This document shows positions 1 through 64,000 of a DNA stretch of 64,000 nucleotides, in pieces. The position numbers were made by a program, and so were the translations under genes. The stretch's first letter is position 1; each line of letters begins with the position of its first letter. This stretch comes from Pirellulaceae bacterium (GTDB lineage Bacteria; Planctomycetota; Planctomycetia; Pirellulales; Pirellulaceae), in assembly GCA_022448315.1 (NCBI GenBank), contig JAKVCA010000015.1, positions 242,837 through 306,836 on the forward strand. Reading direction: 5' to 3'. The notes beneath the pieces are model-generated. The model searched no databases. It saw only the letters and a list, made by a program, of their open reading frames with translations, and was not told where the DNA came from.

Positions 1-327
1 CAGTAGCCACTCGGCTCGGATATCGGCTTGTCCCGTTGAATTTTGCAAGCGGGACAGATGGCCGATGTATCCGTTGAGGACTGACTCATTGACCTGAATG
101 TCCGTCGAAGAAAGTTGCCTCTCAATTCGAACATTGAGGTTCACCGTTCCTCGCTTGAGCTGCCCTCGGACGTAATCTTCAATCTTGGGGTCGAGCAAAC
201 CAAAGCCGTCCGAGCACCGCACATTGACTTTCAAGAAACGATTGTTGATGGAACGGGCTTCTGCGAGGACATGCAGTTGACCATTAGTCGACTGCCCCTC
301 CCCGTGTCCTGTCATGCTCAAAAGCAA
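1..327 (-). CDS. yicC: YicC family endoribonuclease, C-terminus cut by window edge
   Basis: This is the N-terminal 109 codons of a YicC-type protein; the rest lies beyond base 1. YicC proteins are endoribonucleases (E. coli YicC acts on the small RNA RyhB) and are often encoded beside gmk. The sequence shows the family N-terminal signature SMTGHG (usual form SMTGFG), followed by EARSINNRFLKVNVR and then a RGxVNLNVRIE strand. I chose the TTG at 327: GGGAG lies about 7 bases upstream and it gives the usual four-residue lead-in to SMTG. An ATG at 315 would start inside the signature. It follows secG with an 89-base gap and probably belongs to the same transcript. Family assignment is secure; activity is inferred from the family. 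Confidence 0.9.
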   Translation of the reverse strand, partial: MLLSMTGHGEGQSTNGQLHVLAEARSINNRFLKVNVRCSDGFGLLDPKIEDYVRGQLKRGTVNLNVRIERQLSSTDIQVNESVLNGYIGHLSRLQNSTGQADIRAEWLL

Positions 328-416
328 TGAAAATCTCCCGCCTCAGACGGTCATCGATCCGAAAGTGGTTGCTCATCACTGAATGGCTTCAGTTCTACTC
401 CATCGGTTCCGAAGCC

Positions 417-938
417 TTACTGATCTGAGTTGCCGTCACCCGTTTCTTCACCAGGTGACTCTGGCTCATCTGGTGTGGAACTCTCGGGCGAACTTTCCTC
501 CGGGGCATCCTCCGGTTTCGCCCCATCGTCGATCGGATTCTGCGGTTCGGGTGCTTCATCTCCGCCCGGAACACCGCTGAACCCGTCATCGATCGCGGGA
601 TTCACTTCAGGTTTTTCTTCGCTTTGTCCACCTTGCATTAGCGAGGGTTCGCTTGAACCTGCCGTATCCAATGTTTTTGGCGGTTCATAAATCTTGTAGG
701 TCAGCATGCAAAGCAAAATCCAGATCAATGCGGTGATGACGGTGATCTTGGTGAATACATCACCAGCTCGGGTACCCAGAGCACTTTCTCCACCCATGCC
801 ACCGAGAGCACCTGCAAGACCGCCCCCCTTGCCTCTTTGGACAAGGATCAGCAGGATGAGAAACAGCGTGACCAAAAATAACGCAGTCCCAAGCAGGAAG
901 CCGCCAATATTAAATCCTAAAAGTGCGAATTCGAGCAT
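417..938 (-). CDS. secG: SecG-type preprotein translocase subunit
   Basis: SecG is the small inner-membrane subunit that assists SecYEG-mediated export. The protein has 173 residues. Its first 75 are canonical: a transmembrane helix, the LVQRGKGGGLAGALGG cytoplasmic loop, and a second helix ending in LTYKIYEP. The remaining ~95 residues are an acidic, Pro/Glu/Ser-rich tail absent from the roughly 110-residue E. coli protein; such tails occur in planctomycete SecG. The ATG at 938 is preferred because GGAG sits 8 bases upstream; a start at 959 would add seven residues without support. It lies 108 bases downstream of tpiA on the same strand, an arrangement common in bacteria. Confidence 0.95.
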   Translation of the reverse strand: MLEFALLGFNIGGFLLGTALFLVTLFLILLILVQRGKGGGLAGALGGMGGESALGTRAGDVFTKITVITALIWILLCMLTYKIYEPPKTLDTAGSSEPSLMQGGQSEEKPEVNPAIDDGFSGVPGGDEAPEPQNPIDDGAKPEDAPEESSPESSTPDEPESPGEETGDGNSDQ

Positions 939-1046
939 GGTGCATTCTCCCACCTTCAACTCCTGTGGACCCTGTTCCGACCAGCGAGGGTCAAGGTGCT
1001 GACAAATTTAACTGAATCGGGTTTGATTGACCGACAATCTATTTCT

Positions 1047-1808
1047 TTATCGGGTTGCCTGAGCCGCTTCGATAATTGCGAGAAAACTCTCGGCTTGGAG
1101 TGATGCTCCACCCACCAATGCTCCGTCGATGTTGGGTTGAGCCAACAGTTCTTCGGCGTTGCCGGGCTTCACGCTTCCTCCGTACTGGATCCGCACTTTC
1201 GAAGACGATTCCGTATTGTAGCGAGATTCAAGCAAGCTGCGAAGGTCGGCATGGACCTCTTCTGCCTGTTCCGGCGTCGCGACTTTCCCGGTTCCGATTG
1301 CCCACACAGGTTCGTAGGCGATCACAATCTGGGCAACCTGCTCGGGGGTTAAGCCTGCCAAGCTGCCCTCCACCTGTTCCTGAACCACCTGCTGGGTCTG
1401 ACCGGCCTCGCGTTGTTCCAGCAATTCGCCGACGCAGACGATGGGAATCAGCCCTTTTTCGAGTGCCACCATCAACTTCTTGTTGACCGAAGCATCGGTC
1501 TCGCCAAAAAATTGTCGTCGCTCGCTATGGCCCAGGATGACGTATCTGCAACCGATATCGACCAGCATGTCACCACTGGTTTCCCCAGTGAAGGCGCCAT
1601 TGGGTTCAAAATGCATGTCCTGACCTCCGACTCCAACCGGGCTTCCGTCGGTTTCCGCCAGGCAGTCGCCCAGGTAGACCGTGGGTGGGCAGATGCCAAC
1701 TTCAACGCCTTCGGGCAGTGTCGCCTGAGCGATGGCTTTTGAGAGTGCCACGGCACCGGTCCGATCCAGGTTCATTTTCCAGTTGCCAGCGATGAACGGG
1801 GTTCTCAC
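1047..1808 (-). CDS. tpiA: Triosephosphate isomerase
   Basis: TpiA interconverts dihydroxyacetone phosphate and glyceraldehyde 3-phosphate in glycolysis and gluconeogenesis. The 253-residue length is normal. Catalytic motifs are intact: the active-site lysine in GNWKMN near the N-terminus, the catalytic histidine in LGHSERR, the catalytic glutamate in [11 protein letters not shown] followed by loop 6, and the phosphate-binding YGGSV and LVGGASL loops. The start is GTG at 1808, with GAGGAG 8 bases upstream. It lies 64 bases downstream of the DAHP synthase gene and upstream of secG, so the three are probably cotranscribed. Confidence 0.97.
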
Positions 1809-1872
1809 GAAATTATCTCCTCGGTATCAGGGGATTCAAACTTGTAGGATCGATGGGGTTGGAAATCGAGAT

Positions 1873-2895
1873 TCAGGAATTTGAAATGGTTTTACCCATC
1901 AGTTCCGCCAGCGATCTCATCCGCTGCACCACCTCCGCATACTCATGGGGCAGGAGTGCCTGCGGGCCATCCGATTTCGCTTCTTCAGGGCAGTCGTGGA
2001 CCTCAATGTGGATTCCATCCGCCCCCACGGCAACACCTGCAAAGGCACAGTCAGGAATCAGGTCGGGCCGCCCTGTGGCGTGACTTGGGTCCACGATGAC
2101 AGGAAGGTGGGAAAGGCGTTTGACCACTGCGACCGCGGCAAGGTCCAAAAGGTTCCGTGTCGAGCGATCGTAGCTTTTGATGCCCCGCTCGCACAGCACC
2201 ACATTGGGGTTGCCCTGAGAAAGTATATACTCCGCACTCATGAGCCAATCTTCGACCGTGGCGCTCATGCCTCTTTTTAAAAGGACGGGCTTTCCACTCC
2301 TGCCAACTTCGGTGAGCAACACGAAGTTCTGCATGTTTCTTGCGCCCACTTGCAACATGTCCGCATATTTCGCAACCGTTTCGACGAGCCTTGGGTCGGT
2401 GACCTCGGTCACGACAGGAAGGTCATGGGCTTGCCCCGCGTCGCGCAGGACTTTGAGGCCTTCTTCACCCAGTCCCTGAAAAGAATAGGGGCTGGTGCGA
2501 GGCTTGTAGGCTCCTCCTCGAAGCAAATTTGCCCCAGCTTGGCGGATCTGTTCGGCGATATGATTCATCCGTTCGGCCGACTCGACCGCACATGGGCCGG
2601 CGATCATCCCGAGTTTCCCATCCCCGATTTCCACATTTCCAACTTTTACAACGCTGGATTTGGGATGAGCGTCAAGACTGGCCAATTTATAGGCGGGCAT
2701 CACCGGGACAACCTGTTTGACGCCGGGGATGGCCAGCAGGGGTTCGGAACGCAACTGATCCTCGTCGCCGATGACCCCGACAATGGTTCGGTGGGTCCCG
2801 CGACTGAGGTGGGCTTGAAGACCGAGCTGTTCCATCTTTTCGAGCACGTGGCTGATCTGCTCTTCGGTGACATCCGGTTTCAGGATAAGAATCAC
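1873..2895 (-). CDS. aroF: 3-deoxy-7-phosphoheptulonate (DAHP) synthase, type I beta
   Basis: This enzyme condenses phosphoenolpyruvate and erythrose 4-phosphate to DAHP, the first step of the shikimate pathway. The 340-residue protein has an N-terminal ferredoxin-like domain (about residues 1-70), then the KDO8P-synthase-like barrel with [42 protein letters not shown] and a metal-binding DPSHATGR. This is the type I beta architecture, like Thermotoga DAHP synthase. The start is GTG at 2895 with an AAGAG element about 7 bases upstream. The N-terminal domain may mediate feedback inhibition as in relatives; that is an inference. The gene symbol is the one commonly used for this class. Confidence 0.95.
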
Positions 2896-3055
2896 AATAA
2901 AACTCTTTTAGGTGGTTTCAGTTCCGATTTTGTGGGGAGCCAAGCCCAATAGAACTGCGAAGTCTACTGGGATGGCTTCCATGCGTCGACCCCACCATTC
3001 GAGGGTTTTTTGTTGGCTGACGTGGGTGGGCGTGAGCGTACTTGCGATATGCGCT

Positions 3056-3802
3056 CTACCAGTATCGCTCGACCACGATTTGCCCAGGCGCTCGACTCCG
3101 GTGGCGTTTCATGCCCCGTCTTTCGAGTTGAAGTTCCATATCATCAAGCATGGCTGGATTCCCGCAGAGGAGAATCGTGCTGTCAGTGGACGTCAACGAC
3201 GTCTCTGCAAATTCCTCGAGTGATCCCTCTTCGAACAGGGATGGGATACGACCTTGAAGACCTGTCGAAAATTCGTCTCTCGTGGTTGCAGGGACGTAAG
3301 CAAATCGCCCGGGATACTGCTCTCCGTAGGCGCAAAGTTCGTCCTGGTAAGAGAGGTCTTGTTCATGCCTAACGCCGTGGACGACACAGATGCGTTGATA
3401 CCTCTCCCAGGGTTCCTCAGTTCGGAGCATTGCGATGTAAGGCGCTAGGCCGGTACCCGTGGCAACCAGCCAGAGATTGTCTGCATCGGGAGCCCGTTCC
3501 AGTGTGAATCGTCCTGCGGCCCGTTCGCTGACATCAAGTGAGTCGCCTTCGTTCAATGCCCACAGCAAAGGCGTAAGTTCTCCATCCTCAATAAGAACGA
3601 TATAAAACTCGAGTTCAGTTCCATGGGGCGAAGCGACTGAATAAGGACGGTGGATGTGGTTTTCTTCATCCACGAGCCCAAGCTGTAGAAACTGGCCGGC
3701 CGTGAAGGGAAGGACATTGGGAGCATCCACCGTGATGGTGAACAGGCCGTCCTTCCAAACCCGTTTGCGCGTGATAAGACTCTTCGTCCAAGTGACCGCC
3801 AT
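3056..3802 (-). CDS. fpr: Ferredoxin--NADP reductase
   Basis: The 248-residue protein matches the bacterial Fpr family (subclass I ferredoxin-NADP+ reductases), which moves electrons between NADP(H) and ferredoxin or flavodoxin through FAD. Visible motifs are the FAD-binding RPYSVAS (about residues 52-58), a GTGLAPYIAML segment for NADP(H) pyrophosphate binding, LLCGNPAM, and the C-terminal VERYW that stacks over the flavin. AAAGGA lies 7 bases before the ATG at 3802. It sits between the DUF1549/DUF1553 gene (156-base gap) and the DAHP synthase gene (160-base gap), all on the minus strand. Confidence 0.93.
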   Translation of the reverse strand: MAVTWTKSLITRKRVWKDGLFTITVDAPNVLPFTAGQFLQLGLVDEENHIHRPYSVASPHGTELEFYIVLIEDGELTPLLWALNEGDSLDVSERAAGRFTLERAPDADNLWLVATGTGLAPYIAMLRTEEPWERYQRICVVHGVRHEQDLSYQDELCAYGEQYPGRFAYVPATTRDEFSTGLQGRIPSLFEEGSLEEFAETSLTSTDSTILLCGNPAMLDDMELQLERRGMKRHRSRAPGQIVVERYW

Positions 3803-3958
3803 GTCAGCGTCCTTTGCTTTCCAAACCGGGTCGAATGGATTTTCTCCTTGGCCACTCTTTGGCCAAGCTGCAAACGCGATCCAATGACAAATTGGAGTGG
3901 GGTCACTTTTCGGATCAGTCGCAAGGGCTTGGGGCGTTCTTCAGTTGGACCGTATGCC

Positions 3959-6900
3959 TTAACGATTGAACAGGAATGAGGGATTGTTGACCAAAGCCCA
4001 TGCAAGATCCTGCACGCCAACCAATCTGGGATTTGCTGCTTCTGCTTTCGCCTGTTCCACGGCCTTCATCAGACGTTGATACTTCAGATCAGTTTTCGCG
4101 TATTCCATCCTCAATTTGGAGCTTTGTTCCGCGGTTCGCTCCTCCGCTGGGGTGTTCAACAGGGCAGTCAACTCAGCCGGGAGTGCTGGCCGGTTCAACG
4201 TCCCCTCGCTCGTGGTGTAGCTCAATCGAAAACGTCCTAACAGATGTTTGCTGTCGCTGAACTTTTGCACCATTGAGATTTTCAGGTTTTTCGGCCCATT
4301 GGTACTGATGGGTTCGGAAAAGGGAAAAATTGCATGGTGGCTTTTGTTCATTTGAGGACTGATCGCCCAACCGGTTCCTTCATTCCCATCAACGGCTCCG
4401 ACCACTGCCCAGCCGTTTTGGCTGAAATCCGCCGTAGGGCTGCTGAAACTCAATCGCATCAGTTTTTCGGGGGCGGCTGGGTCAAAGCGTTCTGCGATCA
4501 GCTCATTGAGGACAAAGTTGCCGTTGCCACGGCCGGGGCCTCCGGCGGGAAGGTTGGGATCAGCCAACGCTTCGAGCCGCAGTCCGGTGATGCCCGATTC
4601 CGGCAGCATTGTGGTAAGGCGGTAGATGTCTTTGTCCAGCTTGCCTGAAACCACCCAGGAGCCATCATCCTGAGGCGTGAAATCCGCGCCCACGTCTGAC
4701 GTTGCGTTTTCAATCTTCAGGGGGTGCCAAGTGACGTCCTGCTGGTAGCTCGCTTCCCATTGAGATTGCTTTTCCGACCGCTCCGACTCATAGGTAGCCA
4801 AAGCAGCTTCATGATCCGCCAGGTCACCACCCGGCAGCGTCAAGGTCTCGACTCCCAACTCGAGTTCTCTTGCCGAGGGCATGCGAGCCAGAAAGCGGAG
4901 GAACATTTCTTCGACCAGTTGTTGATCGTCCTTGATCTCCGCGGCCAATTTGACCAGGTCATTCGCGGGATCACTCAGCGCTTTTGCCAGCGAGGGTCCA
5001 TTGACGAGTTTCATGACCGGGCCAAGGGCAACACCGCTGGACCTCTCACACTCACAGGCACTTTCCCGGACCGGTCGTCCGAAGTCGTCTAGAAAGGGAA
5101 GACTCACTCCTGAGTCTGGGAGTTGGGCGGCACGGATTCCCTCAGGCGCACCGGGGATTCGGAACGGAGCCCCCGCGGCAAAATGAAAGGTGTCAAAAAG
5201 AACTTCGGCCGGAAGTCGACGCGGAAGGGCATGGCTGTAATTGATCGTGTCGTCATCATTCCAGTCGTTGGTTTTGACTGAACGTTGATAGGCCCGACTT
5301 CGGCAGATTCTCCGAAGGATATGTTGCACGTCAAACCCACTGGCAATGAAGTCCGCCTCGAGTGCGTCGAGCAATTCGGGATTACTCGGAGGGTTGCCTG
5401 CTCGGATATCATCGATCGGTTCAATGATGCCGACACCAAGTAGGTAACCCCAGATCCGATTGACGTAGCTGCGTGCGAAGTAGGGGTTTTCCGCAGCCGT
5501 CATCCACTCCGCAAGTTGCTTGCGGCGGTGTGTGGAGTCATCGACTCCACCCGAGTGATCGTACGGGAATGAGGGGGCTGTGACCTCTCCGGTTCGGTCG
5601 TGCTTGATTTCTCCACTACCTCGGTCGAAGACTACTTCGACCAACGGAACGGCGCCTTCAACCGCGGTCCCGCCGATTCGTTTTCCGGTGAACTTTGGAT
5701 CTTCTTTACGTCCAACCTGAGAGAAGTAGGCGGCCATTTCGTAGTACTGATCCTGCGTCCATCTCTCAAACGGATGGTCATGGCATTTATTGCAATTGAA
5801 ACGGATTGCCAAAAACAGGTGTGTCGTGTTTTCCATCGCATCCGCCGGGTCTCGTAATACTTTCCAATAGGCTGCGGGTGGGTTCGCGAGGTTTGAGCCG
5901 CTGGCGGTGAGTACTTCACGGGCAAACTTGTTGTAGGGTTTGTTCGTTGCAATGCTGTCGTGGATCCAGTTTCTCAATGCGATCGCGCCCGACTCGCCCA
6001 GGAATTTGCGATTGACTTGCAGCAGGTCGGCCCACTTGTTCGTCCAGTATTCCACGTATGCTCGACTGCCAATGAGCGTATCGATCAACTCTTCCCTTTT
6101 CGTTTGGGTATCACGAGGATCCGCAAGGAAGTCGCGGACCTGGTTGGAGTCAGGAGGCAGTCCGGTGAGATCAAGGTAGAGGCGTCGAATAAACTCGTCA
6201 TCCGAGCAGAGTTCACTCGGAAGCACTTTCACACGCTGGAGTTTGTCGTAGATCTTGTCGTCGATGTAGTTGTGGCTGACAACGTCCTGCCAGGCGAATC
6301 CACTGCGGTCGCCCATCACGGTCAGGGTGGTCGCTGCATAGGCGCCCTCGTAGCGAACCAGAACCGGTGCTTCACCTCGCCGTAACAATCTCAGTTGTCC
6401 GCCAGGCATTGATTCGATCACCTCGATGTTGCCGCTTTCAACGAAGGCTTCGCGGGTCACATCGCGCGTCGCTCCGTCACTGTACGTCGCCACTACGCGC
6501 ATTTGCTGGATACTGCCTGCTCTTGGGAGCACGGGCAGTTTGGGTTCGACGTCAATGCTGGTCACTCGTGGGCTGGTTTCAAGGTCGAAATCCACCCCGG
6601 CAGCAATCCATGATCGGAGCAGGTCGTAGTAGGGTTCGCCCGGTTGTGTTAATGCTCCACCGACATGGGCAATCGATCCACTCGCTTTGAGTAGCATCAA
6701 ACTTTGGTCGGGTGCGACACGATTGAATCGTCGCGCTCCGATTTCATCGGTCAGCGCGCTGAAGTCGAAAATGGAGTCGTAACCTCGCAGCGACAGCTTG
6801 AAACCTCCCTTGCCATCTTTGGAGCCATGGCAGGTTCCCGCGTTGCAACCGAGTCTCGACAGGGTAGGTTGAACATCTCGTATGAAACTGGGCTCAAAGC

Positions 6901-7282
6901 TCTGGCTCTGGCCTTGAACGGAAACTGGAATATCCGCTTCAAACTCTCCCCACGAGATCTTCAGTTTCGTCTCGCCGTCGCTGAGTGGACGAACAAGGCC
7001 AATGCTGGAGGTCGTGGCCACTTTGGCATCGATTTGAAATGAGGCCTGACGGGTCAAGTCCAGCATTTCTCCCGAGTCCAGACGACCGGTGACAATGATC
7101 TGGGCATAGGAAAACGGAGACTCAAGCTTGATCTCCGAAGGTTCGATTTGCAGGGAGGTGACAACCAGACCTTCGGGTACTGCCTCAGCGGAAGCGGTCG
7201 TGTCAGATGTCTGGGCGTTCGCAAGCGTCGCGAGGGTAATCAGTGTGCTGAACACGAGGTTGATTACAATTTGCCGTTGCAT
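3959..7282 (-). CDS. DUF1549/DUF1553 (PSCyt2/PSD1) exported protein with CX4CH and CXXCH motifs
   Basis: This is a 1107-residue planctomycete-type secreted protein with an N-terminal signal peptide ending near TLANAQ. Next come Ig-like segments (around residues 35-125 and 235-325) flanking a cytochrome-like region with CNAGTCHG, a CX4CH motif. DUF1549 (PSCyt2) follows at about 345-560 and contains CNKCHDHPFE, a CXXCH motif. DUF1553 (PSD1) begins near 600. About 250 residues resembling a discoidin/galactose-binding domain interrupt DUF1553 before its usual final element (DLAWALVNNPSFLFNR). AAAGGA precedes the ATG by 8 bases. The upstream neighbour is a PSCyt1/WD40 protein, the classic planctomycete pairing. 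The molecular function of the family is unproven; periplasmic redox or polysaccharide-related roles have been suggested. Confidence 0.9.
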   Translation of the reverse strand: MQRQIVINLVFSTLITLATLANAQTSDTTASAEAVPEGLVVTSLQIEPSEIKLESPFSYAQIIVTGRLDSGEMLDLTRQASFQIDAKVATTSSIGLVRPLSDGETKLKISWGEFEADIPVSVQGQSQSFEPSFIRDVQPTLSRLGCNAGTCHGSKDGKGGFKLSLRGYDSIFDFSALTDEIGARRFNRVAPDQSLMLLKASGSIAHVGGALTQPGEPYYDLLRSWIAAGVDFDLETSPRVTSIDVEPKLPVLPRAGSIQQMRVVATYSDGATRDVTREAFVESGNIEVIESMPGGQLRLLRRGEAPVLVRYEGAYAATTLTVMGDRSGFAWQDVVSHNYIDDKIYDKLQRVKVLPSELCSDDEFIRRLYLDLTGLPPDSNQVRDFLADPRDTQTKREELIDTLIGSRAYVEYWTNKWADLLQVNRKFLGESGAIALRNWIHDSIATNKPYNKFAREVLTASGSNLANPPAAYWKVLRDPADAMENTTHLFLAIRFNCNKCHDHPFERWTQDQYYEMAAYFSQVGRKEDPKFTGKRIGGTAVEGAVPLVEVVFDRGSGEIKHDRTGEVTAPSFPYDHSGGVDDSTHRRKQLAEWMTAAENPYFARSYVNRIWGYLLGVGIIEPIDDIRAGNPPSNPELLDALEADFIASGFDVQHILRRICRSRAYQRSVKTNDWNDDDTINYSHALPRRLPAEVLFDTFHFAAGAPFRIPGAPEGIRAAQLPDSGVSLPFLDDFGRPVRESACECERSSGVALGPVMKLVNGPSLAKALSDPANDLVKLAAEIKDDQQLVEEMFLRFLARMPSARELELGVETLTLPGGDLADHEAALATYESERSEKQSQWEASYQQDVTWHPLKIENATSDVGADFTPQDDGSWVVSGKLDKDIYRLTTMLPESGITGLRLEALADPNLPAGGPGRGNGNFVLNELIAERFDPAAPEKLMRLSFSSPTADFSQNGWAVVGAVDGNEGTGWAISPQMNKSHHAIFPFSEPISTNGPKNLKISMVQKFSDSKHLLGRFRLSYTTSEGTLNRPALPAELTALLNTPAEERTAEQSSKLRMEYAKTDLKYQRLMKAVEQAKAEAANPRLVGVQDLAWALVNNPSFLFNR

Positions 7283-7388
7283 GAATCAAATCCTTTAAGG
7301 GCCGATTGCTCATTCAATGTGAGGTGCAGTCTCGCAAGAAGACGGCCACTCTGGTGTCGGGAGACGACGATTTATGGGGATCGGACAT

Positions 7389-8813
7389 CTATTCCAGTGG
7401 AGCGGATGGGAATTCCAGCAAGGTTTTACCATCTGAAGCCTGATAAAGTCGGATCATACCGTCAAAGCCACTCACTGCGATCCGTTGTCCATCGGGGCTG
7501 TAGTCAAGGGCATAAAGTCCGCTTGTGGCACTGGGAACCGTGTAGACGGTCGAGCCATCCTCTGTTTTGTAACTCTGAAGGACACCTTTGCCATTCACAC
7601 TGCTGCAGACGGCGATGTGCTGACCATCCGGGCTGAAACTGACGTCCATGATTCGGCCCTCGACTTTCGGAAATGCTCGGATGAGATTGAAATCGTCTCC
7701 GATCTTTCTCGCCTTCTCTCGGACCATTTTGTAGATCTTCGGGACGCCGTCGGCACCACCCGCCAACAGTTGGTCTTGTTCGGGGTGACGGTCAACCGCG
7801 TTGAGTCCGCCCTTCAGCGCGCCGGGAGTGATGCTGGTGATGTTGTCAATGAAACGCTCTGTCGCCACGTTCACGAGTTTCATGGAGCGGTCACGACTGA
7901 CCGAGATCAGGTGATCGTTATTCACCGAAAAGATCGTGTCGAGCACCCAGTCATCATGCGCGCCATTGAAAAGTTTCTGCTCGCCCGTCAGCGTATCAAT
8001 CGCGCGAATCGTATTGTCGGGGCATCCAAACGCCAACAACTTCTCGTCGCTTGACCAGCTCGCGCCGTAGAGGGTATCGAACCCAACGATCTTGGAGAGA
8101 AGCAGTTCGCGAGACTCCGTGTCCCAGATCTGGATCTCGCCAAAACGGCCGGGCGATCCGCATGCGACTGCAAGCCGTTTACCGGAAGGTGAAAAGCGAA
8201 TCGATTCAATGCGTTCGGAAATACCAATCATGCGACCCGCCGACGTGGTTGTCCATGCTTCGCCTTCTTCCGTGGGTGGAACGAGGCGATGCAATAACAC
8301 TTCATGATATCCGGAAACCGCGAGGTGCTCTCCGTCGGGTGAAAATGCAATGCTTGTCACCACTGGAAGTGAGCGATACACCGGTGGGTTGTCGGAATCA
8401 AACCGTGTGGTGGCCGTCTTGGGAGTATCATTTTTTGCACCTTCGGCAATCCAACGGCGCACAAGGTCGATTTCTTCGGTCGCGAGGGGCGGCTTATTTT
8501 TGGGCATTTCCGCAATCCCATCGGTGATCAAGATTTGACCCATCAGATAACTTTCTTCGGGTTGCCCCGGAACGATCGAAGGGGAGCCTGACTCACCTTC
8601 CTGCATCAACATGTCAAAGTTGGTCATGACATAATCACCACCTCGCTTTGCCGGTTGGTGGCAGCCTTGGCAATTCGCCTGAAAGATGGGACGTACCTGC
8701 TCGTAATAGCTGACTGGCCCGGTCTCATCTGAATCCTCGGACGCGAGGACATTTGTCAACGGAAAGAGGACAAGGGGTATAAGACGCAGGTGCGATTTGA
8801 AATTCGAAAGCAT
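7389..8813 (-). CDS. Planctomycete cytochrome (PSCyt1) domain fused to a WD40 propeller
   Basis: The 474-residue protein starts with a signal peptide ending near NVLASED. A single-heme PSCyt1 domain follows, with CQGCHQP and a distal Met in the AEMPKNK segment, then seven WD40-like blades with repeated SFSPDGQ/FSPSGK signatures. Seven blades suit one closed propeller. The ATG at 8813 was chosen because it puts the signal peptide at the N-terminus; an in-frame ATG at 8855 would add 14 residues, and neither has a strong ribosome-binding site. It probably forms an operon with the DUF1549/DUF1553 gene 106 bases downstream. An exported electron-transfer or scaffold role is inferred from domains only. 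Confidence 0.88.
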   Translation of the reverse strand: MLSNFKSHLRLIPLVLFPLTNVLASEDSDETGPVSYYEQVRPIFQANCQGCHQPAKRGGDYVMTNFDMLMQEGESGSPSIVPGQPEESYLMGQILITDGIAEMPKNKPPLATEEIDLVRRWIAEGAKNDTPKTATTRFDSDNPPVYRSLPVVTSIAFSPDGEHLAVSGYHEVLLHRLVPPTEEGEAWTTTSAGRMIGISERIESIRFSPSGKRLAVACGSPGRFGEIQIWDTESRELLLSKIVGFDTLYGASWSSDEKLLAFGCPDNTIRAIDTLTGEQKLFNGAHDDWVLDTIFSVNNDHLISVSRDRSMKLVNVATERFIDNITSITPGALKGGLNAVDRHPEQDQLLAGGADGVPKIYKMVREKARKIGDDFNLIRAFPKVEGRIMDVSFSPDGQHIAVCSSVNGKGVLQSYKTEDGSTVYTVPSATSGLYALDYSPDGQRIAVSGFDGMIRLYQASDGKTLLEFPSAPLE

Positions 8814-9031
8814 AGTGCAAAGCCGCCAAATGGCGTTAAAGGAGGGATAGAGCATGACTCGGGGGCATATTGGCTGCCCCCCAAAAATTCACCCAACCGC
8901 ATACCAGCATTGTAAACGGATGGACCACCTAAATCCAAGGATAAGGGGTTTCTGGCACCCCATTGGTGATGCGATGACAATGTCCTTGAGGGTCCGCCAG
9001 ATCGGGGGGGGCTGGTGCGGAAGTTTCCGCG

Positions 9032-9724
9032 TTACTTCGAATCGAAGGAGCCCAAAAATTCGACTTTCAAACTTCCTTCGTTGTCACGGACATTGTTGTC
9101 ATACATCTGCAGGTAAAGCCGACCGGTGGTTTCGGCCACAAACGATTTCTCTGGGCCCACTACGAAAATATTTTCCCCGGGACCGCGTCCCGTATCGATC
9201 GATCCGATCAGCGATCCCAGATTGTATTCCCGCAATTCCTTGGGAATGGCAATGCCTTCCGCTGACAATTCGGCCGTAAAAGTAAACGTCCATGTCCCGT
9301 AGGCACGGATGGCGATCGGTTTTCCAGCAATGACCGTGATGCCTGTGTCTTGCCAGGATTTATCGGCTTTCACATCCATGCGAGCACGCCCCGCGGTAAG
9401 CTCCATCTGATTGATTGCGGCCATTTTTGCCTTCGCCGATTCGTATTGGGGGACCAGCTTCAGAATTTCCCCGTAAACCGCCTTTGCTTTGTCGAAATCT
9501 TTGCCGCGTTCATATTCCAGCGCCAGTTTTTCCGCCTGCTGGACAAAAGTTCGGTGCAATGCAAGTAGACGTTGATCCGTGGGCAGGGGTGGAGGTGTTG
9601 GCTTTTCGTCTGAATCTTTCGGGTTATTCCGGTTCTGATTAGTGCGGGTCTGCCCATACGCGGTGCTCAGAGACATGGTCACGATTGCAGTAGCGATCAG
9701 CATTAAAGTCGTGCAGCGAATCAT
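9032..9724 (-). CDS. Secreted protein with PA-IL/LecA-like C-terminal domain
   Basis: The 230-residue protein has a clear signal peptide (about residues 1-24, ending TAYGQ), a polar linker, a short helical TPR-like stretch (about 45-100) and a C-terminal beta domain. That domain contains WQDTGITVIAGKPIAIRAYGTW, GSLIGSID, FVVGPEKSF, GRLYLQMYDN and DNEGSLKVEF. The pattern resembles the galactose-binding lectin domain of Pseudomonas PA-IL (LecA), seen in many planctomycete exported proteins. The ATG at 9724 has GGAG six bases upstream; the frame stays open to 10081 but without a signal peptide at that position. Carbohydrate binding is an inference from domain resemblance. Confidence 0.82.
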   Translation of the reverse strand: MIRCTTLMLIATAIVTMSLSTAYGQTRTNQNRNNPKDSDEKPTPPPLPTDQRLLALHRTFVQQAEKLALEYERGKDFDKAKAVYGEILKLVPQYESAKAKMAAINQMELTAGRARMDVKADKSWQDTGITVIAGKPIAIRAYGTWTFTFTAELSAEGIAIPKELREYNLGSLIGSIDTGRGPGENIFVVGPEKSFVAETTGRLYLQMYDNNVRDNEGSLKVEFLGSFDSK

Positions 9725-10300
9725 CGGAATCTCCATGAGATGGCTTAGTTCAAAAAAACCCCGGCGGGACGGAGAGCGTTTAAGCCGAACTCCAGTCCCA
9801 TTTAAACCTACAACCCGTCTGAGGTCTCGAGAACAGGAGAAGAGATAAAAAAGAATGATGTTTGTCGGTTCTTCGCATCGGTTTGATCGATCCCTCGGAA
9901 CACGCGCACTCGTTTTTGTCTGGGGTTTCGGAACGATCGCCAACGATTCGATGAGAAGGTTGGACCATCCGGATCCCTTTTGGCATGGTATATGCACTTT
10001 AATGGACTGACTTGAGACAACTGCCAACTCGGTCCCCAAACCATGAATTGATCCCGTCATGGATCTTTGCAGTCTCGCCATTTTGGGACCTTTTACTGGC
10101 TGGACTTGGACCAGAAAGTTGTAACACTTGATTGGTGACTAGCCAAGAAACTGCCGATTCAGAAAAAGGGCAGCCATTGCCTCCAAGCAAAAGCGAGTAG
10201 GCAATGGCCCAGACGCCCATCGATGATTTTATCTGAATCAAGCGTTGAGGCTGATGATCATCGTCGGCCTAGCACTTTCGTAACGAGAGAGGTGAAACAG
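9725..10300. other. Intergenic region between divergent genes
   Basis: This 576-base stretch separates the minus-strand lectin-like gene from the plus-strand YugP-type gene and must hold both promoters. Open frames exist on the minus strand, but none has a convincing start or recognisable protein. I see no RNA gene or terminator. Confidence 0.6.
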
Positions 10301-10996
10301 ATGTTTTTTTTCGACATGGGCTACATCTTGATGGTGATGCTTCCGGGCCTGCTGATCAGCGGTGCGGCCAGTCTGGCGGTTCGGTCCGCTTTCAATAAGT
10401 ATTCACAAGTTGGATCCATGAGGAACATCACGGGTGCCCAAGCCGCACAAACCATGCTGGACAACGCGGGCATTCATGATGTCACTATCGTGCAGACCCA
10501 GGGTTTTTTGAGCGATCACTACAACCCCACCAATAAAACACTCGCTCTTTCTCCGGGCGTGTATCAGAGTACTTCCGTCGCAGCGATCGGTATTGCCTGT
10601 CACGAAGCGGGTCATGCCATGCAGCATGCTCACGGCTACGTCCCCATGTGGATTCGTTCCGCATTGGTTCCCGCAGCGAACATTGGCTCGTACCTCGGTT
10701 ACATCGTGATGGCGATGGGGGCCTTGTTCAGTCCTTCCATGGTGATTGTGGGAGCCGTCTTGTTTTCGGCAGTCGTCTTATTCCAGTTGGTGACATTGCC
10801 CGTGGAATTTGATGCATCGGCCCGTGCCAAGCGTGAAGTGGTGGCCCAGGGAATTCTCTATCCCGAAGAGCAGACGGGTGTGAATCGAGTGCTGAATGCG
10901 GCTGCCATGACCTATGTGGCTGCGGTCATCACCAGTTTGTTGACGATCGCCTATTACTTGATGCGTGCTGGCTTGCTCGGCGGAAGCGACGATTAG
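10301..10996 (+). CDS. YugP-family neutral zinc metallopeptidase
   Basis: The 231-residue membrane protein matches the YugP/DUF2268-like neutral zinc metallopeptidase family, whose substrates are mostly unknown. It has an N-terminal membrane helix (MVMLPGLLISGAAS), the zinc-binding HEAGH motif (HEXXH) near residue 107, and three more hydrophobic segments in the C-terminal half. The conserved LPVEFDASARAK segment follows the third helix. The ATG at 10301 is supported by GAGG 8 bases upstream; the frame is open from 10223 but that extension is charged and lacks a ribosome-binding site. It is probably monocistronic, because the downstream gene is convergent. Confidence 0.92.
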   Translation: MFFFDMGYILMVMLPGLLISGAASLAVRSAFNKYSQVGSMRNITGAQAAQTMLDNAGIHDVTIVQTQGFLSDHYNPTNKTLALSPGVYQSTSVAAIGIACHEAGHAMQHAHGYVPMWIRSALVPAANIGSYLGYIVMAMGALFSPSMVIVGAVLFSAVVLFQLVTLPVEFDASARAKREVVAQGILYPEEQTGVNRVLNAAAMTYVAAVITSLLTIAYYLMRAGLLGGSDD

Positions 10997-11024
10997 GCCG
11001 TTCGTCGAAGGTGTGAGCGGGGCG

Positions 11025-12548
11025 TTATCTAGATTCAACGACAAAGTTAATCAGATGTTCGGACGACGCCCCTTGGGCATGGACGCCTCGAGTGGCGATT
11101 TCCGGTGAGGTGCCCTTCATTTCGAAACGGATACTCCCCCGACCATTTCGCCCCGCCCGTTGGTCCCAAGGTTCTGTGCACGCGAAAATGTAAAGCAGTT
11201 CCTGCTTGCCATCATCGAAAGTCGGAACCAGAGTCACCTTGTGCGATCGTTGGCCAGCAATTTTTTGCGGCGGCTGATGGGCGGGGTGGATCCGAGTCCC
11301 CGTCAGTATGCCGCGTGGATTGGAGTATTCCAGCAGGTAAATGGCCAAGTAGCAGGTCTGATCGGGGGTTATCACCAGTTCGAATCGCTCACCATTCTTC
11401 AAACGGTAACTTCCATCGGGCTTTCGGCTGGTTGCCGAGTACGAAATATTGAGATCAAACTCATGATGGAAGTTGGGAAGTGTGGGGTGAGTTCCTGTTG
11501 AGTTCGCAACGAAGTTATTCCAGGCGACGATTTGTTGAGCTTCAAATTGCTCATTCGTATAAATCTGCTGGCTCCAGCCAAACAGGGTGATGGAGAGGCC
11601 GATGAGTAATGCGATGATCACCATTCTTTTGCCACCATGCATGGCCCGTTTTTTTGTCTTTTGAAACGCTAAAGCGTGTTTTAGCGCATCCGCGATCTGC
11701 TTGCAGTTTGAGTAGCGATCCTCAGGCAGAGGAGCGACAGCCTTGGTGGCAATTTTCGAGAGCCAGCTATACTTGCTGGAATGACTTGCGTCCTGCAATG
11801 CACCCTGATCTTTCTGGCCTGTCATGTGAATCAGATGATTCATGATTGCCCCAAGAGAAAAGACGTCACTTTCGATTTGAGCCGGTGGCCTGTTGGGCCG
11901 TTGGAATTCGGGCGCGCGAAAGTCAGCCGTTCCTGGGGCGGCAAGGTCGGAGGTTGAACCGACTCGCTGAGCAAGGCCAAAGTCGATAAGAACTGGCGTG
12001 TCATTGTCGTTGATCACAATATTGGCGGGTGAAAGGTCGCCGTGTATCCAGCCACATTCATGCAGCGAGTGGACGGCTTCACAGATTGTGATCATCCAGT
12101 TGGCAAGTCGTTCTGACGTGTCCCCACCTTTGAGACGGGTCGCTCCCAGTTGATTTCCGCCAATGGGTTCGAGAACCAGAAACGGATGCTCCTGCTCCAC
12201 GCCGATGTCGAGGCAGCGAATCACATTGGGATGCTCCACGGCGCATATCGCTCGGGCCTCAGCGACAAAGCGTTCTCGAAGCGGGAAGCTGACGCCAAGA
12301 TACCACTTGATGACGACAGATCGTTGAGCGATGGAATCGTAGCTGAGCAGGACCTGCGCCTGTCCTCCTTGCCCTAGGCGGTCGATCACTCGATACCGCC
12401 CCACGTACTCTGGCATCTCGCGATCTTCAAATGGACCCTCCTGCACAAACGCGGCAAGTCCCTGCAATTGACGAAGCACTTCACTGATGTTGACACCATG
12501 AGAATGGTCTTCAGTTTGCTCCGTCGGCGTCTTTGTAGAATCCGTCAT
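11025..12548 (-). CDS. Membrane-anchored serine/threonine protein kinase
   Basis: The 507-residue protein has an N-terminal Hanks-type kinase domain (about residues 52-295): glycine loop GQGGQAQV, catalytic Lys81, catalytic loop HGDLSPAN (169-176), DFG (189-191) and APE (212-214). One transmembrane helix follows (about 309-326), then an extracytoplasmic C-terminal domain resembling DUF4384 (about 340-500). The catalytic loop reads HGD rather than HRD, so it is a non-RD kinase; loss of the Arg may change how the activation loop regulates it. It lies 207 bases downstream of an ECF sigma factor on the same strand. Pairing of ECF sigma factors with transmembrane kinases is known in Planctomycetes and suggests phosphorylation-dependent signalling. 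The start has no strong ribosome-binding site. Confidence 0.9.
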   Translation of the reverse strand: MTDSTKTPTEQTEDHSHGVNISEVLRQLQGLAAFVQEGPFEDREMPEYVGRYRVIDRLGQGGQAQVLLSYDSIAQRSVVIKWYLGVSFPLRERFVAEARAICAVEHPNVIRCLDIGVEQEHPFLVLEPIGGNQLGATRLKGGDTSERLANWMITICEAVHSLHECGWIHGDLSPANIVINDNDTPVLIDFGLAQRVGSTSDLAAPGTADFRAPEFQRPNRPPAQIESDVFSLGAIMNHLIHMTGQKDQGALQDASHSSKYSWLSKIATKAVAPLPEDRYSNCKQIADALKHALAFQKTKKRAMHGGKRMVIIALLIGLSITLFGWSQQIYTNEQFEAQQIVAWNNFVANSTGTHPTLPNFHHEFDLNISYSATSRKPDGSYRLKNGERFELVITPDQTCYLAIYLLEYSNPRGILTGTRIHPAHQPPQKIAGQRSHKVTLVPTFDDGKQELLYIFACTEPWDQRAGRNGRGSIRFEMKGTSPEIATRGVHAQGASSEHLINFVVESR

Positions 12549-12755
12549 GTCGGAACCGTTTTGGTACTAAGAGAAACGTTGTCGATTTATCATTCCATGG
12601 AGCAGGGGACATGGGCAAAGCGTATTCGCCAGGCCGCGGCCGTTCGTGAGAAGTTCGCGGTGAATTCGCGATCAATTCAAAATCAAGAGACCTGTCAGAC
12701 GGTTGAAACTTTCGAGTCGTCCTGTCGACGAGGTCTCTTGTGGCAAGATCTCGGC

Positions 12756-13349
12756 TCAACGAGGTTTCTCCTTTGGGGCACTCGGATCGTCGATCAGGTG
12801 CTTCAATTTTCGGATCGCGCGCAGGAAACGATTTCGCGCTTCACTCTTGCTAATCCCAAGTTCCTCTCCAACCTCGATGTAACTCTGTTGTCCGAAAATT
12901 CGAAAGTGAATCACCTCACGAAGTTCAGGTTCGAGCTGGTTGATAGCGATCATCAGATTCAGACGGGCTTCACTTTGTTCGGCAACGTCGCTCGGATCGT
13001 TGGCTTCTCCGTGGCCGATGTCCGTCATCTCACCTGATTCGATGAAGACGCTACGTTTTGCCGCTCGATGATGTCGTCTTGCTTTATGAAGATGCCCTTT
13101 GGCGATGCGAAACATCCATGATTTGACCTCGCCGGAGGAGTTCCCCCGGAATCGGTCCCAATCTTGCCAGACCTGCAACAGGCTCTCCTGGACTACGTCT
13201 GAAGTGTCCATCCGAGAGGCATAGGCTCCGCCAAGTTCTCTCGCGCACCAGCGACGCATTCGAGACCTCCAAGCGTGGAGCAGAGCGGGTGTGATCTCAT
13301 TTTGAGAGCTGACACGTTCGAATTCATGCTCTTGTTGGGAATCACTCAT
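12756..13349 (-). CDS. ECF RNA polymerase sigma factor
   Basis: The 197-residue sigma-70-family ECF factor shows region 2 (MDTSDVVQESLLQVWQDWDRFRG...WMFRIAKGHL, with the DVVQE signature) and region 4 (LEPELREVIHFRIFGQQSYIEVGEELGISKSEARNRFLRAIRKLK, a helix-turn-helix). It should recruit RNA polymerase to a dedicated promoter set. The ATG at 13349 is preferred because GAGGAG lies 9 bases upstream; an in-frame extension to 13619 has no family match. No anti-sigma gene is adjacent. The gene directly downstream encodes a membrane kinase, which suggests control by that kinase, as proposed for planctomycete ECF/kinase pairs. The target promoters cannot be identified here. Confidence 0.93.
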   Translation of the reverse strand: MSDSQQEHEFERVSSQNEITPALLHAWRSRMRRWCARELGGAYASRMDTSDVVQESLLQVWQDWDRFRGNSSGEVKSWMFRIAKGHLHKARRHHRAAKRSVFIESGEMTDIGHGEANDPSDVAEQSEARLNLMIAINQLEPELREVIHFRIFGQQSYIEVGEELGISKSEARNRFLRAIRKLKHLIDDPSAPKEKPR

Positions 13350-13926
13350 CTTACCATTCTCCTCGGGAGTCAAAGCGCCTTGACAACGAGGCCCGCAATG
13401 ACAAGGCTCGATCAAGTTGCCGAACCGATGACGGAAGATGACAATAGAATTCAGGTACAACCCAGGCTGGCGCGATTTTTCCAGAGGTGCAATCTGAAAA
13501 CACGGTAAGCTTCCGGCACACAACAATCCCCAGCAGCTTCGGAGTCTATCCGCGTCCGAAAGGTCAATCAAGCAGTTTGCGGTGACCCGGCATGCCCGCG
13601 AAAGCCAGTGATCCATCATCGCAATGGATTCGTAGACAACTGGTACGTTTAGGGGTAGGAATTGACGGACTCAAGACGAGTTTCCCGCCGGGCGAATTTT
13701 GGCGAAAGTCTTTCAACAATCGTTAGGGATGCCGGTTTTCAATTCGATTGAAGATCGGTATGGCTGTATCGTATCGCTCCTGCCGAGTAAGCTAAGAAAC
13801 GGTATCGAGGTTTCCCAACAACGCCCGACCCCTCAGTCGTCGTTCGATGGAATGGAACCTCAATGTAAAGGCATTTGAAAGAACTTGGTTGCTTTAAAGC
13901 GACGGGTCATCGCAGGTAAGTAAGTC
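13350..13926. other. Intergenic region between the ECF sigma gene and the DUF1573 gene
   Basis: This 577-base divergent region contains no supportable gene. It must contain the sigma-factor promoter, and autoregulation would place an ECF-type promoter here, but I could not identify a confident -35/-10 pair. Confidence 0.55.
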
Positions 13927-15093
13927 ATGAAGCTACAAAACATCAAATTGACAACAGGAACCCTGTTTATGCTAGTCGCTGTGGGGCTACTCGGCGGATG
14001 CGATGAAAATAATGGAGATACCGGCTTGCAGGGATTTCGGCAACGTAGTCCTGAAGGTCCGATCGCGACCATTGTCGGGAGCCAGGAATACAATTTTGGA
14101 ACTTCCCAAATTGGTGAAGAAGGATCCCACGTTTTTGAAATACGTAATGACGGAAAGTCACCGTTGACATTGGCGCCAGTCAATCTCGACGAGTCCGGTG
14201 TGGTTGCCCGTGTTGAAGGGAGCCCTGTAGCGCCCGGGGAAACCGCCAGCCTCATCGTCGATTGGACGATCAACTACTACGAAGAGAACTATTTGCAGAA
14301 TGTCGGAGTGGAAACCAACGATCCCGAGTTGGGGATGCTTTCGCTTCGTCTGATGGGAAATGTTCCGCCGTCTGTCCGTCAGCAACGCTCCCGGTTGGGT
14401 TTTCGCAATGTAAGGGCGAGCGAAGGATTCGAGAGTTATTTTGACGTTTATGCTTATTTCGACGACGACTTGGAAGTGATCAGTCACGAATGGCTAGACC
14501 CAGCAACAGAAGCTTTCATGGAAGTAGACTACCAAACACTACCGCCCGACCATGCATCTTTGCAGGAGCAAAAAGATGTCAAATCCGCCGTTAGAGTTTG
14601 GGTTCGTGCCCTGCCGGGGATGCCGTCAGGCGTGTTCAGAGAAGCGATCACAGTCAATATCAACAAAGAAACCAGGCGTCCCATTCAAGTCGCGGTGCTT
14701 GCTGATGTACGCGGTGCTTTTGCAATCGAGGCCGGTCGAGGACTGGATTATGATGCCGAAATCAACGTCGTTGATATGGGGCGAATCAGTCGTTTTTCGA
14801 AGAAAGAGGCGACGCTTAACATCAGCGTGAATCTGACGGAAATAGACGGAGACAAATTGACTCTGACAGTCGAGCAGATTGATCCTGCAGAAGTCCTGCA
14901 GGTCGAGGTGGGAGAGGCTCGGAAAGTTGGCAAGGGGATGGTGATTCCCCTGCAAATGGTATTGCAGGGGAATGGGCAGTCGATCAGTCGCATGGGCCCC
15001 GGCGAGAAACTTTTGGGCCGTGCACGCTTAGTTGCTGAGGGGGGGAGTGATCAGGTTGTCGAATTTTTCGTAAAATTTGCGATCACCCAATAG
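13927..15093 (+). CDS. DUF1573-type exported lipoprotein
   Basis: The 388-residue lipoprotein has a signal sequence ending in a lipobox (LLGGC, Cys about residue 24). An Ig-like DUF1573 domain follows (about 50-145) with the typical pattern FGTSQIGEEGSHVFEIRNDG and SLIVDW. A second beta-rich region occupies the C-terminal half (about 150-385). DUF1573/ASH-like domains are structural beta-sandwich modules found in many exported bacterial proteins, and no enzymatic role is evident. AGG lies about 10 bases before the ATG. The gene stands alone on the plus strand, divergent from the ECF sigma gene and converging on the small lipoprotein at 15238-15450. Confidence 0.83.
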   Translation: MKLQNIKLTTGTLFMLVAVGLLGGCDENNGDTGLQGFRQRSPEGPIATIVGSQEYNFGTSQIGEEGSHVFEIRNDGKSPLTLAPVNLDESGVVARVEGSPVAPGETASLIVDWTINYYEENYLQNVGVETNDPELGMLSLRLMGNVPPSVRQQRSRLGFRNVRASEGFESYFDVYAYFDDDLEVISHEWLDPATEAFMEVDYQTLPPDHASLQEQKDVKSAVRVWVRALPGMPSGVFREAITVNINKETRRPIQVAVLADVRGAFAIEAGRGLDYDAEINVVDMGRISRFSKKEATLNISVNLTEIDGDKLTLTVEQIDPAEVLQVEVGEARKVGKGMVIPLQMVLQGNGQSISRMGPGEKLLGRARLVAEGGSDQVVEFFVKFAITQ

Positions 15094-15168
15094 TTGAATT
15101 TGCGGTCATTTCCTGCTGCAAGTAACTGTCAGGTCCGATGTGATCTGCATCACTCGCGTGGAGTTAAT

Positions 15169-15198
15169 AAAAAAAGACTGCCAACTCAGTTGGCAGTC
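15169..15198 (-). terminator. Rho-independent terminator of the small lipoprotein gene
   Basis: A perfect 9-bp inverted repeat (15176-15184 and 15190-15198) with a 5-base loop is followed on the minus strand by a run of seven T. It lies 40 bases past the stop of the small lipoprotein gene and would end the whole minus-strand run that begins near 26.3 kb. Confidence 0.9.
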
Positions 15199-15237
15199 TC
15201 GCTAGTTACCATAAACCAAGTCGTTTGTTGACTACGA

Positions 15238-15450
15238 CTACTTAGGTACTTCATCGTAGGACTGGCCTGAAGGAGACTGCATGCCCTTCATCTTTTCCAT
15301 GGCGTCCTTCATCATTGCTTCTTTGTCTTTTGCAACCTGCTCGGTTTGCTCTGTGGATACGCCGTCCACAGGCGCAATCTCGGAGGTGCCGCCACAACCA
15401 ATGAAGGCAACGCATGCGACGAGCAATGATAGTGATAAGAGAATTCTCAT
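15238..15450 (-). CDS. Small putative lipoprotein
   Basis: This 70-residue protein is not assigned to any family. It begins with a lipoprotein signal: a hydrophobic stretch ending in FIGCGG, with the lipidated Cys at about residue 19. The mature part is a short acidic segment followed by a Met/Lys-rich helical stretch (KEAMMKDAMEKMKGMQ) and a polar tail. AAGGG lies 8 bases before the ATG and a strong terminator follows, so expression is likely. It is 89 bases downstream of a TPR gene on the same strand and may be the last gene of that cluster. Similar tiny Met-rich lipoproteins are frequent in Planctomycetes. No function is proposed. Confidence 0.75.
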   Translation of the reverse strand: MRILLSLSLLVACVAFIGCGGTSEIAPVDGVSTEQTEQVAKDKEAMMKDAMEKMKGMQSPSGQSYDEVPK

Positions 15451-15539
15451 GGATCAAACCCTTACAAAAAGTGGATCGTGTGAGTGCTGATGTTGTTCAG
15501 AAAGGACGATGACGATTCGCAAAGATCCCGTGCTTGTTG

Positions 15540-16826
15540 TCATGATCCCTTACGGGGAGCCTTAGAATTTAACGAGTCGACAACCGATTGCCAAGCTTTT
15601 GCTTCGCGATTCATGCCTAAATCTTCATAAAACCGGATGACGTCTTGCAAGCCTTTGGGGTCGTTCAGGTTGCCCAGGTTGGCACGCAAAGTTGATTGAA
15701 TGTCGGCACGCATCAGGCGTTCAATCTCGTTGCTGCGGTTGGCAGTGGCGGCGGCTTCTGTGGCCTGACCATTTTCTCTTTGGCAATTGGAAAGGAGATT
15801 CCAAGTTCTCCAGTCCACCGGCCCCGGCCAAATGGTCTTCGCTTTTTCATAAGCTTCAATCGCCTCGGGGAGATTCCGGTGAAATTTGTGATCAATCAGG
15901 CCTTTGGCTCGCCAGTACTCGTAACCTGACTTCTCACCCGGCCATTGGTCAAAATATTTCGCGGCTTCGTCAATCTTTCCCAAGTCGTCCAATGCGCGAA
16001 TGATCGTCGCGATCAGCAGAGGATCTTGCAGTGGTTCCTTGGCATTTTGGATCGCCTTGTCCAGTTGCAAAAGGCAATCCTTGGGAGCCCCTGCGGCCAA
16101 AAACCAGCGGGCCAACGCGACGTATCCGAGCGTCGAGTCCGGCTCTTCATTAATGAAAATCAGGTACTGCTCTGCCTGTGTCTGGTTCGAGGGAGCGACG
16201 CCTAGGGGCCGCAAGCCCATTTGAGCCTCCAACGCTGCATTGGCGGTCAGCGCAAAGAACTCACCCATATACCAATCGCGCAACAGTTTCGGTTGCAGTT
16301 CATCGGGAGCAAGTTCAATGGCTTTCCAGATGTCTTCGACAACCGTGTACGGTCGCCCGACCAGTTCGTTGACTTTCCAAACCCAGAAGTAAGCTTCCTG
16401 GTTGTTTGCATCAAGTTCGATCGCTTTTTTAAAGTGGTTTAACGCGGCACCCGGTTGAAGCTTTTGGGTGGCTTTAAGTCGTCCAAGTTGCACTTGGGCC
16501 TCGGATGCCAAAGGCGAACCCTCATTAATTCGAGACAAATGCAAGATGGCGTCATCGACCACCTTCAAGCCGGCTTCCGCATCGCCGGGGGCGGTCAGAA
16601 GTTCGTCACGGACGAGTGACTCAGCCATGAGCAGATTGGCTTCTGCATCCGAAGGATTCCAACGCAGTGCTTGTCGCAAAAGATGACGCGCTTGACGCCA
16701 CTGTTCGTCTTCAGCAAAGGCCTGAGCCTCGGTCACGCGGGTTCGGACCGAAGCAATTTCGAACATGAACCAAGAGGCTGCCGCAACCGACGCCAGCCCT
16801 AACAGGATGCCTAATTTCTTCAGCAT
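15540..16826 (-). CDS. Membrane-anchored TPR protein (cluster 1)
   Basis: The 428-residue protein has one N-terminal transmembrane helix (about residues 5-25) and then TPR-like helical repeats throughout. Recognisable units include QARHLLRQALRWNPSDAEANLLMAESL (about 45-70) and AALNHFKKAIELDANNQEAYFWVW (about 130-155), with a further unit near 330-350. It was probably placed with its TPR superhelix outside the cytoplasm as a protein-binding scaffold. The start lies 6 bases after the stop of the CRTAC1 gene, so translational coupling is likely. A second TPR/CRTAC1 pair lies at 23.0-26.3 kb with the two genes in the opposite order. The partner is presumably the adjacent CRTAC1 protein; this is inferred from gene context alone. 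Confidence 0.88.
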   Translation of the reverse strand: MLKKLGILLGLASVAAASWFMFEIASVRTRVTEAQAFAEDEQWRQARHLLRQALRWNPSDAEANLLMAESLVRDELLTAPGDAEAGLKVVDDAILHLSRINEGSPLASEAQVQLGRLKATQKLQPGAALNHFKKAIELDANNQEAYFWVWKVNELVGRPYTVVEDIWKAIELAPDELQPKLLRDWYMGEFFALTANAALEAQMGLRPLGVAPSNQTQAEQYLIFINEEPDSTLGYVALARWFLAAGAPKDCLLQLDKAIQNAKEPLQDPLLIATIIRALDDLGKIDEAAKYFDQWPGEKSGYEYWRAKGLIDHKFHRNLPEAIEAYEKAKTIWPGPVDWRTWNLLSNCQRENGQATEAAATANRSNEIERLMRADIQSTLRANLGNLNDPKGLQDVIRFYEDLGMNREAKAWQSVVDSLNSKAPRKGS

Positions 16827-16832
16827 GTTCGA

Positions 16833-18659
16833 TTATTCCGCCAGCTGAGAGAGATCGATGGGGGGGGTGTTTGCTTGCACCCGCCAGTAACGTTGTGTGG
16901 CCATGTCGGCAAGTTCGGAGATCTCACCATCCGACCACAAAATTTTTACGTCGACGGGGCCTTGGTGGTTCCCGATACCAATTAGTACCCGACGATCCGG
17001 GTCGCTCAGGTAACTCCCACCGGCTGACGTGCAATAGACGTGGGTTTTCTCATCGTAGGACACCTCGACTCTTGTGCCCACCGGATGAATTCTAGACTCG
17101 GTGGCCAAGTCAAATCCAATGAATTGGTGAGGATCGTCAGTGTCATTTTCGAGAAGGGCGAAGGGGCTTCCAATGTGTGTCACGCCGATGTCAAGATCCC
17201 CATCGTTGTCGAAGTCGGCCCCGGCCGCACCACGACCCAGATAGGTGCCCTGAAAATACCCTTCGATTTCAGGGGTGAGATCCTTGAACTGGCCCTGACC
17301 GTCGTTGCGGAGGAGTTGGGGTTGCATTTGGTAGGGCGGGTGATTGGGACCCAATACGTGGCCATTGGCAATAAAAAGGTCCACGGCTCCATCCAGATCG
17401 TAGTCGAGACTGACCGTGCCGAATCCGAGCGTCTCATAGCTGGTTCTCGCCACATTGCTCGTCTTGCTTTCGTCAGTGAAGACCAAGCCGCCCCTGTTGC
17501 GGTAGAGCGTATTCTTGTGGGAGTAGAAGTGGGTCAAAAAGATGTCGGGCAGTCCGTCCGTATTGAAGTCACCCGACGCGATGCCCATACTGGCTTCGGG
17601 TTGACCGACATCGCTGGCAGCGGTGCCTGAAAAAACGCCTAGCTCTTGATACAACTGGCCATCAGCATTTTGTGCCGTGGCATTGTCTTGCGTCTTGTTG
17701 TTTTGAGTGTCTCTGTTGAAGGGGTCTTTGGTGCTGAACAGAAAGTTGGGCGTCATATCGTTCGCCACATAGATTTCCGGAACAAGATCCAAGTCAAAAT
17801 CCATGGCGGTGATTGCCAGGCCTTTTCCGTTTTCGGCGACGAGCCCTAGTTCATTGGCCGACTCGATGAAAGTGCCATCGCCCTGATTCAGGTAGACCTG
17901 ATCATCTACTGCCTGATATTCACCCGGTCCGCAGTAACCTTCGACACCGTTGTATCTGCAAATCTTGTAATTGTCCTGTCGAACATCCATGTAGTTCAAC
18001 ACATAGAGATCGAGATCGTTGTCACGATCGACATCAAGCCAGAGCGTGCTTGAACTCCACTGGGAACGGTCCGAAATACCGACTACGAGTGTGACTTCGG
18101 TGAACGTTCCGTCACCCTGATTGCGATAGAGTTTGTTTCGCCCATAGTTCGCGACGAAGATGTCTTCGAAACCGTCGGCATCATAGTCGCCGACGGCCAC
18201 GCCTTGACCGTATTCAAGGTCAAAGGTTGCTCCCGAATCGTCTGAGACGTCGACGAATTGACCTCGGACATTCCGGTACAGGCGGTTGGTGTGCTCTCCC
18301 GTATTTTCGAGATCAGCCGCGAGATAGCTACCGTTGGCAAGATAGACGTCGAGGTAGCCATCTCGATCAAAATCGATCCAGGCCACGCCACCTCCCATGA
18401 CTTCTGGAAGATAGAAGCGGCCGGGTACGGTGTCACTGAAGAAAGAGAAGTCGATGCCACGTTCTTGGGCAACATCGAGAAAGACGGGTGTTGCGTAGTT
18501 CGCGTCGGAACTCGTCGTGCCACTGCTGTCGTCAAGGAGGTCCAGCAATGAAGAAGCCGGTGGAGGCGTCTCAGAATCGACGACATCCACCGGCTTTTGA
18601 TCATTACAACCTGAGAGAACCCAACTCAGAAGTAAAAAACTTAAAAGCGTTCGGTTCAT
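16833..18659 (-). CDS. CRTAC1 family lipoprotein: FG-GAP propeller plus ASPIC/UnbV domain (cluster 1)
   Basis: The 608-residue exported lipoprotein has a lipobox SGC at about residue 18. Residues ~55-480 hold multiple FG-GAP/VCBS blades with calcium-binding-type loops such as DFDRDGYLDVYLANG, DYDADGFEDIFVANYG, DVDRDNDLDLYVLNY and DFDNDGDLDIGV. The C-terminal ~90 residues are an ASPIC/UnbV domain (HPVGTRVEV, SAGGSYLSDPDRRVLIGIG, VKILWSDG). This architecture is named after vertebrate CRTAC1 and is abundant in Planctomycetes; its bacterial role is unknown, with ligand binding or envelope adhesion most often supposed. It precedes the TPR gene by 6 bases and follows the DUF1559 gene by 30, so the three form a likely operon. 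Confidence 0.9.
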   Translation of the reverse strand: MNRTLLSFLLLSWVLSGCNDQKPVDVVDSETPPPASSLLDLLDDSSGTTSSDANYATPVFLDVAQERGIDFSFFSDTVPGRFYLPEVMGGGVAWIDFDRDGYLDVYLANGSYLAADLENTGEHTNRLYRNVRGQFVDVSDDSGATFDLEYGQGVAVGDYDADGFEDIFVANYGRNKLYRNQGDGTFTEVTLVVGISDRSQWSSSTLWLDVDRDNDLDLYVLNYMDVRQDNYKICRYNGVEGYCGPGEYQAVDDQVYLNQGDGTFIESANELGLVAENGKGLAITAMDFDLDLVPEIYVANDMTPNFLFSTKDPFNRDTQNNKTQDNATAQNADGQLYQELGVFSGTAASDVGQPEASMGIASGDFNTDGLPDIFLTHFYSHKNTLYRNRGGLVFTDESKTSNVARTSYETLGFGTVSLDYDLDGAVDLFIANGHVLGPNHPPYQMQPQLLRNDGQGQFKDLTPEIEGYFQGTYLGRGAAGADFDNDGDLDIGVTHIGSPFALLENDTDDPHQFIGFDLATESRIHPVGTRVEVSYDEKTHVYCTSAGGSYLSDPDRRVLIGIGNHQGPVDVKILWSDGEISELADMATQRYWRVQANTPPIDLSQLAE

Positions 18660-18689
18660 TTTCAGGTTGTTATCCGATTTTTCGAAGGA

Positions 18690-19745
18690 CTAGGGAGTCG
18701 CTTCAGTCTCACCACCGGCACGAGTACCAAATGCCCACCACGCGAATTCGTTGACAGAGTTGGTGACGAAGGTCACCGAACCGTCAACACGAGCCACGTT
18801 GACACCCGCGGGGTGACCGCTGGAGGCTGAGAATACCGTAGTGCTTTGCCAGTCACCAGCGTGCGTCCAGCAAGCTTTCTCGTTCGGTTTCATGTCATGG
18901 CTGTATGAAGATCCAGCCTGCATAAATGACCAGCTCCAAGTGCTTCCGCGCCAATCATGGCGATTGCTACCACCCGACTGAGCCAAGCAGCTTTGGCGAA
19001 TTTCGCCCGTGCTGTTTCCACCCACCCAGCCGTAGGTCTTGTACCTCGGATCCCGGTCACCGATGTCCATGACGAACTCGGAGTAAGCCGCCGTGTTGCT
19101 AGCACCGTCCTTGAAATTACCGAAGGTCAAGTCGGGATCGCTGTCGTTGTTGTTGTTCGTCTTTTGACTTCGATACCCGTTGTGTTTGTCCCAACCCAGG
19201 TGAACGCCTGTTGAACCAATCGCATGATTCGTATACGCGGTACCGTGGTTGGTGGCATAAGTGTGGTTTGCCACACCAGCTCGCAAGGTGTGCGGCTGCG
19301 AAGGACAATTGAAGACGGGCAGCTTGACCGAGAGGTGCAAGTTGTTGTTTCCGTCCCAGCCGTGGGTGAATGGCAAGGGTCGGGATCCGTCTGGAGCTCC
19401 ACCAGGAGCAACAAAGATGGTTCGCTCGTAAGCGGGACCCTGCTCCAAGTAAGGGAGCAAAAAGACTTTGTCCGAGAAACATCCCCAGGACGATCCCAAA
19501 GGTTGACCTGGTCGAGCCCACGTAATCGTAATTGGGAACTTACCATGCGTGTCATGGTAGTTGTGTGATGCCAAACTAATCTGTTTCAGATTGTTTGAGC
19601 AAGATGTTCGTCGAGCCGCTTCACGGGCCATCTGGACGGCCGGCAAGAGCAGTGCAACGAGGATTCCGATGATCGCGATAACCACCAAAAGTTCCACCAA
19701 CGTGAAACCACGGCGATTTCGCGATGCGACGAATGCATGACGCAT
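18690..19745 (-). CDS. DUF1559 pseudopilin-like protein
   Basis: The 351-residue protein begins with a type IV prepilin-like leader and helix: [22 protein letters not shown], with the conserved Glu five residues after the predicted cleavage point. The DUF1559 (SBP_bac_10) domain follows, with [32 protein letters not shown] and a C-terminal [17 protein letters not shown] motif. Such proteins are highly multiplied in Planctomycetes and are assumed to be processed by a prepilin peptidase and to sit in the envelope. The ATG at 19745 has GGAGGT 4-5 bases upstream; an in-frame GTG at 19757 overlaps that site. It heads the cluster DUF1559-CRTAC1-TPR-small lipoprotein. Confidence 0.93.
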
Positions 19746-19987
19746 ACGCACCTCCACTCTGAGAAAAGATATGAGAACAAACCTCAGGGATGCATGAGAC
19801 TAGGGAAGCCAGACGCGGTCAGTCCGTTTAGCCGACAATCTTTGCCACGATTCCAAATCTTTAATCGCGAGCTTATCGACATCAATGCCGATTTGTGCCG
19901 GAAAGCTAACCCCAATCTCGATACATTCTGACACAATACCCCCGAATTCTAATCGATTTACTTTTCCTGTCAAGCAAAGTTTCACGC

Positions 19988-21964
19988 CTAGTAGCCGGAT
20001 ATGCTGTCATACGTACCTTTAAGGGGGGGTGATTTCCCATTGCGGTGCGGTGGGGCATGGTTCGAATCACTTTTGAGTCGATTTTGATTGATTTTATCAA
20101 GCACGGCCTGCATCTGTCTCATTTTGTCGAGCTGTCTAGAATCTCGATAAAGTGTGACTAACCACCGTCGGGTTTCCCAGTTTCTAGGGTTCAAGTCCAA
20201 AGCCCGCTCCGCATACTGAATCGCCTCATCGATTTCAAGAAGTTGCCCTTTCACCATTGAAAGTCTGAGGTTGCCGTCCACTTCATGGGGTTTCACCGCG
20301 ACGTAACGGGTTAAATATTTGTCTGCCTGCCCCAGTTGGCCCTCGCTTCCGAAGTGAGAACCGAGTCTGAGTAGCGTTTCCCCGTGTTTTGGGTCGATCT
20401 CCAGAATCGTTTTCCAAACATCCACCGCCTCAAAAATTTGTTCGGTACGTTGGAGAGCAAGAGCGAGTGCTTCAAGGTAGATCAAATCACTCCTAAATAC
20501 GTTTTTTAGGGGCAGTAACCGTTTTAACGCAGTGTTGTAGAGTTCAAGATCTCCTGTCTGCGTCGCATCTCGCACAATCGCGATGCCTAACGCACGTTCA
20601 AATTCTTGTCCCACAATCGGATGAGTGTTTCCTTCGTAAACCTGGTAGTCCGTCTCAGAACCTTTTGGAAGATTTTTTTCGTCCGATAATGGTTCGACTA
20701 TCCTGGGATTTTTCCGAATGCGATGATCTGTCTGAGTCGTGTGCGGTACATCGTTCGTAGACAATCGGGGCATGTGACACTCCGAGCAGTTGTCAGGCGT
20801 CGATGTTTGCTGACGAACCGTATCGGATTCAGTACAACTTTCAGTTTGATGGCACTGCAAGCAGGCCTGCCGGAATTGAGCTGCACGCTCGGACGCGTGC
20901 GTCATGCCGTGTGGATCGTGACAAGAGACACATCCCAGTGCTCGCCCGCTTTCGATGTAGCAGCGACTCGTTTGCATTTGCTGGACGTGACTTACGGCTT
21001 TTGTGGATTGATCTTGCTCGACGTTCGTCCCTTCGATGAAAACCGTCCAAACATCAGAAATCGCATCTCCTGGCCGAAAATCATCTGGCTGACGCCCAGG
21101 TCTCAGAACCTCGAATCGTCCCTGAAGGTGACACTGGTTGCACACGTCATCACGTTCGATCGCTTCAAGTTTTGTCGGGTTCACGATCGGATCAGCGACA
21201 TTATCGAACGTCTTCCCGCCGTCGTGAAACTCAATGTGAGACTTTCCGGGGCCGTGGCAGCGCTCACAGCTAATTCCCAATTCAGCCACGATCGGCTTTT
21301 CGTAAGCTGGAAACTCGGCAGTCCCACCCTTTATGGCTGAAGTTTGCCCACAATGGCAACGCAGGCATCGATCCGAAATAGGTCTTGAAAACTGGGAGTG
21401 GTCGGCCGGGGTAAAACCCGGTGACAGACCCCATTTGCGGTCGCGTGTATACCAGGAAAGAGGCGACATGAAGAGTTCGCCTTCTCTCTCCAAAAGATAA
21501 GAACGACCGCGGGCTCCCGATCCTAAGGCGAACGCAATTGGTTCGGTTTGTCGGACCAATATCGAACCCTCATCATCCAAAACACGTTCGTGGTGAAGAA
21601 TCATGTCTCCAGCAACTTCAATCTCGTACTCTAGAAATGCAGGGTCGCTAAAGACAAGTAAATCACTACGGTGTTCGATAGAATCCGTGATTTCCGACGA
21701 CGGACTCATCGCCTTCGCCATCGGGTGGCCCTGATACTTTTCGTAAATGTCCTCGTGACATCGCTGACAACGTTTGCTGCCGACGAACCCCTCGTGAGAT
21801 CGAGGCGTCCATGGTGCAACGGACTCGGCTGATTTTCCCGCCGAAACCGCGACGGGATTGGTGGCGTCGCGGCAGCCTGTTAAGAACGAACCGAAACAAG
21901 CCCACGACAAAACCAAGAAGACAAACGCTCTCTGGCGAGGGTATTGCCAAATTCGTTCGCACAT
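19988..21964 (-). CDS. Heptaheme cytochrome c lipoprotein with C-terminal TPR repeats
   Basis: The 658-residue protein has a lipobox LTGC (Cys31) and then a multiheme region (about residues 60-410) with seven CXXCH motifs: CQRCH (66-70), CLRCH, CERCH, CNQCH, CVSCH, CLQCH and CSECH. This resembles the cytochrome c554 / doubled-CXXCH family. From about residue 450 the protein is helical with TPR units (AVDVWKTILEIDPKHGETLLRLGSHF and AIQYAERALDLNPRNWETRRWLVTLY). It is therefore a membrane-tethered periplasmic electron carrier carrying a protein-docking module. It lies between the two CRTAC1/TPR modules on the same strand. The electron donor and acceptor are unknown; no known nitrite or hydroxylamine partner gene is visible. 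Confidence 0.9.
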   Translation of the reverse strand: MCERIWQYPRQRAFVFLVLSWACFGSFLTGCRDATNPVAVSAGKSAESVAPWTPRSHEGFVGSKRCQRCHEDIYEKYQGHPMAKAMSPSSEITDSIEHRSDLLVFSDPAFLEYEIEVAGDMILHHERVLDDEGSILVRQTEPIAFALGSGARGRSYLLEREGELFMSPLSWYTRDRKWGLSPGFTPADHSQFSRPISDRCLRCHCGQTSAIKGGTAEFPAYEKPIVAELGISCERCHGPGKSHIEFHDGGKTFDNVADPIVNPTKLEAIERDDVCNQCHLQGRFEVLRPGRQPDDFRPGDAISDVWTVFIEGTNVEQDQSTKAVSHVQQMQTSRCYIESGRALGCVSCHDPHGMTHASERAAQFRQACLQCHQTESCTESDTVRQQTSTPDNCSECHMPRLSTNDVPHTTQTDHRIRKNPRIVEPLSDEKNLPKGSETDYQVYEGNTHPIVGQEFERALGIAIVRDATQTGDLELYNTALKRLLPLKNVFRSDLIYLEALALALQRTEQIFEAVDVWKTILEIDPKHGETLLRLGSHFGSEGQLGQADKYLTRYVAVKPHEVDGNLRLSMVKGQLLEIDEAIQYAERALDLNPRNWETRRWLVTLYRDSRQLDKMRQMQAVLDKINQNRLKSDSNHAPPHRNGKSPPLKGTYDSISGY

Positions 21965-22347
21965 TGATTATCCACCCTGAAGATGAACGTTTTCTATCGA
22001 ACAAGTATCGCTGGGGAACAAAATTGCACGGCAATGACTGCTTTCGCCAACATCGCTTCCCAAAACCGGCTCTTGTTAGCCCAAAGATGTTGTTCTTCGA
22101 CCCGCACGAATCCTCATGCGACAAGTCTTCAATCCGCAGTGTTCCAGCGGCCAACTCGGATCCGTCGTTTGATGTGTCCCCATCTCCATTATTCGCGACA
22201 AGGAGAGCTTTTGTTCGGAAATCTTACGATCCCACTCGGTATCGTTTTCACGCACCAATCAAACCGCTGCCGAGCCCTACAGTCCCCGCAAGGACATCAT
22301 CACCATCACTCATCGTGTTCTTCAAAAAATGCGAAGGGGACAAATTC
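21965..22347. other. Intergenic region within the minus-strand envelope cluster
   Basis: This 383-base gap lies between the carboxypeptidase-regulatory-like gene and the heptaheme cytochrome gene. A long plus-strand frame crosses it but reads antisense to both flanking genes and matches nothing. A separate promoter for the cytochrome gene is plausible here. Confidence 0.55.
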
Positions 22348-22980
22348 TCAACGGCCCCCCTCGTTGGCTGTATTCGCCTTTTTGTCATCGGAGGGTTCAC
22401 CGGGTGTCGCGGCGGATTCCTCCGCCGCAGCTCGCGCTTCTTCGACCCTAGCCATATACTCCTCAACGAACGCCTCCGTGGGGGTATCCTCGTCAGCTTC
22501 CAACATAAATTCCAAGGGGGTCCCCGCGGTCTCCTTGGTCACCTTAAGCTTCAAGGGAGTCTGCTCCGGGGTGGAGTATTGGGTGGGGGTGGTGAGTGGC
22601 CCGGCCGCCGCACCGGCACTGGGCAAGTAGTTGTAGATGACGACTTTATGATTCCCCACAAAAAGCCCCTCTTGAATCTCGGCTTCGACGGGCGTCTCAA
22701 GGACAAACGTCCCATCCTCTTTGATTCTCCCAAATCCGCCCTGCAATGCCGCGTTGTCCAAGAAGTAAGTTTGGATGGTACCGCCCGAGACGGGCTTACC
22801 ACGCATCATCACTTTGCCCTTGACGGTCACCACTTTCGGAATGCTTGTTCCAGCAAGACCAAGTTCCTCCCCATAGCGGGTGTAACCAAGAAACGCCAAG
22901 AGGATCAGGCCGACGGGTACAACAATGGTCAGGATCCTTCCCAGACTGAAGCTCGCTGGTGGTGGCGCGTTTTCGTTCAT
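22348..22980 (-). CDS. Membrane-anchored carboxypeptidase-regulatory-like (transthyretin-like) protein
   Basis: The 210-residue protein has one N-terminal transmembrane helix (about residues 14-35). A beta-sandwich-like region follows at about 48-160, starting VVTVKGKVMMRGKPVSGGTIQTYFLD and continuing KEDGTFVLETP and GLFVGNHKVVIYNYLP. This is the pattern of the small planctomycete proteins often found beside DUF1559 and CRTAC1 genes. The last ~50 residues are acidic and Ala/Glu-rich, probably disordered. GGAG lies 9 bases before the ATG. It follows the CRTAC1 gene by 40 bases and is likely cotranscribed with it. Its molecular role is unknown. Confidence 0.83.
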   Translation of the reverse strand: MNENAPPPASFSLGRILTIVVPVGLILLAFLGYTRYGEELGLAGTSIPKVVTVKGKVMMRGKPVSGGTIQTYFLDNAALQGGFGRIKEDGTFVLETPVEAEIQEGLFVGNHKVVIYNYLPSAGAAAGPLTTPTQYSTPEQTPLKLKVTKETAGTPLEFMLEADEDTPTEAFVEEYMARVEEARAAAEESAATPGEPSDDKKANTANEGGR

Positions 22981-23020
22981 TCACTCGTACTCCAAAGTTG
23001 GGTAATGATTTGGGCAAATA

Positions 23021-24796
23021 TCAGCGGGTTTCCAACACCGCAGTCGGGGCGGCCTCGGGCGTCTCGCCCTCAATGACCACGTAACGGGAATTCGGTTTCA
23101 GCCCCTCGATGAGATAGGGTTCTCCGCCTGGGAAAGTCACCTCGAGAGAGACCTCTTGCACACCGCTTGGGACGGCAAACGTTGACCGGAGTTCACTCGT
23201 AGAGAGATAACTTCCCCCAGCAGTCATTTGATCCGTGTAAGGAACGTCGTTCAATTCATGGTGGAATTGGACGCCAATGGCAGAACGATTTGACGACTGG
23301 CCAATCCAGCGAATCTGAATCGAATTCGCTTCACTCTCGCGATCTTTTTCGCCAATCGCCAAATTTTCGAGCATCGATGGAGCCTCTTCTTGGTGGCCGA
23401 TCACCACATCTTCATCGCCGTCATTATCGAGGTCAAGCAGCACCATGCCTCTGCTGCTGTGGGGCTCGCTGAAAAATCGACCTGCGGATTTGTCGAGACA
23501 GCGGAAACGGCCTTCGTCGTTTCTCCAGACTTGATCCGGATTCGCGAAAGGCGCGTCTTCTCCTTTCAGGTGGCGGTTGTTGTCCACATGCCCGTTGACG
23601 GCGAAAAGGTCCATCCAGCCGTCCAAGTCGAAGTCGGCAAACGTCGTGCCCCACGAGACATAGGGCAGCGTATCAAGGGTCAGACCCGCCCCTGCACTGA
23701 CTTCAAAGTAAATTCCTGAATCCCGCGCCTGGTAGAGCGAGCTGTACTCGTCCTTGAAGTTGGTGACGAAAAGGTCGATCAGTCCATCCCGGTTGTAGTC
23801 TGCAGCATCCACCCCCATGCCGGCTTGGCTGTTGCCGCGGCTGTCGTAACCCACCCCGGATAATTCGGTTTCATCTCGGAACTTTCCAGTACCATCGTTG
23901 AGGTAAAAGGAGTTGGCATTGAGGTCGTTGCCGACGTAGATGTCCAGAAACCCGTCCGCGTTCACATCCGCCGCAACGACCCCTTGCGCTCGTCCCGCTC
24001 GACTAGCCAGCCCGCTGGTTTCCGTTGCGTCCTCAAAGGTGCCGTCACCCAGATTTCGGTAATACGCATCGGGCGAAGCCTTGATGATTTTCGGACTGCA
24101 GTAGAGTTGGATCCCTTGTTCGGCACAGTAAGGGTTGTCGGCAAAACTCCAAAGGCCATAGTTGCAGACATACAGATCAAGGTTGCCGTCGTTGTCCGCA
24201 TCGAAAAACATGGCTCCCGTCGGGAAGTCCTCGTTTTTGACGCCTGCAAAACGCTCGACTCTCTGGAAGCTACCGTCACCCTGGTTGTGATAGAGAAGAT
24301 TGGTGCCGAAACAGCTGACGTACAAGTCCGGAAAACCATCGTTGTCGTAGTCTCCGACCGCAGTTCCGATCGAATAGCCTGTAAACCCAACTCCAGCCAG
24401 ATCGGTGACGTCGGTGAATTTGCCCGAACCCATGTTGCGGAAAAAGCCGTCCTTCCCGGGCGACTTTTCCTGATCGAGAGGAAAGGGAGCACCACTTGCA
24501 AAAAAAAGATCGACCCACCCGTCCAAATCAAAATCCAAAGCCGCGAGGCCACTGCCGTTGGCCGAAGGAAAAGGTTTGACTTCGGACGTTCCACTCTGAT
24601 GCACGAAATCAATTCCCGTATCCGTCAGTTTGCGAAACCAGGGATCCGAGGCAGCCGACTCGTCCTCGGTGCGATTCGGAGTGATGTCCAGGCTGACTTT
24701 GGGAGGTTTGGCCAGCGGTTGCTCGTTGTGGCAACTTGCGGAAAGCAGCGAAAAAAACGAGAGGCCCAAGGCCGCGAGGTGCCAGTGTTGTTTCAT
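23021..24796 (-). CDS. CRTAC1 family lipoprotein: FG-GAP propeller plus ASPIC/UnbV domain (cluster 2)
   Basis: The 591-residue lipoprotein (lipobox SASC, Cys about residue 20) is a paralogue of the protein at 16833-18659. FG-GAP blades with DxDxDGxxD loops run from about residue 60 to 460 (DFDLDGWVDLFFASG, DYDNDGFPDLYVSCFG, DADNDGNLDLYVCNYG, DVNADGFLDIYVGNDLN, DLDNDGDEDVVIGH). An ASPIC/UnbV domain closes the protein (AIGVQFHHE, TAGGSYLSTSELRSTFAVP, LEVTFPGG). The ATG at 24796 was chosen because the signal peptide begins there; the longer open frame to 24943 would overlap the upstream TPR gene and hide the signal peptide. It lies between TPR and carboxypeptidase-regulatory-like genes. Confidence 0.88.
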   Translation of the reverse strand: MKQHWHLAALGLSFFSLLSASCHNEQPLAKPPKVSLDITPNRTEDESAASDPWFRKLTDTGIDFVHQSGTSEVKPFPSANGSGLAALDFDLDGWVDLFFASGAPFPLDQEKSPGKDGFFRNMGSGKFTDVTDLAGVGFTGYSIGTAVGDYDNDGFPDLYVSCFGTNLLYHNQGDGSFQRVERFAGVKNEDFPTGAMFFDADNDGNLDLYVCNYGLWSFADNPYCAEQGIQLYCSPKIIKASPDAYYRNLGDGTFEDATETSGLASRAGRAQGVVAADVNADGFLDIYVGNDLNANSFYLNDGTGKFRDETELSGVGYDSRGNSQAGMGVDAADYNRDGLIDLFVTNFKDEYSSLYQARDSGIYFEVSAGAGLTLDTLPYVSWGTTFADFDLDGWMDLFAVNGHVDNNRHLKGEDAPFANPDQVWRNDEGRFRCLDKSAGRFFSEPHSSRGMVLLDLDNDGDEDVVIGHQEEAPSMLENLAIGEKDRESEANSIQIRWIGQSSNRSAIGVQFHHELNDVPYTDQMTAGGSYLSTSELRSTFAVPSGVQEVSLEVTFPGGEPYLIEGLKPNSRYVVIEGETPEAAPTAVLETR

Positions 24797-24926
24797 CGCA
24801 GGTTCATCCCGATTCTGGGTTGGTTGCCAAAATGACCTGATGGAAGTGCGGAGGATCATCCCAGCAGTTCGACGAGCCTGGCTGCGCCCTATTTGGCCTC
24901 CGCCGGAGTGTTTCCGAGAAGACTCG

Positions 24927-26294
24927 CTATTCCTGAAGGTCAATCGGCAACAGCTCGAGTCTGGGTAGAAGATCGTCTCTTTTTTGCTGGACTGCCACCT
25001 GAAGTTCTCGCAGGAATGGGTCGCTCTCCTCGGATACTTTCAGCAGGCTGAAGAGTTCATCGGCTCTTTCCCAGTCCCCCCTTGCCCCTGAGCGATGTGC
25101 TTGAAGTGCGATTCCCCACATCGATTCGGGTTGATGCGTCAGCACATCGTTGATAACACCGACCAAGGTTTCTCCCTCGCGCAGAGATTCGGATTTTTGT
25201 TTCCATTTGTCTGCCTCTGCTTGGTTGCCTTTCGCCAAATAAATCCGTTGGAACGCGTATGCAAGTGTACTGGACTTGACTTTCTCTTTCAGAGGTTCCA
25301 TCAACTCGAGGGCGTTATCCGGCTTACCTCGGGATAGCTCCAGATTGGCCAGTTTTTCAAGCGCCGGTGTGTAGCTAGGGATGAGGCTGAGGGCCATCCG
25401 CCAAGCAGATTCGGCTTTTGAGGTTTCGCCGAGTGCTGCATAACAGTCCCCGATGCGCGTGTAGGTGTCTGGATGGCGTTCTTGCCCCAAGCTTTTTTGC
25501 AGAAATGGTAGTCCCCTGTCTGCTTCGCCGTTCTCCAGCAATATTCCGCCGTACAGAAAGAAAAACTGCCAGGGTGGGATCCCCAATCGCTCGGCTTCGG
25601 ACTCGAACTCGAGCACTTTAGCAAACGAAGCGATGGCTGCCGGTCTGTTTTTGAGTTCTGTGTGCACGGATGCCATCAGCAGATAACCTTTGGCCTCGTT
25701 TCCCGGTTGCGCGGCAAAAGTTGCGGCAGAGTCCAATGCCTCTTGAAACCGACCGAGCTTTGCTCGACAGGTACTCGCTTCGTAAAGTGCATCGGAGTAA
25801 TTGGGATCTTGTCTTAAAACCTCTTCAATCAAGCTTAACGCCCGATTGTAGTCTTCCATCGCAATGTAGCATCGTGCGAAATCCTGAAGTTCCACGAGGG
25901 TGTCCGGGCCTACTCTTGTGAAGATCTCGATCGCTTCTTCGGGCCGATTGAAATAGAGAAGGATGCGAGCTTGCAGGGCCAACGCTTTTGAATCCGTCGG
26001 ATATTTTTCGAGGTATTCGCTGATGGTGTGGTAGGCATCGCGAATTTTTGAGGATTCAGTTTTACGGCCCTCGTCTGCGGAGGTCGACTGATCTGCCAGT
26101 CCCTCGACGAGAAGCGTTTCGGCTTGCCGAACGGGTTGCTCCCTCAACCAGATCACACCGGCGAGCATTCCTGCAGTTCCTAATACCGTCAGGACGATAA
26201 GGCTGATTTTCGACAAAAGTCCGGATTTCGAGGGCCTTACCCTTGCAGGTGCGCTCGAAGTTTCAGCTTTGGACTTGCGAGTTTTCTTGGACAT
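24927..26294 (-). CDS. Membrane-anchored TPR protein (cluster 2)
   Basis: The 455-residue protein has a basic N-terminus, one transmembrane helix (about residues 28-50) and a TPR superhelix from about 80 to 430. Clear units include PEEAIEIFTRVGP, YNRALSLIEEVLRQDPNYSDALYEASTCRAKLGRFQEALDSA and KAESAWRMALSLIPSYTPALEKLANLELSRG. It corresponds to the TPR gene at 15540-16826 but here it precedes its CRTAC1 partner (130-base gap to the chosen CRTAC1 start). The N-terminal run of Lys/Arg suggests a cytoplasmic N-terminus with the repeats outside. A scaffold role in an envelope complex is inferred. This is the first gene of the minus-strand run; the promoter should lie in the 26295-26818 interval. 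Confidence 0.88.
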   Translation of the reverse strand: MSKKTRKSKAETSSAPARVRPSKSGLLSKISLIVLTVLGTAGMLAGVIWLREQPVRQAETLLVEGLADQSTSADEGRKTESSKIRDAYHTISEYLEKYPTDSKALALQARILLYFNRPEEAIEIFTRVGPDTLVELQDFARCYIAMEDYNRALSLIEEVLRQDPNYSDALYEASTCRAKLGRFQEALDSAATFAAQPGNEAKGYLLMASVHTELKNRPAAIASFAKVLEFESEAERLGIPPWQFFFLYGGILLENGEADRGLPFLQKSLGQERHPDTYTRIGDCYAALGETSKAESAWRMALSLIPSYTPALEKLANLELSRGKPDNALELMEPLKEKVKSSTLAYAFQRIYLAKGNQAEADKWKQKSESLREGETLVGVINDVLTHQPESMWGIALQAHRSGARGDWERADELFSLLKVSEESDPFLRELQVAVQQKRDDLLPRLELLPIDLQE

Positions 26295-26818
26295 TGGAGT
26301 CAGGACTAAACCTATGGAAAGCAGAAAAAATGGACCTTCGCCGCCGCGGCCTCAAGAGAAGCCGATTTCGGAGGAGGGCAACCGAACTCGAGTTGGCGGG
26401 CAAAGTGCAGCAGCCGGTCGTTCGGGGCCGAAAACCTGAGTAGTCGCTTCGGCGTCAGCTCAATGAAGGTATACGAAGCCAATTGGCAAATGGATCGGCC
26501 TACTCCATGATTGCTTGGCTGCTGCTCGACTCGTCTGATTGCACTTCCATCTTAACAAAATGCAGGAGGCACCGGTATTCGTCATGCCCCCAGCCCTTTC
26601 GATCTCCTGATTTGCGGCACAATCATACGCATAATCGTTGCAACTTGCACTCCACCTCATCACAATGACCGATCGCAAATATGAGTCTTTCGGCCGAGGT
26701 AACACGAGCGACGTGTGAATTCCGCGTTCGGTTTTTCGAATGCGACGCGTTTGGAAACGTGCTCAGTCGCAGGAGCAAATGATTAAATTCTCCTTTTTCG
26801 AAGATGGAGTCAGAATTG
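26295..26818. other. Intergenic region between divergent genes
   Basis: This 524-base stretch separates the minus-strand TPR gene from the plus-strand DUF1080 gene and should hold promoters for both. Short open frames are present but lack starts, family resemblance or coding character. No RNA gene is apparent. Confidence 0.55.
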
Positions 26819-27820
26819 ATGCGAAAAACGCAACTTGGATTCACCGCACTCGGAAGTCTAATTTTCGGCCTCATCGCCGGGATCTCGTCATGGGCTGACG
26901 ATGGCAATCCGGCTTACACCGACGTGAAAAAAGCGCCAGCCGACTACGGGTATCAAGGCGAGTATCTGGGAGCGCATACCGAAACCCCAGAATACAAACT
27001 CGGCGTCCAGATCATTGCCCTTGGCGAGGGAAAATTTGATTTGATCGGCTACGACGGCGGTTTGCCCGGTCAAGGTTGGTCCCGCGGGGATGAGACGGTC
27101 CGACTCAAAGGGACCTTGGCTGACGGTAAAATCAAATTTGCGTCGAAGGATGACGATAGGTCGGCCATGTTGGAGGATGGCGCGATCACGGCCTACGACG
27201 GCGACGGAAACAAAATGGCCGAATTTAAAAAGACCGAGAGAAAGAGCCCGACTCTCGGGGCCAAGCCAACCGAAAACGCGGTGGTGCTCTTTGATGGATC
27301 GACCGCAGAGCGGTTCGAAAACGGCAAGTTGATCGAAGGGGGGCTTCTGGGAGCCACCAACTGTTTCTCCAAAGAGAAACTTGGAGATCACCATCTTCAT
27401 ATCGAATTTCGAACTCCATTCATGCCGAAGAGTCGTGGGCAGGCTCGGGGCAACAGTGGGGTTTACATGCAGAGTCGGTATGAGTTGCAGGTTCTGGACT
27501 CTTTTGGGCTCGATGGCAAAAACAATGAGTGCGGCGGAATTTACTCGATCAGCGAGCCGATCGTGAACATGTGCTTGCCCCCGCTCTCTTGGCAAACCTA
27601 CGACATCGACTTTACCGCTGCTCGATACGACGATCAGGGGAATAAAACCAAAAATGCCCGTGCGACGATTCGACACAACGGCGTGGTCATTCATCGGGAT
27701 CTGGAATTGCCACACGGCACTCCGGGGAGGCTTCCTGAGGGAGCAGGCCCGGAGTCGCTGTTTCTGCAAAACCACGGAAATCCAGTTGCCTTCCGCAACA
27801 TTTGGGTTGAAAAGAAATAG
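26819..27820 (+). CDS. Secreted DUF1080 (3-keto-disaccharide hydrolase-like) protein
   Basis: The 333-residue protein has a signal peptide (about residues 1-27, ending SSWAD). An N-terminal domain of ~120 residues looks like the small beta module that some planctomycete DUF1080 proteins carry (YQGEYLGAHTETPEYKLGVQIIALGEGKF). The DUF1080 concanavalin-like domain follows at about 145-333, with NSGVYMQSRYELQVLDSFG, CGGIY and a C-terminal NHGNPVAFRNIWVE. Some DUF1080 members hydrolyse 3-keto-glycosides, but substrate here is unknown. GGAG lies 9 bases before the ATG at 26819; an ATG at 26804 overlaps that element. A strong terminator follows at 27845-27882, so the gene is probably monocistronic. 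Confidence 0.9.
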   Translation: MRKTQLGFTALGSLIFGLIAGISSWADDGNPAYTDVKKAPADYGYQGEYLGAHTETPEYKLGVQIIALGEGKFDLIGYDGGLPGQGWSRGDETVRLKGTLADGKIKFASKDDDRSAMLEDGAITAYDGDGNKMAEFKKTERKSPTLGAKPTENAVVLFDGSTAERFENGKLIEGGLLGATNCFSKEKLGDHHLHIEFRTPFMPKSRGQARGNSGVYMQSRYELQVLDSFGLDGKNNECGGIYSISEPIVNMCLPPLSWQTYDIDFTAARYDDQGNKTKNARATIRHNGVVIHRDLELPHGTPGRLPEGAGPESLFLQNHGNPVAFRNIWVEKK

Positions 27821-27844
27821 ATGATCAAACCTGCCCGATTCTGA

Positions 27845-27882
27845 AGGCCGTCGTTCCTCTTTGCGGAGCGACGGCCTTTTTT
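27845..27882 (+). terminator. Rho-independent terminator after the DUF1080 gene
   Basis: A GC-rich 9-bp stem (27845-27853 with 27869-27877) is followed by six T, beginning 25 bases past the stop codon of the DUF1080 gene. Confidence 0.9.
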
Positions 27883-28040
27883 ATGGTCTTCCGTACTTTC
27901 TTTTCCGCATAAATTTTGTAGCCGCGCAAGTATGGGCGAGCTCCAGCGCTGGGCACCATCTTGAGTGCAAGGGGGCAAGCTCAGCTTGAGAAGCGCAGCG
28001 TCATGAAGGTGGATCATGAACGATTCTGTGCGGCAAGCGA

Positions 28041-29735
28041 TCAGGATTGCCGATCGAGATTTCCCGACTTTCGAATCGCCAGCATCAACCTCCCTCCCAT
28101 GGCCATGCTGGTCATGATGCCGAGGAGGCCAAGAATCGAAAGATCTCGAATTCCCCAAAGCCCCTCTCCGGGTAACAGAATCGGGGGGACCTGCATGCTC
28201 AACATGACCGAACTGCCGAGAAATAGGGCGCTGGTCATCAGTCCCATGACCAGGCGATTGACCGAGGGCCCCAGTCGGCGGTGATCAAGATGGACATCGA
28301 ATTTACCTAGCTGGATTTGCTCGATAATCTGGCCCAGTCGAGAGGGAAGATCTTCCGCAAGCTGTTCCAGTTGCAACATGATTCGACGAACCTTTTTGGC
28401 ATGTCTGGTCGGCGATAGCCTGCGCAGCAATAAGCTTTGCCGGAAGGGGTGCATCAGTTCCATGATGCTCATCTTGGGACTTAGTTTCTGACCTGTCCCT
28501 TCAAGGGCAATCAGGACCTTGATCAACATCGCCACTTCGCTCGGAAGGGTAATCCGATGTCGACGAATCATCGACATCATGTCGCCAAGAGCCAAGCTTA
28601 AATTAAATCGGTCCAGCGAGGTGGTGGAGTAGGTTCCCACAAATTCAGCGAGGTCGTTCGCGAATGCGCCCTCGTTCATGTCGGGCGGAATCGACCCGAG
28701 CCGACGAATGAGCGTGCTCAGTATCGGAACATCTTTCCCCATGATGGCCAACAGCATCTCTTCGATGTCTTCCCGCATTCGTTCACTGATGCGGCCCACC
28801 ATGCCAAAATCAAGCAAGCCAATCACGTTACCCCTGAGAACGAGAATATTTCCGGGGTGCGGATCTGCATGAAAAAAACCTTCCTGAAAGATCATTCTCA
28901 GGTAGGCTTCGGCCAACCGTTTTGCGATGTCTTCGAGGTCCGCACCCGATTGCTTGAGTGACTCGATATCCGAGACCTTGACGCCCTCAAGGCGTTCCAT
29001 CGTCAGGACGCGTGTCGTGCTGAGTTCCTCGACCGGTCCGGGGATTTTGATCTGTGATTCACCATCGAAGATGGTGGCAAACTGAACCAAGTTACGTTCT
29101 TCTCGACCGAATTCAATTTCTCTGCGCATGCTTCGCGCGAGATCGGCCACCACCGCTTCCGGGCGATACGCTTTGAATTCGTCCACTCGTTCCGCGAGTA
29201 GAGCAAGGCCCGCCAAAATGTCCAGATCGGTATTGACCACGCGATCAATTCCCTGGTGCTGGACCTTCACGACGACTTCCGGGCCATCACATATTTTGGC
29301 TCGATGGACCTGCCCGATTGAGGCGGATGCGATCGGCTCTTCATCGAAAGCGTCAAATAACGCCTCGAGTGGTTGCCCGAGTTCGGTTTCCACCGTCGTG
29401 CGGACATACTCAAAGTCATCGGGAGAGACTTGGGTCTGAAGTTTCTGCAACTCGGTCGCAAGCTCTCCTCCCACGAGATCGGGGCGAGTGCTCAAGAGTT
29501 GCCCCAACTTGATGAACGTTGGCCCCAGTTCATTGAGAGCGAGCCGAATCCGGGTATGGTGAGATTCTCGTGCAAGGGACCCGCCGGTTGAGGACTTGAG
29601 TTGGTCTTTGAGCAGTTCGATATTCAAGCGACTCAGCCAGTCCGCAAGCCCGTATTTGCTGAGCACCGAAAGAATTTCCGTCCAGCGTCGAACGTTGCGG
29701 TATAGCTGTGGAATCGACGAGATACTTCGTTTCAT
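28041..29735 (-). CDS. AarF/UbiB (ABC1) family atypical kinase
   Basis: The 564-residue protein belongs to the UbiB/ADCK family of atypical kinase-like ATPases, associated with quinone or isoprenoid-lipid metabolism. Family motifs are in order: KLGQLLSTRPDLV (the KxGQ motif), ASASIGQVHRA (the Ala-rich nucleotide loop), VVVKVQHQGI with the catalytic Lys, GFFHADPHPGNILV and LLDFGMVGRIS (the DFG equivalent). Two hydrophobic helices close the C-terminus, as in UbiB. The ATG at 29735 gives a family-typical N-terminus; the open frame to 30233 runs antisense into the divergent esterase gene, so it is rejected. No ubi or men gene is adjacent, so I give no symbol. Confidence 0.9.
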   Translation of the reverse strand: MKRSISSIPQLYRNVRRWTEILSVLSKYGLADWLSRLNIELLKDQLKSSTGGSLARESHHTRIRLALNELGPTFIKLGQLLSTRPDLVGGELATELQKLQTQVSPDDFEYVRTTVETELGQPLEALFDAFDEEPIASASIGQVHRAKICDGPEVVVKVQHQGIDRVVNTDLDILAGLALLAERVDEFKAYRPEAVVADLARSMRREIEFGREERNLVQFATIFDGESQIKIPGPVEELSTTRVLTMERLEGVKVSDIESLKQSGADLEDIAKRLAEAYLRMIFQEGFFHADPHPGNILVLRGNVIGLLDFGMVGRISERMREDIEEMLLAIMGKDVPILSTLIRRLGSIPPDMNEGAFANDLAEFVGTYSTTSLDRFNLSLALGDMMSMIRRHRITLPSEVAMLIKVLIALEGTGQKLSPKMSIMELMHPFRQSLLLRRLSPTRHAKKVRRIMLQLEQLAEDLPSRLGQIIEQIQLGKFDVHLDHRRLGPSVNRLVMGLMTSALFLGSSVMLSMQVPPILLPGEGLWGIRDLSILGLLGIMTSMAMGGRLMLAIRKSGNLDRQS

Positions 29736-29972
29736 GAGACGTTTGACTCTGGAAATCGAAAGTGGGTGAAGCTGCCGGGTCGCGGAGGAGCCACCGGGGA
29801 TCTCCTGCAGGATTATGCCGGGTTCGTAGATTGTGCGTGCTTCCTCTTGTATCATCTTAACCCACAAGTCCGCGTCCGAGCGAAAATCTCGAAAGTTGGA
29901 GGCGTTCAATGGGCCGCCGACAGGGGCTGTAAGGGCAAGGACCTTTCGATCTTCCAACAAGGAGTGATGTTC

Positions 29973-31388
29973 ATGAAACTGCCTAAATGGGTCGCTTTGA
30001 GCCTTTTGGTTCTTCTGGCGAAATTCAGCGTCGTTCAGGCCGAAGTGCGTCTGCCTGCAGTGCTTACGGACCACATGGTGGTACAACGCGAGAAGCCGAT
30101 CCTCGTTTGGGGCTGGGACGACGCCGGAAGTGAGGTTGTCGTATCGATCGGGGGCCATCAGGCCAAGGCAAAAACGGATGCCGATGGACGTTGGCAAGTG
30201 GCGTTGCCACCCCATAAGGCAGGAGGTCCTCATTCAATCAAAATCAAGGGGACCAGCGAATTGACGCTCACCGATGTCTTGGTCGGCGAGGTGTGGCTAT
30301 GTTCGGGGCAATCGAACATGGAATGGACGGTCAATAACTCGAACAACCCCAAAGAGGAGGTTGCCGCAGCTAACCATCCTCAGATTCGGCATATCAAGAT
30401 TCCTCACGTTCCCGCGGATCAGCCGCAGAGCGACGTGAGTTCCCAAGGTTGGCAGGTCTGCAGTCCACAGACCGCCGGGAATTTCACGGCCGTTGGCTAT
30501 TACTTCGGACGCAAGCTCCAGCAGGAGTTAGAAGTGCCCATCGGACTGATCGGTTCGAATTGGGGCGGCACCCGGATTGAGCCCTGGACACCGCCCGAGG
30601 GATTTCGGGCCGTTCCTGCACTCAAAAACATCACGGACAACCTCAAAGATTTTCCGATTAAAAACAAAGAAGGTCGGATCAATCATCAGTCGGCTCTGGC
30701 ACTCTACAACGGCATGATTTCTCCCCTGTTGCCCTATCCCATTCGCGGGGCCATCTGGTATCAGGGCGAGTCGAATAATGGTGAAGGCATGCTGTATTTT
30801 GAGAAGATGAAGGCGTTGGTCGCCGGCTGGCGTAGCGTTTGGAATAATCCGGAGATGCCTTTTTATTTCGTGCAGTTGGCGCCGTTCAAATACGGTGGAG
30901 ATCCAACTCGACTTGCGGGAATCTGGGAAGCCCAGACCAAGGCCTTGGAGATTCCTCACACCGGCATGGCGGTGACTGTCGATATCGGAAATGTGAAAGA
31001 TATCCACCCAAGAAATAAGCAGGATGTAGGCAAGCGGCTCGCGCTTTGGGCACTCGCGAAAGATTACGGAATGAAAGATGTCGCCTACTCGGGTCCGCTC
31101 TACCGCGGGATGACGGTGGATGGAAACAAGGTTGTCCTAAGCTTTGACCATGTTGGGGATGGATTGGTTTCGCGAGACGATCAACCTTTGTCTTGGTTCA
31201 CCGTAGCGGGCGACAATAAAGCATTCGTTGAAGCCAAAGCGGAAATTGTTGGAGACACGATCGTGGTCTCGTCGGATTCGGTGGAGAAGCCCGTCGCCGT
31301 TCGTTTTGGTTGGCATCAGGAAGCAGAGCCCAATCTGTCGAACAGCCACGGCTTGCCGGCTTCTCCCTTCAGGACCGATGCTTGGTAG
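29973..31388 (+). CDS. Sialate O-acetylesterase-like SGNH hydrolase
   Basis: The 471-residue exported enzyme has a signal peptide (about residues 1-24, ending VVQAE) and matches the sialate O-acetylesterase family. It shows the serine block LCSGQSNMEW, the YQGESN segment, and a C-terminal VDIGNVKDIHPRNKQ carrying the Asp-x-x-His catalytic pair. Members deacetylate carbohydrate esters such as acetylated sialic acid or plant/algal polysaccharides. GGAG lies 8 bases before the ATG at 29973. A strong terminator follows. No other sialic-acid gene is near, so algal polysaccharide de-esterification is as likely as sialate; this is an inference. Confidence 0.92.
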   Translation: MKLPKWVALSLLVLLAKFSVVQAEVRLPAVLTDHMVVQREKPILVWGWDDAGSEVVVSIGGHQAKAKTDADGRWQVALPPHKAGGPHSIKIKGTSELTLTDVLVGEVWLCSGQSNMEWTVNNSNNPKEEVAAANHPQIRHIKIPHVPADQPQSDVSSQGWQVCSPQTAGNFTAVGYYFGRKLQQELEVPIGLIGSNWGGTRIEPWTPPEGFRAVPALKNITDNLKDFPIKNKEGRINHQSALALYNGMISPLLPYPIRGAIWYQGESNNGEGMLYFEKMKALVAGWRSVWNNPEMPFYFVQLAPFKYGGDPTRLAGIWEAQTKALEIPHTGMAVTVDIGNVKDIHPRNKQDVGKRLALWALAKDYGMKDVAYSGPLYRGMTVDGNKVVLSFDHVGDGLVSRDDQPLSWFTVAGDNKAFVEAKAEIVGDTIVVSSDSVEKPVAVRFGWHQEAEPNLSNSHGLPASPFRTDAW

Positions 31389-31420
31389 TCACGAGGTGGA
31401 CAGGATCTGGAATTGCAGCA

Positions 31421-31457
31421 GCCAGCGGAATGCGACGGATTCCGCTGGCTTTTTTTA
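31421..31457 (+). terminator. Rho-independent terminator after the esterase gene
   Basis: A perfect 11-bp stem (31421-31431 with 31439-31449), loop of 7, is followed by a run of eight T, 32 bases past the stop. Confidence 0.93.
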
Positions 31458-31788
31458 TGCAGAGCTCTTGGGGCCTTGAGACTCTTGGGCGCGTTGGTCG
31501 CGGCAGCACATCGGTGGGACGCAGGAAGAACTACACTTGCCACCGAGCCAGATTCTCCACGATCGCATCCGTCAGCTACTGATGAAACCCCGCGATGAAC
31601 CCGAGAGTCGGTCGGTCAGCATGCTTCCAGTCCAGATAGCGAGGACATTGGCGTTGAGCTCACGAGGTATAACCTGACGGAATGTCCCTGCGGAGTCACG
31701 ACGCAGAATTGCGGTGAGGTCGGCGAAGGGATACGATTCATGGTTGTGACCGTCGCAGCATGCTCATCTTCTTTTTGTTCGGTTTGGC
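31458..31788. other. Non-coding stretch upstream of the sigma-54 activator gene
   Basis: No gene is supported in these 331 bases. A minus-strand frame crosses them but continues antisense into the activator gene. The activator promoter is expected here. Confidence 0.5.
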
Positions 31789-33714
31789 ATGTCCATGAAC
31801 CCATCGAACTCCGATTCCGATTCTCGCGCTGAACGAATTCTGCACTGGTCCCGTCTGGCGGCGGATACGTCGGACTCCTTCGGATTTCTTCAGGAATCGC
31901 TCGAATTCTGGCTGCGTCAGTTTGAGATGAACTACATCGCAGTGGTCGAAGCGAAACGCGGTCAGTGGGAGCTCCTCGCGGATTCTGGTTCCGAGCAAGA
32001 ACTCCCATTCGAGGAGTTGGGTGTGGTGTTGGATGAGGAGCGGCCGCACTCCTCTGGAGCTTGGCGCATCCTGCCCTTATTGATCGGACCGGGGCAGGCC
32101 AAATTGTTGGTCGTCTTGCTTCGGGAGGATGACCGTTCAGTTTCCGCTTCAATGCTTCAGGAAGATGCCCAACACTTAGGTGGCCTTTGGCAATCCGCTG
32201 CGAAAAATGAGCGACGGCAGTGGCGATTGGATCGGTTGGAAGCCATTCTCGAAATCGCGGCTCAATGGAATCAAACCCACGAGATGACTCCATTGCTTCA
32301 TCGAATGGCGGAGGCCTCAACGCGACTTTTGCAAGCGGAGCGAGCCAGTATCTTTCTTTGGGACAAGGCCAATTCGATTCTGGTGGGGCGACCAGCGCTG
32401 GGGGTCGAGGGCAACGCGCTCGAGATCCCCGACAACGCTGGACTGGTCGGGCATGTTGTTCAAACGGGCGAAGTTGGACGAGTTGATGAGAACCACAAGC
32501 AGGACGCAGCGCTCGTCAATCGGGAGGTGGATCGGCAGCTGAACTTCGATACACGGACGCTACTCTGCGTTCCGTTGAGAGGTATCGATGGGGAGATCTT
32601 CGGCGCGTTTGAAGTCATCAACAAGGAAAACGGTAACTTCCATCTTGAGGATGAAGAGGCATTGACCGAGTTGGCCGCCCATGCGGCCGTGGCGCTCGAG
32701 AATACTCAAGAACGGGAACAACTGGTCTCCACGCAACGACACCTGGCCGAGGAGGCGGCCGCCGGAATCGAGTGGGTGGGGGAATGTGCGGCGATCGAGT
32801 CACTTAGAAAAACGATTCAGAGGATTGCTTCCACCGAGTTGGCCGTCCTTGTGTTGGGTGAAAACGGTACTGGCAAAGATGTGGTTGCGCGCATGACGCA
32901 CTTCTTGAGTGATCGCCGTGACCAGCCGTTCGTCGCGGTCAACTGCGCGGCTATCTCGGAGACGCTCCTGGAGAGTGAGTTGTTCGGACATGAAAAAGGA
33001 TCGTTTACCGGAGCCCACGAAGAACGTGCGGGTAAATTTGAAACTGCAAATGGCGGCACCCTGTTCCTTGACGAAATAGGCGACATGAGTCTTGATGGGC
33101 AGGCGAGTCTACTTCGTGTCCTCGAGGATAAAGTGGTGGTCCGTGTTGGAGGCAGTCGACCCATCGCGACCGACACGAGAGTCTTTGCGGCAACGAATCA
33201 AGATCTGGTTCAACTCGTCCGCGAAAAGAAGTTTCGCGAGGATCTTTATTACAGGCTTAACGTGGTGACGCTGGAGTTGCCACCGCTTCGCGATCGCGGT
33301 GACGACATTGTGCTGCTTGCCGATTTCTTTCTTCGAAGCTTCGCTCAGCGGGCACGACGGCCAGTGCCCAAATTCACGTCGGCGGCTCGAAGGCGATTAC
33401 TCGAGCATACGTGGCCCGGAAACGTGCGGGAGTTACGCAATTTGATGGAGAGATTGGCGTATCTGTCGGAGGAAAACCGGATCGATGCGAGCGATCTGAG
33501 TTTCATCATTGCCCCTAATGAAGTGGAGAGTAATCTACATGCCTTGCATCGCTCTCTCTCAGATGCCACTCGAGAATTCCAGGTCGAGTTCATCACCCGC
33601 CATATTGACGCTGCGAAGGGTCGGATGACCGAAGCGGCTGAAAATCTGGGTCTTCATCGATCGAACCTGTATCGGAAAATGAAACAGCTTGGGATGTCGG
33701 TCGAAGAGCAGTGA
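31789..33714 (+). CDS. Sigma-54-dependent transcriptional activator with GAF sensor
   Basis: The 641-residue protein has a divergent GAF-like N-terminus (about 30-140), a clear GAF domain (about 165-305), a sigma-54 AAA+ domain (about 328-555) and a Fis-type helix-turn-helix at about 600-636. The AAA+ core has Walker A GENGTGKD (357-364), the sigma-54 contact loop GSFTGA (404-409, Ser for the usual Ala), and Walker B TLFLDE (424-429). It should hydrolyse ATP to open promoters bound by sigma-54 RNA polymerase when the GAF domain senses its ligand or a partner. There is no receiver domain. The start (31789, or ATG at 31795) lacks a strong ribosome-binding site. It is flanked by non-coding regions, so its targets may be elsewhere. 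Confidence 0.93.
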
Positions 33715-34228
33715 GCCTCGCAGTAGGCCGGAGGCTCTCCGCCATTCCCACCTGCCTTGGAGTATCGCTCTTGTGGGTGGGTGTGTTTGCCAAATTTCCT
33801 CGGTTTTGACCAAGACTCTGACCCTGGCAGGGTGTTGATTAACAGGGCCGAAAATTTAGGCGTTGGTCAGATGCCGACAGCAGGCCTAGGATGGTTCGTT
33901 CGGGTAATCATTTGCCGCCATATCGTGGGGTTGGCCACTCACTGTTGCACCCTGCCGACGGTGTTGGCGTGAAAGTTTTGATTTGGGCTCCGAATACCGA
34001 ACCCTTTATGTCGAACGTAAGACTTATAAAAGACATGATGCTTATCTCGGTTGCTCCGGCGCAGAGGTTTGCCGTGACAGAAATATGGGAGTTGGTTATA
34101 CTGAGGGGGTAAGGCACTGAGGAATCGCTGGCTCCCCTCCCCAATCTCCCGCCCAGAAAGTCGCCCTGTTGTTGGAAGTATTTTCACGGATCAGGTCTGA
34201 TTTCCCACCCTCTTAAATTGCAAACTCC
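33715..34228. other. Long non-coding region upstream of the HlyD-type gene
   Basis: This 514-base stretch contains only short open frames with no family resemblance and no visible hairpin terminator or RNA gene. Confidence 0.5.
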
Positions 34229-35800
34229 ATGAAACTCAAGACGAAATCGTCCAAGGTTTGCTTTCGCCTGCGACCTCACGTTGGCATGTCCAACGCGGCT
34301 TTGTTGGCGGCGGTTGCGGTTACCCTGATCATTGCTGGTGTGGCCTATTTCGCTTTGGCACCCGGCAAGAGCCGTATTGCCATTGATCCGATTCTTCAGA
34401 CGGTGGAAAGCCAAGACTTCGAAGCCATTGTTCTTGAGCAGGGTGAGGTGCGGAGTTCAGAGAATCGCGAGTACAATTGCGACGTCAAGTCCAGATATGG
34501 TGGGACCTCCGTCAAAGATATTCTGGTCACTGAGGGCGACTTTGTCGTAGAAGGCCAGGCGTTGGTGAACCTTGATAGCTCAATGCTTGAAGAGGCCCAG
34601 CAAAAGCAGGTGATCGCCGTTCGTAACGCAGAGAAAAGAGTGCAAACCGCCCTCAGTAATCTTGAGGCGGCCAAAATCGCCAAGCAGGAATATTTGCTCG
34701 GGTTGTTTGAACAGGATAAACGCCAGTCGGAAAACGAGATTTTCCTCGCGGAGGAAGAGTACCGGCAGACGGAAGAAATCGCCAGATTCAGCGAACGATT
34801 GGCTGCGAAGAGTTATATCACTGACCTTGAACTTGAGGCCGCAAAGTTTGCGGTTGAACGCGCGAGAAACAAATTGGAATTGGCTCGGATCCAACTGGAA
34901 GTGTTGGAGAATCAAACCAAGAAGCGTCAGGAAATTAAATTCGATTCTGACATTTCCGCACTGACCACTGAACTTCAGAACGAGCGGGAAATCTTGAAGA
35001 CCGAGCAGGCACAGCTTGATGAAATTCAAGATCAGATCACGAAATGCATCATCAAGGTTCGTCCTGGCGAAGAAGGTGAAGTGGTCTTCGCGAACATCTT
35101 CTCTTCCCGCGGCAACTCTGAATGGGTGATGGAAGAAGGTGCAAAGGTTCGTGAGGGGCAGACTCTGATCAAGTTGCCGAACAAGTCAAAAATGGAGGTT
35201 TTTGCCAAGGTCAACGAGTCGCAGATCAAGGCGGTCCAGAAAGGGCAAACGGTCAGTGTCAAAGTTGATGCCATGCAGTCGGACGAACCGCTGGAGGGGA
35301 TTGTCCAGCAGGTCAACAATTATCCCGAACCTGAAAGCTGGTCGAGTGGTGGCATCAAACGCTTTGGCATTACGGTGAGGATACTTAACCCACAACCCGA
35401 TCTGCGTTCCGGAATGAATGCTTCCGTGAGTGTGCAGACCATGTACGAAAAAGATGCCATTCAGGTTCCCGTTCAAGCGCTTGCGGAACGAGAGGGGGTC
35501 TATTTCTGTTTTGTGAAACGTGATGAAAGCTTCGTTCCTGTCGAAGTCGAAGTAAAGGCGACCAACGCCAAGACGGCATGGATCGGATCGGGGCTTGAGG
35601 TTGGCGAAAAGGTCGTGATGGCCCCGCGGCAATACGACGTTCTGGAAATTCCCGATATCGTAACTCCTGCACGCCAAAAGGAAGGTGAGCGGGTGGCAGA
35701 TGGCGAAAACTTCGTGGAGCCCGGCAAAGCTGAAGAAACTCGGAAGACTTCCATGAAGCGTGGCAACGTTGCAGAAGCGAAGGACGGTTCCGCCAGCTGA
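34229..35800 (+). CDS. HlyD/RND-type membrane fusion (periplasmic adaptor) protein
   Basis: The 523-residue protein has an N-terminal transmembrane helix (about 22-43). A split lipoyl/barrel-sandwich domain follows (VKDILVTEGDFVVEGQALVNLDSS near 95-115, closing near 300-325), then a long coiled-coil hairpin (about 115-280, Glu/Gln/Lys-rich) and beta-barrel/membrane-proximal segments (SKMEVFAKVNESQIKAVQKGQTVSVKV and SGMNASVSVQTM). A charged C-terminal tail ends the protein. Such adaptors link an inner-membrane ABC or RND pump to the outer envelope. No transporter ATPase or permease lies nearby: the next gene is on the opposite strand. No ribosome-binding site is obvious before the ATG. Confidence 0.9.
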   Translation: MKLKTKSSKVCFRLRPHVGMSNAALLAAVAVTLIIAGVAYFALAPGKSRIAIDPILQTVESQDFEAIVLEQGEVRSSENREYNCDVKSRYGGTSVKDILVTEGDFVVEGQALVNLDSSMLEEAQQKQVIAVRNAEKRVQTALSNLEAAKIAKQEYLLGLFEQDKRQSENEIFLAEEEYRQTEEIARFSERLAAKSYITDLELEAAKFAVERARNKLELARIQLEVLENQTKKRQEIKFDSDISALTTELQNEREILKTEQAQLDEIQDQITKCIIKVRPGEEGEVVFANIFSSRGNSEWVMEEGAKVREGQTLIKLPNKSKMEVFAKVNESQIKAVQKGQTVSVKVDAMQSDEPLEGIVQQVNNYPEPESWSSGGIKRFGITVRILNPQPDLRSGMNASVSVQTMYEKDAIQVPVQALAEREGVYFCFVKRDESFVPVEVEVKATNAKTAWIGSGLEVGEKVVMAPRQYDVLEIPDIVTPARQKEGERVADGENFVEPGKAEETRKTSMKRGNVAEAKDGSAS

Positions 35801-35927
35801 GCGACGAACCTTCCCGGTGAGTTGAGCTTTCCGAAAGCCGGTCAGAGTTGGGGAGGCATGGCGAATTTAGTCAAGTAATCCCTCAGAACGACCGCACCTC
35901 ATTCTTTATGAAATCCAGCTTCCGCAT

Positions 35928-36986
35928 CTACGCGGAGAAGACCGGAACATAGTTCAATGGCATTTGCAAAATGATGCACGCCATGGCCGTTCCGAATTCG
36001 GCACCAACCTGAGCATCGTTCCACGAGCCGTCACCGTTCTGCGTTTTCAATAAATGATCTCGAATTTTTGGGTACCAGCTGTCCCAGTACTGCCCTCCTG
36101 CGTGCCACATGGCTTGGACGGCATAGTATTGGCCGTAGAAGTAATAGCTGCCTCCGCTGGTCTGCGAAGATCGCTGTAGCCACTTCAGCCCTTTCTCAAT
36201 CTGTTCTCCGTCGTAAATCCCAGCGCTGTAGAGGGAGACCACACCCGCCGCGGTCAGCGGGAATGAACCCTGACTTCCTCCGGTTAACGTGTAGCGAAAA
36301 CTTCCATCAGAATTCTGGCTTCGTTTCACGTACTCAATGCATTTTTCCCGTGTCTCATCAGGGACATTGATGCCCGCATCGCGTGCGGCTCGGAGTGCCA
36401 TGATTTGACAGATGGTAATCGAAAGGTCCGCGTCACTTTTCTGAGGTTGATACCGCCATCCTCCTTGGTTGTTCTGGCAGCGGACAATCAACGCGACCGC
36501 TTTCTTCAGTTTTTCGCCGAGTTCGGGCTTTTGCGACACGCCATAGGATTCAGAAAGAAACAGGGTCGCAAAGCCATGGCCGTACATGTTGTCGTAGCCA
36601 CCGGGGACGGCGATGTAGCCGGACTCCGCAGTATTTCTGATCAAGTAATCCACGCAGGCGTCGACGTAAGATCCGTAGGGACCATCCCCAGGGACCGAAC
36701 CGCTGCACATAAAGGCCAGGCCGCCAAGGCCCGTGACGGCGGTTCCTGCGGCGTAGCCTGAGGTGCCAAAGGCTCCTGCCAACTTTCCCGACTTGACCTG
36801 CTTTCTCGTCAAAAAGGTGAGGCCGCGGTCAATGGCCGTTCGTGCTTCAGGGGTGATCAACTCGGCCGGAGACTTTTCAGATTCAGAAGCAGGTCGTTGG
36901 CCTTCAGCCAGCGTGGGCAGCGTTGCTGAACCCAAACCGGTAGCACATAAGTGCAGGAACCGTCGTCGGTGAGGGAGCGAAATCAT
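35928..36986 (-). CDS. Tat-exported prenyltransferase/squalene-oxidase-repeat protein
   Basis: The 352-residue protein begins with a twin-arginine-type leader (RRRFLHLCATGLGSATLP). The rest is an alpha/alpha-barrel of the terpenoid cyclase/prenyltransferase fold, with repeats such as RGLTFLTRKQ, NQGGWRYQPQKSDADLSITICQIMAL, SQNSDGSFRYTL and TQNGDGSWNDAQVGAEFGTAMACIILQ. The repeated GGW/DGSW elements are QW-like motifs. The DXDD catalytic motif of squalene-hopene cyclases is not evident, so cyclase activity is doubtful. Two larger membrane-anchored relatives lie at 57458-61238. The protein probably acts outside the cytoplasm; function is unknown. Confidence 0.88.
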   Translation of the reverse strand: MISLPHRRRFLHLCATGLGSATLPTLAEGQRPASESEKSPAELITPEARTAIDRGLTFLTRKQVKSGKLAGAFGTSGYAAGTAVTGLGGLAFMCSGSVPGDGPYGSYVDACVDYLIRNTAESGYIAVPGGYDNMYGHGFATLFLSESYGVSQKPELGEKLKKAVALIVRCQNNQGGWRYQPQKSDADLSITICQIMALRAARDAGINVPDETREKCIEYVKRSQNSDGSFRYTLTGGSQGSFPLTAAGVVSLYSAGIYDGEQIEKGLKWLQRSSQTSGGSYYFYGQYYAVQAMWHAGGQYWDSWYPKIRDHLLKTQNGDGSWNDAQVGAEFGTAMACIILQMPLNYVPVFSA

Positions 36987-37317
36987 AGTTGATTTGTGAT
37001 GGGAGTCCTGAGATTTGCGAACCGAACGGCCTGATTGAGTGGAAAGCGATGCAACTCAGCGGCCTCTTCGCCGCATTCTAGCAGGTTTACTCGAACCTGT
37101 CCTTTCTGGGGCATCATTGACGGTCTCCGCATTGACTCGATAAACTTGCGGCTTCCATCCCTAGTGGTCTTTGCCCCCGTTGAAAGCGGAATCATGGGTA
37201 AAGGCTGGATCGGGAGTCACCTTCCGCGGCGGAATGGAACGGTTTTGAAAATACCTAACGACTGAACTGCTATGGGTTTACGTCGATTTCAAGTCGCTCA
37301 GTCAGGAGTTTGACCCT
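36987..37317. other. Intergenic region between divergent genes
   Basis: This 331-base region separates the Tat-exported protein gene from transketolase and should contain both promoters. No gene is supported. Confidence 0.55.
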
Positions 37318-39375
37318 ATGGCCACATCATCCACGAGTATCGAGCAACTCGCGATCAATACCATTCGAACGCTATCCATGGATGGCGTCCAGCAAGCCAA
37401 TAGTGGCCATCCAGGGACTCCCATGGCGCTCGCTCCAGTGGCCTACAGCATCTGGAATCAGGCGATGAATTATGACCCGGCTCATCCAAACTGGCCTGGT
37501 CGGGACCGGTTTGTTTTGTCCTGCGGGCACGCGTCCATGCTGCTTTACTCGGTGTTGCATCTTGCCGGGGTTGAGGGGGTGGATGAAGCGGGGGCGCCGA
37601 CAGGAGAAGCGGCGATCAGTTTGGAGAACCTGAAGAATTTTCGGCAGTTCCACAGTCCTTGCGCCGGTCACCCTGAGTACGGTGAAGCGGCAGGTATCGA
37701 GACGACGACAGGGCCACTTGGTCAGGGAATTGCCAACAGCGTCGGGATGGCGATGGCAGGCAAATGGCTTGCTGCGAACTACAACCGACCCGGTTACGAA
37801 TTGTTCGACTACAACACCTATGTGCTGTGCAGCGACGGCGACGTGATGGAGGGTGTGGGTTGCGAAGCCGCCTCTTTGGCTGGTCATCTCAAGCTCTCCA
37901 ATCTTTGTTGGATCTATGATGACAACAGCATCACGATTGAAGGCGATACGGATTTGGCCTTCACTGAAGATGTCCCCAAGCGTTTCGAAGCGATGGGATG
38001 GAATACGGTGGTTGTGGAAGATGCAAATGACCTGAGTGAGATTGGTCGCGCCATCGAAACATTCAAGCAGACGGACGATCGTCCGACACTGGTGGTGCTC
38101 CGAAGTGTGATTGCCTGGGGCGCACCCAATAAGCAAAATACGCATGGGGCTCATGGAGCGCCGCTGGGGGACGAGGAAATTCGTTTGACCAAGGCCTTCT
38201 ACGGTTGGCCAGAGGAGGAGAAATTTTTGGTTCCCGGAGAAGTACGAGAACACTTCAACGCGGGGGTAGGGGCTCGCGGTCAGCAGGCCTACACTTCGTG
38301 GGGAGAACAGTTCAAGAAGTATGAGGCGGAGTATCCCGAAATGGCCAAGGGACTTCAAAGCCTCTGGTCCGGAGATTTGCCTGAAGATTGGGACTCGGGC
38401 ATTCCTGAGTTTCCGGCCGATGAAAAAGGGCTGGCAACCCGGGTCTCATCGGGAAAGGTTCTGAACGGACTCGCCTCCCAGTTGCCTTGGTTGATCGGCG
38501 GTTCTGCCGACTTGGCGCCGTCAAACAACACGGCTCTCGTGGGTGAAGGAGAGTCCGATTTTCTGCCCGGAAGCTACGCGGGCCGAAACCTGCACTATGG
38601 CATTCGAGAACACGCCATGGCGTCTGCCTGCAATGGGATGACACTCAGTGGCTTGCGACCATTCTGCGGCACCTTTTTTGTCTTCACCGATTACATGCGA
38701 CCAGCGATGCGGTTGGCGAGCATGATGCGTTTGGGCGTCACGTACGTTCTCACTCACGATTCGATCGGACTTGGAGAAGACGGCCCAACGCACCAGCCGG
38801 TCGAACATTTGGCTGCTTGCCGGGCGATTCCAGGGCTTTTCGTCTATCGCCCCGGGGACGCCAATGAAGTGGCACATTGTTATCGGGCCGTTATGCAGAA
38901 GTCGAATCGTCCTGCCGCAATGGTTCTGACTCGGCAGAATCTTCCGACACTCGATCGCACCAAGTACGGTTGTGCCTCAGGGGCCGAAAAAGGCGGATAC
39001 GTGGTCGCCGGGAGTCTAGAAGAGACTCCTGAGGTGATTCTTGTGGCCACCGGAAGTGAATTGGCGATCGCCTTGGCGGCTCACGAAGAGCTTGTCGCCG
39101 AGGGGGTCAAATCGCGTTTGGTGAGCATGCCCTGTTTTGAACTGTTTCAGGAACAGGATGCGGATTATCGAGAATCGGTTTTGCCTGCCGATTGTCGGGC
39201 CCGCGTCGGGGTGGAAGCTGGCGTCAGGCAATCCTGGGATGCGATTTTGGGTAGCGACGGCGAGTTCGTCGGCATGTCGTCTTTCGGGGCATCGGCACCG
39301 TTTTCACAGCTTTACGAGCACTTCGGAATCACTTCCGCCAATGTAGTCGCCTCTGCCAAAAGACTGCTCTCTTAA
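37318..39375 (+). CDS. tkt: Transketolase
   Basis: The 685-residue thiamine-diphosphate enzyme transfers two-carbon ketol units in the pentose phosphate or Calvin-type pathways. Motifs include the N-terminal [32 protein letters not shown], and the ThDP/metal signature [18 protein letters not shown]...WIYDDNS. The pyrimidine-domain [22 protein letters not shown] and a C-terminal transketolase domain follow ([20 protein letters not shown]). Length is family-typical. AGGAG lies 9 bases before the ATG. A terminator at 39425-39453 suggests a single-gene unit. Confidence 0.97.
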
Positions 39376-39424
39376 AAAACGGCGCACTGGGGTATAAGTC
39401 GCCCCTCATCCTGAAACTCAAAAA

Positions 39425-39453
39425 AGCCGCAGCGACTCCCGCTGCGGCTTTTC
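39425..39453 (+). terminator. Rho-independent terminator after tkt, possibly bidirectional
   Basis: A perfect 10-bp stem (39425-39434 with 39440-39449) is followed by T residues and preceded by a short A run, so it could also serve the convergent gene ending at 39542. Confidence 0.88.
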
Positions 39454-39541
39454 TAATCGCCACCCTGTTTAAGCAGACGCGGTCATTTCCAATCCGCGTT
39501 GCCGCAGGGTTAAGTCTCTTGGCCGTTCGAAGCCATGGTGG

Positions 39542-40201
39542 TCAATTCAATACCACAGTGCCCCACAAACTCGGATCTTCCGTGATGGGATACTCGGGGC
39601 CGAGATTCCAGGTTTGCCAGCCAAGTTCGCGGTCTGCAATCGCGTAAAAGAACCCGAGCCGGGGGTGCTCCTCCAAATTGAATCCGGCGAGTAAATCCGT
39701 GGGGACCACCGCAGCGATTTCGTACCCGTTGGTTCGCAAGGTGGACTGGACCTCGAATCGGTGATTTCCGAGTGTGCTCGGGTCTTCTTTGGCTCGGTGG
39801 ATTGGGAGCATGGCCCCAAAGGGTTGGATGCCCGCTTTACCCTGTCCCTGTGGGGCAAAGACAAATCGGTGGCAGAATCGGCTCGCTCGATGGATGTTGT
39901 GAGTGTCTCGGGTGTCAATCCAAATGTGTAAACCGTCGCTTTCCTCGGGCCGGGTATCGCGGCACCACGGAGGTTGCCTTTTACCGGTGATCTTAGCGGT
40001 GAAGTAAAGACCCTCTTCATGCCAGCCTGCCCGGACATCTGCGAAGAGTTTCTTTCCTGAAACTTCCGCAAAACAAGGAAGCTTATGTTGAGGGGAAAGC
40101 GCGATTCCCTCTTCCGTCCATTCCGCCTTGCACCGCCGGAGTTGGCTGCGGAAGCGAAACATGAAGGTGGGGTCGATGAGAGGCAGCGTAGGTCGGTTCA
40201 T
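39542..40201 (-). CDS. CBM9-like (DOMON-type) carbohydrate-binding protein
   Basis: The 219-residue protein lacks a signal peptide and looks like a single family 9 carbohydrate-binding-like domain. Strand motifs include KKLFADVRAGWHEEGLYFTAKITGK, EESDGLHIWIDTRDTHNIHRASRFCHRFVFAP, YEIAAVVPTDLLAGFN and HPRLGFFYAIADRELG. CBM9-like domains bind sugars or heme depending on subfamily; stand-alone copies in Planctomycetes are uncharacterised. The ATG at 40201 is preferred: the frame upstream runs through a 14-bp tandem repeat (40238-40262) that looks non-coding. It is 247 bases downstream of the aldolase gene, past that gene's terminator. Confidence 0.8.
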   Translation of the reverse strand: MNRPTLPLIDPTFMFRFRSQLRRCKAEWTEEGIALSPQHKLPCFAEVSGKKLFADVRAGWHEEGLYFTAKITGKRQPPWCRDTRPEESDGLHIWIDTRDTHNIHRASRFCHRFVFAPQGQGKAGIQPFGAMLPIHRAKEDPSTLGNHRFEVQSTLRTNGYEIAAVVPTDLLAGFNLEEHPRLGFFYAIADRELGWQTWNLGPEYPITEDPSLWGTVVLN

Positions 40202-40235
40202 GGTAGAACTATGAATATGAGAGGCCAGCGGATCC

Positions 40236-40263
40236 AGCATTAAGCATCGAGCATTAAGCATCG
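40236..40263. repeat. Two tandem copies of a 14-bp repeat
   Basis: The unit gcattaagcatcga occurs twice in direct succession, just upstream of the CBM9-like gene. Short arrays of this kind sit in intergenic DNA and may arise by slippage. Confidence 0.8.
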
Positions 40264-40291
40264 TTGGCGTGCCAACATTTCAAGACACCCG

Positions 40292-40328
40292 AAAAAAAGG
40301 GACACACAGCGTTACTGCCATGTGTCCC
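40292..40328 (-). terminator. Rho-independent terminator after the aldolase gene
   Basis: An 8-bp stem (40299-40306 with 40321-40328) is followed on the minus strand by seven T, about 120 bases past the fba stop codon. Confidence 0.82.
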
Positions 40329-40448
40329 CTCTCCTGAGTTCGTCACTCGGGTATACGGGTGCAGTCCGAGTGGAAATCTCTTGCGTCCGATCGATGCTGC
40401 CTGAAAACCGACGGCAATGGAACGGACAAGGCTCGGATCACGGAGGCC

Positions 40449-41465
40449 TTAAAACAGGCCTGCCGCACGCATCTTGCTGGCATTACCCGCCTGGCCAAAC
40501 GCGACCATGCGATCGACACAGACTTGCTTCATCGCTTCGCGGGCAGGTTTCAGGTAATCACGGGGGTCGAATTTGGCAGGTGCCTCTGCCAGCACCTTTC
40601 GAATCGCTCCAGTGATGGCGAGTCGATTGTCCGTATCCACGTTGATTTTTCGAACACCGCTACGAATGCCTCGTTGGATTTCTTCGACCGGGACTCCCCA
40701 TGTCTGTTTGATTTCTCCACCGAATTGGTTGATCACGTCTTGCAGTTCCTGAGGAACCGACGAAGAGCCATGCATGACGAGGTGACAGTTCGGAATTCGC
40801 TTGTGAATTTCTTCGATTCGGTCCATCGCCAAGATGTCGCCAGTCGGTTCGCGGGTGAACTTGTAAGCACCGTGACTGGTTCCGATGGCGACGGCCAAGG
40901 CGTCGACGCCCGTAGCCGCCACGAATTGCTCGGCTTCTTCAGGGTCGGTCAACAACTGATCGTGTGAAAGCGTACCTTCGAAGCCGTGACCGTCTTCTTT
41001 GTCGCCCTGCCCTGTTTCAAGTGAGCCGAGGCAGCCCAGTTCGCCTTCAACGGAAACCCCTTTCGCATGGGCTTGTTTGACAACTTCCGCGGTCACATCG
41101 ACGTTGTAGTCGTAGCTTGCAGGGGTCGCACCGTCAGCTTCCAGCGATCCGTCCATCATGACGGAGGTGAATCCATTTTCGATGGCACTCATGCAGGTCT
41201 CGACGCTGTTTCCATGGTCTTGATGCATGACGACAGGAATGTGCGGGTAGAGTTCCGCTGCCGCAAGCATCAGGTGTCTCAGGTAGGAGTCCTGAGAGTA
41301 TTTTCGAGCGCCGCGAGAAGCCTGTACGATGACCGGTGAATCGGTTTCCTCGGCCGCTTCCATGATGGACTGAATCTGTTCCATGTTGTTAACGTTCAGC
41401 GCGGCAACGCCATAGCTATTTTCTGCGGCGTGATCGAGCACAAGACGCAAGGGGACGAGTGGCAT
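40449..41465 (-). CDS. fba: Class II fructose-1,6-bisphosphate aldolase
   Basis: The 338-residue zinc-dependent aldolase cleaves or forms fructose 1,6-bisphosphate. Zinc-ligand and catalytic motifs are [10 protein letters not shown] (HxDH), [16 protein letters not shown], the glycine-rich [17 protein letters not shown] with a zinc-binding His, and [10 protein letters not shown]. Length and sequence character fit the class II type often annotated as the Calvin-cycle form (CbbA-like), although no RuBisCO or other cbb gene lies in this window. AAGGAG lies about 4 bases before the ATG. It is probably monocistronic, with its own terminator downstream. Confidence 0.96.
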
Positions 41466-41740
41466 GGGTTCTCCTTCAGACGGATTAGGTCAAAGTCGAC
41501 ACAGGGAATTGGCTGCAAAGCAGTTCTGCGGGTTTGTTGCGATCACTGCGTCATCAGCAGTTCGGCCCCGAACTACTGACGGCGGGGCGTTGAGAATTCA
41601 CTCACCCACTGATTATCCCACTCATTTCACCATTCACAAGGCCAACCGTAAAAGTCGCAGGTGGATGAGTCGATTTCGCTTCCTTTCACAATGATCGATG
41701 GACCGGGTGGTCGTCTCGAGAATTGTCAGAGCGGGAGAAA

Positions 41741-42622
41741 TTACTCCACTGGCGTCTCAATTGGGGTGAAGATTTGCCCGGGATCAAAAAGATCGTCCAG
41801 TTGGGTTTGCACAAGGCGGACAAGGACCAGCTTTTCTCGCCCCTCTTCAACCGCTTGAGATTGGCTAAGAAAATGGTGCCCTAACAAAGACTTGTCGCCG
41901 GATGCGGCAACAACGATGATGTGGCCCGGTCGCAGATTGGCCTCCATCTCCAGTTCTGAAAAGACTTCTTTGTCTCGAAATGGTCGGAAAATCAAGGAAT
42001 GAGTGGCCACATCAACGCCCTGGCGAGGCTGGCCGTGGTGAATTTCCGGCGTAAGTTTCAGGCGAACGGTTCCATCTCGGCGAGGGTAACTTCTCAGGGA
42101 TAGATGACACTCCGCGTTTTCAAAACTCTTGCCGCGACGGTAATCACCTTCGTCCAGAATCCAGGCGAGCCGTTCCTTGGGAGAAGCGGTCGCGATCTGC
42201 ACTGTTTCTCCCGACCTCAACTGATGCCTCTGGCGATTTTTGCGGATGCCGGGCACCAATGCACCCGTTTCCGCATCGACATCTTCATTGGCCTGTTGTG
42301 CGGCAAGCAGTTTATCAAGTTCCAACGGCAATGGACCTTGGGAGACGCCCATTCGAAAACCATTGAGGGCCAAGCTTCTTCGTTGTTCGGGTGTCAGCGT
42401 CGTTTCGTCCAGTTGCCTCCAAATTGCTTCAGATAACGCTTGGGTTGCCGGTGCGTCCACGATGGCCAACTCCACCACCACGCTATCCGTGGGCATGCGG
42501 TAGCCCCGCATGTTCAAACCGCCCGTTGCAGTTTCTTCGTCGGGTTGCTTGAAGATTGAGCATCCTGCGACGAGGCACAGGAATATGGAAGCAAAGAAAA
42601 TTCGTCCAGCAAGATTGTCCAT
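41741..42622 (-). CDS. Conserved hypothetical lipoprotein
   Basis: The 293-residue protein has a signal peptide with lipobox VAGC (Cys about residue 21). The mature part begins with a predicted alpha/beta segment (SVVVELAIVDAPATQALSEAIWRQLDE). Later there is a beta-rich region (CHLSLRSYPRRDGTVRLKLTPEIHHG, LEMEANLRPGHIIVVAAS, REKLVLVRLVQTQLDDLF) that vaguely resembles secretin-like or STN-type modules of planctomycete envelope proteins. I do not recognise a named family. The ATG at 42622 puts the signal peptide at the N-terminus, with a CGGA element 9 bases before it. It is divergent from the DUF72 gene. Confidence 0.8.
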   Translation of the reverse strand: MDNLAGRIFFASIFLCLVAGCSIFKQPDEETATGGLNMRGYRMPTDSVVVELAIVDAPATQALSEAIWRQLDETTLTPEQRRSLALNGFRMGVSQGPLPLELDKLLAAQQANEDVDAETGALVPGIRKNRQRHQLRSGETVQIATASPKERLAWILDEGDYRRGKSFENAECHLSLRSYPRRDGTVRLKLTPEIHHGQPRQGVDVATHSLIFRPFRDKEVFSELEMEANLRPGHIIVVAASGDKSLLGHHFLSQSQAVEEGREKLVLVRLVQTQLDDLFDPGQIFTPIETPVE

Positions 42623-42867
42623 CAATTTTCCGGGCAGTGGCCGAGGAAGCAAAGTTGCAAGTTTCGCAACGTTTTGCGACCTTAGAATGATCCCCCAAAT
42701 AGGTCAACGTCACTCCAACCCGCCTTCATTCTGGCGGATTCGGACCGCCCCGCGGTGGTCGACGGTTTTCTCGGGATCCATTTTCACGGACGGCACTTGG
42801 CGAAAGAGGAATCGAAGCCTGGAGCGGGTCGAAGAGGAATGGTGCTAGCTGAAGAAGCGGAGTGCAA

Positions 42868-43764
42868 ATGCGAAACGATGAACGCGGTGAAACTCTGGAT
42901 AGGCCTTACCAGTTGGGTTGTCCCGTATGGGGCGATGTGTCGTGGGTGGGGCGATTCTATTCGTCAGGGAACCGCAGGCAATGGCTCTCGGAATACAGCC
43001 GTGTTTTTAACACCGTCGAGGGCAATAGCGTCTTTTATGCCCTGCCTACTCTGGAGACGGTGGAACGATGGGCCTCAGAAACCGAGGATGGTTTCCAGTT
43101 TGCCCTGAAAGTTCCTCATGTAATTTCCCATGATGGTCAACTCGAAAATACAGAGCGTCATTGTGCCGAACTCTTTAAACGGCTCGGGCGGTTAGCGACG
43201 GCAGATCGGCTTGGAACGACGTTTCTTCAGTTGCCCCCCTTTTTCTCTGCCCCTCTGTTTCCCCGTCTCGAACGATTCATCGAGAATTGGCCGAGAGAAT
43301 TTCCGCTGGCGATTGAAGTACGACACGAAGATTATTTTGATTCCGGCGCCTGCGAGACGGGCCTGGATCATCTGCTTCGTCATGCAGGTGTTGATCGAGT
43401 CCTTTTTGACAGTCGCTGCCTGTTTTCTCAACGGCCCTCTGATGAATCTGAACTCGCGGCTCAGCAACGAAAACCTCAGTCACCCTTTCGCAGCACGGTT
43501 ACGGCCCAACGTCCGTTTGTGCGTCTGATCGGACGCAATCATCTGGAGCAGACCGCACCGTGGCTTGCAGAATGGGCCCAGCAGGTGGGCCAGTGGATTC
43601 ACGAGGGACTAAGACCTTCAGTCTTCATCCACACTCCGGATGACAAATACGCGCCAGATATGGCGAGACATTTTCACGTTGAGCTCCAACGGCATTTGCC
43701 TGAAATTCCCGATCTGCCTTTGTCCCCGATCGATAGCTCCCCCCAACAGAAGTTCCTGTTCTAA
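42868..43764 (+). CDS. DUF72 (YecE-like) family protein
   Basis: The 298-residue cytoplasmic protein matches DUF72, a TIM-barrel family whose biochemical role is unsettled. The family pattern is visible: LGCPVWGDVSWVGRFY near the N-terminus, NTVEGNSVFYALPTLETVERWASETEDGFQFALKVPHVISH, LGTTFLQLPPFFS, PLAIEVRHEDYFD, and the later FVRLIGRN segment. The ATG at 42868 has GGAG 5 bases upstream; a GTG at 42862 would overlap that element. It converges on the succinylarginine dihydrolase gene, with only 51 bases between the two stops. Confidence 0.9.
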   Translation: MRNDERGETLDRPYQLGCPVWGDVSWVGRFYSSGNRRQWLSEYSRVFNTVEGNSVFYALPTLETVERWASETEDGFQFALKVPHVISHDGQLENTERHCAELFKRLGRLATADRLGTTFLQLPPFFSAPLFPRLERFIENWPREFPLAIEVRHEDYFDSGACETGLDHLLRHAGVDRVLFDSRCLFSQRPSDESELAAQQRKPQSPFRSTVTAQRPFVRLIGRNHLEQTAPWLAEWAQQVGQWIHEGLRPSVFIHTPDDKYAPDMARHFHVELQRHLPEIPDLPLSPIDSSPQQKFLF

Positions 43765-43815
43765 CTCGGAAATGGGCTCCCCGGGTGACAAAGATTCTTT
43801 CCATTGCAGACGCGT

Positions 43816-45186
43816 TCAGTCTTTCAAGCCATCGAGTTCGAAGCCATCAAGTTCGAAGTCATCGAGCTCAAGCGCATGGAGGATTGCCTTTCGTGCCTGG
43901 CTGCATTCTGCCAAAAAATCAAGATCTTTCAGGTCCTCAAAGGTGATCTGTTCTCGGTACATGCACTCAATGATGGAACGTAGCGTATTGTAACGTGATT
44001 CTGTCAGCCAGACCCCCGAGTGAACCGCGTTTCGCTCTCCCCGGGATAAAGGAGCGCGAAGTCTCAGGCATGCCGGGCCACCTCCGTTGTTCATGCTTTC
44101 CCTGAGGTTGAGATAGCGGACCGATTCGACGCAGCTGGAAGACTCGACCAGTCGATTCAGGCAGCGTGCCGCAGCAGGATTGGATTCACTCTCAGACGGG
44201 CAGATCATTGTGCGACGACCAGAGGCTTCCGTAAGGATCTGGCTGTTGAACAGGTAACTTGAGACAGCGTCAGTCAACGAAAGCTCGTGGGGTTCAAGAA
44301 TGACCAGTTCGAGTTTTGAACGATGGACCTTGGTATATTTTTTCTGCAGTTCCTCAAGAACCGCGTCTTGATGCATCAACGCGTTACCGTGGATCAACAT
44401 GAAGTCTTCATGCCCGACGCCGATCACATCATGGTGAAACACTCCGGCATCGATTGTGTCAGGATGCTGTTGCGCGAGGACGCAATGCGCCGGATCGAGA
44501 CCATGCCTCCGAATGATCGCTTCGCTGGCCAGTCGAGTTTGCCGGGGAGGGAATTTCTCAGGAGCCGCGTGCTCTGGCGAAAGCGAATCGACCCCATAAA
44601 CAAAGAGGTGGATACCAGGTTTGCTCTGAGTCGGTGCGAGTCTTGTGTGGTTGGCGGCTCCTTCGTCCTGCAAGTTTCGGCCGATGGGCAGCGGTAAATG
44701 AATCTCGAAATGCGACGATGGAAAAATGGCTCGAAAGAGCTTCAGCGTCTCTTCTGATTCCAGACTTCGATGCAGGCCATGATTCAAATTGGCAGGCGTG
44801 ACATGGACCTTCCTGTCAGGTGTGTCCGTCGAGGGTGAGACGGTGCCCGCATTGGCGCACCACATCGGCGACGCGCTATAAGCTGCAGAAAGGAGTTGAG
44901 GGGCCTCCTGACTTACCCTCGAAAGAACCACCGACGGTGGACCCGCGAATCCGAGTTCAGCTAACCAATCGAGTCGAGGTCGATTTTGGGGAGGAAGAAC
45001 CGCTTGAGGGATTCCCAGCCGTGCGACCTGCCAAGCCTTCTCCAGGCCTTGGATCGCCGCATGTCTCGGAGAACTCGGCATCGCACGATGCTTAAGCGAG
45101 GCCTCATTGCCGAACGCGAGGCCCGCATAGTGGTGACTCGGACCGACCAGCCCATCCAGATTGACTTCCACAACGCTCGTTGACAT
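43816..45186 (-). CDS. astB: N-succinylarginine dihydrolase
   Basis: AstB hydrolyses N2-succinylarginine to N2-succinylornithine, ammonia and CO2 in the arginine succinyltransferase pathway. The 456-residue protein (E. coli AstB is 447) opens with the family signature EVNLDGLVGPSHHYAGLAFGN. It carries LQDEGAANHTRL and HHDVIGVGHEDFMLIHGNAL, and the cysteine-bearing MNNGGGPACLRLR segment, consistent with the Cys/His/Glu catalytic apparatus. The ATG at 45186 matches the family N-terminus; a frame open to 45378 would overlap the upstream gene. The last 15 residues are an extra LELDDFELDGFELDGLKD-type tail encoded by a 15-bp repeat. No other ast gene is present, so a classical AST pathway is not shown here. 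Confidence 0.92.
   Translation of the reverse strand: MSTSVVEVNLDGLVGPSHHYAGLAFGNEASLKHRAMPSSPRHAAIQGLEKAWQVARLGIPQAVLPPQNRPRLDWLAELGFAGPPSVVLSRVSQEAPQLLSAAYSASPMWCANAGTVSPSTDTPDRKVHVTPANLNHGLHRSLESEETLKLFRAIFPSSHFEIHLPLPIGRNLQDEGAANHTRLAPTQSKPGIHLFVYGVDSLSPEHAAPEKFPPRQTRLASEAIIRRHGLDPAHCVLAQQHPDTIDAGVFHHDVIGVGHEDFMLIHGNALMHQDAVLEELQKKYTKVHRSKLELVILEPHELSLTDAVSSYLFNSQILTEASGRRTMICPSESESNPAAARCLNRLVESSSCVESVRYLNLRESMNNGGGPACLRLRAPLSRGERNAVHSGVWLTESRYNTLRSIIECMYREQITFEDLKDLDFLAECSQARKAILHALELDDFELDGFELDGLKD
43827..43871. repeat. Three imperfect copies of a 15-bp repeat in the 3' end of astB
   Basis: Three tandem, slightly diverged 15-base units related to aagccatcgagttcg encode the acidic, repeating C-terminal tail of the astB product (units like F/L-E-L-D-D/G). 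In-frame length means copy-number change would not shift the frame. Confidence 0.85.
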
Positions 45187-45283
45187 GAGGCGGAACCTCG
45201 CGAAAGCGGGCGTCACGACCCCATCGCCGATGCGCGTTGAGGCCGTGAGTGTATTGACGCCGGAGTGATGTCGACACGGACGC

Positions 45284-46072
45284 TTAGAAAATGACGTAGC
45301 GCCAGAAATTGCGGATTGGCTGTCCTTGGACATACGCTCTAGGATTACCCCACAAGCCCTGGCTGACGTAGGAACCACCGGGTACGCCCTGAACGGGGAC
45401 CAGAGGTCGGTAATTCCGTGTTACAGGGACGGTCGGGTTGGTGGGTATACCCTGCAGCGTGGGTGGGGCGTTCGCGGGGACGGTCGCACAGGCATTTCCC
45501 GCCGTGCTGTATGCGACGATGCGACCATTACTGGTGCGCGGAAGTGGGAATCCGACATACGGGTTGATGGCGGGATTGCCTTGAGGGGCTGGAGCTTGAA
45601 TCGGGGTCATCCCCGCTGTCGCGGAGGTCGCCGGGAGAGTTGTGGGAGGGGTTGTGAGTTGAAAACCTCCAGTGAGCCCCTGGGGTCCGGCTGGCTGCAT
45701 CGTCGCGGGTTGCATCGTCGCGGGCTGCATCGCGGGTTGGGTGGCGGGGGAGGTCGCGGGACTCAATGGCGAGCCTGATTGAAACTGGGTCTGTGCTGCC
45801 GGGTAGGTTGCTGGGCGATACTGAGTTACTGCGTTCTGAATCGGCCGTCCTGAGCTGGGAATCGGCAGCGTCGAACTTTGGACGACCTGCGGCGGTTGAT
45901 AGGTCGTCGTGATGACGCCCCCATCCGCGGTAGGCGATGAGGAAATAACATAGGACTGACGAGCAGGGTAGCTCACTCGGCTGCCAGTCGTCGCGTTAAA
46001 GGTTTGAGCATCCGTTGAGGTCGGCACGAATGACAGACTGACGGCCGACAACATGAGGAAATACTTTTGCAT
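45284..46072 (-). CDS. Secreted Thr/Pro/Gln-rich protein
   Basis: The 262-residue protein has a signal peptide (about residues 1-22, ending STDAQ) and a mature region rich in Pro, Thr, Ala and Gln. Around residues 100-130 there are short repeats of the type QPATM/QPAM, encoded by near-identical 15-base units (about 45693-45740). The C-terminal third is less biased (NPYVGFPLPRTSNGRIVAYSTAGNACATVP and NPRAYVQGQPIRNFWRYVIF). It looks like a disordered extracellular or cell-wall-associated protein; I recognise no family. AGAGG lies 8 bases before the ATG. It is 97 bases upstream of astB on the same strand. Confidence 0.78.
   Translation of the reverse strand: MQKYFLMLSAVSLSFVPTSTDAQTFNATTGSRVSYPARQSYVISSSPTADGGVITTTYQPPQVVQSSTLPIPSSGRPIQNAVTQYRPATYPAAQTQFQSGSPLSPATSPATQPAMQPATMQPATMQPAGPQGLTGGFQLTTPPTTLPATSATAGMTPIQAPAPQGNPAINPYVGFPLPRTSNGRIVAYSTAGNACATVPANAPPTLQGIPTNPTVPVTRNYRPLVPVQGVPGGSYVSQGLWGNPRAYVQGQPIRNFWRYVIF
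45693..45740. repeat. Short tandem repeat coding for QPATM-type units
   Basis: Two near-perfect 15-base copies related to tgcatcgtcgcgggt, plus a shortened third, lie inside the Thr/Pro/Gln-rich protein gene. Confidence 0.75.
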
Positions 46073-46570
46073 GGCTCACACCTCTTAGTGTTGAAAGTCC
46101 AGTTTGCCCCTGATGGAACGCTCTCCGAACCTCAGTGTACGTTCAGGCACCACGGAGGGTTCAGTTGATCCCCACCCGCGTTTTGCGATTCCTCCAACGA
46201 CACTCCAACCTTACGGGCAGCTGGAGGTGTGCATCGCTTCAAACGCCGGAGGAATCTTCGAAGTTTGGCGCGGAAGTCTTGCAGTCGAGGTCACTCGAGG
46301 CAATGGCAAATGCCAGATATATCCAAGGCTCGCCTCCAACGCTCTCAACGATGCACGTCCAAGGGCAGTGTAGCGATGAACTTGAGACATTCGAGACCCA
46401 AGTGATAGCAATTCTTCGAAATCACGGGAAAGTATCGGACATCATCCGGATGTCCGCTGAGTCTTGACCAGTTTGCCTGATTGCCAAGACGGTAAAACTC
46501 ACCGCAGGCCCAAAAAATAGGCCGCGGTCGCAGCGGTCGGTGTCGCTTCGGATTCCAAGTGACACATGTG
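46073..46570. other. Non-coding region with a hairpin near the antiporter end
   Basis: No gene is supported in these 498 bases: open frames on the plus strand have no family likeness. A perfect 8-bp inverted repeat with a 5-base loop occurs at 46436-46456, about 115 bases past the nhaC-type stop. It lacks a clear T run, so I do not call it a rho-independent terminator. The region must also hold the promoter of the secreted protein at 45284-46072. Confidence 0.55.
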
Positions 46571-48421
46571 TCAGGTCTGTTTACCAAAACGCCAAATCAG
46601 GATTCCCAAGCCCAGGATCTGTAATGGAAGGCAGACCCACCAGGCGAGTCCAAGGCCAACAGGGAGAGTTCCCAACAAAATGGTGATCGCGGCGACGCTC
46701 AAAGCATACGGCATTTGGGTGTTGACGTGAGCAATGTGGTTGCAGCCGCTCGCCTGGGACGAAAGGACGGTGGTATCAGAAATCGGCGAACAATGATCTC
46801 CGAAAATTGCTCCCGCCAGAACGCTTCCAACCACACACAGGAGCAACGGGCTTTCGGCGTCAAATCCTCCACTCATGGCCCCGCCCGCCAAAGGGATGGA
46901 TAAAGGCATGACCAAGGCCATTGTCCCCCAGCTGGTACCGGTCGAAAAGGCGATAAATCCGGCCAGGCAGAAGACCATCGTTGGCATGATCCATCCTGGA
47001 ATGCGTTGACCGAATGCCTGGTTTAGAAAGATGCCGGTATAGAGGCGGTACGCTCGATAAGGATAGTCGTCCTCCGCCTCAGCAAGGGGCGATTCCTTGG
47101 TCGAAACTTGGGCGAGTATCGCTTCGGAAGCTCCCGATTCAATCAGCATGTTTGTCAAGGCTTCGCGGGGGATTCCTCTTGCCTCAAGTGGACCCATGAG
47201 GTTTGAGATCGTCTCGGCGTCCCATTCTTTGATCTGCAGTTGTTTGATGTGCCATTTAGACCATTCAAGACTCTCGGCCAACTGCATTGAACGTTGAGCT
47301 TCAAGTTCACTGTCTGATGGATTGGCATCGCCCCCGGTAATCCCCGAGAGTGCACCTGCAAGCCATAGAATCGCGAGCGCGGGTGTCATTTTGAGAGCAC
47401 CATTCCACGCTGCGGTACCGAGTTCATGCATCGGCATCAGGCCCCATTGCAGCATGACGAGCGCGAATGCGGATAGCAGGCCCGTCAACGCGCCCCAAAG
47501 CAATGCCGTGTAGGAATCCGCATTTCCAATGATCTCCTGGAGCGTCTGAGACTCGGCCTCAGGGTTCTTTCCCGATTGGTACAGGAAGTAAATGACGGCG
47601 ATCACCGTCGTCAGCACTGGGATGACCGCATTCCACCAGCGGGAGGGTGTCTCCGCCTCGGGCAAGGTGGGATCATCAATCTCGGCAGCGTTGCCGTGAT
47701 GTGGATTCGGAAGACCTCCATCGAGGGCATCTTTTTCTGCCATGCGCATCGGTCCAAAATCTCGTCCCGATAGCGCAATGATGGGCACCAGCAGTAGAGC
47801 TCCCCAGACATAAAAACGGTACGGTATGCTCGCCAGGAACAGCGTAGAAGCTTTGACCTCCGGAGTCGTCTCAAGCTGCTCAAGACCCAGGTTGATGTAG
47901 TCAATTTCAATGGCGACCCAAGTGGATATCAAGGCAAGGCCTGCAACCGGGGCAGCGGTGCTGTCGACGAGGTACGCCAATTTCTCTCTCGAGATTTTCA
48001 GTCGATCAGTAAGGGGTTGGAGTGTTTTTCCCAACAGCAACGTGTTCGCATAGTCGTCGAAGAAAACAAAAAGGCCCAGGAACCAAACCGTCACCTGCCC
48101 CCGACGACGGGTCTTCGCAAGAGGCGCGACAAGATTGACCAAGCCTTGCATCCCTCCGCAACGGTTGACGACTCCGATCATGGCTCCCAGCAGCATGGTG
48201 AACGCAAAGACATGGAGTTTGTCAGGGTTAATGAGGGCTGGCCAAAGATGGTCCCGTATGCCAACGGCCAGGGTTTGTAGCGGATCGCCCTGACAAACCA
48301 CGGCGACCCCGGAAAAAATACCCACGGTGAGCGAGAGGAGGACTCGACGAGTGAGCATCGCTAATGCGATTGCAACCAAAGGTGGGAGCAGGCTCAGCCA
48401 GCCATAGGGGTGTTCTTGCAT
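46571..48421 (-). CDS. NhaC-family Na+/H+ antiporter
   Basis: The 616-residue membrane protein is a member of the NhaC family, which exchanges sodium for protons or takes part in other sodium-coupled exchange. It has about a dozen hydrophobic helices, for example LLPPLVAIALAMLTRRVLLSLTVGIFSGVAVV and VTVWFLGLFVFFDDYANTLLLGKTLQPL. The FFDDYAN segment is a family hallmark. Long hydrophilic loops lie around residues 220-260 and 365-460. GAGGA lies 6 bases before the ATG at 48421. The start lies inside the 3' end of the upstream histidine-kinase gene (28-base overlap), so translation is probably coupled. The exact substrate cannot be deduced. Confidence 0.92.
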   Translation of the reverse strand: MQEHPYGWLSLLPPLVAIALAMLTRRVLLSLTVGIFSGVAVVCQGDPLQTLAVGIRDHLWPALINPDKLHVFAFTMLLGAMIGVVNRCGGMQGLVNLVAPLAKTRRRGQVTVWFLGLFVFFDDYANTLLLGKTLQPLTDRLKISREKLAYLVDSTAAPVAGLALISTWVAIEIDYINLGLEQLETTPEVKASTLFLASIPYRFYVWGALLLVPIIALSGRDFGPMRMAEKDALDGGLPNPHHGNAAEIDDPTLPEAETPSRWWNAVIPVLTTVIAVIYFLYQSGKNPEAESQTLQEIIGNADSYTALLWGALTGLLSAFALVMLQWGLMPMHELGTAAWNGALKMTPALAILWLAGALSGITGGDANPSDSELEAQRSMQLAESLEWSKWHIKQLQIKEWDAETISNLMGPLEARGIPREALTNMLIESGASEAILAQVSTKESPLAEAEDDYPYRAYRLYTGIFLNQAFGQRIPGWIMPTMVFCLAGFIAFSTGTSWGTMALVMPLSIPLAGGAMSGGFDAESPLLLCVVGSVLAGAIFGDHCSPISDTTVLSSQASGCNHIAHVNTQMPYALSVAAITILLGTLPVGLGLAWWVCLPLQILGLGILIWRFGKQT

Positions 48422-49884
48422 GGTAATTCCTCAGTTGAAGATCCCCCGTTTCGGGAATCGAGTGCTGAAGACTCTATCATGCCGTTGGGAAGGGTGACGT
48501 GAAAGACCATCCCCTGAGGTTCGTTAGGGTAAACCTCGATCGAGCCTTGGTGCAGCTTGGTGATCGTCCACGCTTTCGAAAGTCCAAATCCAAGGCCACG
48601 ACCGGCTTCACGTCCGGAATAGAAAGGGTCGAAGCAATGACGCCGATTTTCTTCAGACATGCCGGGGCCATCATCGGCGACCTTGATCGTCCATGAAGAC
48701 ATTGCACTATTGGAATGATCAGCCGATGCGGTAAGACTCACAGTGCCCCCGGTTCCCAGAGCTTCGCAGGCGTTTCTTACGAGACTTTGAAGAAGGATAC
48801 CGAGTTGATGGGGATCGCCGTCGACAAACAGGTCCGAGGGTTCATTTTCCGCGACTTCTTCTTCAATTCGTGTGCCCTGAGCTGCTCCAATGGCCTGCAA
48901 AGATGGCAGTTGCTCACTGAGCCACTCCCGCAGTTCAAAGCGGCACATTTCAATTTCCGGTGGGTGAGCAAAAAGCATCATGTTCGAGATCATGTCGTGG
49001 GCACGGAACGCCTGAGCGACGATGGCCGCAAGTTTCTGTCGACGTTCGGGATGGGTTTCGTCTTGCAGCAAAGTCTGCGCGCGGGTGGAAATATTGGCTA
49101 GGGGGTTGTTGACTTCATGGCTTGCCCCGTAAGCCAGTTGCTTTAATGAGGCGAGCTTTTCTTCCTCAAGTCGATGATGATCCCTGGCATGTTTAGCAAA
49201 GACCTGCGCGACCCCGTTTGTCAGCCCCGCGAGGTCGGGGGAAGGAAGGCTGGACGAGGGCAAAGAAGCAATCGCCTTTTGAGCCATCAGGGCAATTTTT
49301 ACGACGGTTTTCGTTTCCTTTCCGCGTCGAAAATCCCGGACGAGTTGACAGATCTGGGTGCCGTGCCAGTTAGGCGGAAAGGTTCGCCCTTCGTTTTCCG
49401 GTGAAGCGATCGATGGAACGCGGGCCGATGAGAGCAGTAGGATGGCTGAAGCCACGTTGGCTTCGGGCGGTTGGGAGTGGCTCCAGATCCAGTCGATCAA
49501 GCCAACTCGGGTTGCCGTTGTGGTATCCGGGATCAATCGATTGCCAGGGTGAGAGGTCAGCCACTGATTTTCTGGCTGCGAGTTGGAGGTCCACGTCTCC
49601 ATCGTTTCATAGAAGCTGCGATAAGAAGATATCAGCCACTGCGAGACAGGTCGATCTTTCAGTGTCGGGTGAGATGCAATCAACCAGGCCCAAAGAGTGG
49701 GGCACGTTGCCCATTGTTTTGCCAGATCCCTGCATTGCGGTTGGCCATCGAGAATGAATTCGCTTAGAAGCTGATTCAAAAGGGGCAGTTCGGAGTCATG
49801 TATTCGGAAACGAAGCTTGACGTTCGAGACTTCCACATCAGGGAGATGCCATGTCATTGAGTGATCAGCCTTGGCGTCCATCAT
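48394..49884 (-). CDS. Soluble sensor histidine kinase
   Basis: The 496-residue protein has no transmembrane helix. The N-terminal ~215 residues are helical and match no sensor domain I can name. A HisKA dimerisation segment follows with the phosphoacceptor His256 in YGASHEVNNPLANIS. The HATPase domain shows the N box (LLQSLVRNACEALG), G1 (VADDGPGMS), F (CFDPFYSGREAGRG) and G2 (GLGFGLS). It is therefore a cytoplasmic kinase that probably senses an internal signal. It is 196 bases downstream of the response-regulator gene, beyond that gene's terminator, and its end overlaps the antiporter gene. Whether the adjacent regulator is its partner is unproven. Confidence 0.9.
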   Translation of the reverse strand: MMDAKADHSMTWHLPDVEVSNVKLRFRIHDSELPLLNQLLSEFILDGQPQCRDLAKQWATCPTLWAWLIASHPTLKDRPVSQWLISSYRSFYETMETWTSNSQPENQWLTSHPGNRLIPDTTTATRVGLIDWIWSHSQPPEANVASAILLLSSARVPSIASPENEGRTFPPNWHGTQICQLVRDFRRGKETKTVVKIALMAQKAIASLPSSSLPSPDLAGLTNGVAQVFAKHARDHHRLEEEKLASLKQLAYGASHEVNNPLANISTRAQTLLQDETHPERRQKLAAIVAQAFRAHDMISNMMLFAHPPEIEMCRFELREWLSEQLPSLQAIGAAQGTRIEEEVAENEPSDLFVDGDPHQLGILLQSLVRNACEALGTGGTVSLTASADHSNSAMSSWTIKVADDGPGMSEENRRHCFDPFYSGREAGRGLGFGLSKAWTITKLHQGSIEVYPNEPQGMVFHVTLPNGMIESSALDSRNGGSSTEELPCKNTPMAG

Positions 49885-49942
49885 GGGCCACTCAGGAATC
49901 CGAGAAAATGAAATTGAAGCTCATGCTGATGTCACATTTGCG

Positions 49943-49973
49943 GTGACTTGTTGTCGTGACTTGTTGTCGTGAC
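49943..49973. repeat. 13-bp tandem repeat upstream of the histidine kinase
   Basis: Two exact copies of gtgacttgttgtc and a partial third lie between the histidine-kinase start and the response-regulator terminator, 60-90 bases before the kinase gene. Confidence 0.85.
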
Positions 49974-49983
49974 GTCGCTACAT

Positions 49984-50020
49984 AAAAAAGGGAACCCTGT
50001 CGTAATCGATAGGGCTCCCT
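49984..50020 (-). terminator. Rho-independent terminator after the response regulator
   Basis: A 10-bp stem with one mismatch (49989-49998 with 50011-50020) is followed on the minus strand by a run of T. It lies about 60 bases past the response-regulator stop. Confidence 0.87.
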
Positions 50021-50080
50021 TCGCGTATCGCTATCAGTGTGCTGGAAACCCATGAAGGACTCGATCTCCATGGGCCGGTT

Positions 50081-50671
50081 TCATGTGCCTGTAGCAGTCC
50101 GCTCAATATCCAGCAGGTCGCAAGATCGTTCCAGAAGTTTCTCGATAGGAAAAGGTTTATTCAGGAAGTCGTCAGCACCTGCGACGCGGAGTTCCGCGAT
50201 TTTATCCTGCTCGACCATTCCCGAAATGCAGATGATTTTGACGGCTTCAAGGTTACTGTCGCTCCGTACTCGTTGGCAGACCTCCTTGCCGTTGATGTCC
50301 GGCAGCATAACGTCAAGGACGACGAGGTCAGGGCGGAATTCCTTCACCAACATCCCGGCATCGAAGCCGTTGTTGGCACTACGCACATCGAATCGACCAT
50401 CTCGCTCAAACACGTCGACCATCAGTTCAACGAGTTCCACGTCGTCATCAACGATGAGCACTTTGCGCTTGCCACTTTCCAGAGCATCCGTGGGGATTCC
50501 GTTGTCTTTCATGAAGGCGAACAGTTGGTCCCGTGGGATGCGACGAAACCGACTACCGGGAACCCTGAAACCTTTGAGCGTTCCGTTGTCGAAACAACGG
50601 ATAATGGTCTGCTGGCTGACCTTGCATATCTTCGCCGCTTCACCAGTCGTAAAAACAGTTTTCATGCTCAT
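50081..50671 (-). CDS. Response regulator with N-terminal excisionase-type HTH
   Basis: The 196-residue protein has an N-terminal winged-helix of the excisionase/MerR-like type (about residues 5-55, TTGEAAKICKVSQQTIIRCFDNGTLKGFRVPGSRFRRIPRDQL). A linker follows, then a receiver domain (about 69-190) with the acidic pocket VDDD, phosphoacceptor Asp120 in VVLDVMLP and the conserved Lys in FLNKPFP. The usual bacterial order is receiver first and DNA-binding domain second, so this is an inverted architecture, known in several planctomycete and deltaproteobacterial proteins. It should bind DNA as a phosphorylation-controlled regulator. A 682-base non-coding region lies upstream. The nearest kinase gene is the one at 48394-49884. 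Confidence 0.9.
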   Translation of the reverse strand: MSMKTVFTTGEAAKICKVSQQTIIRCFDNGTLKGFRVPGSRFRRIPRDQLFAFMKDNGIPTDALESGKRKVLIVDDDVELVELMVDVFERDGRFDVRSANNGFDAGMLVKEFRPDLVVLDVMLPDINGKEVCQRVRSDSNLEAVKIICISGMVEQDKIAELRVAGADDFLNKPFPIEKLLERSCDLLDIERTATGT

Positions 50672-51353
50672 GACAAAAAACCATCCTCTCCTTAGCCGAT
50701 GGTTGCTCCTAATGACGCGACGGACAAATTCACCAAGGATTTAAAACGTGGTGCAATCCGTCGCAGCAGGGATAGACCCGAACTTCCTTATTCAACCGAA
50801 CTTCGCGTTGTCCGCAAAGCTCACATCTCACTTGTGCAATGTAACCGACTGCAATGACCGTAATTTCCGGCCTTGCCGACGTTTACCAACCCCCGCGGAT
50901 TATATCGGTTGTTCCGGTCGAGTCAATATTAATCATTTTTCTTTAAGTGCCTATTTTAAATGCTCTTAAGAACAAACGCCTGCCTTTTTCACCACTTTTA
51001 CCGATAAAGGATGGTTAATTTGGGTAAAATTTGACGCCTTGAGTCCGGTTTTGGCTCCGTTGCATCCTGGCATTCTTCGAGCGACGAGTGATTCGTTTTG
51101 CGTTGAGAATTCCAAGAAGAGCTAGCAATTTTAGTCACGCTTCGTCAATGAACGCGATCTGGATTGCATGAATCCGGTGTTCTGGTATTACTCCCCTACT
51201 GCCTGCGAAAAAGTTTGAGGGGTACATCAGAAGATTCTGTGGTGTTATCCGTGCAATTTGTACGAGAGCCATGCGAAACAAGATTCGCTCATAGAACATG
51301 AAACCCCACAGCTGCCGCAGCTCAGGGGAAATTAAAACTCGTATTCGACAGGG
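50672..51353. other. Long AT-rich intergenic region between divergent genes
   Basis: This 682-base region between the response regulator and the lipoprotein gene at 51354 has no supportable gene. Its centre (about 50920-51040) is notably AT-rich for this genome and holds a perfect 7-bp inverted repeat (50996-51002 with 51023-51029), a possible regulator site. Confidence 0.55.
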
Positions 51354-52241
51354 ATGTCATTGTCGTCTCTTAGTGGTGCATCAAAGCCGAATTTCCGTCA
51401 GTGGCATTGGTTGGCCCACCTAGACGGAATTTTAAAAACCCTTTGTGCAATGGTCTGTGCATGGGGTATTCTCAGCCTCTCCGGCTGTGGCACCACGACG
51501 AAAAAGAGCGTCACTGAGCAGTTGCTCGTCAGTGATGCCGTCGATCACGCCATTCAGCAACTCGACTTTACGCACATTCGCGGAGAGAAGGTTTTTCTCG
51601 ACGTCTCATACATGAACACGATTGCTGCGACGCCAGGCATGGCTTGGGTCAACGCCAGTTATGTTCAAAGTTCGTTACGGCAACATCTTTTAGCGTCCCA
51701 CTGTCTCCTGCAAGACACAAAAGAGCACGCGGATGTGATTGTCGAACCTCGTTTGGGGGCGATGGGTGCCGACAGCCACAATGTGATTTATGGGTTTCCA
51801 CAGAACAGTGTTCTCGCAACGGCAGCAACACTGTTTCCCAATTCTCCGCCCTTGCCAACGCTTCCCGAATTATCGATCGGGAAGCAGTCGGTGCAGTACG
51901 GCGCCGCAAAGCTGGCCGTATTTGCCTATCGTCGCGACACCAGAGAGCCTGTATGGCAGTCAGGGATGCTCGTTGGCAAGAGCAACTCTCGAGATATCTG
52001 GGTTCTGGGGGCAGGGCCGCTGCAGTCAGGAACGATTTACGCGTCCCCAAGATTTGCCGGTGAACGACTGGTGACACTGCTTACGCTTGGGCAAAAACGC
52101 GAACGACCGTTGAAACAGTCTCCGGTCAATTATATGGCGGAATTGCATTGGTCGAGTCCCGTACCCGAGGACGAATCTGAAGTTAGCGAGGTGCAGATGG
52201 CCGAAGCCGGCAGTTCCGAGTCTGAAACGGAAACCAAATAG
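51354..52241 (+). CDS. Conserved planctomycete lipoprotein, possibly DUF6655
   Basis: The 295-residue protein has a signal-like segment ending in a lipobox LSGC at about residue 46, a long leader for a lipoprotein, so translation may start further in (for example at the Met near residue 32). The mature region begins GTTTKKSVTEQLLVSDAVDHAIQQLDF, which resembles a planctomycete lipoprotein family I recall as DUF6655. A conserved-looking core follows (GEKVFLDVSYMNTIAATPGMAWVNASYVQSSLRQHLLASHCLLQ and GKQSVQYGAAKLAVFAYRRDTREPVWQSG). The C-terminal 30 residues are acidic. Function unknown. The family label is from memory and less certain than the lipoprotein call. Confidence 0.78.
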   Translation: MSLSSLSGASKPNFRQWHWLAHLDGILKTLCAMVCAWGILSLSGCGTTTKKSVTEQLLVSDAVDHAIQQLDFTHIRGEKVFLDVSYMNTIAATPGMAWVNASYVQSSLRQHLLASHCLLQDTKEHADVIVEPRLGAMGADSHNVIYGFPQNSVLATAATLFPNSPPLPTLPELSIGKQSVQYGAAKLAVFAYRRDTREPVWQSGMLVGKSNSRDIWVLGAGPLQSGTIYASPRFAGERLVTLLTLGQKRERPLKQSPVNYMAELHWSSPVPEDESEVSEVQMAEAGSSESETETK

Positions 52242-52610
52242 ACGGGCTTCTGAGTTTGGATTAGGCAACCTTTCAAAAGTTATCTTTCTTCGAGCCCTTG
52301 GCGTGATCTTGGTTCGGTACCGTGGTCTTTCGATTCATACACGAGGGACTCTTGCCGCCCGCCCGGTGCTGTCTGATAAAGATACGGTGACAAGGGTTGC
52401 TGGAATGCGGCCGCGCTTTCGCCCGCGTTGAGGGTGAAGGTCTGAGGCTCAACTTTCGCAGGGGTGAGATTGATTTTCACTGCTACGAAAGGTTCAAATG
52501 AGGGTGCGGAACCCTTACTGTTGAACGGAGATGCCAAACTTGTTGACTGAAGTCCTCTCAGGACCGCTTCTGGCGTTTTTCTGACCCTGCGAATTGCACA
52601 GGAGCCTTTG
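52242..52610. other. Non-coding gap upstream of the four-repeat protein
   Basis: This 369-base gap carries an 85-codon minus-strand frame (52280-52537, TTG start) with no ribosome-binding site or family match, which I do not call. The promoter of the next gene is expected here. Confidence 0.5.
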
Positions 52611-54731
52611 ATGCCTCGAACTGAATTCCGTTTGTCCTGTTTTCGAGTTGGGTATTTGAGTCTGGCGTACGTCCTGCTGTCTTCGCTTCAACCCGTCAAC
52701 GCCCAACAGGAACTTGCCGACAGGGTTCTTCGTGATCTTCACTACTGTTTTGAATTACGGATTGATGATGACCGCTGGCAAATCCTGAACGAAGCGAGTG
52801 CACAACGCACGCTTCCCGATTGTATCGCTGGAATCGTCGCTCCGAATGGGCGAATGGGAATGGTGATCGTTGAGCCACTTCCCGAGGGAACGCTCGAGGA
52901 TTATCGACAGCTCGTAAGGGCATCGATTGGCGAACTGATGACTGTGGAGGACGAAAAAAAAATCGAATTCCGCGGCCTGCCCGCCTACCGGATTCAAATT
53001 GTCGGTACGGTTTCAGGGACCCAGTTTCGGTTTGTGAAGGTGATTCTGCTGCACAAGGGTTTCGGTTACCAGGTCGCGGCTTGGGGACTCGGGAGCGAAG
53101 TAGATGCACAGGGAGGGCAGCTCGAAGCTCTGATCGAGACGTTTCGTTTGACCGAAGGTGTGCCCCGGATTCGAGTGAATGAGTTTCGAGTCAATCACTA
53201 TGACGATGTTGGCATCGAAGTTAAAGATGGTGTCTTTCGGAGCAGCATTTCCGGTGTTTCTCTTTCGCCGCCGGATGACTGGCGATTGATTTTGGGGACG
53301 GAACTCAAAACGCTGAATCCGGATGCTGAAATCGGTTGGGCACACGAAGAGGGCTCGGTCTATGGGTTCGTGCTTACCGAGCCGATCGAAGATGCATCGG
53401 CCGCCGATTACTTGACGGAGATCGATCAGGCCACACTTGAAGAACTTCGAGTGTCGTATGGAACCTTGACGCCTCAACGCTCCGTCAAATGGAGCCTTTT
53501 TGGAGAATCGGTTGAATTCAAAGTGGTGACCACCGAAAAGTTGCCACGATTTCGCTACTATCGAACGGCTGTGAGAAAAAATGGGTACGCCATCCGCCTG
53601 CTGGCTTGGCATTTCGAAGGGGAGCAAAACTGGCAGGAGAGTCTTAAGCAGGTGATCGGGAAGCTTCGGATTGCAGAGGGGGAGGCACTGACTCAGTTGC
53701 GAGACAGGCTTTCATCTCGGCCTGACCCTCAAACGCTCATCGGTCCGGGATTCTCAGTCCGGGAAGGGCTTTATCAGTTTTTTCCTCTGGGTTTGAAGTG
53801 GCGAAAGCCCGTTGGAATGTGGCGGGTGCTGACTCCCGAGGACGCCGCATTGATTAATCCTGACGGATTGTTGGTAGCGAATGATGTCCAAAGCGGGATC
53901 TGGGGCATGTTGGTCGCTGAAGATCTGCAAGGGATCGATCTTGATCATCAGGGTTACCATGACCTTGTCATGAAAGGTGTTTATGGAGCGGACCATAAAC
54001 TGGACGCTCAGGTCAAAGAGGTGGAGAGTGCTGGGCAGACCTTCAAAACGGTCGTCGGTGATCAGCGATTCGAAGGGGTGGTTTTTCGCTATCGAGTAGC
54101 GACCACCGTTCGCAACAACATTGCCTACCAGTGTGTTATATGGGGCCTGAAGGCAAATCCTGCCGTTCAGTCGGTCGACTTGGATCACTTCTGGAAAGGA
54201 CTGAGTTGGGCCGATGGGCCGGCGCCGCCCTCTGAGGAGCGGGTCGACGGAACCTACTACGATTACCGAACCGGTTTTTCGTTCAAGCCCCCCGGTTTCC
54301 GTTGGCGATTGTCCGAACAAATGCAACCCGAAATTGCTGGCATGGGAAATCAGGCGCTGTGGAATCGTCCGGGGCAGTTCATTATGGCGGTTGCGATTCA
54401 ACCGGATCCAACGGCAATCGAACCGGCAGGACTCACAGATCTTGCCAACCGGTTTCTGGCCTCGACCTACGGCGAACTGCTACGACAGCAACCGGAGATT
54501 ACCGAGACGGATCTTGACGGTGTTGCGTGCGAGCAAAGGATCTGGCGAGGTGACCGAGAGTCGGTCGCCGCTGTCGTGGTCAACCGAAACAAGGTGACCT
54601 ACTTTGTGGTTGTGTTCGACGCGACAGGCAAGATTGACAACCTCGTCGACTTGGTCCGGGAGAAGTTCAGTTTCATCGGGCCCGAGAGAGTAAGCGAGCC
54701 GAACACCGGCGACCCATCGCCCAAAAACTGA
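52611..54731 (+). CDS. Exported protein of four diverged ~165-residue repeats
   Basis: The 706-residue protein has a signal peptide (about residues 1-31, ending PVNAQ). The rest divides into four similar units of about 160-175 residues (roughly 45-190, 205-365, 385-540, 545-700). Each opens with a short strand and a Trp-Arg element (DDDRWQIL, PDDWRLIL, PVGMWRVL, PGFRWRLS), passes through a VVEP/TEP/AED/IQP-type strand and helix, and ends with a strand pair such as GYQVAAWG or YAIRLLAWH. The pattern recalls the PsbP/Mog1-like fold, which is my inference. GGAG lies 6 bases before the ATG at 52611. No recognised family and no operon partner; the next gene is convergent. Confidence 0.8.
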   Translation: MPRTEFRLSCFRVGYLSLAYVLLSSLQPVNAQQELADRVLRDLHYCFELRIDDDRWQILNEASAQRTLPDCIAGIVAPNGRMGMVIVEPLPEGTLEDYRQLVRASIGELMTVEDEKKIEFRGLPAYRIQIVGTVSGTQFRFVKVILLHKGFGYQVAAWGLGSEVDAQGGQLEALIETFRLTEGVPRIRVNEFRVNHYDDVGIEVKDGVFRSSISGVSLSPPDDWRLILGTELKTLNPDAEIGWAHEEGSVYGFVLTEPIEDASAADYLTEIDQATLEELRVSYGTLTPQRSVKWSLFGESVEFKVVTTEKLPRFRYYRTAVRKNGYAIRLLAWHFEGEQNWQESLKQVIGKLRIAEGEALTQLRDRLSSRPDPQTLIGPGFSVREGLYQFFPLGLKWRKPVGMWRVLTPEDAALINPDGLLVANDVQSGIWGMLVAEDLQGIDLDHQGYHDLVMKGVYGADHKLDAQVKEVESAGQTFKTVVGDQRFEGVVFRYRVATTVRNNIAYQCVIWGLKANPAVQSVDLDHFWKGLSWADGPAPPSEERVDGTYYDYRTGFSFKPPGFRWRLSEQMQPEIAGMGNQALWNRPGQFIMAVAIQPDPTAIEPAGLTDLANRFLASTYGELLRQQPEITETDLDGVACEQRIWRGDRESVAAVVVNRNKVTYFVVVFDATGKIDNLVDLVREKFSFIGPERVSEPNTGDPSPKN

Positions 54732-54841
54732 ATCTGGCCTGGTGCTATCAGACCCGTCGATTCGGAGAGGCCTGGTCGGTAAGAGACCGTGAAGGTCGGA
54801 AAACTCGTTGCGCCGCTTACGTTTCTTTTTTAGGGTACCCG

Positions 54842-56629
54842 TCAGCTCGCCGCCGAAATTCGCCAGTCCAGCAAGTGCAGTTCTACTTTTCGGAAGCCGC
54901 GAAACTCGTTTACGACCGGTCGAAATGCCACATCGATCGACCGGCCCGCTTCCGCGAGATTTTCCGCCCACTCGCCTTTGCCGAACGCCACAGCTCTCAG
55001 CTTGGCTTGACGGTGCTGGAGATTGACCGAGAGGTGTCGTTCACCCGCCCCCATGCGTTTGGGCGGTTCCACCAGTTCCACACCTCGTGTGCAAAGGATG
55101 GGACGCGGGTTGCCTTGACCGAATGGAGCAAGCCGCTCCATCTGTTCGAGGGTGGAAAGGTTCAATTCGGAGAAACTGACCTCGGAGTCAATTTCGAGTT
55201 CGGGGATCCGGTCTGATTTGGATAATGCCTGAGCCACCTCTTCGAGGAATGCTTCCCGAAATTCTTCCAGTCGATCTTCCGAGATTCGCAGTCCAGCAGC
55301 CGCTTTGTGACCTCCAAACGTCTCGAGGTATCCGGAACACCGGCTGAGCGTCTGGTAGAGATCGACGCCACTGATGGTGCGAGCGGAGCCGGTTCCTGGC
55401 TTGAGCCCTGCCGGATCCATCGCGATAAGAATGGTGGGGCGGTGATGTTTTTCCGCGAGTCGACCCGCGACGATACCGATTACGCCGGCATGCCAACTGC
55501 GATCCGCCAAGACGAATGCGGAATCATTTTCGGCGTCAAACGTGTTCTTGATCTGGTCGGAGGCGGAACGGTAAATGGAGCGATCGATGGAGTCCCTGTC
55601 GGTGTTCAGTTTGTGGATATGCGCGGCAAGTTCTCGCCCGCGTTCGGGATCCTTGGTCAGCAGAAGCTCGACACCCAGACGTGCTTGGCCAAGGCGTCCT
55701 GCTGCATTTAGTCGAGGCGCAAGTGTAAACCCGATGTCTTCGCTCGATAATGAGGACTTGGAATCGAGCTTGGTGATTTCCATTAGGTTCGAAAGTCCCA
55801 CCGGCGGTTTCTGTTTCAGGCAATGCAAGCCGTGCGCGACGAGAGTTCGGTTCTCATCCACGAGAGAAACCACGTCGGCCACGGTTCCGATTGCGGCAAG
55901 CGCCAAGGCTTGAAACAGGTATTCCCGCAGGTGAGGAGCGACCTTGGGTGAGTCGTTCTCCCCGCTCGCGAGTTGGCAAAGACGCCACGCCACTTTGAAT
56001 GCAACGCCGGCACCACATAGATCGCCGAAGGGATAATCATGCCCCGGAAGTCTCGGGTGAACCAAAGCGACGGCCTCCGGAAGCTGATCTCCCATCTGAT
56101 GATGATCGGTAATGACTAGCTTGAGTCCGAGGCGTTTTGCTGTCTGCGCGTGGTCGACACTCGCGATGCCGCAGTCGACCGTAACCACCATGCTCGCACC
56201 CTGCGCGGCGAGCTTTTCTAGAGCATCGTGTCCAAGACCGTATCCGTCATCCAGTCGATTGGGCACAAAATATTTGACATCAGCCCCAAGCTTTTCGAGG
56301 CAGCTCACCAAAATCGCGGTAGAAGTCATACCATCGGCGTCGTAGTCGCCGTACACGACGATTTTCTCTTTGGCTGAAACGGAGTCCCACAAGGCGTCGG
56401 CAGCGGCGGCACAACCGGGAAGCAACTCAGGGTCCCTGAGATTGCTCATTTTGTTTTCGAGAAAGTGGTTGCAATCTTCTGGTGTCTTCAATCCGCGTAA
56501 GGTCAGCAGTCGGGCTGCGACCGGAGAGACCCGACATTGTTCCTCAAAGTGCCGTGCGAGCCCCTCGTCAAAAATGCGCATCTGCCACTTTTTGGCGACA
56601 TGAGAGTTTGAAGAATCCGAAGTCTTCAA
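54842..56629 (-). CDS. recJ: Single-stranded-DNA-specific exonuclease RecJ
   Basis: RecJ is a 5'-3' single-strand exonuclease used in recombination, mismatch repair and replication restart. The 595-residue protein contains the DHH-superfamily motifs in order: VVYGDYDADGMTSTA, VTVDCGIAS, VITDHHQ, and VHPRLPGHDYPFGDLCGAGVAFK. The DHHA1 region shows the conserved GSARTISGVDL and GGHKAAAGLRI. An OB-type C-terminal domain follows. I chose a TTG at 56629 because GGAG lies 8 bases upstream; an in-frame TTG at 56650 overlaps that site and an ATG at 56581 would trim the N-terminus. It follows the L33 gene past a terminator. Confidence 0.94.
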   Translation of the reverse strand: MKTSDSSNSHVAKKWQMRIFDEGLARHFEEQCRVSPVAARLLTLRGLKTPEDCNHFLENKMSNLRDPELLPGCAAAADALWDSVSAKEKIVVYGDYDADGMTSTAILVSCLEKLGADVKYFVPNRLDDGYGLGHDALEKLAAQGASMVVTVDCGIASVDHAQTAKRLGLKLVITDHHQMGDQLPEAVALVHPRLPGHDYPFGDLCGAGVAFKVAWRLCQLASGENDSPKVAPHLREYLFQALALAAIGTVADVVSLVDENRTLVAHGLHCLKQKPPVGLSNLMEITKLDSKSSLSSEDIGFTLAPRLNAAGRLGQARLGVELLLTKDPERGRELAAHIHKLNTDRDSIDRSIYRSASDQIKNTFDAENDSAFVLADRSWHAGVIGIVAGRLAEKHHRPTILIAMDPAGLKPGTGSARTISGVDLYQTLSRCSGYLETFGGHKAAAGLRISEDRLEEFREAFLEEVAQALSKSDRIPELEIDSEVSFSELNLSTLEQMERLAPFGQGNPRPILCTRGVELVEPPKRMGAGERHLSVNLQHRQAKLRAVAFGKGEWAENLAEAGRSIDVAFRPVVNEFRGFRKVELHLLDWRISAAS

Positions 56630-56667
56630 GGATGTTTCTCCATATCGCAAAGGGGCAATGCGTCTGT

Positions 56668-56707
56668 AAAAAAAGACGCGTCGCTTTGAAATTCAAGGCA
56701 ACGCGTC
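56668..56707 (-). terminator. Rho-independent terminator after rpmG
   Basis: A hairpin with a perfect 7-bp outer stem (56675-56681 with 56701-56707) and further internal pairing is followed on the minus strand by seven T. It separates rpmG from recJ. Confidence 0.87.
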
Positions 56708-56803
56708 CTTTGAGTTGATGAGTCGTGAACGGTACGAACTCCAAGGCTCGTTGACCATTCTGGCCGAGGTGTCGCGGAACGGTAGACCCGCGACTTCAGC
56801 AAG

Positions 56804-56968
56804 TTACTTTTTCTTCTCGTTGTGCACGGTGTGACGCCGCAGGCGGGGGGAATACTTTTTGAGCTTCAATTTTTCGCCGCCCGGTTTGCGTCGGACGGTG
56901 TAGTTGTAGTCGCCCGTCTCTTCGCACACGAGAAATACGGTTTCGACCTTCTTTTTGCTTTTCGCCAT
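56804..56968 (-). CDS. rpmG: 50S ribosomal protein L33
   Basis: The 54-residue basic protein matches bacterial L33 of the large ribosomal subunit: AKSKKKVETVFLVCEETG at the N-terminus, a YTVRRKPGGEKL loop and KKYSPRLRRHTVHNEKKK at the C-terminus. It lacks the paired cysteines of the zinc-binding form: only one Cys remains and the usual KYCP reads KYSP, so it is the zinc-independent type. The ATG at 56968 is supported by a GGAG/GAAGAG element; a frame open to 56995 adds nothing family-like. A terminator lies downstream. Confidence 0.95.
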   Translation of the reverse strand: MAKSKKKVETVFLVCEETGDYNYTVRRKPGGEKLKLKKYSPRLRRHTVHNEKKK

Positions 56969-57457
56969 CTCTTCGTTCTCCGACGTCCCAATCACCTGAC
57001 CGTCCGGTGATTCACCCCGACAGTCGTCTAGCTTATGTCAGACCCGCGATTGCGGATTCAGTTTTTCATTCAAATGCCAGTTTTCGCCGAAAACCGACCA
57101 GTATCTTTGCCTCGGCTTTTTTTCTAATTCAAATCCGCCCCGGATCGCGCTTTGACGGGCGAATAAAGCGTCGCTTCGCGGCCAACAAGCCATAAAGCGG
57201 ACCGGAATCGCAATAGTGTACCGAAACTCGCCCGACAGGAAAGTGGGATTTTCCGGAATATCCGCGCTCATACCAGCCGAAGCAGTTTGGCTAATTCCCG
57301 TATTTACTAGCCTAAGTGGGTGGTTTATCGTTTGGGCCGTTCAAAAGGCTTACACTTCTTCAGGAGAAATTGTTAACATAGAAATCGATGACTTATTTGG
57401 TCCCGACACCATACTCCTCTGGACGCTGGGCGTTTGTTGACGTTGGAGAAGACAGTG
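56969..57457. other. Intergenic region between rpmG and the first of two tandem terpenoid-cyclase-fold genes
   Basis: This 489-base divergent region has no supported gene. A 74-codon plus-strand frame (57216-57440) contains a hydrophobic stretch but has a GTG start without a ribosome-binding site. Confidence 0.5.
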
Positions 57458-59041
57458 ATGGCTGAAGAACTACCCTCAATGCCACAAGGTAATCCCCCTG
57501 AGGTTGAAACGGCGAGCGACAGCCCCGATGAGCGGCCGTCGAATAATGCAAGCGAACCGAAGGTCGGCCATCGGTTTGTGGTTTTCGCACTGCTGCCAAG
57601 TTGGATGGTCAGCATGTTGGTGCATGCGATTTTGATCATCCTTTTGGCTTTGATCAACTTTTCCAAGCCTGCCCGCGAGTACTTGCAAGTGATTGCGGAT
57701 CGACAGCCGGAGGTGGAGGAGCTTGACGAGTTCGAGCTTGACGAGATCATCCCGGTGGACGAGCAGGTTCTTGAGAATCAGCAACCGTTGGAGTCGGAAC
57801 CGGTTCCGGATTCATCGCTTGAAGCCAATGCGGACGTGCCGTTCACAGACAAATTCGAAGATGCGACCTTCGATATTTCTGTCGACGCGCCGACAGAAAA
57901 TTTTGCTCCGACCGATTTGTTGACGACTCCATTTGGTCAGTTGGCGTCGAACGCGACGGGCGGGCGAGCTGGAGCTCGCAGGGCCCAGATGGTGAAAGAA
58001 GCTGGTGGTAGCGAGGGTAGCGAGCGAGCCGTGCAAATGGCGCTGAAATGGATCGCGGCGCATCAGCTACCTGATGGGAGTTGGAATTTTAATCACCAAG
58101 TCGGTCCCGGGCCGCACCGGAATTCGCCTGACCCCGGCGAAGCACAGGCTGCCGTGAATGGGGCGACGGCTTTGGCATTGCTCCCCTTCCTCGGCGCTGG
58201 ACAAACCCATCTTGAAGGTAAGTACAAGCAGACCGTACTCAAGGGACTGAAGTTCCTGATCAACAACCAACGGCCAGCTGGAGGTGGTGGAACATTCAGC
58301 GAACGTGAAGGGAACATGTATTCTCATGGCCTTTGCACCATCGCCTTGACCGAAGCATACGCGATGACCAACGATCGGAATTTGATTGCTCCGGCGCAAG
58401 CCGCAATCAATTACATCGTTTATGCTCAGGATCCGGTCGGAGGTGGCTGGAGATATTCGCCTCGTCAGCCCGGTGACACTTCGGTTGTCGGGTGGCAGTT
58501 GATGGGTCTCAAAAGCGGTTTGATGGGCTATCTTGAAGTTCCACCCAACACGATTCGGGGTTCAGAAAAGTTTCTGGAGTCCGTTTCTCAAAATGGTGGC
58601 GGAAGCTACGGCTATGTCTCCCCGGGCCGATCTCCAGCGACAACGGCCGTAGGACTGCTCTGCCGCATGTATCTCGGCTGGGAAAAGGATCACCCTGGCA
58701 TCATCAAGGGGGTTGAGTTTCTGAGTAATACGGGACCCTCGAAGCCAGGTGGCAATCGAGGCAACCAGGCTGACATGTACTTCAACTATTACGCAACCCA
58801 GGTCATGCGTCACTACGGCGGGTCCGAGTGGGAAAAGTGGAATGCGGCGACTCGGGATTGGTTGGTCGATTCACAGGAAAAGGAAGGCAACCTCGCTGGA
58901 AGTTGGCACTTTCCACACACCTGGGCGAACCGAGGTGGCCGGCTCTACAATACGGCCATGGGATGCATGATCCTTGAAGTCTACTATCGCCACATGCCCA
59001 TTTACGGGAACAAGGCGACCGAGGAAGAGTTCCCACTGTAG
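57458..59041 (+). CDS. Membrane-anchored terpenoid-cyclase-fold protein with TonB-like N-terminus (first tandem copy)
   Basis: The 527-residue protein has a cytoplasmic N-tail, one transmembrane helix (about 49-68, WMVSMLVHAILIILLALI, like the anchor of TonB-type proteins), an acidic linker (about 70-185) and a C-terminal alpha/alpha-barrel (about 190-520) of the prenyltransferase/squalene-cyclase repeat fold. Repeats include ALKWIAAHQLPDGSWNFN, LNNQRP-type helices, GGGWRYSPRQPGDTSVVGWQLMGLKSGLMGYLEVP and a final GRLYNTAMGCMILEVYYRHMPIY. No DXDD cyclase acid motif is evident. GGAG lies 9 bases before the ATG at 57458. A homologous gene follows on the same strand, past a terminator. The domain probably faces the periplasm; its ligand is unknown. 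Confidence 0.88.
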   Translation: MAEELPSMPQGNPPEVETASDSPDERPSNNASEPKVGHRFVVFALLPSWMVSMLVHAILIILLALINFSKPAREYLQVIADRQPEVEELDEFELDEIIPVDEQVLENQQPLESEPVPDSSLEANADVPFTDKFEDATFDISVDAPTENFAPTDLLTTPFGQLASNATGGRAGARRAQMVKEAGGSEGSERAVQMALKWIAAHQLPDGSWNFNHQVGPGPHRNSPDPGEAQAAVNGATALALLPFLGAGQTHLEGKYKQTVLKGLKFLINNQRPAGGGGTFSEREGNMYSHGLCTIALTEAYAMTNDRNLIAPAQAAINYIVYAQDPVGGGWRYSPRQPGDTSVVGWQLMGLKSGLMGYLEVPPNTIRGSEKFLESVSQNGGGSYGYVSPGRSPATTAVGLLCRMYLGWEKDHPGIIKGVEFLSNTGPSKPGGNRGNQADMYFNYYATQVMRHYGGSEWEKWNAATRDWLVDSQEKEGNLAGSWHFPHTWANRGGRLYNTAMGCMILEVYYRHMPIYGNKATEEEFPL

Positions 59042-59103
59042 AGGTTATGTGGCCTGAGTGGCTAGACGGGCTGATCCGGCCACGGAAACATCAAGCATGA
59101 TAA

Positions 59104-59127
59104 AGGGCAGCGTTCGCTGCCCTTTTT
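59104..59127 (+). terminator. Rho-independent terminator between the two tandem genes
   Basis: A perfect 8-bp stem (59104-59111 with 59116-59123) with a 4-base loop is followed by T residues, about 60 bases after the stop of the first tandem gene. Confidence 0.88.
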
Positions 59128-59492
59128 GTTGCGCGAGAAGAGTCCAGGGAGATATTTCCGAGCATCGGCAGCAAAAAAAGGCAAATTAAAACCGTTTTGC
59201 TCAGCATCACGCGGTTTGTATTTGAAGTCGCAACCTACACTTTCAGGTTCCAGTCCCAGAAATACGTGGCATGTGTAGGCGACTCGAAGTGATGATTGAT
59301 GAGGTTTTCTCCTTCGATCAAAATGACAGACCGCCTCTTCACACCAACAAGTCTCGAACATTTCGGAGCGTGGGAACCTGCTAGTAGCATGTGCCCGTGA
59401 AACTCGCCTGTAAAAAAAGACTGTAAAACAAGAGACTGTGAAACGAGACCGCGACGTTCCACCCATCGTGTCCACTGACCCACGTGAATCTC
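59128..59492. other. Non-coding stretch upstream of the second tandem gene
   Basis: A 365-base stretch with no supported gene after the terminator at 59104-59127. The promoter of the second copy is expected here, consistent with separate transcription of the two genes. Confidence 0.5.
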
Positions 59493-61238
59493 ATGACGAC
59501 CGAGATGCAGCCAGAATTCAATACCGAGCGTGAAGGCCAACGGTCGACCGATGGCGGTACGGGATCTGATGCTGCAATGGGGCAACCACGCGATGCGGAA
59601 ATTGCTAACAAGAGTCGTAAAATATCCAGCAGCGGAGCGAATCAACTTCGTGCTGAAGAACAGAGACGTTCCGCTTCGCCAGCGAAAAAAGATGCGGCAG
59701 GGAAGACGGCGGTTCAACCAACAAGAGATCGCCCCAAACCGCCTAAGCCACCGACTCGTCAACGGGCGTCGCTTCCCTCTGTCAATTCGCAAAATGTTCC
59801 GGAAGAGCTTACCGGTCTTAATCGATATCTGGCCTATCTGCCAGGTCGACGAACGACGACCAGTTTTTCCATCAGTACGATTGTTCATGTCGTGCTATTG
59901 GTCGCGCTGATGATGATCATGGTGGCGCGGCAGAAAGAGGATGGACTTTTGACGATCGAGGCTGGAATCGATGCGGATTCATCGATGGAATTGACATTGG
60001 ATTCGACCGAGCGAGTGCCATTGCAGTCGATTCAGGCTCAGTCCAATTTTCAGGTTTCGACAGATATTGATATTCCTTTGCCACAGGCTCTGGTCATCGG
60101 GGCCCAGGCAAGTCAGGCCAGAGCGGAGCAATCCACCCTTTCAACTTCGGCGGACCTCAAGGCATTTTCGAATCTTCCGACCGGGGGTGGCATGTCAGGT
60201 CGTTCTGAGGAACGACGTCAGGACCTGGTTGCTTCTGAAGGGGGAACGGAGGCGAGCGAGCGGGCCGTTGAACTTGGCCTCGCGTGGTTGGCCGCGCATC
60301 AACGTGAGAATGGGGCTTGGTGGTTCAACTTTCATGACTCTGAGTGTCGGGGTCGCTGCCGTCATCCCGGTTCCGTGGGATCCTCGACAGCGGCAACAGG
60401 CTTGGCTCTGCTATGCTTCCTTGGTCGCGGAGAGACTCCCTTGGAGGGAAAGTATCAGGATGTGGTGCAACGTGGACTCTATTATCTACAAAACCGAATG
60501 GTCTTCACGAAGTATGGTGGAGACCTTCAAGAGGGTACGATGTACGGGCACGCGATCGCGACGCTCGCTCTGTGTGAAGCCTATGGAATGACTCAGGATG
60601 CCGCCCTTCGCCCTCTTGCTCAAAAGGCCATTGACTACATTGTCCATGCTCAACACAGCAAAGGGGGGTGGCGATACACGCCGAAACAGCCTGGTGACAC
60701 GACGGTCACTGGATGGCAAGTGATGGCCCTGCGAAGCGCTCATCTTGCTGGTCTCGAAGTCCCGACGCCTACCACGGAGTTGGCGAGACTCTATCTGGAC
60801 TCGGTTCAGACTCATGCAGGCTCCCGGTATAAGTACCTGATCACCGACGAGGACGAAACACCCGTGCCAACCGCGGTTGGCTTGTTGTGCCGGATGTATC
60901 TGGGTTGGTCGAAAGACACGACGCCACTTCGCGAAGGAGCTAGATATCTGGCAGGGCTGGGACCCTCCACCAGCGATTTGTACTTCGATTACTATGCGAC
61001 TCAGGTGCTGCATCACTTTGGCGATCCCTATTGGGAGGGCTGGAATCGACTGATGCGAGACTATCTGGTCTCCAATCAGGCAACAGCGGGTCACGAGAAG
61101 GGAAGCTGGCACTTTGCGGATGAGCATGGGGATCAGGGAGGCAGGCTCTACAGTACGGCCATGGCCGTCATGATCCTTGAGGTTTACTACCGTTATTTGC
61201 CTCTCTACGAATCTCGAGCCGTCGAGTTTCCTCTTTAG
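59493..61238 (+). CDS. Membrane-anchored terpenoid-cyclase-fold protein with TonB-like N-terminus (second tandem copy)
   Basis: The 581-residue protein parallels the copy at 57458-59041. It has a longer basic/polar N-terminal tail (about 1-120) with Pro-rich segments, one transmembrane helix (about 124-144), a linker, and a C-terminal alpha/alpha-barrel (about 245-575). Shared barrel segments include GLAWLAAHQRENGAWWFN, GGWRYTPKQPGDTTVTGWQVMALRSAHLAGLEVP, TAVGLLCRMYLGWSKD and RLYSTAMAVMILEVYYRYLPLYESRAVEFPL. The closing segments of both copies are nearly the same, which argues for duplication. The start is uncertain: ATG at 59493 or 59505, GTG at 59484, none with a good ribosome-binding site. 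Confidence 0.87.
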   Translation: MTTEMQPEFNTEREGQRSTDGGTGSDAAMGQPRDAEIANKSRKISSSGANQLRAEEQRRSASPAKKDAAGKTAVQPTRDRPKPPKPPTRQRASLPSVNSQNVPEELTGLNRYLAYLPGRRTTTSFSISTIVHVVLLVALMMIMVARQKEDGLLTIEAGIDADSSMELTLDSTERVPLQSIQAQSNFQVSTDIDIPLPQALVIGAQASQARAEQSTLSTSADLKAFSNLPTGGGMSGRSEERRQDLVASEGGTEASERAVELGLAWLAAHQRENGAWWFNFHDSECRGRCRHPGSVGSSTAATGLALLCFLGRGETPLEGKYQDVVQRGLYYLQNRMVFTKYGGDLQEGTMYGHAIATLALCEAYGMTQDAALRPLAQKAIDYIVHAQHSKGGWRYTPKQPGDTTVTGWQVMALRSAHLAGLEVPTPTTELARLYLDSVQTHAGSRYKYLITDEDETPVPTAVGLLCRMYLGWSKDTTPLREGARYLAGLGPSTSDLYFDYYATQVLHHFGDPYWEGWNRLMRDYLVSNQATAGHEKGSWHFADEHGDQGGRLYSTAMAVMILEVYYRYLPLYESRAVEFPL

Positions 61239-61420
61239 ACGATTCCCCAACCGGCACGCCTTTCGTGTTTGCCCGTATCTCTTTTTGGGTTTGCATACGT
61301 ACTCCTGGGGACTGTCTGGCGAGTGTCCTTTTTTGAGCCTTGCCGCGTGATGGCCATACCGTCAAAATCAGGACTTCGACTGGCTCGGCGATGATCTGAC
61401 TGTTTGGGAATGGCTTGGAA

Positions 61421-62188
61421 ATGACGGATGAATGGTTGGAACGTGTTTTGCCCGTGATGGATGTGCAGCATGGGCGAGTGGTCCATGCGTTGCGTGGAAA
61501 TCGTGAGCAATACAGGAGCGTTCAGCAGCTGGGTCTGCAGTCGGATGAGCTTCCATGCGTCGCCGAGTGGTACGCCACACACTATGGTTTTCGTCACTTC
61601 TACGTGGCTGATCTGGATGCGATCCGAACCTCAAAGCCTTCACACCTGGTCGGGCTGGAGACACCAAAAATCGGCGGCATCCTCTATCTGGACGCCGGGT
61701 GGTCGATCGAATCGCTTGCAAACTGTGACTTTGAAACTCGGCCGGATCATGAAGTGATTCCCGTCATCGCGACCGAGGCTCTCGCCTGTCTCGAAGAGCT
61801 TGAGGCCCTGCACGAAGTTGCACCCCCTGGCTCTGTGCTCAGTGTGGATTTGAAGCAGGGGCACCTCTGCAGTCCGCAGCTCAAATTGACGGAACCTCTG
61901 AAACTCGTGGAGTTCGCCTACCGGGTTGGTTTTAGACATTTTTTGATTCTCGATCTGGCGGATGTGGGGCAAGAGGAAGGCACTTCTTCTCTGATGCTTC
62001 TCGAGGAACTTCGCCAATCATGTCTCGAAGCCGTCTTTTGGGGCGGCGGCGGTGTCCGGGATATGCAAGATCTCGCCCATCTGTGGAAATGTGGTTACGA
62101 ACGCGTTCTCGTAGCCACCGCTTTTTACCGCGGTTCAATTACCCGTCGGCAGTTGCGAGAGGCCCAAGTGCCTTATTCTGACTGCTAG
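61421..62188 (+). CDS. HisA/HisF-like TIM-barrel protein
   Basis: The 255-residue protein is related to HisA/HisF, the phosphate-binding barrels of histidine synthesis, but belongs to the divergent branch known as the HisA/HisF-related family. Visible elements are LPVMDVQHGRVVHALRGNREQY near the N-terminus (catalytic Asp in the usual position), VADLDAIRTSKP, YLDAGW, LSVDLKQGHL, LILDLADVGQEEG and the phosphate-loop VFWGGGGVRD. Members occur in methanogens, methylotrophs and Planctomycetes that use tetrahydromethanopterin C1 transfer, and a role in that cofactor's synthesis has been suggested; I treat this as an inference. No his gene is adjacent. ATG 61421 is chosen over a TTG at 61415. Confidence 0.85.
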   Translation: MTDEWLERVLPVMDVQHGRVVHALRGNREQYRSVQQLGLQSDELPCVAEWYATHYGFRHFYVADLDAIRTSKPSHLVGLETPKIGGILYLDAGWSIESLANCDFETRPDHEVIPVIATEALACLEELEALHEVAPPGSVLSVDLKQGHLCSPQLKLTEPLKLVEFAYRVGFRHFLILDLADVGQEEGTSSLMLLEELRQSCLEAVFWGGGGVRDMQDLAHLWKCGYERVLVATAFYRGSITRRQLREAQVPYSDC

Positions 62189-62584
62189 CAAAATCTGAAA
62201 CTGGATCGTCACTCCGCACGCATCACAGGGATTTCGAAAAACGTCCTTTTTAAAGGTCGAACTGGCATTGCCACAGATTGGTGGAAATCTTTACAACTCT
62301 GCATTGTAAATCTGACACGGGGAACCTCGTGGCATAGAGACTTGAGCTGTCTGTTTTCAGGTTGGCAAAGTTTTGACAGGTCTACTTGGGAGACGGATCT
62401 CCTGTCATCCAGAGGAACGCAGAGCGTGGGTCCAAGGAAACACGTCCCCGCTTTCGAAGATCTACTTGGGTTTGGCATGCCGAATGCTGAACTGACTGGG
62501 ATTGAAAAACTTGCGATGATCAGCAGGACGACTTCTGCTGACCAGTTCAAAGAATAAAAACGCTTCTATCAAGGAGGATGAACG
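62189..62584. other. Non-coding region upstream of the OmpH/Skp-like gene
   Basis: These 396 bases contain a 113-codon minus-strand frame (62209-62550) beginning with a signal-peptide-like stretch from a TTG, but with no ribosome-binding site and no family match. A plus-strand frame overlaps it. I support no gene here. Confidence 0.5.
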
Positions 62585-63163
62585 TTGAAGATTTCAAGCA
62601 TGGGTTGTATCGCTTTAGGCCTGTTGGTTGCTCTAGGATCCTCGGTCAACGGCCAGGAGGCTCAGGGGCAGTCGGGAATCGTCGCGGTTCTTGACGTTGC
62701 GAAGGTGTTCAAAGAACACGCGCAATTCAACAAGAGCATGGAAACCATCAAGAGCGACATCGCCAAATTTGAAGAAGAGTTCCGCGGAAAACGGGAGTCC
62801 CTGCAGAATCAAATTCGAGCTCTACAGAATCTTGTGGGACAGCCCGAATTCAAAACCGAAGAGGCGGCACTTGCCCGGAAAGAGGCAGATCTCCAGATCG
62901 AAGCGAACCAAAAGCGGGCGGATATCCTGAAGCAGGAAGCCGAGATTTACTATCAAACTTATAACCAGGTGGTTCAGACCGTCGCCAAACTGAGTGGCAC
63001 CTACGGAATCAGCTTGGTCATCCGTTACGATAGCGGTCCGATCGACCAAACCGATCGTCCTTCGGTCATCAAAGGTGTCAACCGGAACGTTGTGTTTCAG
63101 CGTGATCTTGACCTGACCTCTCTGGTCTTGGCAGAGCTCAACGGAACCACCGCCGGCAACTAG
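62585..63163 (+). CDS. OmpH/Skp-like periplasmic chaperone
   Basis: The 192-residue protein has a signal peptide (about residues 1-23, ending VNGQE). A Skp/OmpH-like fold follows: a short beta segment (GIVAVLDVAKVFKEHAQFNKSMETIKSDI) then a long helical hairpin (about 50-130, Glu/Lys/Gln-rich) and a C-terminal segment YGISLVIRYD. Skp-type chaperones hold unfolded outer-membrane proteins in the periplasm. The start is TTG at 62585, with a perfect AAGGAGG Shine-Dalgarno 7 bases upstream, so the rare start is well supported. A terminator follows at 63191-63220, which separates it from the small lipoprotein gene. Confidence 0.9.
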   Translation: MKISSMGCIALGLLVALGSSVNGQEAQGQSGIVAVLDVAKVFKEHAQFNKSMETIKSDIAKFEEEFRGKRESLQNQIRALQNLVGQPEFKTEEAALARKEADLQIEANQKRADILKQEAEIYYQTYNQVVQTVAKLSGTYGISLVIRYDSGPIDQTDRPSVIKGVNRNVVFQRDLDLTSLVLAELNGTTAGN

Positions 63164-63190
63164 CTGGATGACGGCAAGCAATTCAAATGG

Positions 63191-63220
63191 AGGTCCCATG
63201 CTCGTATGGGACCTTTTTTT
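63191..63220 (+). terminator. Rho-independent terminator after the OmpH/Skp-like gene
   Basis: A perfect 9-bp stem (63191-63199 with 63206-63214) followed by a T run (to 63220) begins 28 bases after the stop. Confidence 0.92.
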
Positions 63221-63303
63221 ATGTGCCCAAATTGAATCCACGATCAGGCAACGTGCATCCGGTGGTGCCTGTTACGATCCCTTCAATAGCAAGAGGTCAA
63301 GTT

Positions 63304-63561
63304 TTGAATCTCCCAAAAATAGTGCGGAATTGCTGCGCCGCCGGCCTGTTTCTTTGCCTGTTCATAACGGGCTGTATGCCTCCTAAGAACGCGGTCAAAC
63401 TCGGCAGCGGCCTGTCGGTACCCGAGGACACGATCCGCCAACTCGAAAGACAAGAGGGATTGAGTCGGAGCGAGGCGCTGGAGGTGTTGCGTTATCAGAT
63501 GCAATCGCTTGAGGAAAACAGCCCATCCTCGTCACAGGACCCTCAAGATTCAGGCGAGTAA
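63304..63561 (+). CDS. Small lipoprotein
   Basis: The 85-residue protein has a lipoprotein signal ending FITGC (lipidated Cys about residue 24) and a short mature region with a predicted helical pair (DTIRQLERQEGLSRSEALEVLRYQMQSLEEN). It then ends in a Ser/Gln/Asp-rich tail. The TTG at 63304 is chosen: AGAGG lies 7 bases upstream and it puts the lipobox at the right distance. A frame open from 63187 would run through the upstream terminator. It overlaps the convergent gene at 63550-63882 by 12 bases at the 3' ends. No family recognised. Confidence 0.78.
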   Translation: MNLPKIVRNCCAAGLFLCLFITGCMPPKNAVKLGSGLSVPEDTIRQLERQEGLSRSEALEVLRYQMQSLEENSPSSSQDPQDSGE

Positions 63562-63882
63562 CTCTGAAATCTGATGGTTAAACTGGCCTCGCGTCAAAAC
63601 CTGGTCGAGGCCGACTTCTTTGGCTTCCATCAAGGTGGATTCTTGGACGTGAGGCGCGTAGCCGATGAGTTCCAGACGGGCTCGACGTTCGCCCAAACCT
63701 GTAACCCACGCTGCCAGTTTGCCCCTGCAGCACTCCAGATCGATCAGGCATTTTTCGGTTTCCGGCGCGAGTTGGGATGCCTCCGGGAGTTTGAGAGACA
63801 GGCTCACCTTAGTGCCTGCATCCTGAGCATGCGATTTGATGCGAGAGCCCAGCATGAGATCTTGCGTGACGTAAAGAATCAT
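63550..63882 (-). CDS. Receiver-like (degenerate CheY-fold) protein
   Basis: The 110-residue protein begins MILYVTQDLMLGSRIKSHAQDAG, a CheY-like alternation of hydrophobic strand and helix, and continues with LELIGYAPHVQE and AKEVGLDQVLTRGQF. The usual acidic pair, the phosphoacceptor Asp and the Lys near the C-terminus are not evident at the expected places, so phosphorylation is doubtful. AGGAAG lies 7 bases before the ATG. It lies 18 bases downstream of a PII gene on the same strand, so cotranscription is likely and a protein-interaction role near nitrogen signalling is possible. Family assignment is a judgement from pattern only. Confidence 0.7.
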   Translation of the reverse strand: MILYVTQDLMLGSRIKSHAQDAGTKVSLSLKLPEASQLAPETEKCLIDLECCRGKLAAWVTGLGERRARLELIGYAPHVQESTLMEAKEVGLDQVLTRGQFNHQISELLA

Positions 63883-63900
63883 GAACGATCTTCCTGAGAG

Positions 63901-64000
63901 TTAAATGGCGGCTGGACCTCGTTGCAGCCCACCGATCTGGATGGTTTCAGCCAAGGGCATCACGAAAATCTTTCCATCACCGAAATTGCCGTCATTGCCA
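63901..64000 (-). CDS. PII nitrogen-regulatory protein, N-terminal part beyond window edge
   Basis: This 32-residue C-terminal remnant (33 codons including the stop) reads GNDGNFGDGKIFVMPL, the GDGKIF(V) signature of PII (GlnB/GlnK) proteins, then AETIQIGGLQRGPAAI, the family's usual end. The rest lies beyond base 64000. PII proteins bind ATP and 2-oxoglutarate and adjust nitrogen assimilation by contacting target proteins. The uridylylated loop is outside the window, so GlnB and GlnK cannot be told apart. The receiver-like gene starts 18 bases after its stop. Confidence 0.88.
   Translation of the reverse strand, partial: GNDGNFGDGKIFVMPLAETIQIGGLQRGPAAI

Follow-up and report, generated by a model that had tools for sequence, protein, structure and literature searches.

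Genes at the locus

Two adjacent forward-strand genes, SQC1 and SQC2, are found in the window, by which is meant the whole 64,000-nucleotide stretch of planctomycete DNA that was analyzed. In each encoded protein, a long linker joins a transmembrane anchor to an alpha/alpha toroid, and a third gene, SQC3, encodes a soluble relative. The features are as follows.

35928-36986, minus strand: SQC3, Tat-type soluble toroid relative (signal HRRRFLHL), no predicted anchor helix
54842-56650, minus strand: recJ, divergent neighbor of SQC1
57458-59041, plus strand: SQC1, toroid protein with a TonB-like anchor, 527 aa when started at ATG 57458 (reading frame, Pfam, model, relatives)
57599-57661, plus strand: SQC1 transmembrane helix, residues 48-68, with Ser52-x3-His56 and Leu at H+7
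57662-57970, plus strand: linker of SQC1, acidic and for the most part disordered in the AlphaFold2 model
57971-58990, plus strand: SQC1 alpha/alpha toroid, residues 172-511 (AlphaFold2 model, fold matches)
about 59102-59127 (core palindrome 59105-59122), plus strand: terminator-like hairpin and T run after SQC1
59484-61238, plus strand: SQC2, the second toroid protein with a TonB-like anchor, 584 aa, GTG start
59865-59933, plus strand: transmembrane helix of SQC2, carrying Ser131-x3-His135 and Leu at H+7
60240-61196, plus strand: predicted SQC2 toroid, residues 253-571, 48% identical to the SQC1 toroid over 333 residues
61415-62188, plus strand: HisA/HisF-like gene, downstream of SQC1/SQC2
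62585-63163, plus strand: OmpH/Skp-like periplasmic chaperone gene

The layout of the pair agrees with the original prediction: both reading frames are open, the toroid of SQC1 appears in its model, and that of SQC2 follows from its identity to SQC1. Translation of SQC1 may start at TTG 57434 or ATG 57458, and the frame is open to 59041. The motif residues are encoded at 57611-57613 (Ser52) and 57623-57625 (His56). In the AlphaFold2 model, the transmembrane helix covers residues 48-68, linker residues 73-144 have pLDDT values below 50, and the toroid (172-511) is mostly above 90. In the linker, the residues 19-25 past His56 (YLQVIAD) form a short hydrophobic stretch that resembles a D-box. The third, Tat-type copy was likewise borne out, as a minus-strand reading frame whose modeled toroid is of the SQC1 kind, predicted with lower confidence (mean pLDDT 75). 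SQC1 and SQC3 are 32% identical over 284 residues. The barrels had been described as ending in nearly the same segment, which holds for SQC1 and SQC2 (LEVYYR-H/Y-x-P-x-Y ... EFPL), but SQC3 only resembles them.

A terminator had also been placed between the two genes, with separate regulation as a possible consequence. The hairpin after SQC1 reaches -22.1 kcal/mol for a 56-nt stretch (z -2.45; 3 of 200 shuffles equally stable), but it is absent from the list given by the consensus terminator scan. Separate regulation is plausible only for this genome. Among 11 relatives, however, the two genes overlap or lie 36-77 bases apart in 3; SQC2 is inverted in 1, and none was seen within the flanks read in 5.

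Several neighbors recur around family genes. A recJ-cluster gene adjoins SQC1 relatives at loci L020-L024 and L026, a HisA/HisF-like gene is found at L018, L023, L024, and L028, and an OmpH/Skp-like gene at L018, L026, and L027. Linkage of OmpH to the toroid was considered and rejected: 4 of 42 above-cut-off OmpH matches lay within 6 kb of 29 toroid places, which is too few, and 2 of these 4 belong to this genome. No ExbB or ExbD motor genes are adjacent to SQC1/SQC2 within the window.

Family size and distribution

The toroid family was found in 105 of the 118 Planctomycetota genomes sampled. Where members were counted genome by genome, there are 4-18 of them in each. All three copies initially noticed are real, but the count was incomplete, with ten family members present in this genome. 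After incomplete toroid ends and duplicates had been dropped, 72 of 91 family reading frames were kept; metagenome-assembled genomes are among the relatives read. A search for relatives with one protein gave 28 loci, all planctomycete (Kuenenia and Thermogutta counted so); because a single query was used, it reaches close relatives only. A plasmid search outside Planctomycetota returned a single match, itself planctomycete (Planctomyces sp. SH-PL62) and annotated 'Prenyltransferase/squalene oxidase repeat-containing protein'. In a toroid tree that omits L029, L036, L044, and L045 and is rooted arbitrarily on the Tat copies, the 25 toroids labeled motor-linked appear to form two groups, separate from those of SQC1/SQC2.

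Toroid fold and the catalytic acid

Against Pfam SQHop_cyclase_C (cut-off 26.1 bits), SQC1, SQC2, and SQC3 score 26.5, 22.9, and 38.8 bits, which leaves SQC2 below the cut-off. The solved folds closest to the SQC1 model (VIA) are the single-domain cyclases 8pak_B (Z 26.6) and MstE (Z 22.6), the squalene-hopene cyclase (SHC) 2sqc (Z 26.5; 292 residues aligned, 17% identity), and drimenyl diphosphate synthase (Z 24.8). The best match of the SQC3 model is also 2sqc (Z 26.8). TonB_C gave no Pfam match for any of the three proteins up to E 10, although most matches with E beyond about 0.1 are removed by the filters of HMMER. VWA gave none either, and the SQC1 and SQC3 models are toroids.

Such fold matches would be expected if the proteins were genuine class II terpene cyclases working on an envelope isoprenoid, with another acid in place of DXDD, and the invariant Asp D340, at the point where one of the inner helices begins, would suit that role. 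The proposal is nevertheless quite improbable. DXDD occurs in 0 of 72 family toroids and in 12 of 12 true SHCs from Planctomycetota, the latter being the best-scoring loci among 39 genomes with an SHC match. The register against true cyclases is ambiguous: hhalign matches the toroid profile to true SHCs at 97.8% and places it on the repeats after DXDD, and HMMER places it on several SHC repeats. In the HMMER local registers, a Ser faces the catalytic Asp position, and by hairpin count it is Y288-x-H290; neither register gives an Asp. Given this ambiguity, both registers are reported, and the acid argument rests on the absence of DXDD anywhere. The distribution of SHC also differs from that of the toroid family: this genome yielded no SHC, and it is absent from 73 of 105 toroid-bearing genomes and present in 7 of 13 toroid-less ones. 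Moreover, 4-18 members per genome would be odd for one biosynthetic step.

The original prediction had argued against classical cyclization and had named an intact acid motif as one of its refuters. No such motif was found, and the scores against the cyclase model TIGR01507 of NCBIfam (26.3, 24.7, and 31.2 bits for SQC1, SQC2, and SQC3) are far below its cut-off of 431.1 bits; together with a distribution unlike that of true SHC, this supports the prediction.

Several columns of the toroid are invariant or almost invariant. Across 29 rows, T237, Y288, D340, Y441, Y444, and T499 are present in 29, W346 and R495 in 28, and H290 in 25, and position 342 is Ser in 24 and Thr in 5. These columns lie at or near the predicted starts of the inner helices, the pocket ring being defined by alignment columns and predicted helix limits. 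Such a ring would be understandable in a membrane-tethered periplasmic enzyme, in which the toroid is catalytic (a glycan lyase, a hydrolase, or epimerase-like), the helix is a tether only, and the motor operons use an energized or co-regulated enzyme. Sugar-active toroids do score almost as high against SQC1 as the cyclases (cellobiose 2-epimerase Z 22.6, AprG 22.4, GH76 about 21), and SQC1 has a weak Pec_lyase match (PF09492, 22.1 bits, cut-off 22). However, the best PF09492 stretch covers 47 residues, the pectate lyase model TIGR02474 gives 26.7 against a cut-off of 189.8, and no known catalytic set was identified in the toroid. A tethered enzyme is an unlikely explanation, and the anchor described below is a further point against it.

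The fold is also common to proteins bearing thioester (TED) domains, such as human C5, and the toroid profile matches a thioester-containing protein (E 1.4e-4). The family could accordingly be pictured as adhesion or structural modules like the TED domains of alpha-2-macroglobulins, with an incidental motor linkage. No thioester motif is apparent among the conserved toroid columns. The chance of this reading is slim in the extreme. The 50 fold matches listed hold no TED or protein prenyltransferase rows, which is no test of those families.

Anchor motif

TonB is a rod that transmits energy from the inner membrane to the outer one. Both TonB and TolA use a Ser-x3-His motif to bind to their motors (PMC12215075). 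Among the 64 complete, de-duplicated family proteins for which a helix is predicted, 56 carry the motif in a transmembrane helix, SQC1 and SQC2 included. These 64 are what remains of the 72 after removal of 4 proteins whose 5' end is open and 4 for which no helix is predicted (SQC3, L015, L017, and L036). At an equal hydropathy threshold, it was found in 3 of 409 control transmembrane segments (3 of 224 non-family proteins from the same loci), and a stricter threshold gave 55 of 64 for the family against 2 of 283. A plain tether would not need a motif that is so frequent in the family and so rare in the control. The 'TonB-like anchor' of the original prediction is correct and extends further, to Ser-x3-His itself and to relatives in ExbB-ExbD operons.

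Leu is found at H+7 in 44 of the 56 motif anchors, and the final Ser of SHLS in 6. The eight proteins without Ser-x3-His are L016, L032-L035, L044, L045, and L070. Among them, L033-L035 have A-x3-H anchors and lie behind ExbB-type genes, L016 has a signal-like helix only, L044 and L045 are remote family members, and L032 and L070 may be mis-started reading frames. Over 73 aligned linkers, a D-box-like hydrophobicity peak appears 21-24 residues past the His. Some motor-linked relatives have 1-2 extra predicted helices ahead of the motif helix.

Linkage to ExbB/ExbD motors

Linkage was evaluated on the E-sorted best 150 of 220 toroid matches and best 150 of 219 ExbD matches in 25 genomes. For 44 of these 150 ExbD matches, a listed toroid gene is found on the same strand at a distance of no more than 6 kb, compared with about 0.95 expected; for 1, it is on the opposite strand. 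ExbD is upstream of the toroid gene in 45 of 45 pairs listed (24 of 25 genomes). With 44 linkages against about 1 expected, the association is hardly incidental, as the TED-like reading would require. Closer inspection of 20 motor loci, which were chosen from the linkage lists as motor-linked and are not a random sample, gave a toroid gene and ExbD in 20 and ExbB in 19, all on the same strand. The toroid anchors at these loci are S-x3-H (17), C-x3-H (1), S-x3-N (1), and G-x3-N (1).

All 25 genomes have ExbD genes (2-17 per genome), but TonB_C was detected in only 14. In this genome, the sole TonB_C match is C48, and no ExbD is present on the contig of that TonB gene. Three kinds of head are combined here with the anchor motif: TonB_C, vWA, and toroid. 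This genome has six motor clusters, and for three of them (C37, C52, and C56) the 16 kb that were read show no protein with S-x3-H, which indicates that a motor needs no such partner nearby.

In E. coli, the ExbB contact that holds TonB is Ser34-x3-Trp38. In 21 aligned toroid-linked ExbBs, the first transmembrane helix, as assigned and with the E. coli register assumed, keeps the Ser but has no Trp at +4; S-x3-W does occur in 4 of the 21, but in an N-terminal hydrophobic stretch. The ExbBs of C83 (a vWA operon), C37, C52, and C56 have no Trp at +4 of this Ser either. Since the ExbB of the vWA operon also lacks Ser-x3-Trp, the test does not discriminate. The alignment contained five control proteins, one of which (C52a) is probably no ExbB, and did not include E. 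coli ExbB. The main text of PMC3422733, which deals with planctomycete outer membranes, mentions no ExbB, ExbD, TolQ, or TolA.

Proposed mechanism and its meaning

What the computations give directly is the protein architecture, the anchor motif, the toroid fold, the lack of DXDD, and the ExbB/ExbD operon linkage of other family branches. The preferred reading, which draws on these, holds that the family consists of proton-motive-force-coupled periplasmic transducers with a toroid head, SQC1 and SQC2 being TonB/TolA-like members, and is given a probability of about 65%. The original prediction would also fail if the barrel were cytoplasmic, but the Tat signal of SQC3 and the TonB-like traits suggest that the toroid lies outside the cytoplasm. 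The paralogues and anchor motif point to a motor link for SQC1/SQC2. In SQC1 and SQC2, the N-terminus would lie in the cytoplasm, followed by a single transmembrane helix, a disordered linker, and a globular head in the periplasm. The anchor helix would dock on an ExbB/ExbD (TolQ/TolR-like) motor, encoded elsewhere in the genome, and proton-motive force would pass via the linker to the toroid. The toroid would act as a binding head, possibly still catalytic, gripping a putative cell-wall or outer-membrane partner and pulling, moving, or releasing it. No binding partner or outer-membrane target of the family was found, nor any experiment on it. SQC3 would belong to the same family, exported through Tat and free to diffuse. 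The envelope ligand-binding or remodeling role first suggested is compatible with this mechanism, but it is generic, and the evidence points to proton-motive-force coupling.

A wider claim is also considered probable, though with more reserve: that these proteins form an undescribed, phylum-wide Planctomycetota class of force transducers driven by proton-motive force, several per genome, in which an acid-less toroid takes the place of the TonB/TolA end domain. SQC1 and SQC2 would then be two ancient members, side by side in several lineages and sharing a motor encoded at another locus.

The planctomycete cell plan is one whose outer-membrane machinery is poorly known. If the reading is true, a large family labeled 'squalene oxidase repeat' serves energy transfer across the planctomycete envelope rather than terpenes, and ExbB/ExbD motors have a further type of head beside TonB, TolA, and vWA. 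It would help to explain why genomes carry 2-17 ExbD genes, often with no detectable TonB_C, and would show that a fold known from enzymes has been put to mechanical use as a head. It also calls for caution before metagenome genes of this kind are scored as belonging to hopanoid or terpene pathways.

Comparison with known systems

The family shares with squalene-hopene cyclase and class II terpene cyclases the toroid fold and Q-x-x-x-G-x-W repeats. Unlike SHC, it has a single toroid domain, no DXDD, and a membrane anchor or Tat export. The database label 'Prenyltransferase/squalene oxidase repeat-containing protein' operates at the level of the fold and is silent on the anchor, the motor linkage, and the lost acid.

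Like TonB and TolA, the family combines an N-terminal transmembrane helix carrying Ser-x3-His with a long linker and a globular end domain. The linker has a hydrophobic stretch near the D-box position, and relatives lie directly behind ExbB-ExbD. It differs from TonB/TolA in having an alpha/alpha toroid as end domain, in having no known outer-membrane receptor partner, and in that SQC1/SQC2 are not beside motor genes.

Further known systems of this kind are the vWA force transducers (Williams-Jones et al. 2025, PMC12204202), which have a TolA/TonB-like layout, an SHLS motif, and a foreign end domain, and are encoded in TPR-tolQ-tolR operons in the PVC group. Neither 'squalene' nor 'toroid' occurs in the main text of that paper. 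One gene of this genome (C83; VWA_2 28.9 bits, S-x3-H) seems to encode such a transducer. The vWA operons have a pair of tolR-like genes, whereas the two toroid operons of this genome have one ExbD each. The vWA transducers and the toroid family share the TolA/TonB-like layout and have different heads, vWA in the one and a toroid in the other.

Gene Layout and Predicted Fold

The window, part of contig C34 of the source genome (G000, a planctomycete, probably of the Pirellulales), holds three members of a family defined by an alpha/alpha barrel of the class II terpene-cyclase fold (toroid), as well as a neighboring HisA/HisF-like gene:

SQC1: 57458-59041, + strand, anchored toroid, open reading frame of 527 aa from the ATG
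SQC2: 59484-61238, + strand, anchored toroid, open reading frame of 584 aa
SQC3: 35928-36986, − strand, soluble relative of 352 aa, whose N-terminal region has the Tat-type pattern HRRRFLHL
HisA/HisF-like gene: 61415-62188, downstream of the SQC1/SQC2 pair, His_biosynth 65.8 bits

The pair lies between a divergent recJ and the HisA-like gene, after which comes an OmpH/Skp-like gene. The toroid of SQC1 is 48% identical to that of SQC2 over 333 residues and 32% identical to that of SQC3 over 284 residues.

The SQC1 model was obtained with AlphaFold2 on a 29-row alignment (A1). It comprises a transmembrane helix at residues 48-68, an acidic linker with pLDDT <50 at 73-144, and six helical hairpins at 172-511 with pLDDT mostly >90. 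The best match among solved structures is the single-domain cyclase 8pak_B (Z 26.6, 288 residues, 2.9 Å), followed by squalene-hopene cyclase (SHC) 2sqc_A (Z 26.5, 292 residues, 3.3 Å, 17% identity), drimenyl diphosphate synthase (Z 24.8), and MstE (Z 22.6); sugar epimerases and GH76 rank after the cyclases, at Z about 21-22.6. The SQC3 model, from a separate alignment (A2), gives the same fold (2sqc, Z 26.8) with lower confidence (mean pLDDT 75). The original prediction of a tandem anchored pair with a third, Tat-type copy is thus borne out by the reading frames, the SQC1 model, and the toroid alignment, and the structure prediction it proposed yields a cyclase-type toroid for both proteins modeled, SQC1 and SQC3. 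A fold shared with cyclases is no proof of function.

Two smaller features were observed. The C-terminus of many SQC1 relatives is an acidic-aromatic tail, frequently (D/E)(D/E)FPL (59021-59038 in SQC1, where the model has low confidence), which could be a docking peptide. In several toroids of A1, a C-x3-C pair comes after the first W-x-F motif (SQC2 288-292, ECRGRC); it may be a disulphide or metal site and is absent from SQC1 at the corresponding columns.

Relation to True Cyclases

The DXDD motif occurs in none of 72 family toroids, compared with 12 of 12 true SHC genes examined from Planctomycetota. HMMER places D340-T341-S342 of the family opposite the DADS stretch of 6ij1, presumably the acid region of that protein. 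For SQC3 the facing segment is DVDD of drimenyl diphosphate synthase, where Asp303 is met by a Ser. Column 342 of A1 holds Ser in 24 of 29 rows and Thr in five. Counting hairpins gives an alternative register with Y288-x-H290 at the acid position. The register is ambiguous, and in both readings the catalytic Asp is absent, which agrees with the earlier statement that no DXDD is seen.

TIGR01507 scores are 26.3 (SQC1), 24.7 (SQC2), and 31.2 bits (SQC3) against a cut-off of 431.1. By profile search, the family occurs in 105 of 118 Planctomycetota genomes. True SHC is present in 39 of the 118, namely in 7 of 13 toroid-less and 32 of 105 toroid-bearing genomes, and was not found in G000 (assembly 97% complete). 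Because of this distribution, the DXDD absence, and the TIGR01507 scores, the toroids are not the hopanoid enzyme of Planctomycetota; the same evidence supports the proposal of a role other than classical cyclization.

Anchor Helix and Linker

The transmembrane helices of TonB and TolA share the motif Ser-x3-His-x6-Leu-x3-Ser, whose Ser and His touch ExbB/TolQ, while conservation of its Leu and last Ser is lower for Ton, as described in PMC12215075. The corresponding residues are Ser52/His56 in SQC1 and Ser131/His135 in SQC2, and each protein also has the Leu at H+7. Among the 64 complete family proteins for which a helix is predicted, 56 have S-x3-H; 44 of these 56 also have Leu at H+7, and 6 have the last Ser. 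Transmembrane segments of non-family proteins in the same loci have S-x3-H in 3 of 409 cases at the same threshold; a stricter threshold gives 55/64 and 2/283. Among the eight exceptions, three have A-x3-H and lie within ExbB-type clusters (L033-L035), L016 has a signal-like helix, L044 and L045 are remote, and L032 and L070 are possibly mis-started.

Across 73 aligned linkers, hydrophobicity is maximal 21-24 residues past the His. This is near the position of the E. coli TonB D-box (residues 45-51, 25-31 past His20; PMC12215075), and some linkers resemble it closely, e.g., MKVTTID in L037. Such similarity is soft evidence for a D-box-like stretch.

Linkage to ExbB/ExbD Motors

G000 encodes ten family members (E <1e-12) and an eleventh, doubtful match (E 0.16, three stops). 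Two members on contig C1 belong to convergent clusters, each reading TPR gene, ExbB, ExbD, toroid by Pfam, with the TPR domain verified in one of them. Across 25 genomes of the order, at least 44 of 150 listed ExbD genes lie on the same strand within 6 kb of a listed toroid (about 0.95 expected); the lists are the best 150 of 219 ExbD and 150 of 220 toroid matches, making these counts lower bounds. Among the listed pairs, one is on opposite strands, ExbD is upstream in 45/45, and linkage is seen in at least 24 of 25 genomes. Twenty motor loci chosen from these pairs were examined closely: ExbB was present in 19 and not found in L100, and the toroid anchors carry S-x3-H (17), C-x3-H (1), S-x3-N (1), or G-x3-N (1).

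ExbD occurs in 25/25 genomes in 2-17 copies, TonB_C in 14/25. Of the ten ExbD matches of G000, two stand singly, each in a toroid operon, and the rest form four doublets. One doublet adjoins a vWA-domain protein that carries S-x3-H; the other three showed no S-x3-H protein within the 16 kb examined. In the window, SQC1 and SQC2 stand outside motor operons and would have to use a motor encoded elsewhere, as would the sole G000 TonB, which has S-x3-H. No ExbD lies on the contig of that TonB, so such an arrangement is not unusual in this genome.

In E. coli, ExbB Ser34 and Trp38 hold TonB, as described in PMC12215075. The presumed TM1 of 21 aligned toroid-linked ExbBs keeps a Ser and shows no Trp at +4, and the ExbB of the vWA operon of G000 is similar; the E. 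coli contact therefore appears not to be simply copied. Separately, a 560-aa protein directly before an ExbB/ExbD cluster (L089:3355-5037, contig C52) has HEAT_2 (23.5 bits) and Prenyltrans (22.0 bits) matches, both under cut-off, and may be a soluble toroid associated with a different motor.

Distribution and Genomic Context

An SQC1 query gives 4-18 matches in each of the 25 genomes of the order. In a single FastTree run on 87 toroids, arbitrarily rooted and read regardless of branch support, SQC1 and SQC2 belong to two neighboring groups and the 25 toroids labeled as motor-linked to two others; the toroid of L069, unlabeled and, by the lists of ExbD and toroid matches, with ExbD 2.2 kb upstream, is placed nearer SQC1/SQC2.

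SQC2 directly follows SQC1 in three of eleven SQC1 relatives (L018-L028), by overlap in L026 and after 36 and 77 bases in L027 and L028, spacings that rest on mechanical ORF starts. In L018 (76% identical to SQC1) it lies nearby on the opposite strand, behind a HisA-like gene; it was not seen in the flanks of L020-L024, and L019 and L025 end too soon to show it. Tandem pairs also occur in genomes G018, G019, and G022. The window, with its 442-base gap and hairpin, thus shows one layout among several. Beside SQC1, L020-L024 and L026 have a recJ-cluster gene, and a HisA-like gene lies near a family gene in L018, L023, L024, and L028.

Other settings were also recorded. On C34, at about 123-135 kb (L012:2271-13768), another anchored toroid stands beside MoxR, DUF58, and a divergent TgpA-type transglutaminase, and precedes a YfhO-like membrane protein and a second OmpH/Skp-like gene. 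In L015:8549-16060 and L016:9871-19000, toroids that lack a TonB-like anchor come after vWA-like genes (VWA match under cut-off in L015) and very large proteins, of 1323 and 1918 aa; this is a second recurrent context, that of anchor-less members.

Proposed Mechanism

If the family behaves as TonB and TolA do, its anchor helix would be gripped via its His by an ExbB pentamer and ExbD dimer, proton flow would drive the motor movement, the linker would pass the force to the toroid, and the toroid would hold a partner located either at the outer membrane or within the periplasm. Of this picture, the computations show the architecture, the motif, the fold, the missing acid, and the motor linkage of relatives, while docking, energy coupling, and the partner are inferred. 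Near the inner-helix starts, conserved polar and aromatic residues (T237, Y288, D340, W346, Y441, Y444, R495, T499) suggest that the toroid pocket binds something, and they would be compatible with remaining catalysis. Neither a partner nor a phenotype was found for the family.

Comparison with Known Systems

Transducers of the TolA/TonB type whose head is a vWA domain have been described from Planctomycetes and other phyla by Williams-Jones et al. 2025 (PMC12204202); in the PVC group they often follow TPR-tolQ-tolR genes, and the authors state that more systems await discovery. Neither that paper's main text nor that of PMC12505986, on MotAB relatives, contains the words 'squalene' or 'toroid', and no description of the toroid-headed kind was found in the open-licence literature, judged by title and abstract start. 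G000 also has a cluster resembling the published vWA class (L087:4242-10740, contig C83), with an apparent vWA force transducer of 339 aa with an S-x3-H anchor, an ExbB-like gene, two ExbD, and a TPR protein. The toroid kind probably works like TonB and TolA but falls outside the TonB family, since a test for the end domain that defines this family shows it to be absent.
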